A program made the translations under genes and the position numbers. The notes under the pieces were generated by a model. The model saw nothing but the letters and a program-made list of their open reading frames with translations, searched no databases and was not told the DNA's origin. Shown here in pieces: positions 1-41,715 of a DNA stretch of 41,715 nt (position 1 is the first letter of the stretch; the number at the start of each line of letters is the position of its first letter). The stretch lies in contig JADHUY010000003.1 of NCBI GenBank assembly GCA_016784305.1, positions 1 to 41,715 of the forward strand, written 5' to 3'. This DNA comes from Parcubacteria group bacterium (lineage in GTDB: Bacteria; Patescibacteriota; Minisyncoccia; Phycocordibacterales; JABMNX01).

Positions 1-180
1 GAAAATAAGATTCAAGCGGCGAGGCGTTTCTACAATACAAATGTACGAGACTTAAACACAGCACTTCAAAGTTTTCCGCAAAATATAGTAGGAAATATGT
101 TTAAGTTTGAGGAGCGTGACTTCTTTGAGCTTGACGAGAGTGAAGCGGAAGCAAAGGATCCTGTAAAAGTGGAATTCTAA
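1..180 (+). CDS. lemA: LemA family protein, C-terminal part (truncated by window start)
   Basis: Frame 1 reads ENKIQAARRFYNTNVRDLNTALQSFPQNIVGNMFKFEERDFFEL..., the typical LemA C-terminus, ending in TAA at 178-180. Confidence 0.85.
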   Translation, partial: ENKIQAARRFYNTNVRDLNTALQSFPQNIVGNMFKFEERDFFELDESEAEAKDPVKVEF

Positions 181-183
181 AAT

Positions 184-699
184 ATGCCAGCTAAGGCAAT
201 AAGTACAGAGAGTGCGAAGAGCGACAAGCTTTTTTACTTTGTTGCAACTGCCATAGTTTACCGCGAATCTGATAAAAGGTGTCTTATATTAAAGCGTGAC
301 GAGCGCGAGAGGGTACATCCCGGGAAGTGGGCAATGCCTGGCGGGAAATTAGAATGGGGAGATTTTGATTTAAAAAATCCCACAAGTATGCATGACGATG
401 TGATTGTTTTTGATTACGCTATTAAGGAACTTTTAGAGAGGGAGGTTCGAGAGGAAGCGGGTATTGAGATTGAAGATCGCCCCCGCTACATTAAGAGTCT
501 AGTTTTCATACGTCCAGACGGTATTCCTGTTATCCTTGCTGACTTTGCAGCGAAATACAAATCGGGAGATATCGTTCTGGAAGAAGGAGCTTTTACAGAG
601 TACGCATGGGTAAATGAAAGTGAAGTGATGAAATATGATCTTATAGATGGAGTAGCGGATGAAGTAAAAGAGACGATAAAAATATTCAACAATGGCTAG
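184..699 (+). CDS. NUDIX hydrolase
   Basis: NUDIX box-like GGKLEWGD...AIKELLEREVREEAGIEIE. Confidence 0.9.
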   Translation: MPAKAISTESAKSDKLFYFVATAIVYRESDKRCLILKRDERERVHPGKWAMPGGKLEWGDFDLKNPTSMHDDVIVFDYAIKELLEREVREEAGIEIEDRPRYIKSLVFIRPDGIPVILADFAAKYKSGDIVLEEGAFTEYAWVNESEVMKYDLIDGVADEVKETIKIFNNG

Positions 700-1585
700 T
701 ATATACACACATCAAGATAGTAATGTAAGAAAGACGTGGCTTTTAATGAGTATCTTTTTGGTGGTGGTTATAGGAGTTGGGTGGGGTTTTTCTTATATTC
801 TTAATACTCCGATAATTCTTTGGGTGGCGGTGGGAATAAGTATAGCTATGAATGTAGGTGCGTATTGGTATTCGGATAAAATAGTTTTAAAGATGACGGG
901 TGCCAAAGAAGTTGTCAGGGAGGAGAATAGAGAGCTTTACAATATAGTTGAGAATCTGTCTATCACAGCTGGGCTACCAATGCCCAAGCTTTATATTATT
1001 GAGGACAGTGCACCAAACGCATTTGCAACAGGGCGTGACAAAGAGCACGCAGTAGTGGCGGTTACGACTGGGTTACTTAAAATGCTTGATAAAAACGAGC
1101 TTGAGGGTGTGGTAGCGCATGAGCTCTCTCATATTGGAAACAGAGATATGCTTGTGATGACAGTTGTGGTGGTTCTCGTTGGTTTTATTGCGCTTATTTC
1201 AGATTTCTTTATAAGAATGAGTCTTTTTGGTGGGCACGGTAATAACCGTGACAATAAATTTGGAGTAATTTTGGTAATAGCGGGGATTGTGCTTGCGATA
1301 CTCTCACCAATCATTGCAAAGCTTATCCAGTTAGCTATTTCAAGGAAAAGAGAGTTTTTGGCGGATGCTTCTGGCGCACTTTTAACACGCTACCCGGAAG
1401 GGCTTGCATCGGCACTTCAGAAAATTAGCTCATATAGAGCGCCAATGAAAAGGGCGAGTAATGCTACAGCGCATCTATTCATTTCAAATCCCTTTGGGGG
1501 TGAGGCTAAGAAGGGACTTCATAAGTTTTTTATGACGCATCCCCCGGTAGAAGAGAGAATAATGGCTTTAAGAGGTGGAAAGTAG
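692..1585 (+). CDS. htpX: HtpX-like M48 zinc metalloprotease
   Basis: HELSH zinc motif (VVAHELSHIGNRD), multiple TM segments, downstream EFLADASGA motif. Confidence 0.93.
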   Translation: MASIYTHQDSNVRKTWLLMSIFLVVVIGVGWGFSYILNTPIILWVAVGISIAMNVGAYWYSDKIVLKMTGAKEVVREENRELYNIVENLSITAGLPMPKLYIIEDSAPNAFATGRDKEHAVVAVTTGLLKMLDKNELEGVVAHELSHIGNRDMLVMTVVVVLVGFIALISDFFIRMSLFGGHGNNRDNKFGVILVIAGIVLAILSPIIAKLIQLAISRKREFLADASGALLTRYPEGLASALQKISSYRAPMKRASNATAHLFISNPFGGEAKKGLHKFFMTHPPVEERIMALRGGK

Positions 1586-1612
1586 GGTATTTACCCCCTT
1601 TTTAGTCCTTTT

Positions 1613-1669
1613 ATATAAGCCATATTTTACGACCCAATCAGTGATTGGGTCGTAAAATATGGCTTATAT
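1613..1669. repeat. 57-nt near-perfect palindrome (28-bp arms, 1-nt centre)
   Basis: Arms ATAAGCCATATTTTACGACCCAATCA / TGATTGGGTCGTAAAATATGGCTTAT around a central g; related palindrome at 26202-26250. Confidence 0.95.
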
Positions 1670-1687
1670 TGGTGTTTTTGACAGAGA

Positions 1688-1715
1688 TTGACAGGGCACA
1701 AATAGAGGCTATAAT
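1688..1715 (+). promoter_or_regulatory. Consensus-like sigma70 promoter
   Basis: TTGACA at 1688-1693, 16-bp spacer, TATAAT at 1710-1715. Confidence 0.7.
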
Positions 1716-1752
1716 GCTTTTGATTCGCATAGGACAAATTGGAGAACTCAGA

Positions 1753-1986
1753 ATGAGTCAAAATAATGAGGGACGCTGCGGTTACAAGGTACTACGGTAC
1801 GAAATCGAAATCCCGGTTGAAGGAGATGGTGCCTTGGGATGTGGTCAGACATTACACGAACCGCAAGAGCAGGTTGCTCGTCCGCTGGCGAATACGTCTT
1901 CTCCGATAGGCGATAGACAGGGATCGGATCGACAGCGTGGCATTCCCAGGCGTTGGAAGAACCGGGGCAGGATGCTCGGAGTCTGA
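1753..1986 (+). CDS. Small protein of unknown function (77 aa), GC-rich compared with flanks
   Basis: GGAGAA SD-like sequence before ATG 1753; MSQNNEGRCGYKVLRYEIEIPVEGDG...; own promoter and own terminator hairpin. Confidence 0.5.
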   Translation: MSQNNEGRCGYKVLRYEIEIPVEGDGALGCGQTLHEPQEQVARPLANTSSPIGDRQGSDRQRGIPRRWKNRGRMLGV

Positions 1987-2013
1987 TTTTATCAGGTCTA
2001 TGGGGGATATTTG

Positions 2014-2045
2014 GGGCGGCTTGGAGAAATTTCGAGCCGCCCTTT
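2014..2045 (+). terminator. Intrinsic terminator-like hairpin
   Basis: GGGCGGCT ... AGCCGCCC followed by TTT. Confidence 0.65.
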
Positions 2046-2143
2046 AGGATTTTGCGTAGGAGACAATAAAATGTCGTCAAATGGCGTTATTTTTACCATA
2101 TAGTTCTTATCCACAGTTTTAATACCTCCCCCATACTTACTGG

Positions 2144-2548
2144 AGAATTTTAAGTACGCTTACTGCTGGTTACATTGCCAACGCCTCTTCTACCTTGACT
2201 GCAAACTTAAACGTAGAAGGAGCCTTCTCTGCGTCTTCTACAGCGGCAATATCTGGATTGGTAACATTAGACTCTGGTTTTCTATCAAGCGCATCTTCAA
2301 CGGTTACTGGAAACTTTTCCGCAAATGGTACTTTAGCTGTAGCAACTTCAAGTCCTGCAGAAGAGGTTGGCATCACTGGTGACGTGTATGTTGACTCTGC
2401 TGCGACAACAACTCTACATGTTAAATCAACAGGTGCAGCTAACGGTGGTTGTTTAGAAATCGAAGGAGTAGATGACGTTATATATCGTCTCACAATAAAC
2501 ACAGTGACGGGTACAGGTCTTGTTGTTGAGGCTGGTACTTGTCAATAG
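2144..2548 (+). pseudogene. C-terminal remnant of a Ser/Thr/Ala-rich repetitive surface protein
   Basis: Open frame ...STLTAGYIANASSTLTANLNVEGAFSASSTAAISGLVTL...TTTLHVKSTGAANGGCLEIEGVDDVIYRLTI without a convincing start codon or N-terminus. Confidence 0.55.
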
Positions 2549-2567
2549 TAGTAGATTAGAAAAAATA

Positions 2568-3785
2568 ATGGAAATTAGATTAATGAAAGGTTACATAGTA
2601 GCCACACTAGCTCTGCTACTAGTTTTGCCACTTTTTGTGTATGCAACTGCGGATGAAGTTTCGCTTGTCCGTGGTGGAGGAGAATTCAGTATAGACGGGA
2701 CGACCATAACTATGACCGGGACGACTGATACTTCTATTGCAAGCACCACAGTAAATGCTAATAGCTTGACTATTACACTTGAGGCAGACTCTTCAATTGA
2801 GATGACTGCTTCTAATAGAAAAGAGCTTTCACACGATGCACCAGCCGCTAATGTAGATAAAGAAAGTGAATGCAGTAGTTCTCTTTCCAAATTGAAACTT
2901 AACGGCACTTCCACTCTTGTAACAGTTACAGTATCTATAGGCGAACTTTGTAGTACTGGTGGTTCTGGTGGTGGGTCAAGCACCGTTGGTGCTAGTAGCA
3001 GTAGCGGAGGAGGTAGTAGTGTTTCTACATCAGCCACGACCCCGTCTTCAACAGCAACTAATTCTGATACTGTGGTAGTGGCGTCAACAGACTCGGCGGG
3101 TGCACCTACAATTAATTCAACAGAAGCAGAAACTATAGAAACTACAGCAACTACACCAAATGTGTCTTCTAAATTTAGCAATCTACTGGCTCGTGGAGCA
3201 GCCAACTCAGATGTAAAAAGACTCCAACAACTTCTAAACTCTGACCCAGACACAAGGATTGCGTCAAATGGTGTCGGATCACCTGGGCAAGAGACAAACT
3301 ACTACGGCGCTTTAACTGAAGTTGCTGTGAAGAAGTTTCAAGCAAAGTACGGACTTGTATCAAATGGCACACCCGCGACAACAGGCTATGGACTTGTTGG
3401 ACCAAAGACAAGAGCAAAGCTTAGCGAAGTGTTTAGCGGAACATCGGTTCCAGCCACTTCAACTTCTTCTTCAGGAAGTTCTAGCAGCTCATCAGCGAGC
3501 GGAGTATCAGCAGTCTTCACCAAAGCACTTGGCGCAAACGACACTAACTCAGATGTAAAAAAACTCCAACAACTTCTAAACTCTGATCCAGCTACAAGGG
3601 TAGCCGCTAGCGGAGTTGGCTCACCTGGGCAAGAGACAAACTTCTATGGAGCACTGACCGAAGCTGCTGTGAAGAAATTCCAAACGAAATACGGGATTGT
3701 ATCAAGTGGTACACCAAGTACAACAGGCTATGGACTTGTTGGACCAAAGACAAGAAGTAAACTAAACGAAATTTTCGGCCAGTAA
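2568..3785 (+). CDS. Secreted protein with two tandem peptidoglycan-binding-like domains
   Basis: Signal peptide-like N-terminus (MKGYIVATLALLLVLPLFVYA); two near-identical units ...NSDVKRLQQLLNSDP...YYGALTEVAVKKFQAKYGLV...GYGLVGPKTRAKL. Confidence 0.85.
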   Translation: MEIRLMKGYIVATLALLLVLPLFVYATADEVSLVRGGGEFSIDGTTITMTGTTDTSIASTTVNANSLTITLEADSSIEMTASNRKELSHDAPAANVDKESECSSSLSKLKLNGTSTLVTVTVSIGELCSTGGSGGGSSTVGASSSSGGGSSVSTSATTPSSTATNSDTVVVASTDSAGAPTINSTEAETIETTATTPNVSSKFSNLLARGAANSDVKRLQQLLNSDPDTRIASNGVGSPGQETNYYGALTEVAVKKFQAKYGLVSNGTPATTGYGLVGPKTRAKLSEVFSGTSVPATSTSSSGSSSSSSASGVSAVFTKALGANDTNSDVKKLQQLLNSDPATRVAASGVGSPGQETNFYGALTEAAVKKFQTKYGIVSSGTPSTTGYGLVGPKTRSKLNEIFGQ

Positions 3786-3810
3786 GAAATTAGCAACTTA
3801 AAAACAAAAA

Positions 3811-3831
3811 GAGCGTCTCTGCGCTCTTTTT
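3811..3831 (+). terminator. Intrinsic terminator
   Basis: GAGCGTCTCTGCGCTCTTTTT. Confidence 0.75.
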
Positions 3832-3892
3832 GTTTATTATGTGTGGTGGCAAGTCGCCCAAGCGACATATTCGCATTACCAATACATTGCAA

Positions 3893-3960
3893 AGGAGGCA
3901 GGACTCGAATCTGCAAGGGTGTGAACCTATGGTGCCTTTCGGCACATTCGCTTTCTCCCG
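3893..3960 (-). pseudogene. Partial tRNA-Ser 3'-half relic directly downstream of tRNA-Ser(GGA)
   Basis: Minus strand: GAGAAAGCGAATGTGCCGAAAGGCACC...GCAGATTCGAGTCCTGCCTCC, resembling the 3' half of the adjacent tRNA-Ser. Confidence 0.6.
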
Positions 3961-3964
3961 CACA

Positions 3965-4052
3965 TGGCGGAGGAGACAGGATTTGAACCTGCGGTGCCTT
4001 TCGGCACACTCGCTTTCCAAGCGAGGGCCTTAAACCGCTCAGCCACTCCTCC
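3965..4052 (-). tRNA. tRNA-Ser(GGA), CCA encoded
   Basis: Minus strand GGAGGAGTGGCTGAGCGGTTTAAGGC...CTTGGAAAG...long variable arm...GGTTCAAATCCTGTCTCCTCCGCCA. Confidence 0.93.
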
Positions 4053-4055
4053 GCC

Positions 4056-4143
4056 ATGTGAAGGGATTGCGATTTCCAGCCGAACTTCGTTTTAGGAAAT
4101 CGGGAACAATCTCGCACACTTTAAAACTCAGCCACTCCTCCAA
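4056..4143 (-). pseudogene. Decayed tRNA-Ser-like copy upstream of tRNA-Ser(GGA)
   Basis: Minus strand starts GGAGGAGTGGCTGAG (identical to the tRNA 5' end) then diverges. Confidence 0.5.
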
Positions 4144-4203
4144 CTTATGGAGTATAAAGTAAAATATATCAACTATCCACTTTACAAGATACCTAGTATG
4201 CAA

Positions 4204-4223
4204 TACTCCAGTATACTGGAGTA
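4204..4223. promoter_or_regulatory. Operator-like palindrome copy 1
   Basis: TACTCCAGTATACTGGAGTA, perfect palindrome. Confidence 0.85.
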
Positions 4224-4224
4224 T

Positions 4225-4629
4225 ATGCCACATGTTTCTTCTAAAAAGATTGATAAAAAGACTTTGGAAAAGATGCACGATCTATTTTTCTCTACAATAA
4301 CAAGTAAGCGTGTCCCAAGAAAAAACCAACAAAAGTTTTTTGAAGAATTGCTCACCGAGACGGAGAAAGTAATGCTAGCGAAAAGGTTGACCGCCATAGC
4401 CCTTCTTTCTCGCGGGGTTTCTCCATACCAAGTTGGTAAAAGGATAAAATTAAGCGAAACCACTACAAACAAGCTCCAAATTAAGCTTGAGGAAGGAAAG
4501 TTTAGTCACATTATAAAAACACATTTAGCTCAAAGTAAAAGCGCTATTGGACATTATTTGGAGAATTTAATAAGCCCACCTCCTAAATATGGTAAGGGGC
4601 TTATGAAGCACTTGGAGGATACTTATTGA
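4225..4629 (+). CDS. TrpR/YerC-YecD family transcriptional regulator
   Basis: KFFEELLTETEKVMLAKRLTAIALLSRGVSPYQVGKRIKLSETTTNKL, TrpR-family HTH; in-frame ATG 4225 lies just after an operator-like palindrome (the longer ORF from 4147 reads through it). Confidence 0.8.
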   Translation: MPHVSSKKIDKKTLEKMHDLFFSTITSKRVPRKNQQKFFEELLTETEKVMLAKRLTAIALLSRGVSPYQVGKRIKLSETTTNKLQIKLEEGKFSHIIKTHLAQSKSAIGHYLENLISPPPKYGKGLMKHLEDTY

Positions 4630-4678
4630 GGAAACAGAACTTAAGCAATACAGAACCTTATGAATCTTAGGGACCGAT

Positions 4679-4704
4679 CACTACTCCAGTATACTGAAGT
4701 AGTG
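4679..4704. promoter_or_regulatory. Operator-like palindrome copy 2 (one mismatch)
   Basis: CACTACTCCAGTATACTGAAGTAGTG. Confidence 0.8.
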
Positions 4705-4766
4705 ACGAGGATGAGGCTTGTTGGGGCTTTGTAAATACATGCTAGGTGAGTTTTTAATGTGAACTT

Positions 4767-4800
4767 TAATAATTACTCCAGTATACTGGAGTAATTATTA
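4767..4800. promoter_or_regulatory. Operator-like palindrome copy 3 (34-bp perfect)
   Basis: TAATAATTACTCCAGTATACTGGAGTAATTATTA. Confidence 0.85.
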
Positions 4801-4851
4801 GAAGCTTATCTAAATGCTTGTCTAAACTTTTCGTAATTACACCACTACACA

Positions 4852-4879
4852 CCACTACTCCAGTATACTGGAGTAGTGG
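4852..4879. promoter_or_regulatory. Operator-like palindrome copy 4 (28-bp perfect)
   Basis: CCACTACTCCAGTATACTGGAGTAGTGG. Confidence 0.85.
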
Positions 4880-4936
4880 GGAAGTATATGGAAAAGGTTT
4901 ATAGTTTAAGTGTGAAAGGGTATATTAATAACAAAT

Positions 4937-5377
4937 ATGAAAGGGGATGTGAATAACACAAAAGCAGCAGATGATGCATATTGGAAAGAAAAGTTAACTC
5001 CGGAGCAGTATCGTATTTTGAGAGAAAAAGGCACAGAAGAGCCTTTTTCTGGCGAGCTAAATGATAACAAAGAGAAAGGAACTTATATTTGCGCAGCTTG
5101 TGGTGAGCCGCTTTTCTCGTCAGAGGATAAATTTGATTCGGGCACTGGCTGGCCTAGTTTTACAAAGCCGGTAAGCGAAGAGTCTATTGATGAAGAGGAG
5201 GACAATTCACTGCCATTTCAACCAAGAGTAGAGGTTAAATGTAGTAAGTGTGGCGGACACCTTGGACATGTTTTTGATGACCTGCCTGAGCACGCAGGGC
5301 AGGCAGGTGGTTCAAAAGAAGATGGCGGTGCTTGCTATTGTATAAACTCCTGTTCACTTGATTTTAAAGGTAAGTAG
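4937..5377 (+). CDS. msrB: Peptide methionine-R-sulfoxide reductase MsrB
   Basis: [24 protein letters not shown]...[14 protein letters not shown]...YCINSCSL. Confidence 0.93.
5280..5308. repeat. CCTGCCTG/CAGGCAGG palindromic insert inside msrB
   Basis: ACCTGCCTG AGCACGCAGGG CAGGCAGGT; related to the perfect palindrome at 33607-33626. Confidence 0.6.
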
Positions 5378-5381
5378 ACAA

Positions 5382-6098
5382 CTATAAATCTAGACTTTTA
5401 AGGAGTTTTTTCAGGGTAATATCTGTTAGTTCAAGCAACTTTCCACTTGGCAAGTTGCCGAGATAGAGATTCATTATGCGAACTCTTTTGAGGTCTTTAA
5501 CTTGATATCCTAGATTCATTACCATTCTTCTTATCTGGTGACGCTTTCCTTCAGTTAGAATAATTTTAAATGTGAAGTCGTTTACTTTTATTACTTTTGC
5601 TGGTTTTGTGAAATATCCTTCAATATCAACTCCTTCACTTAGGTTTTTTATAAATCTCGTTGTAATCTTTTTGTCTACTTTAACAACGTACTCTTTTTCA
5701 TGTTCGTACTTGGGATTTAGCATCTTGTCTACGATTCGGCCGTCATCTGATAAAAGCATTAAGCCGTGTGATTCTTTATCAAGTCTTCCTAACGGAACCA
5801 CGTCTTCTTTCATTTTTGTAATATCAGCGACGCCTTTTTCGTTTTCTTGCGGATTGTTGGATACAATACCTTTTGGTTTATTAAACAAAAAGTATTTATA
5901 GGTTTTAGGTAGGTTTGCGACACTTTTTGCAACTACAACTTTGTCTCCTTTTTCTACTTTACTGCCGAGTTTTGCAACACTCCCGTTTATTTTTACTTTT
6001 CCGTCTGCAATTAGTTTATCTGCCCGTCTTCTTGAGGAGTAGCCTTTAAGCAGTAGGTATCTGTTAATGCGAATTGGAAAGTCAATATTATCTGTCAT
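5382..6098 (-). CDS. Pseudouridine synthase, RsuA/RluB/RluF family
   Basis: S4 domain (INRYLLLKGYSSRRRADKLIADGKVKING) plus GRLDKESHGLMLLSDDG catalytic motif and EGKRHQIRRM. Confidence 0.92.
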   Translation of the reverse strand: MTDNIDFPIRINRYLLLKGYSSRRRADKLIADGKVKINGSVAKLGSKVEKGDKVVVAKSVANLPKTYKYFLFNKPKGIVSNNPQENEKGVADITKMKEDVVPLGRLDKESHGLMLLSDDGRIVDKMLNPKYEHEKEYVVKVDKKITTRFIKNLSEGVDIEGYFTKPAKVIKVNDFTFKIILTEGKRHQIRRMVMNLGYQVKDLKRVRIMNLYLGNLPSGKLLELTDITLKKLLKSLDL

Positions 6099-6161
6099 CC
6101 ATACATGGTACTTATATGTCTGCTAGATTCAAGGAGTATATGTTTGTACAATATATGCTAT

Positions 6162-6632
6162 ATGAATAAAGTGGTTGTTAGTGCATTATTGTTTTTGATT
6201 TTTATTGTAGGATTTGTTTGGGTTTTTAATAGTAATAGTGGTTTTCTTCCGTATACAACACACGACATTTATTTGCCAGTAATTTTCATAGAGGGAACGC
6301 CTTTTAAAGTTGAAGTAGCAAAAACTCCTGAAGCAAGAAGAATCGGACTCTCAAATAGAGGAGCACTTGAATTTGGTCGTGGAATGTTGTTTCCATTTAG
6401 TACCAACGATACTCACGGTATATGGATGCGCGAAATGCTGTTTCCAATTGACATAATATGGTTAAACGAAGATTTAGAAGTAGTTGATATTAAAAGAGAC
6501 GCAAGAGTTGAGTCGTACCCCGAAGTTTTTAGACCAAAAATCCCAGCCAAGTATGTTCTTGAGTTAAGTGCTACATCGGCCGAAATATATAATATTAAAA
6601 TTGGTGATAAAGCTACTTTCACCGCTTTGTAA
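6162..6632 (+). CDS. DUF192 family protein, membrane-anchored/secreted
   Basis: N-terminal TM; EVAKTPEARRIGLSNRGALEFGRGMLFPF...GIWMREMLFPIDIIWL. Confidence 0.88.
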   Translation: MNKVVVSALLFLIFIVGFVWVFNSNSGFLPYTTHDIYLPVIFIEGTPFKVEVAKTPEARRIGLSNRGALEFGRGMLFPFSTNDTHGIWMREMLFPIDIIWLNEDLEVVDIKRDARVESYPEVFRPKIPAKYVLELSATSAEIYNIKIGDKATFTAL

Positions 6633-6653
6633 AAAGCGAACCGGATTTATCTA

Positions 6654-6840
6654 TATGGAAATAATGAGCAAAGAGGCTTAGCAACAAGATGTGCTCGGTA
6701 TAGTAATTTCCATACGAAATATATAGCTGTTTTGCTAAGTTTAATTTAGTGCATCAGCTACAAATCTTATCTAGCTCGCCCAGAAATCACGTGTAACAGC
6801 GACGAAGCTGGTGTGTGGGTTTACACTCAGAATTTTTTAT
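6654..6840 (+). ncRNA. Candidate structured leader RNA upstream of nrdJ
   Basis: Interleaved stems TATGGAAAT/ATTTCCATA and CTTAGCAA/TTGCTAAG form a possible pseudoknot; then a GTGTAA...TTACAC hairpin enclosing CAGC/GCTG followed by a T-run (aattttttat). Confidence 0.4.
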
Positions 6841-6941
6841 TACATGCTGTCTTTATTTGCTGTTTTCCACAGCTCTAAGATGCGTTATCAGGGGTAGAAT
6901 AGTTTAACACCATTAAAAAGTATCTTTAAACTATTCAGGAT

Positions 6942-9326
6942 ATGTTAAAGACGTCTAAGGGAGCTAAGGCCGAGGCTAAGCTCGATAAAATTATGAATAC
7001 AAAGGTTGCTACACCAAAGACAGATATTGTTGAACCTAGTGAATATAGGAATTTTGTACCAAAAATACAAAAACGAGACGGTAGAATTGTTAAGTTTGAA
7101 TTCGGAAAGATTGTTGAAGTCATTGAGAAGGCGATGGGTGCGACAAATGAAGGATCTAGCGAGGAGGCTGCGATGGTAGCGCACCGTGTCGTTGCTGATA
7201 TGGTTCGCATTGCGAGAAAGTACAGAAATTTCATGCCAACGGTTGAGGGATGCCAGGACGAAGTAGAAAGACAGCTCATACTTTCAGACTATGTCGGTAC
7301 AGCGAAGTCATACATTCTTTATCGTGCAAACCGTGCGCAACTTCGTGATATTGGGATTAAGGTTCCTGAACACGTAAAGGAGTTAACTAAAAATAGTCAA
7401 AAATATTTTGGTGACAACGCTCTTGGATATTTTGTATATCTTCGCTCTTACGCAAAATGGATTAAAGAAGAAAATAGAAGAGAGACATGGATTGAAACAG
7501 TTGACCGGTACGTTTCTTTTATGAAGGAGAACCTTGGAAAGAAATTGACAACATCTGAGTATGAAGAATTGCGCACTGCAATACTAAAGCAAGAGGTAAT
7601 GCCGTCAATGCGAATGATGCAATTTGCAGGAGACCCAGCTAGGAGGTGTAATGCTTGCGCATACAATTGTACTTTTGTTGCGCCGAGCAAGCTTGAGGAC
7701 TTCGCAGAGATTATGTACCTCTCAATGTCTGGGTGTGGTGTGGGATTTTCTGTTGAGAGTTACAACGTTCAACAGCTTCCTTTAATTAAAAAACAAAGCG
7801 GAAAGAAACTTACGACTCACGTTGTGGAGGATTCAAAAGAGGGGTGGTGTGATGCACTGACTCTCGGACTAAAGACTTGGTATGAAGGAAATGACATAGA
7901 GTTTGATTATTCAAAACTGCGCCCAGCTGGTGCAAGATTAAAGACTATGGGAGGGAAGAGCTCGGGACCTGACCCGCTCCGTTCTTTGCTTAGTTTTGCA
8001 AGAGAGAGTGTTATAGCGCGCCAAGGTAGAAGGCTCAGAAACATAGATGCTCACGATACAATATGTAAAATCGGGGAATGTGTTGTAGCTGGTGGGGTAA
8101 GGCGTAGTGCTATGATTTCTCTTACTGATTTAGACGATGAATTGATGAGAGACGCAAAAAAAGGGCAGTTTTACTTTTCACACCCACAAAGAAGTATCGC
8201 TAACAACTCCGCAGTGTATGAGTCAAAGCCAAGCAACCAAGAGTTTATGGATGAATGGGTTGCTCTTATGCACTCAGGTTCAGGAGAGCGAGGGGTATTT
8301 AACCGTGGAGGGCTTGTGCCCACTCTTCCAAAAAGGAGAGTTGAATATCTAAAGAAAAAGTATAGCAAGATTTCTGGAGAAGGTGATATCGGACACCCTG
8401 GCACAAACCCGTGTGGTGAGATAATTCTTCAATCAAAGCAGTTTTGCAATCTTTCAGAAGTGATTTGTAGAGCAAACGATACAGAAGAATCTCTAAATAG
8501 AAAGGTTCACCTTGCGACAATTTTAGGGACGTACCAGTCTTCACTTACCAATTTTAGGTATCTATCAAAAGAATGGAAAGAGAATTGTGAAGCTGAGAGA
8601 CTTCTTGGAGTCTCTCTCACCGGGCAGTGGGATAGTAAGGAGGTTAGGAAGACAGACATACTTAAGAAGCTTAGAGCTGAGGCAATAAAAACAAACAAAA
8701 AGTATGCAAAGCGTTTTGGTATTAACGAGTCAAACGCTATTACTTGTGTTAAACCGTCTGGAACGGTTTCGCAAACGGTGGACTGTGCTTCTGGTATGCA
8801 CCCAAGGCATGCACCTTACTACATAAGGAGAGTTAGAATTACAGCAACAGACGCACTTTTTAAGATGTTACGAGATCAAGGAGTTCCATATCATCCTGAG
8901 GTAGGGCAGACTGAGGAGAATGCAAATACTTTTGTTCTTGAGTTTCCAGTGAAGGCTCCAAAAAATGCAATATTTAAAGATGACTTAACAGCGCTTGATC
9001 AACTAGAGCATTGGAAGGATGTAAAAGAAAATTACACTGAACATAATCCGTCAGTAACTATTTCTGTTGGAGACGACGAATGGATATCAGTAGCTAATTG
9101 GGTGTATAAAAACTGGGATATAGTCGGCGGGCTTTCATTTCTACCAAGAAGCAATCATGTATATCGCCTTGCTCCGTACGAAGAAATCACTAAAGAAGTT
9201 TATGAAGAATTAGCAAAGAAGTTTGAAGGGATTGATTATTCAAAATTGGTCACTTATGAGTTGGCAGATGAGACCGAACTTAAGAAGGAGCTCGCATGTG
9301 TTGGCGGTGCTTGTGAGATTGAGTAG
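6942..9326 (+). CDS. nrdJ: Class II (adenosylcobalamin-dependent) ribonucleotide reductase
   Basis: ATP-cone-like N-terminus (IQKRDGRIVKFEFGKI), NPCGEI motif, C-terminal CVGGAC (CxxxxC) redox pair. Confidence 0.88.
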   Translation: MLKTSKGAKAEAKLDKIMNTKVATPKTDIVEPSEYRNFVPKIQKRDGRIVKFEFGKIVEVIEKAMGATNEGSSEEAAMVAHRVVADMVRIARKYRNFMPTVEGCQDEVERQLILSDYVGTAKSYILYRANRAQLRDIGIKVPEHVKELTKNSQKYFGDNALGYFVYLRSYAKWIKEENRRETWIETVDRYVSFMKENLGKKLTTSEYEELRTAILKQEVMPSMRMMQFAGDPARRCNACAYNCTFVAPSKLEDFAEIMYLSMSGCGVGFSVESYNVQQLPLIKKQSGKKLTTHVVEDSKEGWCDALTLGLKTWYEGNDIEFDYSKLRPAGARLKTMGGKSSGPDPLRSLLSFARESVIARQGRRLRNIDAHDTICKIGECVVAGGVRRSAMISLTDLDDELMRDAKKGQFYFSHPQRSIANNSAVYESKPSNQEFMDEWVALMHSGSGERGVFNRGGLVPTLPKRRVEYLKKKYSKISGEGDIGHPGTNPCGEIILQSKQFCNLSEVICRANDTEESLNRKVHLATILGTYQSSLTNFRYLSKEWKENCEAERLLGVSLTGQWDSKEVRKTDILKKLRAEAIKTNKKYAKRFGINESNAITCVKPSGTVSQTVDCASGMHPRHAPYYIRRVRITATDALFKMLRDQGVPYHPEVGQTEENANTFVLEFPVKAPKNAIFKDDLTALDQLEHWKDVKENYTEHNPSVTISVGDDEWISVANWVYKNWDIVGGLSFLPRSNHVYRLAPYEEITKEVYEELAKKFEGIDYSKLVTYELADETELKKELACVGGACEIE

Positions 9327-9355
9327 TATTAAATGTAGTTACCGATAAATATGAC

Positions 9356-9399
9356 TGTAAATCAGCCTCGCACCATACGTGGTGCGAGGCTGATTTACA
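9356..9399. terminator. Long perfect inverted repeat between nrdJ and rnpB
   Basis: TGTAAATCAGCCTCGCACC atacgt GGTGCGAGGCTGATTTACA. Confidence 0.75.
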
Positions 9400-9490
9400 T
9401 TTAAGTATTTTATGGTATATTGCCTTTAGTGCTTCATCGGGTAGCTACTCTTTGCATTCATTTGCAAAGGGAGGAAAGTCCGGACACTTC

Positions 9491-9626
9491 CCGCACACCC
9501 ACTTTGGCATTGTGTTTTTGTTGCAAGATATTATACGGGCAGGAAAAGTCCAGTTATATAGAAAGTTAAATCTTTTGCGCAGGAATTAAGAAAACACGAT
9601 GCAACGATGCCAAAGTGGGTGTGCGG
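9491..9626 (+). mobile_element. 136-bp inverted-repeat-ended insertion in rnpB, copy 1
   Basis: CCGCACACCCACTTTGGCAT ... ATGCCAAAGTGGGTGTGCGG; identical to 9791-9926. Confidence 0.85.
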
Positions 9627-9790
9627 GAGCAGGGTAGCGGGTAACGCCCGTCTGTAGCAATACACGAGGTGCGAGCAGAGACGATTGTTCCCGAAAGGGT
9701 ATGATTGCCCAAGCGATATTGTTTTGGGTAAGCTCTATGGAAACATAGAGAGTGAAACGGCTAAATCCTTACCTAAGTGCAAAGTCGAGT

Positions 9791-9926
9791 CCGCACACCC
9801 ACTTTGGCATTGTGTTTTTGTTGCAAGATATTATACGGGCAGGAAAAGTCCAGTTATATAGAAAGTTAAATCTTTTGCGCAGGAATTAAGAAAACACGAT
9901 GCAACGATGCCAAAGTGGGTGTGCGG
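9791..9926 (+). mobile_element. 136-bp inverted-repeat-ended insertion in rnpB, copy 2
   Basis: Identical to 9491-9626; flanking bases differ on both sides. Confidence 0.85.
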
Positions 9927-10040
9927 AAGTGCCGCTAGAGGTAGCTGGCAACAGCTATCCCAGATAAATGGCTATCGCTTTAGACTTTTAAAGTCTTTGG
10001 TACAGAATCCGGCTTATAGATGGAGTGCTAAAGGAAATGA

Positions 10041-10067
10041 AAAAGACCTGTGAAAGCAGGTTTTTTT
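10041..10067 (+). terminator. Intrinsic terminator of rnpB
   Basis: ACCTG tgaaag CAGGT followed by a run of T. Confidence 0.75.
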
Positions 10068-10132
10068 CATTTTGTACCTAATTGCATGGCTGATATAATA
10101 GTAGCAATTATTATATAAACTTAATTTCACTC

Positions 10133-12451
10133 ATGAAGATGATCAACTGGTGGCCTCAAGCGCTTATAATTGCAACTGCATTTATATTGCCAATAATAGC
10201 TATTCCATCTATATCCGCGCCATTTCAATTTACTAAGACCTTAGCTCTTGTTGGACTAGTGTTAATCACGTTCATTCTTTGGGCGGTAATCCAGCTTAAG
10301 GAAGGAAGTATATCGGTGCCAAAGAGTCTGATTCTTGCGGGTGGGTTGCTTGTTCCTATTGTATATTTCTTCTCTTCGTTGTTTAGCGATAATGTATCGC
10401 GGTCTCTTTTTGGAAGTGGTATAGAGATTGACACGTTTCTCTTCATGTTGGTGTTCTACCTCATTATGGTATTAACCGCGGTGTCTTTGCAAAGCAAAAG
10501 GCATTTTATAAATCTGTATTGGGCAGTTCTAGCCGTGTTTGGTGTTTTGGTACTTTACCAAGGATTAAGGCTTGTGTTTGGCTCTGACTTCCTTTCATTT
10601 GGTGTTTTAACAGCACCAACGTCAAACCTTATCGGAAAATGGAATGATTTAGCATCTTTCTTTGGCCTTTCAGCACTCCTACTTACTGTTAGTCTTGAGC
10701 AGCTAAAGATGAGTAGCAAGATAAGGGTAGGGTTCTGGATTCTTTTAATCTTGTCTCTATTTTTCCTTGCCGTTATTAATTTTTCTACAGTTTGGGCTGT
10801 ATTGGGATTTTTCTCACTTTCAATTGTTACGCTCAACTTCTTTGCATCTCGTGTAAATGAAGCTGGAGTAGCATCAGTAAACTTAAAGAGTTTGAAACTT
10901 CCCTCCATAGTTACGTTGGTGATTTCTGCCATCTTTATATTTTCTAGCGCAGGGGTTACTGGAGCTCTTTCAACAACACTTGGGATTGGGCAAGTTGAAG
11001 CGAGGCCTTCGTGGGGAACGACGCTTGAAATAGCGAAAGCAACATTTTCCGAGCATGTGCTTCTAGGAGCTGGGCCAAACCAATTTGTTGGGGAGTGGTT
11101 GAAAAATAAGTCATCTTCGGTTAATACAACAATTTTCTGGAATGTAGATTTCAATTCGGCGGTTGGAATGATACCGACTTCTGTAATAACTACAGGAGTT
11201 CTTGGGCTACTTGCTTGGCTGGTTTTCTTAGGGCTGTTTGCTCTTTCTGGAAGCGCGGCAACGATAATGAAACATGGCGATGATTTAATTCAGTATTTCG
11301 TGGTTTCTTCTGTTGTGATTGCATCATATCTATGGGTAATAACGATAGTATATGTACCTAATCTGGTTATCGTGGGATACGCATTCCTGTTTACCGGGTT
11401 TTTCGTTGCAGTTCAAAAACACGCTAGGCTAGTTGGTGAGAAAAAGCTTCTGTTTAATACAAGACCACGACTTGGGTTTGCTGCTATTCTTGCTCTAGTA
11501 GTGCTTGTATTGGGAGCCGGCTCTCTTATTTATTCAACAGGAGTGAATTATGCAAGTGCGCTGTACATACAAAAAAGTGCGGTTGCTGCGAATATAAGTG
11601 GAGATATTGCAAAGGCAAAGCAAAATATAAATAGAGCAATAGTACTTCACGATTCCGACAGGGCACAGAGGGCAGCAGTAAATATTGGGCTACTTGAGCT
11701 TCAGCAGATTGCGAGCGGAGGGCTGGACAATGAAAATGTTCTTAGAGAGTTTCAAGTAGTTTTGACTGAAGTGGTAGGTCACGGTGTCTCCGCAATCCAG
11801 CTTGACCCAGTGAATTATCAAAACTGGGCATCTTTAGGGCAAGTTTACGAAGCCCTTGTTCCTATAAATGTTGCTGGTGCATACGAAAATGCAAAAGGCT
11901 CATATGAGCGCGCCAGAGACCTTAATCCACAAGGCCCACAGCAAAGGCTACTACTTGCGCGGCTTGAGGTGCTTGGCGGTAGCGGTGAAGAAGCCCGTGG
12001 ATACATTGCAGAGGCACTTCAATTAAAGAATAATTACACAGAAGCAATATTCTTACTCTCTCAGCTTGAAATAAATGACGGCAACATAAGTGGTGCATTA
12101 CAGTCAGTTGAGGCTTTAACCTTCCTCTCTCCTGGAGATGCTACTGTATTCTTTCAGTTAGGTTTCTTAAGATACAACACGTCTAACTTTTCTGGTGCAA
12201 TTGAGGCTCTTGAAAGAGCTGTTGAATTAAATAACCAGTACTCAAACGCTCGATACTTCTTAGGACTTTCTTATGACAATCTAGGGCGGAAGGAGGACGC
12301 ACTTTCTCAATTTAAGACAATTGAAGAGTCAAACCTAGACAATGAAGAAATAAAGATAATAATTAGTAACTTAGAATCTGGCAATCCAGCTTTGGAGGGT
12401 TTCTCACCACCAGCACCAGAGGACAGGGAAACTCCGCCTATTGAGGAATAG
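10133..12451 (+). CDS. Multi-TM O-antigen ligase/polymerase-like protein with C-terminal TPR repeats
   Basis: Many hydrophobic segments; TPR-like repeats AIFLLSQLEINDGNISGALQSVEAL..., FFQLGFLRYNTSNFSGAIEALERAVELN. Confidence 0.7.
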   Translation: MKMINWWPQALIIATAFILPIIAIPSISAPFQFTKTLALVGLVLITFILWAVIQLKEGSISVPKSLILAGGLLVPIVYFFSSLFSDNVSRSLFGSGIEIDTFLFMLVFYLIMVLTAVSLQSKRHFINLYWAVLAVFGVLVLYQGLRLVFGSDFLSFGVLTAPTSNLIGKWNDLASFFGLSALLLTVSLEQLKMSSKIRVGFWILLILSLFFLAVINFSTVWAVLGFFSLSIVTLNFFASRVNEAGVASVNLKSLKLPSIVTLVISAIFIFSSAGVTGALSTTLGIGQVEARPSWGTTLEIAKATFSEHVLLGAGPNQFVGEWLKNKSSSVNTTIFWNVDFNSAVGMIPTSVITTGVLGLLAWLVFLGLFALSGSAATIMKHGDDLIQYFVVSSVVIASYLWVITIVYVPNLVIVGYAFLFTGFFVAVQKHARLVGEKKLLFNTRPRLGFAAILALVVLVLGAGSLIYSTGVNYASALYIQKSAVAANISGDIAKAKQNINRAIVLHDSDRAQRAAVNIGLLELQQIASGGLDNENVLREFQVVLTEVVGHGVSAIQLDPVNYQNWASLGQVYEALVPINVAGAYENAKGSYERARDLNPQGPQQRLLLARLEVLGGSGEEARGYIAEALQLKNNYTEAIFLLSQLEINDGNISGALQSVEALTFLSPGDATVFFQLGFLRYNTSNFSGAIEALERAVELNNQYSNARYFLGLSYDNLGRKEDALSQFKTIEESNLDNEEIKIIISNLESGNPALEGFSPPAPEDRETPPIEE

Positions 12452-12455
12452 GTAA

Positions 12456-14132
12456 ATGGTTAAGAAGATTTTAAATTTGCTTCATCAAGAGATACGCGGG
12501 CTGCACGAGGCTGCGTATCTTCTTGGAGTATTTGCACTTCTCTCTGCTGTCTTAGGACTTGTGCGCGATAGGGTGTTGGCACACCTGTTTGGAGCCGGCA
12601 CCACTCTTGATGTATACTATGCGGCTTTTAGGGTGCCGGATCTTTTATTTGTTGGAATTGCTTCTCTTGTTTCAGTTTATGCACTTATTCCGTTTATAAC
12701 TCAAAAGGATAGCGAAAGTGATAGACGGCGTTTTATAGGGTCAATATTTGGGGCGTTCACTCTTGTTATGGCATTGGCTGGTATTGCTTTCTATTTCATA
12801 ATGCCAAAGTTTCTATCTTTGTCATTTCCATCTCTTTTATCTGGAGAGCACGGGTCTGACTTTGTACTACTTTCTCAGATTTTATTACTTCAACCAATTC
12901 TTTTAGGATTGTCCAATATTTTTGCTAGTGTCACACAAGTCTATGGTCGTTTCATACTCTATGCCCTTGGCCCAGTTCTTTATAATATTGGAACAGTAAT
13001 AGGTGCACTGTTTCTGTATGAACCATTTGGGTTGCTGGGTCTTGGGTATGGGGTACTTCTCGGTGCTTTGATGCATCTGGGAATTCAGCTTCCATTTATT
13101 TACGCCCATAAGTTTCTATCTAAACTAACTTTTCGTATTAATTTAAAAGAAATATGGGGGGTTGTAACTCTCTCACTTCCGCGCACGATTGCGCTTTCAG
13201 CAAGGAGCATATCTTTCTTTGTCCTTGTAGCTTTTGCAGCACTAATGACAAAAGGTTCTGTGACAATATTCAATCTATCCATTCACCTTCATGAAGTACC
13301 ACTTGCCATTATCGGGGCGAGCTATTCTGTTGCAGCATTTCCAACTCTTGCAAGACTATTTTCAAACGGGAGCAGGGGGGAGTTTTTTGAGCATATTTTA
13401 GTTGCAACACGCCACATTATATTTTGGGCTACTCCTGTAATCGTTATATTTATAGTTCTTCGCGCACAAATTGTGCGTGTAGCTTTTGGCTCCGGCGCCT
13501 TTGACTGGAGCGACACCCGCCTTACAGCGGCAGCGTTCGCCATCTTTATTATTGCGCTTGCTACGGAGAGTCTTGGTCTTTTATTCACACGAGGATTTTA
13601 CGCAGCTGGAAAGACGAAGATACCACTTGTTACCAATGTAGTTACAGCTATAGCAACAGTTGTTTTCGCATACATCCTGGTAAGGATATTTGAAAACTAC
13701 CTGCCATTTCAGAGTTTTGTTGAAGGGCTTCTTCGTGTTGAGGGTATAGAGGGCACTTCAATCTTGATGCTCCCACTTGGCTATTCTATTGCTTCTTTTA
13801 TAAACATAGCTTTACTGTGGTATATGTTTGGGCGCGAGTTTAAAAGCCTAACAGGAAGCGTTAGCACTATGTTTTTTCAAGTATTAACAGCCTCCATTTT
13901 GATGGGGGCATCAGCACACATAGCTCTTAACCTACTTGACGATGTGTTTGATCTAAATACGTTCTGGGGTATATTCTTGCAGGGCTTATTGGCGGGATTT
14001 GCTGGACTATTTGTCCTTATTGTTAGCCTTAAGATGTTAAACAATAAAGAAATAGGTGAGGTTTGGGTTTCAATAAGAAAGAAGTTTTGGAGGGCAAGTA
14101 CAGTCTCAGCGGACCAGTCTGATTTACTTTAG
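12456..14132 (+). CDS. murJ: Lipid II flippase MurJ (MVIN family)
   Basis: GLVRDRVLAHLFGAGTTLDVYYAAFRVPDLLF and multi-TM MATE-like topology. Confidence 0.88.
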   Translation: MVKKILNLLHQEIRGLHEAAYLLGVFALLSAVLGLVRDRVLAHLFGAGTTLDVYYAAFRVPDLLFVGIASLVSVYALIPFITQKDSESDRRRFIGSIFGAFTLVMALAGIAFYFIMPKFLSLSFPSLLSGEHGSDFVLLSQILLLQPILLGLSNIFASVTQVYGRFILYALGPVLYNIGTVIGALFLYEPFGLLGLGYGVLLGALMHLGIQLPFIYAHKFLSKLTFRINLKEIWGVVTLSLPRTIALSARSISFFVLVAFAALMTKGSVTIFNLSIHLHEVPLAIIGASYSVAAFPTLARLFSNGSRGEFFEHILVATRHIIFWATPVIVIFIVLRAQIVRVAFGSGAFDWSDTRLTAAAFAIFIIALATESLGLLFTRGFYAAGKTKIPLVTNVVTAIATVVFAYILVRIFENYLPFQSFVEGLLRVEGIEGTSILMLPLGYSIASFINIALLWYMFGREFKSLTGSVSTMFFQVLTASILMGASAHIALNLLDDVFDLNTFWGIFLQGLLAGFAGLFVLIVSLKMLNNKEIGEVWVSIRKKFWRASTVSADQSDLL

Positions 14133-14149
14133 TGTAGTGTACTAACACA

Positions 14150-15919
14150 ATGAATAAAATAAGAAACTTTTCAATAATCGCTCACATTGACCACGGGAAG
14201 TCTACGCTTGCCGACAGGATGCTTGAGGTTACAGGTACGGTTGATAAAAGGCATATGAAGGAGCAAGTGTTAGATGTTATGGAGCTTGAACGGGAGCGTG
14301 GAATAACTATTAAGATGCAGCCAGTAAGGATGGAATATAAAGGTCATACTTTAAATCTAATAGATACACCTGGGCATATTGATTTTTATTATGAGGTGTC
14401 GCGCGCACTAACTGCTGTTGAGGGGGTGGTACTTTTAGTTGATAGTACGCAAGGAGTTGAAGCACAAACCCTCTCAACATTAAGAATGGCGAAAGAGTTG
14501 GGGTTGGTTGTAATCCCTGTACTAAGCAAAATTGATTCACAGCTTGCAAGGGTTGAGCAAGTCCGCGAGGAGGTTTCGGTGCTTCTTGGTATTGACCCCA
14601 AAGATGTAATGGAAGCCTCTGGAAAAACCGGCGAGGGAGTGGAAGCAGTCCTAGATAAGGTTGTTGAAGTTGTCCCGTCACCAAAAGGAGGTGAAAAGGC
14701 ACTTCAGGCTTTAGTTTTTGATTTTCAGTATTCAGACCATAGAGGTGTTATCGTTTTCTTAAGAGTTTTTAATGGTGAAGTAAAAAATAACGACAAACTT
14801 TCATTTAAGGCTTCTGGAAGAACATTCAATGCACTAGAGGTGGGTGTGTTTAAGCCGGACTCTGTTAAGACAGACTCACTTCGCTCTGGGGAGATTGGGT
14901 ACATTGTTACTGGCATTAAAGAGCCTGGAGTTGCCTCTGTTGGTGACACAATCGTTTTTGACAAAAGCAATGCAGAACCACTTTCTGGGTATCTAACTCC
15001 GGCGCCTGTAATATGGGCGTCAGTTTATCCGGAGAGTCAGGACGGCTTTGTGCTCCTTAGGCAATCATTGGATAGGCTTCATCTTTCTGATTCTTCTCTC
15101 ACATATGAAGAAGAGACGTCTGGTGTTATGGGCAGAGGGTTTAGATGTGGGTTTTTAGGAATGCTTCACTTAGAAATAATAACAGAGCGTCTAAGAAGAG
15201 AGTTTGACCTAGAATTAGTTGTAACAACACCTACTACAACGTATAGGATTCTATATGCAAACGGAAAAAGTGAGATGGTCTACACGCCATCTAAATTTCC
15301 TGATGACGGCTCGGCCATGAAAGTCTTTGAGCAGTGGGCAAAGATTAAAATAATAACTTCTGGGGATTATATCGGTCCAATTATGCAGATTCTTCATGAG
15401 CACGAAGCTCTAATTGGTGAGTCCAAAAATCTACCAGACGATAGAACCATGATGTATGTGGAGATGCCACTTCGCGAGCTGATGCGCCACTTTTTTGACA
15501 AGCTAAAGAGTGTTTCTTCTGGGTTCGCTTCTATCTCTTATGAATTAGCGGATATGCGCGAGTCTGACGTGGTAAGACTTGATGTATTGGTTGCCGAAGA
15601 GATGATACCAGCTTTTTCTCGTATAGTATCAAAAAGAAGGGTTCAAGAAGAAGGGGAGGATGTTGTAGATAGGTTATATAAACTCTTACCAAAGCAGTTG
15701 TTTGTAACGAAGATTCAAGCAAAATCTTTAGGTAGGATTCTTTCAGCTAAAAAGATATCTGCTCTTAAAAAGGATGTGACTGGGTACTTATATGGAGGCG
15801 ACATAACACGTAAAAAGAAGCTTTGGGAAAAACAGAAAAAAGGTAAGAAAAAGATGCAGGAGAGGGCAAAGGCTAATATTCCTCAAGATGTGTTTCTTAA
15901 GATGATGAGGGGGAATTAG
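14150..15919 (+). CDS. lepA: Elongation factor 4 (LepA)
   Basis: MNKIRNFSIIAHIDHGKSTLADR, LERERGITIK, DTPGHIDF, GFRCGFLGMLHLEI. Confidence 0.97.
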   Translation: MNKIRNFSIIAHIDHGKSTLADRMLEVTGTVDKRHMKEQVLDVMELERERGITIKMQPVRMEYKGHTLNLIDTPGHIDFYYEVSRALTAVEGVVLLVDSTQGVEAQTLSTLRMAKELGLVVIPVLSKIDSQLARVEQVREEVSVLLGIDPKDVMEASGKTGEGVEAVLDKVVEVVPSPKGGEKALQALVFDFQYSDHRGVIVFLRVFNGEVKNNDKLSFKASGRTFNALEVGVFKPDSVKTDSLRSGEIGYIVTGIKEPGVASVGDTIVFDKSNAEPLSGYLTPAPVIWASVYPESQDGFVLLRQSLDRLHLSDSSLTYEEETSGVMGRGFRCGFLGMLHLEIITERLRREFDLELVVTTPTTTYRILYANGKSEMVYTPSKFPDDGSAMKVFEQWAKIKIITSGDYIGPIMQILHEHEALIGESKNLPDDRTMMYVEMPLRELMRHFFDKLKSVSSGFASISYELADMRESDVVRLDVLVAEEMIPAFSRIVSKRRVQEEGEDVVDRLYKLLPKQLFVTKIQAKSLGRILSAKKISALKKDVTGYLYGGDITRKKKLWEKQKKGKKKMQERAKANIPQDVFLKMMRGN

Positions 15920-15934
15920 TCTATTCCGACAGCT

Positions 15935-16048
15935 TTATGCTGGAACCAGCCCAGGAGAAAAAAGTAGAATCATACTTATTATTATAAGTATGCCTAGCGC
16001 TATCCATATGTATTTTATCGCTTTTTTTGTTCGTCTATCAAAAAGCAT
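15935..16048 (-). CDS. Small single-TM protein (37 aa), absent from the ORF track
   Basis: Minus-strand reading MLFDRRTKKAIKYIWIALGILIIISMILLFSPGLVPA*. Confidence 0.55.
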   Translation of the reverse strand: MLFDRRTKKAIKYIWIALGILIIISMILLFSPGLVPA

Positions 16049-16095
16049 GTTGTGTAATTCTTACAGTATCTTAATCGATGCTAAAATATTACCAC

Positions 16096-16479
16096 ATGTT
16101 TGATTTTCATGAGAGAAGAAAACTAAAGCAGTATGCTTATTCTTTGCCGACTGTAGTTGTTTTGCTTGCAATTGTTGCTTTTTTGGGGAATAGCGTATGG
16201 AGCGTTTACTTGAAGGAGCAAGAGACAAGTGAGAGACTAGAGCAGAGAGAGTCGTACTTAAAGGACATATCAGGGCGAGGGGAGGCTCTTGAAGAGGAGA
16301 TAGACAGGTTAAGTAGTGAAAGGGGCCTAGAAGCCGAACTAAGGAGTAAATTTGAGGTAGCAAGAAGTGGTGAGAAGGTAATTGTTATAGTGGATGCCCC
16401 AGAAGCCAGTATAGGTAAACCAGCAGAAAAAGAAAGTTTTATAAAGGGTCTTGTAGATTTTGTTTTATTTTGGAATTAG
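16096..16479 (+). CDS. FtsB/DivIC-like septum formation initiator
   Basis: N-terminal TM plus coiled coil (LEQRESYLKDISGRGEALEEEIDRLSSERGLEAELRSKFEVARSGEKVIVIVD). Confidence 0.75.
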   Translation: MFDFHERRKLKQYAYSLPTVVVLLAIVAFLGNSVWSVYLKEQETSERLEQRESYLKDISGRGEALEEEIDRLSSERGLEAELRSKFEVARSGEKVIVIVDAPEASIGKPAEKESFIKGLVDFVLFWN

Positions 16480-16553
16480 GCGGGATTAGTTTAGTGGTAA
16501 AATAGCTGCTTCCCAAGCAGTAGACACGAGTTCGATTCTCGTATCTCGCACCA
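16480..16553 (+). tRNA. tRNA-Gly(CCC), CCA encoded
   Basis: GCGGGATTAGTTTAGTGGTAAAATAGCTGCTTCCCAAGCAGTAGACACGAGTTCGATTCTCGTATCTCGCACCA. Confidence 0.93.
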
Positions 16554-16634
16554 TAACGATTTCGTATGCACGTTATTTGTGTTTGAGTCTACTGTGATAT
16601 AATAATTCTCCTTATAAGTTAGTAATTAGAAAAT

Positions 16635-16877
16635 ATGGATAAGAAAGTAACAATATATAGCACACCAACATGTCACTTTTGTCAGCTAGCAAAAGAGTTT
16701 CTGAAAGAAAAAGGGATTGAATATACAGATTATAATGTAGGAGAGGATATGGAGAAGAGACAAGAGATGATGGAGAAAAGCGGGCAGATGTCAGTTCCAG
16801 TAATATTTGTGGGTGATGAAATGATGATTGGATTTGATAAAGGGAAGCTTGCAAAAGCTGTCGGAGTTGAGGCTTAG
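16635..16877 (+). CDS. Glutaredoxin-like protein
   Basis: VTIYSTPTCHFCQLAKEFLKEKGIEYTDYNV...MSVPVIFVGDEMMIGFD. Confidence 0.9.
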   Translation: MDKKVTIYSTPTCHFCQLAKEFLKEKGIEYTDYNVGEDMEKRQEMMEKSGQMSVPVIFVGDEMMIGFDKGKLAKAVGVEA

Positions 16878-17011
16878 TAATGGGATTACAAACAAAAAAT
16901 AGCCCACAAAGGGCTGTTTTTTGATTTCTACGGGACATAGTCTTTAATAGAACTTGCAAGTATAGACGAGGAGATACTAGCTATTTCCATATGACTTGTT
17001 ATCATAAGCGA

Positions 17012-17635
17012 ATGAGAGTTCATTCGGAAAAGAAGCTAATGGAACTAGTTAAACTTAGAAGTACCGGACACAGCATCCAAGAAATTGTCGAAAAGTTAGA
17101 CATGCCCAAGACTACGGTTTGGCACTATATTCAGAACGTGAAAGTTCTGCCACAATATCAACCATCTTTAAAGTCAAAGAGAGGTGGGAGTAGTAAGAGA
17201 AAAGCTAGGAACGAAAGAATAGCAGAGGAGAAATCAGCAGAACTTCTTGAAGGTCCAGACAGAGAAATCCTTACAGCTCTAGCCATGCTTTATTGGGCAG
17301 AGGGAAGTAAGGGGTCACCAGAGTTTATAAATTCTGATGGAAGAATGATCTCTTTATATTTACATATTTTGCGTGATGTACTTGAAATATCGAACGATTC
17401 TCTTAACATTACAATTAGAATTTTTACTGGAATGAATAAGAAAGAATGTGTACAATACTGGGCGCGAGTGACAAGCATCTCACCTGATCGCTTCACAATT
17501 AGGGTAAATGATGGAGGGACTCGCGGAAGAACAAGGTATGGAATGTGTAGAGTCGGAGTGAGAAAAGGCGGACATTTTTTGAAAATGATGCACGCGTTGA
17601 TCGATCAATCTTACAGAAGAATTACAGATTTATAG
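17012..17635 (+). CDS. HTH protein with LAGLIDADG-like motif
   Basis: N-terminal HTH (STGHSIQEIVEKLDMPKTTVWHYIQNV); LAMLYWAEGSKGSPEFINSDGRMISLYLHILRDVL resembles a degenerate LAGLIDADG block. Longer ORF starts at 16991. Confidence 0.5.
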   Translation: MRVHSEKKLMELVKLRSTGHSIQEIVEKLDMPKTTVWHYIQNVKVLPQYQPSLKSKRGGSSKRKARNERIAEEKSAELLEGPDREILTALAMLYWAEGSKGSPEFINSDGRMISLYLHILRDVLEISNDSLNITIRIFTGMNKKECVQYWARVTSISPDRFTIRVNDGGTRGRTRYGMCRVGVRKGGHFLKMMHALIDQSYRRITDL

Positions 17636-17708
17636 GCCCCTGTAGTTTAACGGATTAGAACGGATCCCTCCTAAGGATCTGATCCAGGTTCGATTCCTGG
17701 CGGGGGCA
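17636..17708 (+). tRNA. tRNA-Arg(CCT), CCA not encoded
   Basis: GCCCCTGTAGTTTAACGGATTAGAACGGATCCCTCCTAAGGATC...AGGTTCGATTCCTGGCGGGGGCA. Confidence 0.92.
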
Positions 17709-17809
17709 CACATTGAAACTTCTTCGGAAGTTAGAAAACCAGCAGGCAGTGGTTCGCATAAAGGTCAGTATTTCTGCACAGACAAAAGTTTGATATAATT
17801 TCTGTACGT

Positions 17810-18136
17810 ATGATGGATGATAGAGAATTGCTTAGAAAGAGTTTGGAGCTTGCCGAAGAAAATAACCGTCTTTTAAGAAAGATGAGAAGAGGTGCTATTT
17901 GGGGTGGAATCTTTAAGATTATATGGCTTGCCATATTGATTGGGGTTCCAGTATATGTTTATATTACATACCTTCAGCCGATACTTGGAGATGTACTAGA
18001 TACAATTGAAACAGTTCAGGACGCTGGAAATAAAGTGCAGGGCTTAGGTGATGGCCTGGGAGATCAGTTAAGAGGGTTTTTTGAACAGCTAAAGGAGTCT
18101 GGTGCAAGCGGAGGTATACAGCTACCCACATTGTAA
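17810..18136 (+). CDS. Small membrane protein of unknown function
   Basis: MMDDRELLRKSLELAEENNRLLRKMRRGAIWGGIFKIIWLAILIGVPVYVYITYL, coiled coil plus one TM; TATAAT-like sequence upstream. Confidence 0.7.
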   Translation: MMDDRELLRKSLELAEENNRLLRKMRRGAIWGGIFKIIWLAILIGVPVYVYITYLQPILGDVLDTIETVQDAGNKVQGLGDGLGDQLRGFFEQLKESGASGGIQLPTL

Positions 18137-18160
18137 AGAGTATAGAAATAGAAATTAAAT

Positions 18161-18236
18161 GCTCAGGTAGCTCAGTTGGTAGAGCACTTGTTTGAAGCAC
18201 AAGGGGTCGCCGGTTCGAGACCGGCCCTGAGCACCA
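18161..18236 (+). tRNA. tRNA-Phe(GAA), CCA encoded
   Basis: GCTCAGGTAGCTCAGTTGGTAGAGCACTTGTTTGAAGCACAAGGGGTCGCCGGTTCGAGACCGGCCCTGAGCACCA. Confidence 0.95.
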
Positions 18237-18362
18237 AGGTAAAAGAAAAAGCGCATTCTAAGAATGTGTTTTTTCTTTTAGAACGCAAACCGCTTTGCGT
18301 TCGTGCCTTGGTGCTAGGCGGAGACATGTTTTGATTATCCTTAAAGTCAAAACAGTCGAGCC

Positions 18363-18410
18363 CGGGGAGGAAGTTCTTAACGAGCCTGCGAGTTTAGAAA
18401 CTTGACCCCG
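18363..18410 (+). repeat. tRNA-associated stem-loop element, copy A
   Basis: CGGGGAGGAAGTTCTTAACGAGCCTGCGAGTTTAGAAACTTGACCCCG. Confidence 0.65.
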
Positions 18411-18500
18411 CAAGATAGGGCACTTTTGGTGCCTTCTTTTTATTTTGATGTCGGTCTCGAAAGACGGAATGCCACACCTCTGAGGAGGTGTGGCATGAGT

Positions 18501-18566
18501 CCGGGTAGAAAGTTCTTAGCGAGTTGGAGCACGAAGTGCGAACAAAAGCTTAGAAACTTGACTCCA
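18501..18566 (+). repeat. tRNA-associated stem-loop element, copy B
   Basis: CCGGGTAGAAAGTTCTTAGCGAG...GCTTAGAAACTTGACTCCA. Confidence 0.65.
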
Positions 18567-18601
18567 CAACATACAAAAAACCGACAATGGCGGTTTTTGC
18601 T

Positions 18602-19120
18602 TTAGTTAGATTTAACTTTAAGTTTAGTTTCCTTGTCCTTGTCTATTTTCGGAAGTTTTATTGTAAGTACACCGTGTTTTTCTTTTGCTTCAGCTTCTTC
18701 TACCTCAACTTCCTGCGGAAGAAGTATCGTTCTTGAAAATGAGCCCCAGTAAAGTTCACGGTAAAAATAGTCATCCTCATTAACTTCTTTATGCTCCTCT
18801 CGCTTGCCACGAATAGTTATCATGTCGCGAGTAATTGATACATCTAAATGGTCCGGGCGAACTCCGGCCACGACAGCTCTAATTATTATATGTTCAGGCG
18901 TCTGATATACGTCTACAGAAAGCTGGCCCTCATCTTCTTCAAGGTCTTCTTCCATAGCCTGTGTCATTGCACCGGTTTCTTCTTCTAGAGTTTCTGCCCT
19001 TGACCCGACATTAGCCATGGTTCTTCTAGCGGGTGTCTCCTCCTCTTCAAATGAGTCGTTATAGTCATCAAGCGCAACCGTGCCGGTGAGTCGTTCGAAA
19101 AATGATCTTTTTGATGCCAT
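18602..19120 (-). CDS. Hsp20/alpha-crystallin small heat shock protein
   Basis: LSVDVYQTPEHIIIRAVVAGVRPDHLDVSITRDMITIRGKREE...ELYWGSFSRTILLPQEV...HGVLTIKLPK. Confidence 0.92.
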   Translation of the reverse strand: MASKRSFFERLTGTVALDDYNDSFEEEETPARRTMANVGSRAETLEEETGAMTQAMEEDLEEDEGQLSVDVYQTPEHIIIRAVVAGVRPDHLDVSITRDMITIRGKREEHKEVNEDDYFYRELYWGSFSRTILLPQEVEVEEAEAKEKHGVLTIKLPKIDKDKETKLKVKSN

Positions 19121-19121
19121 A

Positions 19122-19829
19122 TTATCTTTTTCTTTTAATAAAACGGAAGTTAGGTTTCTTGATTCGCTTAATTTTTTCGAAGAAAAGAATGAGCACTAAT
19201 ATCCCAAGCCAAACACCAAGAAATATAAACAGAATCTTATCTCCGTTACTGTTTATTATAAATAAGTTGAAAAGAGCATGCAAAGTTATGGCGAGGATAA
19301 TTCCAATCCATAAGAAGTGTCTTTTGGCCCGATTGGACTTATAAAAGGAAAGAGCCATTGCCACTCCTATGGTTGCTGAGGACAGTACATGAAGAAGAGT
19401 TGCCCCAAAGAAGCGTAGATTACCAGTAAGAATGCTTTCTATAATTGAACCATCAGCCAATGGGTTTAGGAGAAATAATGTGTTTTCAAGCGCGGAAAAG
19501 CCAAGTGCTATGGTAATCATGTATATCATCGCGTCTATTGGCTCGTTCATCGCACGACGACGTAAAACAGTGATATGTGCACCAAAGTACTTAATTAGTT
19601 CCTCAATAGAAGCCCATACAATTATCAAAGTGGTACCGCTAAGATACCCCATGACGTATTTTTGTGGTGGTATGACAAGAGGAACTAATATCATTCCAAC
19701 CACAAAGGTTAGAAAGATGAGTGACCTTGGCTCTGGGTGTCTATCTTCTTTAAGCCAAAACCAAAGCCATAATAATGCTGGCAGGATTCCGCCTAGGAGT
19801 GCAAAGAACAGTGTTTGTGTTGTTATCAT
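19122..19829 (-). CDS. PrsW-like intramembrane protease
   Basis: Multi-TM with ASIEELIKYF and MNEPIDAMIYMITIALGFSALENTLFL motifs. Confidence 0.85.
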   Translation of the reverse strand: MITTQTLFFALLGGILPALLWLWFWLKEDRHPEPRSLIFLTFVVGMILVPLVIPPQKYVMGYLSGTTLIIVWASIEELIKYFGAHITVLRRRAMNEPIDAMIYMITIALGFSALENTLFLLNPLADGSIIESILTGNLRFFGATLLHVLSSATIGVAMALSFYKSNRAKRHFLWIGIILAITLHALFNLFIINSNGDKILFIFLGVWLGILVLILFFEKIKRIKKPNFRFIKRKR

Positions 19830-22025
19830 CTAGTTTATGTGTGCTGGCCATTTTGTGACCATAAGTAATTCTCGGTCTTTCTTCGGAAGAGATGACCAAA
19901 TCTCTTCAGTAACATATGGCATGAATGGATGAAGTAGTTTCAGGCTTGTTGTTAATATTTCATAAAGAGTCCACTTTCTTGAAAGCTTTTCATAGCTATC
20001 TTCTCCATTTAATACTTCTTTTGACTCTTCAAGTATAACATCAGCCAGACTGTGCCATATATATTGGTATATCTTGTCTGCCGCAAGGTCCAATCTATAT
20101 TTTTCAATATCTTCTGTGGCACTCCTTACAGTTTCTTCAAGCTCACGTAGAAGCCCTTCGTCTTTTTCAGTGAGGGGAGGTCTCTCTTTTAGTTCAGAGT
20201 TTTCAATATTTGAAAGAATAAATCTTGATATATTCCAAATTTTATTTGCAAAATGTTTGTATCCTTTAATTTTATTTTCAGAAAGCTTTAAGTCGTTTCC
20301 TGGAGCCACACCTATAATTAGAGAGAGTCGGGTTGCGTCCCCTCCGTATTTTTGAATCATATCAAGCGGGTCGATAATGTTTCCAATGGATTTACTCATC
20401 TTTTGTCCTTTCTCGTCTCTAACTAATCCGTGAAGATAAACTGTCTTAAATGGAGTATCTCCAAGGTGAAAACCACTCATTAAAATCATTCGTGCTACCC
20501 AAAAGAAAATAATGTCGTAGCCTGTTTCAAGTACATTTGTGGGATGATATTCCGTTAGGTCGGAAGTTGTCTCTGGCCAACCTAGGGTTGAGAACGTCCA
20601 AAGACCAGAAGAAAACCATGTATCAAGAGTATCTGGGTCCTGCTCCCATCCAGCTTTCTCTGGTTCTTTCACTCCTACGTACATTTTTTTGTCCTTGTAC
20701 CAAACAGGAATACGATGTCCAAACCAAATCTGCCTGCTAATACACCACGGTCGTAGGTTATCAATCCAGTGGTAATATGTTTTTTTGAAACGCTCCGGTA
20801 AAATATCAATTTGTCCGCTTTCAACTGTTTTTTTCATTAGCTTCTTTAGGGTAGTAGAGCTTCCAGAGCGAATGCCTTCTATTTTTGAGTCTTCAAGTAC
20901 AAACTCCTTATCAACATCTATGAACCACTGTTCTTTTATTTGTGGCTCTATTGTAGCGCCACCCCTATCGTTTATTGAAAGAGAGTGGACATAGCCTTCG
21001 TCAATACTTTCAACGAGACCTTTTTTCTCTAATTTCTCAACAATTAAGTCTCTAGCCTTTTTAATATGCATCCCTTTAAATTCTCCGGCTATAGGAAGAA
21101 GCTTTCCGTTGTAGTCAATAATTTGTTCTTTATCCAAATCGTGCCTTTCAGCGATTTCAAAGTCTGTTAGGTCATGCCATGGCGTGATTGTCATAACTCC
21201 AGTACCAAACTCCATGTCCACAGCACTATCTTTTATAATAGTTGCAGTGATGGGCCCGTTTATCCATTCTAGTTCGATTTTGTCCCCGTGCTTGTATTTA
21301 CTGTAGCGTTTGTCATCAGGATGCATCACGACGTACTTGTCGCCAAACTTTGTTTCAGGCCGCGCGGTACCTATTATAAAAGGCCCATATTTGAGGTAAT
21401 AAAATTTATCTTTTGTTTCTTTTCGTACCATCTCATCATCTGAGACCGTAGTTTGCAGAGCTGGGTCCCAGTTCACAATGCGGGCGCCGCGATAAATAAG
21501 TCCAGCTTCGTACATGCGAACAAATGCAGTCATAACCGCGTGGTATCTTTTTTCGTCTAGGGTATATGCATATCTACTCCAATCAAGAGAAGACCCCATT
21601 TTCCTCAGTTGGTTAAGAATGATTGATTTACTATCTTCAGTAAAAACATTTATTCTCTTCATCAGCTCTTCTCTGCCGATGTCATATCTAGTCTTTTTTT
21701 CTTTTTTATATATTTCGCTTTCTACTTTTGACTGTGTAGCTATGGCCGCCGAGTCTGTGCCAGGTATCCACAGTGTTTTTTTGCCACGCATTCTATTAAA
21801 GCGAACAATAATATCTTCAATAGCAAGCATTGCTGCGTGTCCCATATGAAGAGTTCCAGTCACATTTGGAGGTGGAAGTACAATTGAGAAGGTTTCAGCG
21901 TCGGCACTGCATATTCCAGCTTCTACACACTTGTCAGGGTTAAAAAACCCACTATCCTCCCACTTCTGGTAGATTTTATCCTCTGTAGCTTGCGGGTCGT
22001 ATGGTTTTAGAAACTTATCGTCCAT
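19830..22025 (-). CDS. valS: Valine--tRNA ligase
   Basis: LPPPNVTGTLHMGHA, KMSKSIGN, class I synthetase architecture. Confidence 0.95.
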   Translation of the reverse strand: MDDKFLKPYDPQATEDKIYQKWEDSGFFNPDKCVEAGICSADAETFSIVLPPPNVTGTLHMGHAAMLAIEDIIVRFNRMRGKKTLWIPGTDSAAIATQSKVESEIYKKEKKTRYDIGREELMKRINVFTEDSKSIILNQLRKMGSSLDWSRYAYTLDEKRYHAVMTAFVRMYEAGLIYRGARIVNWDPALQTTVSDDEMVRKETKDKFYYLKYGPFIIGTARPETKFGDKYVVMHPDDKRYSKYKHGDKIELEWINGPITATIIKDSAVDMEFGTGVMTITPWHDLTDFEIAERHDLDKEQIIDYNGKLLPIAGEFKGMHIKKARDLIVEKLEKKGLVESIDEGYVHSLSINDRGGATIEPQIKEQWFIDVDKEFVLEDSKIEGIRSGSSTTLKKLMKKTVESGQIDILPERFKKTYYHWIDNLRPWCISRQIWFGHRIPVWYKDKKMYVGVKEPEKAGWEQDPDTLDTWFSSGLWTFSTLGWPETTSDLTEYHPTNVLETGYDIIFFWVARMILMSGFHLGDTPFKTVYLHGLVRDEKGQKMSKSIGNIIDPLDMIQKYGGDATRLSLIIGVAPGNDLKLSENKIKGYKHFANKIWNISRFILSNIENSELKERPPLTEKDEGLLRELEETVRSATEDIEKYRLDLAADKIYQYIWHSLADVILEESKEVLNGEDSYEKLSRKWTLYEILTTSLKLLHPFMPYVTEEIWSSLPKKDRELLMVTKWPAHIN

Positions 22026-22073
22026 AAACGATATATTATCACAAAAGGGCTTAATTTCAGCTTTATTTAAGGT

Positions 22074-23225
22074 TTACAGAGAAAGGTTGCCGTTTGCCAC
22101 GATATTCCCTGGCTCTGGTATCGGCTTCATTGATTTAAGCTTGAAATAGGCCACTGTGGCTATCATTATGGCGTTGTCAGTAGATAGTCTAGCATCTGGT
22201 ATATATACCGATAAATCGGTATATTCTTGTTTGAGGTTTGTTACAGCTTCTCTTATATTTTTATTTGCTGATACTCCGCCTCCAACTATTACAGACTTTG
22301 CCCCGTACTCTTCTACAGCTCGTTTTGTTTTTGAGACTAAAACTTCGGTAACTGCATCTTCAAACTCACGCGAGATTATTTTCTTATCTTCCTCACTTAA
22401 CCCACCAATATCCTTTATTAGATAAAGTACTGCGGTTTTAAGCCCTGAAAAAGAAAAGTCAAAACTATCTTCATGAATCATGGGGCGGGGGAGTTCATAT
22501 TTTCTTTCAAGGTTATCTTTTCGCGCCATTTCGGCAAGTTTTGATATTTCTGGCCCACCCGGGTACTCTAGCCCCATCATGCGTGCAACTTTATCAAATG
22601 CTTCTCCCACCGCGTCGTCTTTTGTCTCACCAATTACTTTGTACTCGCCAATTTTATTCATCAATACGAGCTCGGTATGTCCTCCTGAAATTAAAAGTGC
22701 TATTGATGGGCTTTCGGGTTTCTCAACCCCTTCATTCTTCATTAAAGAAGCAATGATGTGCCCCTCCATGTGGTTTATAGGAACAAGAGGTAAGTCCCAG
22801 ACTAGAGAGAGTGCTTTTGCAAAGTTAATTCCAACCCATAGTGCTGGTTCAAGTCCTGGTCCACTGGTAACAGCTATTGCGTCAATATCTGGTTTCTTTA
22901 GTCTTGAAAGAAGTGTTACGAAGTGAACAAATAGTTCTGGCTCGCGAAAAAGCAGTTCTTTTATTTTTTCAAATTGCTCTTTGGATATCTCACTTCCTTC
23001 AGAAGCTACATACAGGCCGGACTCCTTTAGAGTATTAAGGAGTAGGGGGGTTAAGTTTTTTGAGTGTTCTCTTTTAGCAACACTAGGGTAAACTCCGCCG
23101 TATTCTTTATGCATTTCAACTTGCGAGAATAGGGAATCACCAAGCACGCTAAAATTAGCGCCATCGGTTTCTACCAAACTAACTGCAGTTTCGTCGCAAC
23201 TTGTTTCTATTGCAAGTATTTTCAT
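22074..23225 (-). CDS. tsaD: tRNA N6-adenosine threonylcarbamoyltransferase TsaD
   Basis: MKILAIETSCDETAVSLVE, INHMEGHIIAS, VIVGGGVSANKNIRE; contains a ~38-aa insertion before KKPDIDAIAVTSGPGL. Confidence 0.95.
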   Translation of the reverse strand: MKILAIETSCDETAVSLVETDGANFSVLGDSLFSQVEMHKEYGGVYPSVAKREHSKNLTPLLLNTLKESGLYVASEGSEISKEQFEKIKELLFREPELFVHFVTLLSRLKKPDIDAIAVTSGPGLEPALWVGINFAKALSLVWDLPLVPINHMEGHIIASLMKNEGVEKPESPSIALLISGGHTELVLMNKIGEYKVIGETKDDAVGEAFDKVARMMGLEYPGGPEISKLAEMARKDNLERKYELPRPMIHEDSFDFSFSGLKTAVLYLIKDIGGLSEEDKKIISREFEDAVTEVLVSKTKRAVEEYGAKSVIVGGGVSANKNIREAVTNLKQEYTDLSVYIPDARLSTDNAIMIATVAYFKLKSMKPIPEPGNIVANGNLSL

Positions 23226-23548
23226 TTTGCCCACGTTCGGTCTTGATTTATCTTTTCTTTTTCCCTAAAAGCTTGCTCTAAGTCAACTTCAAAGCGGTTT
23301 GCTATATCTAAGAGATATATAAAGACATCCGCAATCTCTGAGTCGATTTCTTCGTGGTCTCGTGTTTTGTCTTTCATAATCTCTTTAGAAGCATGTTTAG
23401 CAGCCTTTGCCATTTCACCTGATTCTTCTAAGAATTTCATAAAAACATCTGAAGTAGTTTGATCATCAAAACCACGTTCACGAACCATGAGCGCGATGTA
23501 GTCTTGAAAGTCTTTTAGTGTTGGGTCTTTTTTTAATTCCAGTTTCAT
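23222..23548 (-). CDS. MazG-like nucleotide pyrophosphohydrolase domain protein
   Basis: FLEESGEMAKAAK...EEIDSEIADVFIYLLDIANRFEVDLEQAFREK. Confidence 0.78.
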   Translation of the reverse strand: MKLELKKDPTLKDFQDYIALMVRERGFDDQTTSDVFMKFLEESGEMAKAAKHASKEIMKDKTRDHEEIDSEIADVFIYLLDIANRFEVDLEQAFREKEKINQDRTWAK

Positions 23549-24078
23549 ATATTTGATAATTTTACCTTGTTTAAGATATCGTTAATAAACTCTATTTTTC
23601 TTCTATAATACTCTCTAGTACTTGTATGGTCGCCTGATTCCTTTAGTTTTTCGTATGCTTTAAGGGTTTCTGGATGCTCTTTAAGGTATTTTTCAAATTT
23701 AATACTATCTAGCCAGTTGTGACACTTTTTATTTACTAGAAATATATCAACATGTTTTTTGTCTATAAAAGTTACAAAGCGCATTCTTTCTAGTGGGTAA
23801 TTACTCTTTGGCTCTCCAAACAATTTAGTTAGTGGGGCTATAAAGTTGTTAAAACTTTCTGGTGGCACTGGAACATAAACATCAATTTCATCTTGCCCAG
23901 ATATCCCGAGACTAGTAGCTCCGTGGTGTTCAACATCTATTGATTTTCCTAGTCTAGATTGTATGAGCGATTTTACTCTCTCAAATTTCTCCCCACAACT
24001 TGGGTCAAAAGGACGAATCTTTATTTTTGAACTATTTGAAAGATGAGCCAGCCATTTTTCTTGATTGTTTGTTGGCAT
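23545..24078 (-). CDS. GrpB-like nucleotidyltransferase-fold protein
   Basis: VEHHGATSLGISGQDEIDVYVPV...RMRFVTFIDKKHVDIFLV...FEKYLKEHPETLKAYEKLK. Confidence 0.75.
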   Translation of the reverse strand: MPTNNQEKWLAHLSNSSKIKIRPFDPSCGEKFERVKSLIQSRLGKSIDVEHHGATSLGISGQDEIDVYVPVPPESFNNFIAPLTKLFGEPKSNYPLERMRFVTFIDKKHVDIFLVNKKCHNWLDSIKFEKYLKEHPETLKAYEKLKESGDHTSTREYYRRKIEFINDILNKVKLSNI

Positions 24079-24113
24079 TTTACTTTTTAACTTTCATATT
24101 GATTATAAAATTG

Positions 24114-24186
24114 TGGGCGGTAGAGGATTCGAACCTCTGACCTCATCAACGTCAATGACGCGCTCTACCAACTGAGCTAACCGCCC
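24114..24186 (-). tRNA. tRNA-Val(GAC), CCA not encoded
   Basis: Minus strand GGGCGGTTAGCTCAGTTGGTAGAGCGCGTCATTGACGTTGATGAGGTCAGAGGTTCGAATCCTCTACCGCCCA. Confidence 0.93.
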
Positions 24187-24233
24187 ATATAGATGGGATT
24201 GTAGCAAAAACATAGCGTTTTCGCAGATTTAGT

Positions 24234-25118
24234 TTATGCAGCACGCAACACTCTTTTTTCACCTTTCATAAGACTGCTTACTTTGGCCATCTCGTATAAT
24301 ATCTCATCGTTGACACTGTCTTTTTTAGTCGTGTGCCATCTATCGGTGTCTTGTTTCTCAGAGAGTATAAGGTCAACCCTTTTTTCAATCGCAGCATATG
24401 ATGAAGCAACTTCCGGTTGATCTTTAGAGGTTGCATATTTATTGAAGACTTCGGCTTGCTTTTTTATCTGCTCAAGCATCATCCTTTGTGCTGGGTGAAT
24501 GTTTAGTTCGGCCAGATTGTCTTTTGTCCATAACACGCTTAGTCTTTCTACTGTAGCTCTATCAGCGCCTACTACAAATTTGGGCATTTTTTGATTGGGA
24601 ATCTGCTCACCTTTGGATGATTGATAATATTTAATATTGGCAAGCTCTCCTTTATCTATATCTTCAAGTATTTTCGATATCTTCATCTTAGAGGTCCCCA
24701 CACCGTACGTTGCGTCAATAGCAATAGCCAATTTTTTGGCTTCTTCTTCTGCTACTCTATCTTCAATTTCAGCGACAATATCTACGCCATTTCTGTAGTC
24801 ATCAAACCTAGAATGTTTTGCGGTTCTGATGCTACTGCCAAACCACCCGTTATCAATTTGTTCTGCCACCATTGCTTCAAGAACAGTCGCTACTTTTTTA
24901 TTATCGTCATCTTCAAATTCTCTATCAGACAGAGCGACATCTTTTTCGTCCTTCTCTATTTCAACTGAAGAGAAGAATTTAGTGAAAGAGGAAATATCTA
25001 TTTCATTTCTCTTTATTACTCTTGTTGCTTTTTCGTAGGCAGTCAGTAAGGCACTAGAAAGAGGTTCGTGAGAAATAATATCTCCGTCTTCATCGTATTG
25101 TGGTTGTTCAAATCCCAT
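24234..25118 (-). CDS. Hypothetical protein, 294 aa
   Basis: Long ORF with SRFDDYRNGVDIVAEIED...LAIAIDATYG; no confident family. Confidence 0.7.
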   Translation of the reverse strand: MGFEQPQYDEDGDIISHEPLSSALLTAYEKATRVIKRNEIDISSFTKFFSSVEIEKDEKDVALSDREFEDDDNKKVATVLEAMVAEQIDNGWFGSSIRTAKHSRFDDYRNGVDIVAEIEDRVAEEEAKKLAIAIDATYGVGTSKMKISKILEDIDKGELANIKYYQSSKGEQIPNQKMPKFVVGADRATVERLSVLWTKDNLAELNIHPAQRMMLEQIKKQAEVFNKYATSKDQPEVASSYAAIEKRVDLILSEKQDTDRWHTTKKDSVNDEILYEMAKVSSLMKGEKRVLRAA

Positions 25119-25152
25119 AGAGATATGCTACTCCAAGGTCTTGATTAGGGCA

Positions 25153-25176
25153 ATGTTGCGGAGGAGGTGAGACTCG
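25153..25176 (-). repeat. Displaced copy of the tRNA-Ser(CGA) 3' end (24 nt identical)
   Basis: atgttgcggaggaggtgagactcg equals 25663-25686; shorter copies at 25222-25235 and 25485-25503. Confidence 0.85.
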
Positions 25177-25502
25177 GTGTGAGCTCGCTAAATTAGTTTG
25201 TACGATATATCGTACAAACTCTTGCGGAGGAGAGGAGTTCCTCAGGCGGCACTGCTGTTTGTCGGTCAGATCAAAGATTTGAACAAACAGGGAGGACTCG
25301 GCGTCAGCTCACTAAACCAAAAACCTTGCGATATATCGCAAGGTTTTTGGTAAGTGGCTCCTGCCCGGACTCGGCGACAAGTCCTCGTTCCACTCGGCTT
25401 GTGTACCGCCTCCGGCTTTCGAGTCCTCTCGTTCATAGAACCACAAAAAGAACCCATTAAGAGTGGGTTCTTTTTGTGCTCCTAGCGGAGGAGGTGAGAC
25501 TC

Positions 25503-25550
25503 GGCGTCAAGTTCTAATTCCGCTACGCTCCATAAGAACTTCCTGCCCGC
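25503..25550 (-). repeat. tRNA-associated stem-loop element, copy C
   Basis: Minus strand GCGGGCAGGAAGTTCTTATGGAGCGTAGCGGAATTAGAACTTGACGCC. Confidence 0.65.
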
Positions 25551-25668
25551 TCCCTCATATCGTACTCGTAACACTCCGTGCGATATATTCGGTCGTTTCG
25601 AGTCCTCACTCCATCCTATTTCATACATACAAAAGTAACCCCTTAATCGGGGTTTCCTTTGTATGTTG

Positions 25669-25752
25669 CGGAGGAGGTGAGACTCGAACTCACAAGCGCT
25701 TGCGCGCGACGCATTTCGAATGCGCTCCGTTACCAATTCCGGGCACTCCTCC
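25669..25752 (-). tRNA. tRNA-Ser(CGA), CCA not encoded
   Basis: Minus strand GGAGGAGTGCCCGGAATTGGTAACGGAGCGCATTCGAAATGCGT...GAGTTCGAGTCTCACCTCCTCCG. Confidence 0.92.
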
Positions 25753-25788
25753 AGGTATTTATAGTGTGTGATATTGGGGGGAATTGTC

Positions 25789-25832
25789 CCGCTTTTTCTA
25801 ATTCACTACGTTCATAAGAACGCTGGACGCGG
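25789..25832 (-). repeat. tRNA-associated stem-loop element, copy E
   Basis: Minus strand CCGCGTCCAGCGTTCTTATGAACGTAGTGAATTAGAAAAAGCGG. Confidence 0.6.
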
Positions 25833-25880
25833 CTCGGCTTACGACCTCCCTGTGAGTCGGTCGGCTTCGCAGCCTGCGCC

Positions 25881-25900
25881 GTTCAATTCCCCGTGGGGTC
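25881..25900 (+). repeat. Perfect inverted 20-nt copy of the tRNA-Glu T-arm/3' acceptor
   Basis: gttcaattccccgtggggtc is the exact reverse complement of 25951-25970 inside tRNA-Glu. Confidence 0.95.
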
Positions 25901-25949
25901 TATTAAATCATAATTACCACACGCATTCGCGTGTGCCTCTTTGATTTCA

Positions 25950-26021
25950 TGACCCCACGGGGAATTGAACCCCGATTTGCAGGATGAAAACCTGCTGTCC
26001 TAACCATTAGACGATGGGGCC
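25950..26021 (-). tRNA. tRNA-Glu(TTC), CCA not encoded
   Basis: Minus strand GGCCCCATCGTCTAATGGTTAGGACAGCAGGTTTTCATCCTGCAAATCGGGGTTCAATTCCCCGTGGGGTCA. Confidence 0.94.
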
Positions 26022-26094
26022 GTGTAATAACGTATGTTATTAATCGGCAGTCTACTTTACACATTTAGCAGGTTTTCAGAAAACCTACCTATTC

Positions 26095-26181
26095 CCTCAT
26101 AAATATCGGGGATTCATTCGCCGGCTCGTGACCGGATGGAAACATTCTGCTCCCATTCCATAACAATTAGCGATGGGGCCG
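26095..26181 (-). pseudogene. Decayed tRNA-Glu-like copy
   Basis: Minus strand CGGCCCCATCGCTAATTGTTATGG...TCCATCCGG...GAATGAATCCCCGATA retains 5'-end and T-arm-like pieces. Confidence 0.5.
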
Positions 26182-26201
26182 TTAAATAGTGCTACCTATC
26201 T

Positions 26202-26250
26202 TAGCCATATTTTGCGACTCATTCAGTGATTGAGTCGCAAAATATGGCTA
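26202..26250. repeat. 49-nt inverted repeat related to 1613-1669
   Basis: TAGCCATATTTTGCGACTCA ttcagtgat TGAGTCGCAAAATATGGCTA. Confidence 0.93.
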
Positions 26251-26496
26251 AAATACTACAACATTTTTGTCCATTTGGCAAAAAAATAAGAAATTCATAT
26301 TGTAAAAAAAAGCCCTTAATTCCATCAAAATCTCGCAGGATTTTGATGGTATGCGGGTTTCGGTGGGTTTTTAGTAAGTTGGAAAAGAGAAGGCTTTAAA
26401 GCGTAGCTTTGTAGCCTTCAAGTGGCTATACTGGTTGGAATGGGTAAGAGGGGATGCAAAGGGCAGTCCTTTGCAATTTTAAGTAAGGTAATAAAA

Positions 26497-26922
26497 ATGG
26501 AAGACAAAGATACATATTTTGTGGCGGTTAAGCTATTCCTTGAGGATGATGGGAAGCTTTTTATATTTAAAGACAAATGGGGAGACTGGGATTTGCCGGG
26601 AGGCAGAATTAAAAAGGATGAGTTTAATGCACCTCTTGAGGAAGTCGTAGCTCGAAAGGTTAAAGAGGAGCTAGGAGAGGCTGTTTCCTACACGCTCGGC
26701 AAGCCTGAAGTTTTAATGCGACACGAAAGGGTAGAAGATGACACAGGAGAGACGGCGCGCATTTTTGCTGTTGGGTATTCCGCAAAATATGAAAGTGGCG
26801 AGGTGGTACTAGGCGAGCATCACACAGAAATGAAGTGGGTAGACAAGAATGAATTCAAACCAGAGGATTATTTCACAGGAGGATGGCTAAAAGGCGTTAA
26901 AGAGTGGCTTGGGGTAAGATAG
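26497..26922 (+). CDS. NUDIX hydrolase
   Basis: WDLPGGRIKKDEFNAPLEEVVARKVKEELGEAV, NUDIX-like box. Confidence 0.88.
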   Translation: MEDKDTYFVAVKLFLEDDGKLFIFKDKWGDWDLPGGRIKKDEFNAPLEEVVARKVKEELGEAVSYTLGKPEVLMRHERVEDDTGETARIFAVGYSAKYESGEVVLGEHHTEMKWVDKNEFKPEDYFTGGWLKGVKEWLGVR

Positions 26923-26956
26923 GGGGTGTATTTAGGAGAGTAAAGCAGTTTTTTGT

Positions 26957-27628
26957 TTACTCTACGCTTTCTTTTTTTCTGTTGAACATTTTTGTCAAAA
27001 AACCTTCTTGAGGGGTTACGTCTCCGGATGTCAGGTCCGCTCGCGAACTAAAAACATCTGCGGCTCTCTCAAGAAATCGTTTTGCCACATCTTTATCCTC
27101 TTCATCTTCGATAATGTATTGATACGACTGAGCCAATGTCTTTCTGTTAGCGTAATCAATCCTTAGTTTCCCAAAATGTAGATGTTGCTTAAGTGCATAT
27201 ACAAAAAGTGTAATGAAGATTAGGTTAAGAAGATAAAATCCTGGATTTTCGTACCATGTCCCGCTTATGCGAGGGATATAAACAGAAAAAATTGAAGCAA
27301 GCACGGAGGTGGCTAGTAAAACAGAAGTGATAAAACCGTATTTAAACCACTTCTCTCCTTCCGTTTTGTATTCACTTTCCTGATCCGCGTATGCCTGAGC
27401 AAATCGCTTTAATTCCATTGTTTGTATCTGTTCGTCTTTATTTTCCATTTCAGACAGTCTTTGTTTCAGCTCTTGATTTAATTCTTTAATATTTTCATCC
27501 TTCTGGTCTATAACAGAGCGATATCCAGATTCAATCTCTTGTCGCGACGCACTGTCTTCAGCTTTATGCTTGCGAAGCTGTTCGTTCAGGTAGTCTATCT
27601 CTTCTTGTTTGTTCCTCCTCCTTGTCAT
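26957..27628 (-). CDS. Coiled-coil protein with two TM segments, unknown function
   Basis: Charged coiled coil (EEIDYLNEQLRKHKAED...) then GFITSVLLATSVLASIFSVYI and FYLLNLIFITLFVYAL. Confidence 0.7.
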   Translation of the reverse strand: MTRRRNKQEEIDYLNEQLRKHKAEDSASRQEIESGYRSVIDQKDENIKELNQELKQRLSEMENKDEQIQTMELKRFAQAYADQESEYKTEGEKWFKYGFITSVLLATSVLASIFSVYIPRISGTWYENPGFYLLNLIFITLFVYALKQHLHFGKLRIDYANRKTLAQSYQYIIEDEEDKDVAKRFLERAADVFSSRADLTSGDVTPQEGFLTKMFNRKKESVE

Positions 27629-27699
27629 ATGCCTTATTTAATTGATAAATTGTGGATAAGATCCTTGTTAAGGATAACTTACGGTATTATACTTCCGGT

Positions 27700-28386
27700 A
27701 TGTATAAAAAGTCAATGATTATGAGGGATAGACCTTCAAAAAGACAGGCGGAGGTACTAAAGTTTATTACTGAGTTTCAAAAGGACAACAAGTACTCGCC
27801 GTCTCTAGCAGAAATCGCTGACTTTTTTGATGTGTCTACCTCAACTGTTCATCAGCACGTTTCTTATCTACGTAAAAAAGGACTATTAAAGACTGAAAAG
27901 CACAAGAAGCGGGCAATGAACATTCCTGCGAAGGGAGAAAATACACGTGAATTTAAAAATTTAGCTCTAAGTTCTTTTACGATACCCATACTAGGTGTTG
28001 CTAACGCAGGAACAGCGACCGCCTTTGCAGAAGAAAATATTGAAGGGTATTTAAAGGTTTCTAGGGATGTTCTAAATAGGCGAGACGGCATATTTTCACT
28101 ACGAGTTGAAGGTGATTCCATGAATAAAGCGAAAATTGGTGGAAAAAGTATCGCAGAAGGCGATTTTGTGCTGATTGACTCAGAGTATAGAAACCCGAAG
28201 AACGGTGACTACGTCCTTTCTATAATAGACGGCTGTGCAAATCTAAAGAAATTTAAGCGAGACAAAAAAACCGGTCAGATCACACTTGAATCTGAATCAA
28301 CCAATACAAGACACAAACCAATATACATATCAAGCGAAGATGACTACATGATAAATGGTAAAATAATAAGCGTAATTAAGAAATAG
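27700..28386 (+). CDS. lexA: LexA-like repressor (winged HTH + S24 peptidase)
   Basis: PSKRQAEVLKFITEFQKDNKYSPSLAEIADFFDVSTSTVHQHVSYLRKKGLL; NAGTA cleavage-site-like; VEGDSM catalytic Ser; LKKFKRD Lys. Confidence 0.88.
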   Translation: MYKKSMIMRDRPSKRQAEVLKFITEFQKDNKYSPSLAEIADFFDVSTSTVHQHVSYLRKKGLLKTEKHKKRAMNIPAKGENTREFKNLALSSFTIPILGVANAGTATAFAEENIEGYLKVSRDVLNRRDGIFSLRVEGDSMNKAKIGGKSIAEGDFVLIDSEYRNPKNGDYVLSIIDGCANLKKFKRDKKTGQITLESESTNTRHKPIYISSEDDYMINGKIISVIKK

Positions 28387-28388
28387 AC

Positions 28389-29465
28389 ATGGCAAAGAAA
28401 AACAAAGTAGTATCGCAAAGTTTGTTTTCTGATAATCGAAAAATACCAAATCCAATTTTTAAAACCATAGACTTATTTGCGGGAATTGGCGGAATTCGGC
28501 TTGGTTTCGAGAGTGTCGGAGGAGAAAATGTTTTTTCGTCAGAATGGGATAAGTATGCACAGGTGACATACCAAGCAAATTTTGGTGAGATTCCGTACGG
28601 CGATATAACTAAAATTAAACCGGAAGAAATTCCTGAGTTCGATGTGCTTTTGGCTGGTTTTCCATGTCAGCCTTTTTCTCAAGCTGGCTTAAAGCGTGGC
28701 TTCTCAGACACCAGAGGTACTTTGTTTTTTGATATTGCTAAAATAGTTGATTATCACAGACCTCGGGTTGTTTTTTTGGAAAATGTTAAGCGTCTTAAAA
28801 GTCATGACGGTGGAAATACTCTTAAAATCATAAAAGAGACATTAGAAAGTATGGGATATGAAGTACATGCGAAAGTCTTGAACGCAAAAGATTTTGGTGT
28901 GCCACAAAATAGGGAGAGGATTTATATAGTTGCTTTTCTTGGCAAAACTAATTTCCAGTTTCCGGAAGTGGGCGGAGTCGAGACAGATGTTGGTGATATT
29001 CTTGAGGAAAATGTGGATGGAAAATATACAATCTCAGATAAACTGTGGGCTGGTCATAAAAGAAGGAAACTAGAGCATAAAGAAAAAGGAAACGGGTTTG
29101 GGTATACGTTATTTAACAGAGAGTCTCCATATACCAATACTATATCTGCACGTTACTACAAGGATGGGTCAGAGATTCTTATTGAACAGAAAAATAAAAA
29201 TCCAAGAAAGCTAAGTCCGCGTGAAGCAGCAAGACTACAGGGGTATCCAGATGATTTTTATATCCCAGTAAGTGACGCACAGGCCTACAAGCAGTTTGGA
29301 AATAGTGTTGCAGTACCAGTTATATGTGAGTTAGCAAAAAAAATTGCTAAAGAGATGGAGACCATAAAGCCATATAAAGATAAAAGAAAGTCAATTAATT
29401 TAGAGAAAATCATGAGTGAAAATATTACTGCAACTAAAGATATTTTAGTATCTAGTAGAAAGTAA
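28389..29465 (+). CDS. DNA (cytosine-5-)-methyltransferase
   Basis: DLFAGIGGIRLGFE, GFPCQPFSQAG, FLENVKRL, QNRERIYIVAF, FGNSVAVPVI. Confidence 0.96.
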   Translation: MAKKNKVVSQSLFSDNRKIPNPIFKTIDLFAGIGGIRLGFESVGGENVFSSEWDKYAQVTYQANFGEIPYGDITKIKPEEIPEFDVLLAGFPCQPFSQAGLKRGFSDTRGTLFFDIAKIVDYHRPRVVFLENVKRLKSHDGGNTLKIIKETLESMGYEVHAKVLNAKDFGVPQNRERIYIVAFLGKTNFQFPEVGGVETDVGDILEENVDGKYTISDKLWAGHKRRKLEHKEKGNGFGYTLFNRESPYTNTISARYYKDGSEILIEQKNKNPRKLSPREAARLQGYPDDFYIPVSDAQAYKQFGNSVAVPVICELAKKIAKEMETIKPYKDKRKSINLEKIMSENITATKDILVSSRK

Positions 29466-29515
29466 TTTTCTCAGTAGTAATTGCTAGTAAAGTACGAATT
29501 AGCGGTAGAAGGTCT

Positions 29516-30454
29516 TTAAGCCCTTAGGTCATCTAGCTTTTTAAACGCTCCTACAGGTACCGTGATAGTGCCAGAGCCGCCCCCTCCTCCAGTTTCAGAG
29601 AGCCAAGAGGCTGATTTCGCAAAGTCTTCCATCTCTATGTACATCCAGTCAACAAACTCTCGATCAACTTGATTGTTTACTTCTCTAATTACGTATAAGA
29701 CCTGCATGCCAGTTGTTAGTTGTAAGTATAAATACCAAGGGAATCTTCGTGAATCCCATCCAAAAAATTGATTTGGGTTTTCTCCACCCCGATCTTTTTC
29801 CTTGGATTCGAGTAAGATAAATCTCCCCTCACTTTTTAATATTCCGTCAAAGTCAATCATTCCCTTTTTGTATCCTCCAAGTAAAACGTCAAGAAAAAAC
29901 CTATTTGAATAGACACCTCGAATTATATTTTGGCTGAACTCAGAGAGATACGCTAGCTCGTTAGTTTTTTTTGCAGAGTGTCTCTCACCGCTCTTTCTCT
30001 CAAATTTTGAAGTAATGTCTTCTAACGTGCACGGACTAAAAACATCGTTTTCGTATTTATAATATGTAAAATTTGGCTTAGGTATCTGTATTTCAATAAT
30101 ATTCTCATTTTCATCCTTTACCTTAAAGATTGTGCGGCCCCAGTCTTCATTGGAGGAATATTTAATAAAATACATTTCTTTAACCAAAGGAAATACTGAT
30201 AGTTTCTTATAAAACTGTATATAATCGTCTTGTTCGGTGTCGGACACCGTAACATAGATAAGATTATGCTGGTGAGATTCATTTCTGTTTCCAAAGAGAA
30301 ATTGGCCTCCATCAAGAATTTCATTATTACGGTTGCCAAAATATGTAAAAAGTTTTAATTCTGCCCTAAAGCCTAAACTTCTTGCCGAATAGAAACGTTT
30401 ATTTGAAATGGTGTCTGTTAAAATATTGTACAATCCCTCAATAAGGTCATTCAT
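29516..30454 (-). CDS. Putative type II restriction endonuclease (PD-(D/E)XK-like)
   Basis: Convergent to the MTase; MIDFDGILKSEGRFILLESKEKD fits D-x(n)-ExK. Confidence 0.6.
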   Translation of the reverse strand: MNDLIEGLYNILTDTISNKRFYSARSLGFRAELKLFTYFGNRNNEILDGGQFLFGNRNESHQHNLIYVTVSDTEQDDYIQFYKKLSVFPLVKEMYFIKYSSNEDWGRTIFKVKDENENIIEIQIPKPNFTYYKYENDVFSPCTLEDITSKFERKSGERHSAKKTNELAYLSEFSQNIIRGVYSNRFFLDVLLGGYKKGMIDFDGILKSEGRFILLESKEKDRGGENPNQFFGWDSRRFPWYLYLQLTTGMQVLYVIREVNNQVDREFVDWMYIEMEDFAKSASWLSETGGGGGSGTITVPVGAFKKLDDLRA

Positions 30455-30550
30455 ACTTAGGACAATATCTTTTTTATCAAAGTAAGTAAATAGATATCAA
30501 ATTTGTGAAAACGGAAAACGAAAACGAAAACGGGAAAACGGAAAACGGGG

Positions 30551-30586
30551 ATTAGTACAATATTCCATATATTTTTACGTTCTAAT
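30551..30586. repeat. 36-bp hairpin repeat, copy 1
   Basis: ATTAGTACAATATTCCATATATTTTTACGTTCTAAT, preceded by a GAAAACG-type tract. Confidence 0.85.
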
Positions 30587-30606
30587 TACTCTGGAACGAC
30601 ACAAAG

Positions 30607-31047
30607 TTAAGTAATCCAGTCACTAATTTTCTCTATCTCTGTTTTTGGAATGTTGTGCTGGAAATACTTCTTAGATATATCCTTCGGATAATGCTCTATA
30701 GTTGTGTAAATAGTGAGTAAGTTGGATTTTGGTATTTCTCTTTCAAACAAGCTCTTAATCCTTTCAATATCAACAGTTTCATCTTTGTCATTTATTATGA
30801 GAACGTAGGGGATGTCTTTTTTGAATTCTACACTTCTAGTATTTTTTATAATCAATCGTGCTGTTTGGAAAAATGTTTTGCTGTCAAATTCTTTTATGAT
30901 GCTACGAGCTCTCTCTAGTGTCTGGCCAGAAAGTAGGGCCAGCACTTCATCTGTTAAATCATTTTTCCATATTTTCTCCATAATGAACTCGCTGTCGGAA
31001 ATACTCTCCAATAAATGTGTAAAGAGAAACCTCTTTACGAATCCCAT
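30607..31047 (-). pseudogene. Alpha/beta-hydrolase-like C-terminal fragment
   Basis: IPYVLIINDKDETVDIERIKSLF...EHYPKDISKKYF resembles the acid/His end of the fold; no nucleophile-elbow region present. Confidence 0.45.
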
Positions 31048-31084
31048 ATGCAGATAGTTGCTGTTGCGAAAACGGAAAACGGGG

Positions 31085-31120
31085 ATTAGTACAATACTTC
31101 ATATATTTTTATGTTCTAAT
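31085..31120. repeat. 36-bp hairpin repeat, copy 2
   Basis: ATTAGTACAATACTTCATATATTTTTATGTTCTAAT. Confidence 0.85.
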
Positions 31121-31141
31121 TGGGAAAACGTGAAAACGAAA

Positions 31142-31177
31142 ATTAGTACAATACTCTATATATTATTATGTTCTAAT
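31142..31177. repeat. 36-bp hairpin repeat, copy 3
   Basis: ATTAGTACAATACTCTATATATTATTATGTTCTAAT. Confidence 0.85.
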
Positions 31178-31336
31178 TGCGACACGCTTTTACTAATTTA
31201 ATTGTACTGGTCCTCATTTTCTCACTTCAAACCTTTACAGGCCTCACTTTTTAATGTACGGTTCGTCCAGTTTTAGGATCTAAGAATCCCACTGTTCCCG
31301 CCTTTAATAGGCATCATACCAAAGGATAAGCGCCAA

Positions 31337-31690
31337 ATGGACCAAAGTATTAAGATTCCGAAAGCTCCGCTTGCGCGGACTCGTGAGCACCATGTAGCCA
31401 TAGGCAGCTCCGGTGGTTCAAAAAACACCGATGAGTATCAAAAAACTGCGGCCGAGCTGATGAACGACGACGAGCTTCGTGCCTACATGGAGAAGGAACT
31501 CCAAACTGTGCGCGAAGAACAAGCGAAGCTTGGCAAGGAGCGCAAAGGTCATGCGGATATGTTTCGTATGATTCGGGATAAGTTCCTTATGGCCAACCTG
31601 CGCTATCTCGCAGAAGTCGGCCGCCTACCCGATGGCTTCAACATCGAAGCGATCGAGGAGGAGCTCAAGGTTCCCGAGGGGATCGAGTGA
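31337..31690 (+). CDS. Hypothetical 117-aa protein, GC-rich relative to flanks
   Basis: MDQSIKIPKAPLARTREHHVAIGSSGGSKNTDEYQK...; coherent ORF followed by a GC-rich hairpin with T-run (cacccttccgtttcggcgggagggtggctttt). Confidence 0.65.
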   Translation: MDQSIKIPKAPLARTREHHVAIGSSGGSKNTDEYQKTAAELMNDDELRAYMEKELQTVREEQAKLGKERKGHADMFRMIRDKFLMANLRYLAEVGRLPDGFNIEAIEEELKVPEGIE

Positions 31691-31847
31691 ACAACCACCC
31701 AGCCACGAAACTGAAGCACCCTTCCGTTTCGGCGGGAGGGTGGCTTTTCTTTTTATGGGGTTAGCTTGTTTTTTTAAAAGTTTATATAACAAATCTGGTC
31801 CAAAAGACGAGCGCCAATAACCAAACCAATTGTGATAAAATTTACCT

Positions 31848-32243
31848 ATGAGCACATACGATTGGTACCAAACACTAATTAAACCAACATGGGCACCTCC
31901 ATCGTGGCTCTTTGGACCTGTGTGGAGCGTGCTTTATGCTTTAATAGCAGTTTCATTTGGCTTTGTGGGGTACAAGTTTTTCAAAGGCAACTTGTCTTTT
32001 TGGATTATATTACCCTTCATTTTAAATTTGATTTTTAACTTCGCTTTTACACCCCTTCAATTTGGGCTACAGAATAACGTCCTAGCAGCCGTGGATATTT
32101 TGCTCGTTCTTGCGACGCTCATTTGGGCTCTCATCGCTATTTGGCCACATTATAAGTGGGTGGTCTATATAAACATTCCATACCTTGCTTGGGTTTCTTT
32201 TGCCACAGTATTGCAATTTACAATTACATATTTGAATTGGTAA
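31848..32243 (+). CDS. tspO: TspO/MBR family protein
   Basis: WYQTLIKPTWAPPSWLFGPVWSVLYALIAVS...FNFAFTPLQFGLQNNVLA...YLAWVSFATVLQFTI. Confidence 0.92.
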   Translation: MSTYDWYQTLIKPTWAPPSWLFGPVWSVLYALIAVSFGFVGYKFFKGNLSFWIILPFILNLIFNFAFTPLQFGLQNNVLAAVDILLVLATLIWALIAIWPHYKWVVYINIPYLAWVSFATVLQFTITYLNW

Positions 32244-32293
32244 TATAGTTGTTCTGGATTTAAGGCTTTGGGATCTAGTGCTATAATGAGCGC

Positions 32294-32554
32294 ATGAGTA
32301 TAGAAAGAGAATTAGATGCCCTTCGTGGAGATGTGAGAAATACAAGACTTAAGCTTCGAAGAGAGGAAGCTCAACTTGATAAATATGAGCGTGCATTTAA
32401 TGAGGCTGAAGCGGATTTATCCCGAAAGCGTAAGGACGTAGAGAAATTAAAGGAAGAGATTTCAGACGCAGAGAATGCGTTTAAGCGTCTTCAGGCTGAA
32501 CTTAAAAGCGACATTGAGAAACAACATAGCGCACGAAGTTTGCCTAGTAGCTAG
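32294..32554 (+). CDS. Small coiled-coil protein
   Basis: 86 aa, heptad-rich. Confidence 0.6.
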   Translation: MSIERELDALRGDVRNTRLKLRREEAQLDKYERAFNEAEADLSRKRKDVEKLKEEISDAENAFKRLQAELKSDIEKQHSARSLPSS

Positions 32555-32572
32555 TCTTGCAATATCTCTAGA

Positions 32573-33496
32573 TTATCTAGTGTGCAGATGATTATAAATA
32601 TCTTCTAGAGCTTTTACGGCATCCCCTGCGGCAATATTGTTTTGATGGTACAGCTCATCTGTACAATCACCAGCTGCCCATATACCAGAGAGGCTTGTTT
32701 GCTGGTTCTTCCCATTCACCTTGATTCTATTTATTTTATCCATCTCAAGAAGTCCTTCCACAAAAGATGTATTTGGAACAAGTCCAATCTCAACAAAAAC
32801 TCCTGTTATCGTAAGATTTTTAATATCTGCACTTTCTTTATCTTTATATATCAGTCCGTTTACAAACTTATCTCCTTTTATCTCAACGGTTTCAGCGTTT
32901 AGCAGTGCTTTCATTTTTGGATTCTTAAGAACCTTTTCAACAGTTACCGGGTCTGCCTTAAATTGAGGAGAGCGATTGAGTAACGTAACACTCTTTGTGT
33001 AAGCTAGAAGTTGTGCTGCTGTCTCAAAGGCTGCATTTCCTCCTCCTATTACAACCACATCTTGGTTAGCAAAAAGCGGTCCATCACAACTCGCACAATA
33101 GGTGAGGCCCTTTTGGTCAAACTCCGCAGCGCCGGGTACATCCAGCTTTTTTCTGTCGGCACCAGCGCAAATAAGCACAGTTTTGCCTTCAAAGCTTTTT
33201 CCATCTTCAGTTCCTACTATAAAACCATCAGCGCTTTTCTCAATTTTATTTACAAGCGCTCCGTCTGATACCTCTACATATTCACCTTTGTATGCATCTA
33301 GATGTGCCTTAAGGGCTTTTGCTAAATCGTCCCCTGAAATAGAGATAGTTCCGACCCAGTTTTGTATGTCAGTTGATACTGAGCTTTGCCCGCCCCATTC
33401 TTTTGTTATTAAAGTTGTTTTTAACTGCTTTCTGGCAGCGTATACACCAGCAGCCACTCCGGCAGGTCCACCGCCGATTATTATTAAATCTTTCAT
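32573..33496 (-). CDS. Thioredoxin reductase-like FAD/NAD(P) oxidoreductase
   Basis: IIIGGGPAGVAAGVYAARK, CASCDGP redox motif, VVVIGGGNAAFETA, GIWAAGDCTD. Confidence 0.9.
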   Translation of the reverse strand: MKDLIIIGGGPAGVAAGVYAARKQLKTTLITKEWGGQSSVSTDIQNWVGTISISGDDLAKALKAHLDAYKGEYVEVSDGALVNKIEKSADGFIVGTEDGKSFEGKTVLICAGADRKKLDVPGAAEFDQKGLTYCASCDGPLFANQDVVVIGGGNAAFETAAQLLAYTKSVTLLNRSPQFKADPVTVEKVLKNPKMKALLNAETVEIKGDKFVNGLIYKDKESADIKNLTITGVFVEIGLVPNTSFVEGLLEMDKINRIKVNGKNQQTSLSGIWAAGDCTDELYHQNNIAAGDAVKALEDIYNHLHTR

Positions 33497-33553
33497 AAGC
33501 GATATTGTAACAAAAAACCTGCCGTATGGCAGGTTTTTTGTTTTTTTAATGTT

Positions 33554-33772
33554 TTATTTTAGTTTTGACCTCCTTAAGAAAGCAGGAACCGCCGTCAGGT
33601 TTCTAACCTGCCTGCCGGCAGGCAGGGCTCGCAAACTCGCTAAGGACCTCCTGGCCGAGCTCATCTGTCGTTCCAAGTATTCACGACATGACTGCGCTTC
33701 ATAAAAGCTAAAAACGATACGCAGGTATCGTTTTCTTAACGCTTTTGTGCCCCATTGGGGCGCAGTTCGCAT
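33554..33772 (-). CDS. Small ORF ending with a second FtsZ-like C-terminal peptide; possibly a relic
   Basis: ...[25 protein letters not shown]; the final 12 aa equal the FtsZ end encoded at 33789. Confidence 0.4.
   Translation of the reverse strand: MRTAPQWGTKALRKRYLRIVFSFYEAQSCREYLERQMSSARRSLASLRALPAGRQVRNLTAVPAFLRRSKLK
33607..33626. repeat. CCTGCCTGCCGGCAGGCAGG perfect palindrome
   Basis: 20-bp perfect palindrome; related sequence inside msrB. Confidence 0.9.
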
Positions 33773-33788
33773 TCTTGCGAATCAAAGC

Positions 33789-34982
33789 TTACTTTAGCTT
33801 TGAGCGTCGCAAGAATGCTGGCACCGCGCCCCAATCGTCATCGCCACCATCCTTTTCGTCCTTCTTTTCTTCTTCCTTTTCGGAATTAGGGATTTCTCTT
33901 ACTGGAGTAGCCGCAGGAACTGAATTGTAGATTTTGCCGCCAATTTTCTTGTCTTTTTCAGCATCCTCTTTTACATCTTCTTTCTTATTTAATTGGAAGA
34001 GGGAAGAGCTCTTTTGCATTGAAGGGCCTTCAGGAAAGCCTGTAGCAATAACAGTAACCTTAACCTCATTTTTCTTAAGCTTAGTGTCTTTGATAGCTCC
34101 AAAAATAACCTTCGCATTTGGATCAATTGACTCCGTGATGACCTTGGCTGCGTCCTGAATTTCAAGCATTGATAAATCGTCTCCACCAGCGATAGCAAAT
34201 AGCACTCCTTTAGCACCCGTGATTGAGACTTCAAGAAGCGGTGAGCTAATGGCAGCGTGCGCCGCCTCCTCTGCACGTTTTTCTCCTGTGGCAGTACCAA
34301 TTCCCATAAGGGCGGAGCCAGCATTGTCCATAACCGAGCGGATGTCGGCGAAGTCTACGTTAATGATTCCAGGGGTTGTAATAAGGTCTGAAATGCCTTC
34401 TACAGCCTGTTTTAGGATGTCATCACACATTGCAAAGGCGTTTGATATAGAGGTCTCTTTTTGGACCACAGCCAATAGGCGGTCGTTTGGAATAACGATA
34501 AGAGCGTCCACCTCTTTCTTCAACTCTTCAATGCCTTGCTCTGCTAGGCGCATCCTTTGCTGACCCTCAAATGAGAAAGGCTTTGTGACAACTGCTACTG
34601 TGAGAGCCCCTGCGTCACGCGCAGTCTTTGCTACAACAGGAGCTGCTCCTGTTCCGGTACCTCCTCCCATTCCGCAAGTTACAAAAATCATGTCGGAACC
34701 TTTGAGAGCCTCTTGTATTTCTTCTTTTGTTTCTTCGGCCGCGCGCTTTCCAAGTTCCGGGTTCATTCCGGTTCCCAATCCACGAGTTAAGTTTTTACCA
34801 ATATGGATTTTCTTTTTTGTGTTTGCGTGATGAAGTGCTTGTGCGTCTGTGTTTATAGTAATAAAATCCACGCCCTTAACCTTTGAATCAATCATGTGGT
34901 TAACAGCGTTTCCACCAGAACCACCAACCCCGGCTACTCTTATTCGAGCGAATGCTTCTACATCTGGTTGAATTTGTTTCAT
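33789..34982 (-). CDS. ftsZ: Cell division protein FtsZ
   Basis: [14 protein letters not shown] tubulin signature; [19 protein letters not shown]-terminal [14 protein letters not shown]. Confidence 0.98.
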
Positions 34983-35131
34983 ATAGTATTTTTGCCAAGT
35001 AAAAAAGTGTCCCTATCATAGCAGGGGAAATTGAATTGTGAAGCCGTTGACATTTTTAGTCTCTGTATCATTGTTTTAGCCAAATTTAGTGGCTAAACTA
35101 CGGACTTTGCTGTCTTAACTGTATATTTGAT

Positions 35132-36298
35132 TTATGGAAGAAACTGTTTTATCCAGTTAGCTACTTTACCGCCCGTTCTTTTTGCTAGTTGTAGTCCAAT
35201 TGGCTCTTCGTCTGCTGTAAGACCCCAAATAGTTAACCCGTATGACACTGACCATGATGCGTCGCGGACTTTAGCGTGTTCAGCAACGTGAAGTGACGCA
35301 ACCTTTGAAGGAAGTCTAAGAGCGGCACGCGCCAAATCTTCAATTGTAGTGATACCAGAGCCACCACCAGTAATTATTATTCCTGCTGGAAGCAAACCGT
35401 TTTTACCGATACTTTTTAAATGTTTTTCGATTAGTTCAAAAATATCAGACATACGAGAATCTATAATGTCGTCTAGCTTCTTTTTTGTAAAACTAGTGTT
35501 CGTGATAGCTCCTTTTTTAATTTGTTCCGCCTCCTCAAGAGAAATTTTTAAGCCAAGTGCGATATCATTTGTGATATCGGTTGAGCCAATAGGGAAGACC
35601 TTAAGGGAAATCGGTACATTTTCTTCAAATACAACTATTGATACGGTTTCACTGCCAATATTTGCAAGGACGCAACCTGCCTTTTTCTGGGCTTTTGTTA
35701 AAGAAACTAGGCTTGCAGCGATTGGTGCCGCCATGACGTCTATTACTTCAATCCCGGTGTCTTCAACGGCTTGTATCATGTCATTTAGGTGTTGCTCAAA
35801 TGCTGTTATAAAAAGTATGTCTATTTCAAGCTTCCCACCGTGAATGCCTATTGGGCGCCCTAAGAGCTTCTCTCCATCAATACAATATTGTAGTGGAATT
35901 TCGTGTAGAATTTTTTTATTTAAAATCTTATTTTCGGCTTTTTCTGTGCCGTCTTCAATCGCTTTTTTAATATCAAGGTCAACCACTTCTAAATCGGCTC
36001 TAGAGATTATGACTTGCCCAGTTGAATGTACTTCGTCAAGCCCTACACCTCCTATTGAGATATATGCTGACTTTACTGTGACACCTGCTTCTTTTTCAGC
36101 TTCTTTTAGTGCTTCTTTTACACTTCGTTTAGCATCTTCTGTGTTAATAATATAGCCGTGCCTAAGACCCTTTGATTCAGATGAACCACTACCAATTATG
36201 CGCGGGAAATGCTTATCCTTTCCTTTTGTGTGTTCAGTAATTAACACCTTCACTTTAGAGGTGCCTATATCTATTCCTGTTATGATGTTTCGTGACAT
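35132..36298 (-). CDS. ftsA: Cell division protein FtsA
   Basis: ITGIDIGTSKVKVLI, GIIITGGGSGITTIEDLAR; adjacent to ftsZ. Confidence 0.94.
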   Translation of the reverse strand: MSRNIITGIDIGTSKVKVLITEHTKGKDKHFPRIIGSGSSESKGLRHGYIINTEDAKRSVKEALKEAEKEAGVTVKSAYISIGGVGLDEVHSTGQVIISRADLEVVDLDIKKAIEDGTEKAENKILNKKILHEIPLQYCIDGEKLLGRPIGIHGGKLEIDILFITAFEQHLNDMIQAVEDTGIEVIDVMAAPIAASLVSLTKAQKKAGCVLANIGSETVSIVVFEENVPISLKVFPIGSTDITNDIALGLKISLEEAEQIKKGAITNTSFTKKKLDDIIDSRMSDIFELIEKHLKSIGKNGLLPAGIIITGGGSGITTIEDLARAALRLPSKVASLHVAEHAKVRDASWSVSYGLTIWGLTADEEPIGLQLAKRTGGKVANWIKQFLP

Positions 36299-36404
36299 AG
36301 AAAAAGAAGCGTCCGACGTTGGCGGTTTAATGGAGCAGGTTCTATATATTAGAGAACTGGAAGCTTGTTCTAAAACCTTTCCATGTCTACTTTCAGAGTA
36401 TGCT

Positions 36405-36785
36405 TTAAGAAAGATTAAAGTGTTTTAACAATGTCCGCTCCTGCTTGTTCATTGTACTACCGTGCTTGTAGCCTTTCAAATGAAGCATACCGTGGATAAA
36501 CAAATATCCTATGAAATTTTTGTAGCCCATCTCAAATTTCTTTGCATCGCGTTTTGAAATATTCGGGTTAATGAAGATTTCTCCCTCATCACTATCAAGC
36601 GGAAAAGTCAGTACATTCGGCACATAATCTTTGCCTCTGTATTCTTTATTTAGTCTTCTAGTGAGAGTATCTCCAGAAAATACTAGGCTTAGTTCGTACT
36701 TAGGGCCGAGTACTTTATTTTTCATTAATTCAAAAGGAAGCCGCACTAGCGGTCCTTTTGTACGTTTTAGGATTGATAGAGCCAT
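36405..36785 (-). CDS. ybeY: Endoribonuclease YbeY
   Basis: RLNKEYRGKDYVPNVLTFPL...FIHGMLHLKGYKH. Confidence 0.9.
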   Translation of the reverse strand: MALSILKRTKGPLVRLPFELMKNKVLGPKYELSLVFSGDTLTRRLNKEYRGKDYVPNVLTFPLDSDEGEIFINPNISKRDAKKFEMGYKNFIGYLFIHGMLHLKGYKHGSTMNKQERTLLKHFNLS

Positions 36786-37028
36786 TTATCGCTTACGGAA
36801 CACTCTTTCCTGAACCTTTCCGAGTTTAACCTGCTCTTCGTATTTCTCTCGTCTTTCTATCTTTCTTATTGCGTTTTTGTGCTTAAGGAATTGTGAAGGA
36901 GTCCTAGTGAAGAAGCGGTTTTTTCTTGTGCGTTGTAAAACACCAGAGCGCTGCATGCGCTTGGTAAAACGCCTAACGAGGCTCGCCGTATTTTCTGTTC
37001 CTGTCTTTTCAACTTCTACGTTTATCAT
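36786..37028 (-). CDS. rpsU: Small ribosomal subunit protein bS21
   Basis: MINVEVEKTGTENTASLVRRFTKRMQRSGVLQRTRKNRFFTRTPSQFLKHKNAIRKIERREKYEE. Confidence 0.85.
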   Translation of the reverse strand: MINVEVEKTGTENTASLVRRFTKRMQRSGVLQRTRKNRFFTRTPSQFLKHKNAIRKIERREKYEEQVKLGKVQERVFRKR

Positions 37029-37085
37029 GAGAGAAAAAATACCACATAAATATGGCTTGTACAAGCTACTAATAATAATTCTTAT

Positions 37086-38249
37086 TTATATGGTTCTAAG
37101 GTATGCGGGCAAATCCCCAATGAGGACAGTCTTTTGAGAGCGTGTATCTAGGTCTCTTACCACTACAGCGCCGTCTAGTGCTTCTTTTTGACCCATAATA
37201 ACTGCGTAGGGGATTTGCATCTCCTGTGCAAGAAGTAGCTGGTCGGTAAGTCGCTCGTACCCTAGAGTCTGGTAAACTGGCACTTTTGATTTCCTTAGAG
37301 TCTCAATCACAGAAAGGCTTTTAAGTTTTGCGTCAAATCCTAGTTGAATAAAACAAACTCTTGGCTTTTTTGTTTTCTTTGCTTCGTACTTTTTGTTCAC
37401 TCGTCCGCGACGCTCGCACGTGAGCGTAACTCCGGCTGCTGGGATTTCTTGTCTGAATGCACGCCTTGAAAGTTCGTCAAATCTGCCACCGCTCGCAAAG
37501 ACGGTGTATTCTTTTCTATCTTCACTCGGTTCTTCACGTATTTCAAAGAAGGTTTTTGTGTGGCAGTTACCACTTCCAATTAAACTAGTATCAATTTCAT
37601 AGCGCACACCCATTCCGTCTAGATACTCAAGTATTTCACGCAAATGTATGCGACTTGCTTCATTTAGGAACTGCATTGTGTTTGGTGCACCTTTGCAAAG
37701 CTCATGTTTACGAAGAAAGAGGTCGTTATAAGCTAAGAAAAGATCTTTTTTCATTGCTTGTCTTACTGACCCCGGCAAGTCTTCAATGTGTTTTCTGAAG
37801 TAGTTGTTGAGCTCTTTTGTATATCTTGCAGTTGAGTCGCGGTCTCCGACACCATTTATATACACACATGTGTTTGAAATCCCCAGTTCGTCAAGTATTG
37901 CAAGAGTAGTTTTAAGAAGTATAGCCTCGGCTATAGTTTTTTTTGAGCCGATTACTTTAAGTGAAAAATTAACCTGTTCTTTGTCACTTGTGTTGCTATA
38001 AAAAAGAGTAGGTTGTTCAAGTTTTGCAAAACCGTGTGCAATATATGAGCGCATGACTTCTGCTGATTCTATTTCAGGACCAGTGTAGTCAAAGTGTTGT
38101 ATTACAGATTTTAGTTTCTGTGAGCGCTTTGGTTTGTCGTATTCGTTTAAGACGGATGAGATTGGCAGGAAGCCGTAGTAGTTGGCAATATCAACGGAAC
38201 TTTTCAAAAAATCATCAGAGCTTTTAACCCGGTTGTTGAATGCAATCAT
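37086..38249 (-). CDS. Histidyl-tRNA synthetase-like protein, degenerate motifs
   Basis: HisRS-like fold order and C-terminal anticodon-binding-like domain, but the YARGLDYYT-type motif is replaced (YEIDTSLIGSGNCHTKTFFEI). Confidence 0.65.
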   Translation of the reverse strand: MIAFNNRVKSSDDFLKSSVDIANYYGFLPISSVLNEYDKPKRSQKLKSVIQHFDYTGPEIESAEVMRSYIAHGFAKLEQPTLFYSNTSDKEQVNFSLKVIGSKKTIAEAILLKTTLAILDELGISNTCVYINGVGDRDSTARYTKELNNYFRKHIEDLPGSVRQAMKKDLFLAYNDLFLRKHELCKGAPNTMQFLNEASRIHLREILEYLDGMGVRYEIDTSLIGSGNCHTKTFFEIREEPSEDRKEYTVFASGGRFDELSRRAFRQEIPAAGVTLTCERRGRVNKKYEAKKTKKPRVCFIQLGFDAKLKSLSVIETLRKSKVPVYQTLGYERLTDQLLLAQEMQIPYAVIMGQKEALDGAVVVRDLDTRSQKTVLIGDLPAYLRTI

Positions 38250-38250
38250 C

Positions 38251-38808
38251 TTATTTGCTTATACTGCCTGGTAAAATTTCAGCTTTTGTTATTGGAAGCA
38301 GTCTTATAAACGCGCGCCCTAGAATAGATTCTTTTGGCAGAGTGCCCCAGATGCGCGAGTCGGAACTTCCTTTTCGGTTGTCTCCAAGCACATAATATTC
38401 ATCTTCAGATAGACTGACTTCCAAAGTGTCGTTGCTAAAGTTAGCTTTACTTATATATGGCTCATCTATCTTGCTCTCTCCATCGGCATTTTCTACAAAT
38501 AGCTCTCCATTTATAAATTTCAACGTTTCATTTGGTAGACCAGCAATTCTTTTTATGAAAAATGTAGATGGCTCAGGAGGGAAGCGAAAGACTACAACAT
38601 CCCCGCGCTTTGGTTCGTCAAATCTGTAGCTTAGCTGGTCTATTATTAGATATTGGCCAGTCTCAAAGGTGGGGTCCATAGATGCACCACTTACAATAAA
38701 GGGCTGAGCAATGAATATTCGGATTGGCGCGACGATGATAATAGCTATGACGGAGAATTTTACAATTTCAACGAAAAAATTTTCGTTTGGCTTGTTTGGT
38801 TCATCCAT
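38251..38808 (-). CDS. lepB: Signal peptidase I
   Basis: FIVSGASMDPTFETGQYLIID, GDVVVFRFPPEPSTFFIKRIAGLPNE, YYVLGDNRKGSSDSR. Confidence 0.95.
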   Translation of the reverse strand: MDEPNKPNENFFVEIVKFSVIAIIIVAPIRIFIAQPFIVSGASMDPTFETGQYLIIDQLSYRFDEPKRGDVVVFRFPPEPSTFFIKRIAGLPNETLKFINGELFVENADGESKIDEPYISKANFSNDTLEVSLSEDEYYVLGDNRKGSSDSRIWGTLPKESILGRAFIRLLPITKAEILPGSISK

Positions 38809-38891
38809 ATTAGTTGTTAGTCTACTACGCATGTATTCATTGACACAATACTCACCTTCATGTTTTGCCTCTTAAGTAGTAAACTGACTCC

Positions 38892-39482
38892 ATGGTGTAT
38901 TTAATTGTTGGTCTCGGAAATCCGGGAGATAAATATGAAAGGACTAGACACAATGCTGGGCGCATTGCTCTTGAGGATTTTAGATATAGAAATAATTTTA
39001 CAGACTGGCGAAAAAATGGAGTAGCACGCGCACTTGTTTCAACAGGAGAGATTGGTGGGAAATCGGTGACACTGGTACTTCCGGAAACATTTATGAATGA
39101 ATCTGGTAAATCTGTGGTTACTTTTACTACAAAAGAGGAAAGTGGAGCCAGGCTTATTGTTGTTCACGATGATTTAGATTTGCCGATTGGAGAGTTTAAG
39201 ATGTCTTTTGGGAGCGGGTCTGCTGGACACAATGGAATTGAGTCAATTATAAGTTCGCTTGGCACAAAAGACTTTATAAGAATAAGAATTGGCATCAGTC
39301 CAAAAACTTTTTTTGGGAAATTGAAGAAGCCAAAAGGGCAAAGCGCAGTTGAGAAATTTGTTCTGGGAAAGTTATCGGGAAGCGAAATGAGAAAAATTGA
39401 GAATTCGGCGAAAGATATAAATAAGATGATAGGTGCATATTTAGAGAAAGGGCGCCAATACGCGATGAACCACTACAACTAG
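38892..39482 (+). CDS. pth: Peptidyl-tRNA hydrolase
   Basis: YLIVGLGNPGDKYERTRHNAGRIAL, PETFMNESGKSV, VVHDDLDLPIGEFKMSFGSGSAGHNGIESI. Confidence 0.97.
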   Translation: MVYLIVGLGNPGDKYERTRHNAGRIALEDFRYRNNFTDWRKNGVARALVSTGEIGGKSVTLVLPETFMNESGKSVVTFTTKEESGARLIVVHDDLDLPIGEFKMSFGSGSAGHNGIESIISSLGTKDFIRIRIGISPKTFFGKLKKPKGQSAVEKFVLGKLSGSEMRKIENSAKDINKMIGAYLEKGRQYAMNHYN

Positions 39483-39484
39483 GA

Positions 39485-39533
39485 CCAAAACCCAAAATGA
39501 TGGACGTCGGACGTCCATCATTTTGGGTTTTGG
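39485..39533. terminator. Bidirectional terminator-like perfect palindrome between convergent pth and rpsA
   Basis: CCAAAACCCAAAATGATGGACGTC g GACGTCCATCATTTTGGGTTTTGG. Confidence 0.85.
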
Positions 39534-39562
39534 TGATTTATATTCTTTCTTGGGTGTAGGTT

Positions 39563-40693
39563 TTACTTTTCTTCTTTGTTTTTGTAAGAAAGTGTCATTT
39601 TTTGGTCTGCTGAATCAAAGAGGGTAATGGTGAAGTCGTAAGTTTTTCCAAGCTCAAGCGTCTCTCTTAGCTTCTCCTCACTTTCAAATTCTGAAATATG
39701 AACGAGTCCAGCTACACCCTCCTCAATTGAAGCAAGCGCGCCGTGCTTGTTGTATTTGATGATAACTCCTTTTACAGGACTGTCTTTCTTGTACCGCTCG
39801 GATGCTTGTTTCCAAGGATTTTCTTTTAGAGCCTTAATGGAAAGAGAGATTTTTCCATCTTTTATTTCGATTACCTTTACGCGCACTTTATCACCAACTT
39901 TGTAAATTGTGCGCGGGTCTTCGACTAGCGCCCAGTCAATTTCGGAGATGTGAACAAGTCCCTCAAGTCCTTCTTCAAGTTTCACAAATATTCCAAACTC
40001 AACAGCGCCGGTTACTTCACCGTCTACCTCATCTCCGATGTTGTAGCCGTCAATTATTTTGTCGCGATTTTTCTGGTCCCCAATTTTTTCAGAAAAGATT
40101 AGTTTGTTTTCTTTTGGATCAGCGGTGATGATGGAGACTGTAAGTTTTTGATTTATCAGTTGCTTAAGTTCATCCAGAATCCTGTCCTTATCCCCATCTT
40201 CAACACGTGGATAATGCTCTCCAGCAAGTTGAGATGCTGGTAGGAATCCTTGAATACCTTGCCACTCAATGATGAGACCTCCTTTGTTGGCTTCTTTAAC
40301 CATAACTTCAAACGTTTGTTTATCGTTTATGGCTGTGTCTGCTTCAGCCCAAAGAAGAGCTTGTCTTGCTTCTTTAAGCGACACCTCTACGTAGCCTTCC
40401 TTGTTTTCTGGGTCAATTACTTTTGCGGCAATCGTGTCCCCAATGTTAACCTTGCGCAAAATATCTCTTGCGCTCATGAACTCTTTTCCGTAGATTATTC
40501 CAGTCCCGAAAGGTGGCAAATCAATGTAAACACGCGCACGATCAACTGCAATAACCGGTCCTTCAACCAAGTCACCTTCTATTGGTGGGGTAGGGCTAGA
40601 CTCAAAAAGTGTCCCCATCTGCGTCTCCTTTTTTCCTTTTTTGGCTGTGTCCTCTGTTTCTTCGGTTTCTACGTCTTTTTCAATTTCTGTCAT
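39563..40693 (-). CDS. rpsA: S1 RNA-binding domain protein (ribosomal protein bS1-like)
   Basis: Repeated S1 domains (GDEVDGEVTGAVEFGIFVKLEEGLEGLVHISEIDW etc.). Confidence 0.92.
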   Translation of the reverse strand: MTEIEKDVETEETEDTAKKGKKETQMGTLFESSPTPPIEGDLVEGPVIAVDRARVYIDLPPFGTGIIYGKEFMSARDILRKVNIGDTIAAKVIDPENKEGYVEVSLKEARQALLWAEADTAINDKQTFEVMVKEANKGGLIIEWQGIQGFLPASQLAGEHYPRVEDGDKDRILDELKQLINQKLTVSIITADPKENKLIFSEKIGDQKNRDKIIDGYNIGDEVDGEVTGAVEFGIFVKLEEGLEGLVHISEIDWALVEDPRTIYKVGDKVRVKVIEIKDGKISLSIKALKENPWKQASERYKKDSPVKGVIIKYNKHGALASIEEGVAGLVHISEFESEEKLRETLELGKTYDFTITLFDSADQKMTLSYKNKEEK

Positions 40694-40878
40694 AATTTAA
40701 TACAACAGCCAGAGTACTATTTCATCGTAACTGACAGGTTCACGAAATAGGGTTAGCTCCGCTGTTATTTATAAACAAATGCTCTAAATAGTAGCCCAAG
40801 TGGCCTCTATAAGCTGTCGCTAGTATACATATAATATAGAAAAGTGGAAGCTTGGACGTCTTCTGATATACTTCCCGC

Positions 40879-41511
40879 ATGGTTATTACATATCATGGAG
40901 GCGAGTGTTTTAAGGTGAGTTTTGCGAATACTACAATTGCACTAAATCCAATATCAAAGTCATCAAAGCTAAAGCAAACACGTTTTGGCTCTGACTTGGC
41001 GCTGGTCACGCTTGCTGACCCAGATTTTAATGGAGTAGAACAAGTCGCAAATGCAGGCAAAGAGCCGTTTGTTATTTCAGGTCCAGGAGAATACGAAGTG
41101 GGTAATGTGGCCGTCAGAGGATTTGAATCCAGGTCAAACTATAATGGTGAGAACAGACCAAATACAATTTATTTAGTAACACTAGAAGGAATGAATCTTT
41201 GTTTTCTAGGCGCACTTGGCACTAAGGGCATAAATAGTAAGGCGTTAGAGGAAATAGATAACATCCACATTCTTTTTGTGCCAATTGGTGGAGACGGAGT
41301 TCTCTCTGCGTCAGATGCTCATGACATTTCTGTATCGCTTCAGCCAAATATAGTTGTACCGATGCATTACGGTGAAATAGGAAAGAAAGATGCACTAAAG
41401 ACATTCCTTAAAGAAGAAGGTGCTGAAGGGGTAAAGCCTGTTGACAAGCTTACTGTAAAGAAAAGTGACGTTGAAAGTCGTACTGGAGATGTTGTTGTTC
41501 TTAGTTCATAG
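40879..41511 (+). CDS. MBL-fold metal-dependent hydrolase-like protein
   Basis: MVITYHGGECFKVSFANTTIALNPISKSSKLKQTRFGSDLALVT...VVPMHYGEIG. Confidence 0.8.
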   Translation: MVITYHGGECFKVSFANTTIALNPISKSSKLKQTRFGSDLALVTLADPDFNGVEQVANAGKEPFVISGPGEYEVGNVAVRGFESRSNYNGENRPNTIYLVTLEGMNLCFLGALGTKGINSKALEEIDNIHILFVPIGGDGVLSASDAHDISVSLQPNIVVPMHYGEIGKKDALKTFLKEEGAEGVKPVDKLTVKKSDVESRTGDVVVLSS

Positions 41512-41513
41512 AT

Positions 41514-41715
41514 ATGAAAAGTATTTTAGAGGACTTACGAAAGAGGAGTGAGCCCGAAAAGCAGGGAATAGCTTTTGGTATTGCCGGAGCAATAACTTTA
41601 ATTGTGTTTATTTTGTGGGCAGTTTATTTTACAAATGAGTTAGACAATATTAAGCCAAACCCTGCCATATCTAACGAGTCGGCTTCTTTTGTGGAGCAAC
41701 TTCAAGAAGGCGTCG
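41514..41715 (+). CDS. Membrane protein, N-terminal part (truncated by window end)
   Basis: MKSILEDLRKRSEPEKQGIAFGIAGAITLIVFILWAVYFTNELDNI... Confidence 0.6.
   Translation, partial: MKSILEDLRKRSEPEKQGIAFGIAGAITLIVFILWAVYFTNELDNIKPNPAISNESASFVEQLQEGV

Follow-up and report, generated by a model that had tools for sequence, protein, structure and literature searches.

Palindromic mobile elements of an order of Paceibacteria occupy two loops of an RNase P RNA gene

Results

An RNase P RNA gene carrying two identical inserts

The stretch of DNA analysed here (the window) comprises 41,715 nucleotides of contig JADHUY010000003.1 (assembly GCA_016784305.1) and belongs to the genome of an uncultured Patescibacteria bacterium (G000; 563 kb in 34 contigs, 92% complete). 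It encodes a class A bacterial RNase P RNA (rnpB), which cmscan matched to the full Rfam model RF00010 (model positions 1-367) at 9429-10032 with 86.7 bits (E = 8.6e-27); like many of its relatives, the gene thus scores under the gathering threshold, which is 100. The gene contains two copies of an element bounded by terminal inverted repeats (TIRs), and both copies were scored with R1, a covariance model that we built from 13 members of the element family described below. The features of the locus are as follows:

9394-9421, plus strand: possible rnpB promoter, TTTACA-16-TATATT, by consensus match only
9429-10032, plus strand: rnpB, 604 nt including the two elements and 332 nt once they are removed
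9491-9626, plus strand: 136-bp element copy 1 (122.3 bits with R1), located in J5/7, the hairpin loop that follows the 5' strand of P5
9491-9510, plus strand: 5' TIR of copy 1, CCGCACACCCACTTTGGCAT
9607-9626, plus strand: 3' TIR of copy 1, ATGCCAAAGTGGGTGTGCGG
9627-9790, plus strand: P RNA core between the elements, consisting of the P7-P14 region followed by the P5 3' and P15 5' strands (alignment with the sister rnpB and with Rfam)
9791-9926, plus strand: 136-bp element copy 2 (122.3 bits with R1), located in the hairpin loop at P15-P17
9791-9810, plus strand: 5' TIR of copy 2
9907-9926, plus strand: 3' TIR of copy 2
10035-10072, plus strand: candidate rnpB terminator hairpin, inverted repeat AAATGAAAAAGACCTG/CAGGTTTTTTTCATTT

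A first-pass annotation made from the letters alone had described two copies that are identical over 136 bp, lie 300 bp apart, end in perfect 20-bp TIRs and are flanked by unlike bases, all of which we reconfirmed. We counted four occurrences of the TIR 20-mer in the window and none in 100 shuffles even with three mismatches allowed, which excludes chance as its source. The same annotation took the remaining ~332 nt to be a P RNA of ordinary size, and this class A core can indeed be aligned throughout with the rnpB genes of its genus and family. Both inserts lie inside rnpB, where they replace or extend two variable hairpin loops and leave the conserved core uncut. Since this is the single rnpB found by a genome search in the 92%-complete assembly and rnpA is also present, the interrupted gene is presumably the functional rnpB of G000. 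The interval between rnpB and a ribonucleotide-reductase-like gene additionally holds a perfect 20+20 bp palindrome (9356-9399; TGTAAATCAGCCTCGCACCA, tacg, complement), which resembles a terminator on the minus strand by pattern only.

The inserts lie in peripheral loops of the P RNA

Comparison with the Rfam alignment and with relatives places insert 1 directly after the 5' strand of P5 (CACTT), in J5/7 (the P6/P5.1 region), where the sister species G001 has a small hairpin, CTAATTTTAATTAG. Insert 2 takes the P15-P17 position, at which relatives have a short hairpin (CCCAATTTTAAATTGGG in G001). Both loops are peripheral and of variable length among relatives; in the alignment, the rnpB genes of G001-G005 are element-free at both of them and show short, unrelated hairpins at site 1. 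That the inserts are not ordinary helices of the relatives is thereby borne out, the sister species having short hairpins of unrelated sequence at both sites.

In P RNA of the E. coli type, helix P6 joins these two regions, and in the B. subtilis type the comparable loops L5.1 and L15.1 are in contact. Because the two copies are identical, their arms are able to pair crosswise, and the predicted energies of this arrangement and of two separate hairpins are equal (-234.6 vs -234.9 kcal/mol). The hairpin of the insert itself is predicted to be very stable (z = -6.9). Immediately downstream of copy 2, the L15 region (9927-9940) reads GGAAGUGCC, where rnpB of relatives has GGGAGUGCC-like sequences. 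The GGU motif, which binds the tRNA CCA in P RNA of the E. coli type, seems from these sequences to be absent from the P RNA of this group.

The inserts belong to a dispersed family

The 136-bp inserts are members of a dispersed family that is not confined to rnpB. R1 found matches in 48 of the 297 genomes of the order, representing 36 of its 165 genera, whereas a sample of 380 genomes from the phylum yielded just two weak matches outside the order. These two look-alikes (L193 in G330:C18 and L194 in G536:C32) measure 140-144 nt, resemble the family in their ends and could be either distant members or products of convergence. Length is narrowly distributed among the 79 distinct members (125-139 nt, mean 133, SD 2.7), and in most members the TIRs pair at 17-20 of 20 positions, the window copies being perfect over 20 bp. 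Exact matches to the TIR were found in records named Kaiserbacteria, Nomurabacteria, Taylorbacteria, Campbellbacteria and the like. Beyond rnpB, G000 carries copies in its 16S rRNA gene (G000:C17) and beside a tRNA gene (G000:C7). At one locus of another genome (L200, G051:C14 10505-10804), copies are arranged in tandem or nested, with repeated internal hairpins.

The family moves as DNA

In 24 of the 62 copies outside RNA genes, the two flanks match at five or six of six bases, while 2000 trials with shuffled flank pairings gave 4.3 such copies on average and never more than 12. Flank identity peaked at register 6 (0.63), with values of 0.10-0.38 at all other registers from 2 to 11, and the duplicated target is palindromic, mostly GYWWRC. 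The copy at G000:C7:1176-1308 has GCAAGC on either flank, and the corresponding site in the sister species (G001:C16) is empty, with GCAAGA present once and the same spacing to either side. Together, the 6-bp target duplications and the exact empty site firmly establish the family as mobile DNA. A miniature element had been one of the options raised in the first-pass annotation, and it is this option that the dispersed family, the target duplications and the empty site support well. For a further copy (G208:C4), the flanks match those of its genus, the junction of the empty site being too poorly resolved to read. We conclude that these palindromic elements form a mobile family that belongs to one order of Paceibacteria (Parcubacteria) and is not described in the sources searched.

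The two rnpB copies in the window lack a target duplication, their flanks matching at one and two of six bases, which counts against the reading as mobile DNA. Duplications are weak in RNA genes generally: 4 of 18 copies match at five of six bases and none perfectly. Their absence at rnpB is most simply explained by erosion under selection to re-pair the flanks, and another route of entry could also account for it. An inversion between the two copies was considered and rejected, as the flanks do not fit.

Structural RNA genes are filled repeatedly and mostly in sense orientation

Members of the family lie in four loops of rnpB in four genomes (G000, G095, G208 and G269). G000 has two and G095 carries members at the P3 and P19 loops; the site of insert 1 also holds a member in G208 and that of insert 2 one in G269, so that both window sites are filled independently in other families. 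The rnpB of G208 combines a 135-nt member at site 1 with an element encoding a GIY-YIG nuclease at site 2; its P19 carries a 68-nt hairpin that has the ends of this GIY-YIG element. Among rRNA genes, members occur in 16S (at one site in G000, G001 and G174, and also in G053) and in 23S (G024, G180, G198 and G259). The earlier comparison of the layout with rRNA intervening sequences has thus gained substance, in that the same family occupies both rRNA genes. One 23S region (L055 3344-5558, G024) contains five members, with a group I intron match further along the locus.

Where R1 discriminates the strands by at least 5 bits, 15 of the 16 members in RNA genes are in the sense of the host RNA, a count in which the events are partly dependent (the window pair; the 16S copies of G000 and G001) and for which R1 was partly trained on such copies. 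We treat this bias as real though unexplained; co-orientation with replication or a need for one strand at the RNA level are possible causes. Four members in rRNA-operon spacers (L094, L110, L111 and L098:4576-4710) are likewise all in sense orientation.

Pairing is conserved inside the element

Between the TIRs, the alignment of 13 members revealed covariation in two helices that cross each other, located in copy 1 as follows (copy 2 at +300):

9512-9518, plus strand: helix a, 5' strand GTGTTTT, pairing with 9591-9597
9520-9524, plus strand: helix b, 5' strand GTTGC, pairing with 9601-9605 and crossing helix a
9591-9597, plus strand: helix a, 3' strand AAAACAC
9601-9605, plus strand: helix b, 3' strand GCAAC, adjoining the 3' TIR

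The inner positions of the TIRs vary between copies, even within one genome (G269), yet are complementary within each copy. Counting TIRs and inner helices together, 17 pairs show double-sided changes in the 13 members, compared to 9.1 in shuffles. The crossing order a-b...a'-b' with a combined score of at least 10 is present in 76% of the 79 members, a score reached by 9% of controls with 3' halves swapped between members and by 1% of shuffles. Conserved pairing of this kind in the absence of conserved sequence points to a folded single strand, either RNA or DNA. A neutral source of the complementarity of the TIRs could lie in template-switch correction of palindromes, which would not by itself give rise to the crossing helices. 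As the order a-b-a'-b' is symmetric under reverse complementation, the crossing helices carry no information on the strand.

Elements encoding GIY-YIG nucleases share the same ends

The inserts in the window are without a GIY-YIG reading frame. In G279, two elements of ~300 bp with the same ends (CCGCACACTAACT...) encode a GIY-YIG protein of 88-99 amino acids, and reading frames of the ~300-bp elements match PF01541 above the cut-off. Ends of the CCSCACAC type border GIY-YIG elements in G279, in G051 (target duplication GTTGAC), in the sister G001 and in G037, G198 and G180, while a second class of ends, CCC(C)GTAGTAGA, is common to miniature copies in G080 and a GIY-YIG element in G016. Among ~65 small GIY-YIG reading frames in 22 genomes, about 30 have TIRs on both sides that score at least 11, compared to 5% of random positions, with a spacing of the TIRs that is typically 270-320 bp. 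Most of the TIR-flanked proteins retain the residues of the catalytic motif in an alignment, and a few are truncated or contain stop codons. GIY-YIG elements also occur at the site of rnpB insert 2 (G208, G128 and G261) and in a 16S loop (G198). The insertions of the family are dispersed and have in common a short palindromic target only, not a long conserved homing site. Other TIR-flanked GIY-YIG elements, with ends CCCGTTAGAGA, form a separate family (L218, L237, L254, L256 and L252) that occurs in several taxonomic families of the order; L252 has the ends CCCGTTGTAAGA and an exact 6-bp duplication, ATACAT.

Sequence comparison thus makes a GIY-YIG nuclease the likely mobiliser of the family. 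Target duplications of GIY-YIG elements are clear in only a few cases (L209 and L252; five of six bases in L233 and L237), and a search for a TIR-flanked GIY-YIG gene in G000 found none. Both observations count against the best explanation given below, and because of them we infer the role of mobiliser rather than observe it. The GIY-YIG element of the sister G001 was examined for a clean empty site in G000, the flanks being too diverged to provide one.

Discussion

A proposed mobile-element explanation for the rnpB inserts and its alternatives

We consider it probable that the inserts in rnpB are miniature, non-autonomous mobile DNA elements of ~133 bp that are tolerated in loops of the P RNA, with ends that are probably recognised by a GIY-YIG nuclease. 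The best reading of the data is that they are non-autonomous derivatives of TIR-flanked GIY-YIG elements, kept because they add hairpins to a P RNA that still works. The element moves as DNA and leaves a duplicated 6-bp target (GYWWRC or ATNNAT), while the small single-domain nuclease of the ~300-bp elements with the same terminal repeats would probably recognise its ends. Most likely, this nuclease would act in trans and cut the short palindromic target with a stagger of 6 nt, whereupon the element would be copied or moved to the cut by some joining step. To judge from the locations of the copies, insertions at coding positions and in RNA cores would be lost and those in peripheral loops would survive and accumulate, because there the TIR hairpin merely prolongs a stem of the host RNA and leaves the catalytic core intact. 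In the window, one copy would have entered one P RNA loop, and that in the other loop would be a recent duplicate or the product of gene conversion. The P RNA would then work as an expanded molecule of ~604 nt or, if RNase III clips the stems, as base-paired fragments. The orientation of the RNA-gene copies counts against this explanation, as simple insertion of a near-palindrome as DNA would not predict a sense bias.

That bias is one of the attractions of a reading at the RNA level, in which the inserts are sense-strand intervening sequences that RNase III cleaves in the TIR stem, P RNA and rRNA functioning as non-ligated fragments. Excision would here be what makes the insert tolerable, a proposal that concerns the fate of the RNA and is compatible with an origin as mobile DNA. 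The very stable hairpin and the members in 16S and 23S loops also speak for it, and in a survey of rRNA in the candidate phyla radiation (CPR), two 23S sites have short insertions that are classed as RNase III-type (PMC11270868). Against this stands that a symmetrical TIR stem would be cleavable in either orientation, leaving the bias unexplained by RNase III alone, and that the majority of copies are intergenic; we regard this reading as a serious contender about which we are nevertheless rather doubtful. An ordinary transposase of the DDE insertion sequence or RAYT type, with the GIY-YIG elements as co-passengers on the same ends, would account for the classical signature of TIRs and a fixed 6-bp target duplication. 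Yet no autonomous insertion sequence of 1-3 kb with these ends was present in the seven copy-carrying genomes searched, and two distinct classes of ends are each shared with GIY-YIG elements, which renders this alternative unlikely.

The remaining candidates fare worse. A very small intron, self-splicing or protein-assisted, with a crossing-helix core and a ligated P RNA as its product would suit the compensatory changes in the crossing helices, the near-constant length, the sense bias, the placement in essential RNAs and the GIY-YIG reading frames at neighbouring sites, which recall homing introns. We consider it improbable, given that intergenic copies with target duplications are frequent, that no conserved catalytic motif was seen between the helices and that known introns and small ribozymes could be rejected, the Rfam matches of the insert being chance microRNA-type hairpins only. 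Models of group I and group II introns gave no match at the inserts, and the same library detects the group I intron in the 23S locus of G024. Very improbable, in turn, is an assembly artefact in which one real copy was duplicated or strain variants were merged: exact identity over 136 bp is hard for short reads and could be partly made by the consensus, but the flanks differ and suit an otherwise complete P RNA, and both sites are filled independently elsewhere, in G208 at once and with different sequences. The variable length of both loops among relatives might finally suggest ordinary helix expansions peculiar to this lineage, to which we assign next to no probability; ordinary P RNA helices are ruled out by the alignment with the sister rnpB and by the dispersed copies, which show the same sequence family in 16S and 23S genes as well as, with target duplications, between genes.

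Building on the preferred reading as mobile DNA, the TIR-flanked GIY-YIG elements (~300 bp, encoding a nuclease of ~90 amino acids) might represent a new autonomous class of transposable elements with a dimeric GIY-YIG transposase making 6-bp staggered cuts, of which the rnpB inserts would be satellites. Such satellites would lodge preferentially in structural RNA genes and be kept by the pairing of a single-stranded form with crossing helices. We put this proposal forward tentatively, at slightly under an even chance.

Relation to known repeats and insertions

By description, the family resembles the Rickettsia palindromic elements, which are also palindromic, of ~100-150 bp and dispersed in a reduced genome, and which occur inside genes. 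It differs from them in its 6-bp target duplications, its crossing-helix core and the ends it shares with GIY-YIG elements, as well as in being mostly intergenic or located in loops of structural RNAs. The MITE-like bacterial repeats NEMIS, ERIC and RUP are short, non-autonomous and TIR-ended, with a target duplication and a stable RNA hairpin, and all of this holds for the present family; unlike in those repeats, the likely partner is the gene of a GIY-YIG nuclease and not a DDE transposase, and the inner pairing is conserved without conserved sequence. In REPIN/RAYT repeats, a target duplication is atypical. With rRNA intervening sequences of the RNase III type, the family has in common that stem-closed insertions occupy hairpin loops of rRNA, whereas here they form one recognisable mobile repeat family that is also found in rnpB and in intergenic DNA.

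Many short insertions in CPR rRNA are listed as uncharacterised in the survey, published in 2024, which classes some of them as RNase III-type intervening sequences. It finds every GIY-YIG reading frame within an insertion that is not an intron, at poorly conserved rRNA sites and, as its authors note, outside a homing context (PMC11270868). Inverted repeats, palindromes and RNase P are unmentioned in its main text, and the present data add TIRs, target duplications and a miniature form to the GIY-YIG insertions as described there. Searches for intervening sequences in rnpB, for Rickettsia palindromic elements together with rnpB, and for bacterial GIY-YIG genes with TIRs returned nothing matching in the literature covered, to which subscription journals largely did not belong.

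The sole rnpB found in a minimal bacterium can thus serve repeatedly as a landing site for mobile elements, with no visible loss to its core, and the inserts make the limits of tolerance of a universal ribozyme testable. Many short and GIY-YIG-bearing insertions in CPR rRNA genes have lacked an explanation, and the family offers one possible origin for them. If the link to GIY-YIG nucleases holds, it would represent a kind of transposition not ascribed to this nuclease fold in the bacterial literature searched, and the TIR-flanked GIY-YIG elements, if they are indeed autonomous, would perhaps be the smallest autonomous transposable elements known.

Follow-up and report, generated by a model that had tools for sequence, protein, structure and literature searches.

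The window analysed here, 41,715 nucleotides long, is contig C28 of a 563-kb, 34-contig assembly of a Parcubacteria group bacterium, and it contains seven tRNA genes. Downstream of tRNA-Glu(UUC), tRNA-Ser(CGA) and tRNA-Phe lie gene-free units of ~200 bp, here called cassettes: one behind tRNA-Glu, two behind tRNA-Phe and at least two behind tRNA-Ser(CGA), where a remnant and an intact outer tRNA end also remain (Table 1). In the genome as a whole, approximately half of the tRNA genes, and the tmRNA gene, are trailed by one to three cassettes of ~180-200 bp each.

Read in the sense of the tRNA, the plan of a cassette is D, a spacer hairpin (often terminator-like), I, a core and then the next D. 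D is the tRNA 3' half from the T-loop onward, and I is an inverted copy of D. The core, conserved and ~100 nt long, is a three-way junction with the pattern A-GNC-GGA-[P2]-GA-GNC-..GG-[P3]-..; its hairpins P2 and P3 lie within an outer stem, P1, in which I pairs with the next D.

The first-pass annotation of this window had listed inverted copies of tRNA ends at these loci. That at tRNA-Glu(UUC) is exact, 25881-25900 and 25951-25970 forming a perfect inverted pair over 20 nt, and both pieces listed for tRNA-Phe are found 3' of the gene (CGGTCTCGAA at 18452-18461 and CCTTGGTGCT at 18306-18315). For tRNA-Ser(CGA), TTTCGAGTCCTC does occur at 25417-25428 and 25596-25607, but both copies are imperfect: they read CGAGTCCTCAC against a T-arm of CGAGTCTCAC, i.e., with one extra base.

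Two other features neighbour the cassettes. Upstream of the tRNA-Glu gene (26067-26190) there are degenerate pieces of its 5' half, direct (CGATGGGGCCG) and inverted (AGCAGGTTTTCA), which are a relic of tRNA duplication. A hypothetical gene occupies 24234-25118, and a protein-based scan of the genome_contigs collection found no relatives of it.

Table 1. Cassette parts in the window, with covariance-model scores where a part was matched.
Feature	Positions	Strand	Score or remark
D of Glu cassette, T-loop to 3' end of tRNA-Glu(UUC) (gene 25950-26021)	25950-25970	-	
Spacer with hairpin (25918-25935), tRNA-Glu to inverted arm	25901-25949	-	
I of Glu cassette: perfect 20-nt inverted T-arm 3' strand and acceptor 3' strand	25881-25900	-	
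Glu cassette model match: P1 arms and three-way-junction core	25779-25891	-	47.4 bits, E 3e-9
Short displaced D ending the Glu cassette match: CAATTCCCC	25778-25786	-	
D of Ser(CGA) cassette 1, T-loop to tRNA 3' end (gene 25668-25752)	25664-25689	-	
Ser cassette 1, terminator-like hairpin	25625-25666	-	
Ser cassette 1, I (25596-25612, imperfect inverted Ser T-arm) and core	25496-25612	-	33.7 bits
D of Ser cassette 2, displaced direct copy of tRNA-Ser 3' half	25481-25503	-	
Ser cassette 2, terminator-like hairpin	25436-25484	-	
Ser cassette 2, I (25417-25428), core and 8-nt D	25293-25427	-	96.7 bits, E 4e-21
Third Ser cassette, decayed remnant: P3-like end ..TTTAGCGAGCTCACACC, palindrome GTACGATATATCGTAC	25177-25252	-	sequence reading, no model match
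Outermost intact direct copy of tRNA-Ser 3' end	25153-25176	-	100%
tRNA-Phe 3' hairpin (18240-18280) and second hairpin GAACGCAAACCGCTTTGCGTTC	18240-18303	+	
Phe cassette 1, inverted tRNA 3' end (CCTTGGTGCT) and core	18306-18411	+	27.9 bits, E 5e-4
Phe cassette 2, terminator-like hairpin	18417-18435	+	
Phe cassette 2, inverted T-arm (CGGTCTCGAA) and core	18452-18565	+	50.2 bits, E 1e-9

Host matching of the cassette arms

The arms are T-arm sequences (GTTCGANTCC) which vary with the host tRNA. I consists at minimum of the T-loop and the 3' strand of the T-stem, and at some loci it takes in the whole acceptor strand and continues further (e.g., ~20 nt at tRNA-Glu in the window, 25 nt at Asp locus L071, 23 nt at Gln locus L076 and 24 nt at Leu locus L173). 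In a second type of cassette (Phe cassette 1, Arg(UCU) and Glu(CUC)), the CCA-end region replaces the T-arm and there is an extra hairpin (GCAAACYGCTTTGC).

As the first-pass annotation had proposed, we compared tRNA 3' flanks with shuffled sequence. The comparison covered the 500-nt 3' flanks of the 34 tRNAs in the assembled genome with sufficient flank, and its controls were the 3' ends of all other tRNAs and 100 dinucleotide shuffles. Copies of the tRNA's own end reached p<=0.01 at 10 of the 34 loci when inverted and at 16 when direct, and because many inverted copies are only 8-10 nt long, the local-alignment score understates them. On the 5' side, the same genome-wide test gave on average no enrichment of own-tRNA copies.

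The annotation's claim that the inverted piece tracks its host holds well beyond this window, with enrichment at other tRNA loci and in relatives. Among 53 first-in-array elements, the inverted arm matched its own host over at least 8 nt in 66% of cases and over at least 12 nt in 28%; with tRNAs of other amino acids, the figures were 8% and 1%. The direct repeat from T-loop to tRNA 3' end is also present, upstream and downstream D being identical over a median run of 18 nt from position 57, and tmRNA serves as a host as well. One could attribute such matches to chance or to inherent palindromy, as a T-arm is a hairpin in its own right and all T-arms have TTCGA. Swap and shuffle controls refute this, inverted copies of 20-25 nt reach into the acceptor stem, and the pattern recurs both genome-wide and clade-wide, so we consider the probability of this explanation negligible.

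Covariation, spread and a probable folded DNA strand

A covariance model, R1, was built from ten copies whose seed alignment was made by MAFFT without structure. It found 27 copies at E<0.01 in this genome and matched 47 of 60 genomes across the order; in a sample of the phylum it matched 11 of 146, and matches outside the order were mostly few and weak. In an alignment of 62 copies, which was fitted to the model and so leans to the structure, both sides changed at 25 of 26 pairs and the covariation score was 0.576, versus 0.172 for shuffled alignments and <=0.07 for slid structures; the structure-free ten-copy seed agrees. P1 itself covaries, with 93.6% of its cells paired. Searched against Rfam, the window gave only tRNA at gathering score, and a Leu(TAA) locus (L012) gave nothing meaningful below threshold. 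A marginal R1 match at 33584-33675 of the window (minus strand, 20 bits, E 0.05) has no tRNA nearby and is probably due to chance.

An independent scan used only the exact pattern of core bases, with no tRNA input, on 85,488 species. It returned 39 stretches, and every one with a taxon name belongs to the Patescibacteria (Yonathbacteria, Campbellbacteria, Taylorbacteria, Zambryskibacteria, Lloydbacteria, Nomurabacteria and others), a few records being titled only 'bacterium'. A tRNA or tmRNA gene lies upstream on the same strand within 1.2 kb in 33 of the 39, 29 of these within 110 nt (median 67), and none of the 39 has one on the opposite strand within 120 nt. The inverted arm fits the host over at least 6 nt in 29 of the 33.

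Ordinary integrative elements could be invoked: if phages or ICEs had repeatedly inserted and been deleted at tRNA 3' ends, att remnants could persist as tandem direct copies of tRNA 3' halves, and class II phages are known to attach at the T-loop. However, scars of this kind explain neither the inverted arms nor the conserved covarying core, and a core common to the copies contradicts them; no integrase adjoins the cassettes, and the core pattern had no match in 2.9 million viral contigs. We therefore regard scars as very improbable. The first-pass annotation had reasoned that att-site integration yields only direct repeats, which is right for classical integrases but not for a folded single-stranded site of the integron type, where one direct and one inverted arm result.

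Functional RNA helices tolerate G-U pairs far above A-C, and the acceptor and T-stems of tRNAs in this genome and its congener do so (49 G-U versus 4 A-C). The element helices hold 37 G-U versus 36 A-C, a difference from the tRNA stems with a Fisher p of 3e-7 (7e-5 without one position of a special A/C variant), and their changes are Watson-Crick covariation. Any bias should lie towards G-U, given that RNA-type scoring went into building the model. Since the elements lack the G-U preference of tRNA stems in the same genomes, the folded molecule is probably single-stranded DNA and not trailer RNA. GNA triloops, which are exceptionally stable in DNA, number 24 on the tRNA-sense strand and none on its complement (in shuffles, a mean of 10.5 and a maximum of 19), and the tRNA-sense strand has the more stable fold in 44 of 45 copies, with DNA and RNA parameters alike. 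These sequence comparisons suggest that the object of selection is most likely a single DNA strand, folded and of tRNA sense.

The annotation had offered trailer RNA as one of two explanations, i.e., a structure co-transcribed with the tRNA, either to control 3' maturation of that tRNA or to serve as a T-arm decoy. This would suit elements which are always downstream and on the tRNA-sense strand, a strand that folds best under RNA parameters too, and a P1 that tracks the T-arm. The helices speak against it, as G-U is not above A-C in them. Many cores also lie beyond terminator-like hairpins, the copies stand in tandem, and the same tRNA differs between congeners in whether it has a cassette, so we find trailer RNA quite improbable. 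Omega-RNA/HEARO guides and a hammerhead-like ribozyme were considered and dropped; the cassette junction sequences do not fit the latter.

The cassettes are an undescribed, widespread, probably DNA-structured family tied to tRNA T-arms: no description of them turned up in the open-licence literature on CPR integrons, on structured motifs or on cassettes linked to Parcubacteria tRNA genes.

Filled and empty sites and a proposed exchange of cores

The set of tRNAs with cassettes is not the same in this genome and in its congener (G001). At tRNA-Gly(UCC), our genome has an empty site, with the tRNA followed by the terminator CCCACAAAACCCGCC..GGCGGGTTTTGTGGGTAGTGGGCGAA. The congener's site is filled: its tRNA has a new 3' half, followed by a new terminator, I, a core and the displaced 3' half (CGATTCCCCCTATCCGCAC), and the original terminator is found downstream of the insert. 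At 45 of 49 loci the acceptor stem is perfectly closed by the 3' half within the tRNA gene, and at 22 of the 49 by the displaced copy, making the displaced piece a relic. The Gly pair and the decay of displaced halves, along with extra proximal cassettes at Cys and Phe relative to the congener, support tandem arrays in which new cassettes arrive at the proximal site.

I matches the upstream D over a greater length in 18 loci, the downstream D in 2 and both equally in 33, a bias which may partly reflect decay of the displaced downstream D. The tmRNA of this genome has a deviant T-loop, TTCATCA, which is copied in its I arms, and only its outermost displaced copy keeps the canonical TTCGAAC (GGTTCGAACCCC). 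On both counts, the D and I of a cassette seem to arrive jointly, so the inverted arm and the tRNA end probably travel as a unit. The annotation's other suggestion, a miniature element that captures tRNA ends as terminal inverted repeats, comes close to the data, given the conserved core, tandem arrays, filled and empty congener sites and Patescibacteria-wide spread. Its verb may be wrong, however, because I is closer to the tRNA end upstream in its own cassette than to the displaced downstream copy (18 versus 2).

The tmRNA gene itself, at L011:180-620 (contig C3), has the T-loop TTTCATCA, was missed by ARAGORN and is followed by three cassettes.

In the congener, the cores behind Gly, Ser(CGA), Met, Phe and Leu(UAG) are 92-99% identical while the arms are host-specific; Cys shares the P2 hairpin alone, and Gln the P3 hairpin alone. 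The Met, Phe and Cys spacers look homologous between the congener and our genome, even though the cores in our genome differ. Taken together, near-identical cores between host-specific arms and homologous spacers imply that cores and tips are exchanged in place and that arms stay with their locus. Our preferred reading of this exchange is gene conversion between cassettes; alternatively, target sequence may be captured directly at insertion. The near-identical cores behind five tRNAs thus oblige a mobile cassette either to undergo additional core conversion or to have its arms copied from the target.

A rival to mobile cassettes as a whole is hairpin-driven template switching, in which replication forks stall at the terminator hairpin 3' of a tRNA, double back and produce an inverted copy of the tRNA end. 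Repetition would spread core hairpins and keep arms matched, with no need for a dedicated recombinase, and none was found (see below). It would account for D-hairpin-I often being one unbroken palindrome (L076, L173 and L071), for the independent swapping of P2 and P3 hairpins among the congener's cassettes and for palindromes such as CGATATATCG being dispersed in both genomes. It leaves unexplained a core conserved in sequence and structure over many families, the strict position and strand, and the supply upstream of a complete, working tRNA 3' half in place of the former one, which is displaced. We rate template switching as unlikely, though to be taken seriously.

Palindromes around CGATATATCG lie at 25203 and 25329 of the window and at 14 other places, and the congener has 21. 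They occur in intergenic hairpins and as cassette P3 tips, as if tips were interchangeable modules. Palindromes of the CCTGCCTGCCGGCAGGCAGG type have six exact copies in our genome, with examples at L012 (Leu-TAA cassette 1) and L042 (Met cassette), and some are within P3 tips.

A possible mechanism and its relation to known systems

We give an even chance to these being non-coding mobile DNA cassettes whose attachment sites are the T-arms of tRNA genes and the tmRNA gene. Our view of how they move, which we infer, is just as evenly balanced. D would be a functional replacement for the tRNA 3' half, with the hairpin often supplying a terminator. Excised single-stranded cassette DNA (D-hairpin-I-core) would fold into a dumbbell in which D and I pair as a short duplex of tRNA T-arm DNA sequence, capped by the hairpin at one end and by the core at the other. 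A tyrosine-recombinase-type enzyme supplied in trans could recognise the D/I duplex as att and swap a single strand with a tRNA gene at its T-loop, as integron integrase does on folded attC. Insertion would then provide a new tRNA 3' half and terminator and push the old ones downstream, giving tRNA-hairpin-I-core-D, precisely the order that is seen, and cores would be homogenised within the genome by recombination as arms remain with their tRNA. Phage Ms6, for which strand exchange in the 7-bp T-loop has been proposed (PMC1762012), offers a precedent for crossover at this point. Against mobile cassettes, I is often far longer than a T-arm recombination site needs, and no circular or excised form was seen.

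The search for an enzyme led only to Xer, a further point against mobile cassettes. The sole PF00589 gene of this genome is of the housekeeping Xer type, with the XerA-type NF040815 as its best model above cut-off; the integron integrase model TIGR02249 gives its protein 138.5 bits against a cut-off of 265, i.e., IntI is absent. Co-occurrence pointed to no dedicated integrase, finding only the universal Xer, which is equally present in element-free relatives. The extra integrases examined, from six genomes (G002, G005, G031, G053, G057 and G007), have no element next to them, and no autonomous copy was found there; two integrase contigs of G002 (C5 and C6) look foreign, judged from their ORFs. 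The integron core consensus (R boxes, GTTRRRY at the crossover) is also absent from the cassettes. Reverse transcriptase was rejected as a candidate, since RVT_1 is missing from this genome and from 12 of 15 element-rich genomes and present in 10 of 13 element-free ones.

Another enzyme to consider is a Y1 (REP-associated) transposase, which acts on single-stranded hairpins and could move the core alone as a non-autonomous transposable element. The hairpin logic fits, as do the near-identical cores at five of the congener's tRNAs, and Y1_Tnp genes occur in 10 of 15 element-rich versus 4 of 13 element-free genomes. However, that association is not significant (p=0.13), several element-rich genomes are without Y1_Tnp, both Y1 genes of our genome carry different flanking repeats of their own, and REP systems make no copies of tRNA ends. 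A Y1 mover thus seems to us quite improbable. The two Y1/REP-associated transposase genes in question are at L022:3753-4427 and L039:~780-1450, one flanked by AAAAGGGGTCAGTCACCTTTT repeats and the other by GATGGACGTCGGACGTCCATC palindromes (GGACGTCGGACGTCC occurs seven times in the genome).

Among known systems, integrons offer several likenesses. Their attC sites, of ~57-142 nt, pair an inverted and a direct arm in single-stranded DNA to close a variable hairpin structure (PMC2727003). The tRNA cassettes likewise have an inverted and a direct arm that pair, a structural asymmetry favouring one strand and tandem arrays which grow at one proximal site. They are nevertheless not an integron, because they have no IntI, core consensus, attI or ORF. 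Their landing sites are T-arms of tRNA and tmRNA genes throughout the genome instead of a single attI, their arms match the host tRNA, every cassette carries a tRNA 3' half, and their conserved part is an internal three-way junction instead of R and L boxes.

Class II phages and islands that target tRNA genes (Ms6 type) also duplicate the tRNA 3' half directly from the T-loop and bring its replacement with them, but the cassettes differ in being ~200 bp, without integrase or cargo, in having an inverted arm and a core, and in using many tRNAs per family. With REP/BIME sequences and their RAYT transposases they share a dispersed, non-coding, hairpin-forming character and a single-strand DNA logic; REPs have no tie to tRNA ends and no host-matched arms, and this genome's own RAYT genes have other repeats. 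Finally, the cassettes were found by covariation, like STAXI, for which a DNA-level role has been considered (PMC2864571), and other structured RNA or single-stranded DNA motif candidates, from which they differ in structure and context as well as in having no Rfam match.

Set against these systems, the cassettes look like an undescribed integron-like mobile family that lands on tRNA genes. A stronger claim, which we advance tentatively and consider rather doubtful, is that they are a new class of element: non-coding single-stranded DNA dumbbells with a faithful copy of a tRNA 3' end as their waist, moved by the sole housekeeping Xer or by another enzyme. Most tRNA and tmRNA genes of Patescibacteria would then be integron-like platforms, with 3' halves and terminators repeatedly replaced.

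Patescibacteria genomes are very small, yet about half of the tRNA genes in this one bear elaborate, structurally conserved cassettes. If the DNA-level reading is true, there is a widespread integron-like system with no obvious integrase; it lands generically on the most conserved piece of every tRNA gene, and in doing so rewrites essential genes in their 3' halves and terminators. This makes DNA exchange in such bacteria, and the origin of single-strand site recombination outside classical integrons, open to test. R1 can meanwhile serve as a marker family for annotation, as these regions otherwise look like empty intergenic DNA.

One further tRNA locus has an unusual form: an apparent tRNA-Thr(TGT) at L022:4482-5116 (contig C14) contains an intron of ~560 nt with a small HNH-like ORF (4717-5052, minus strand).
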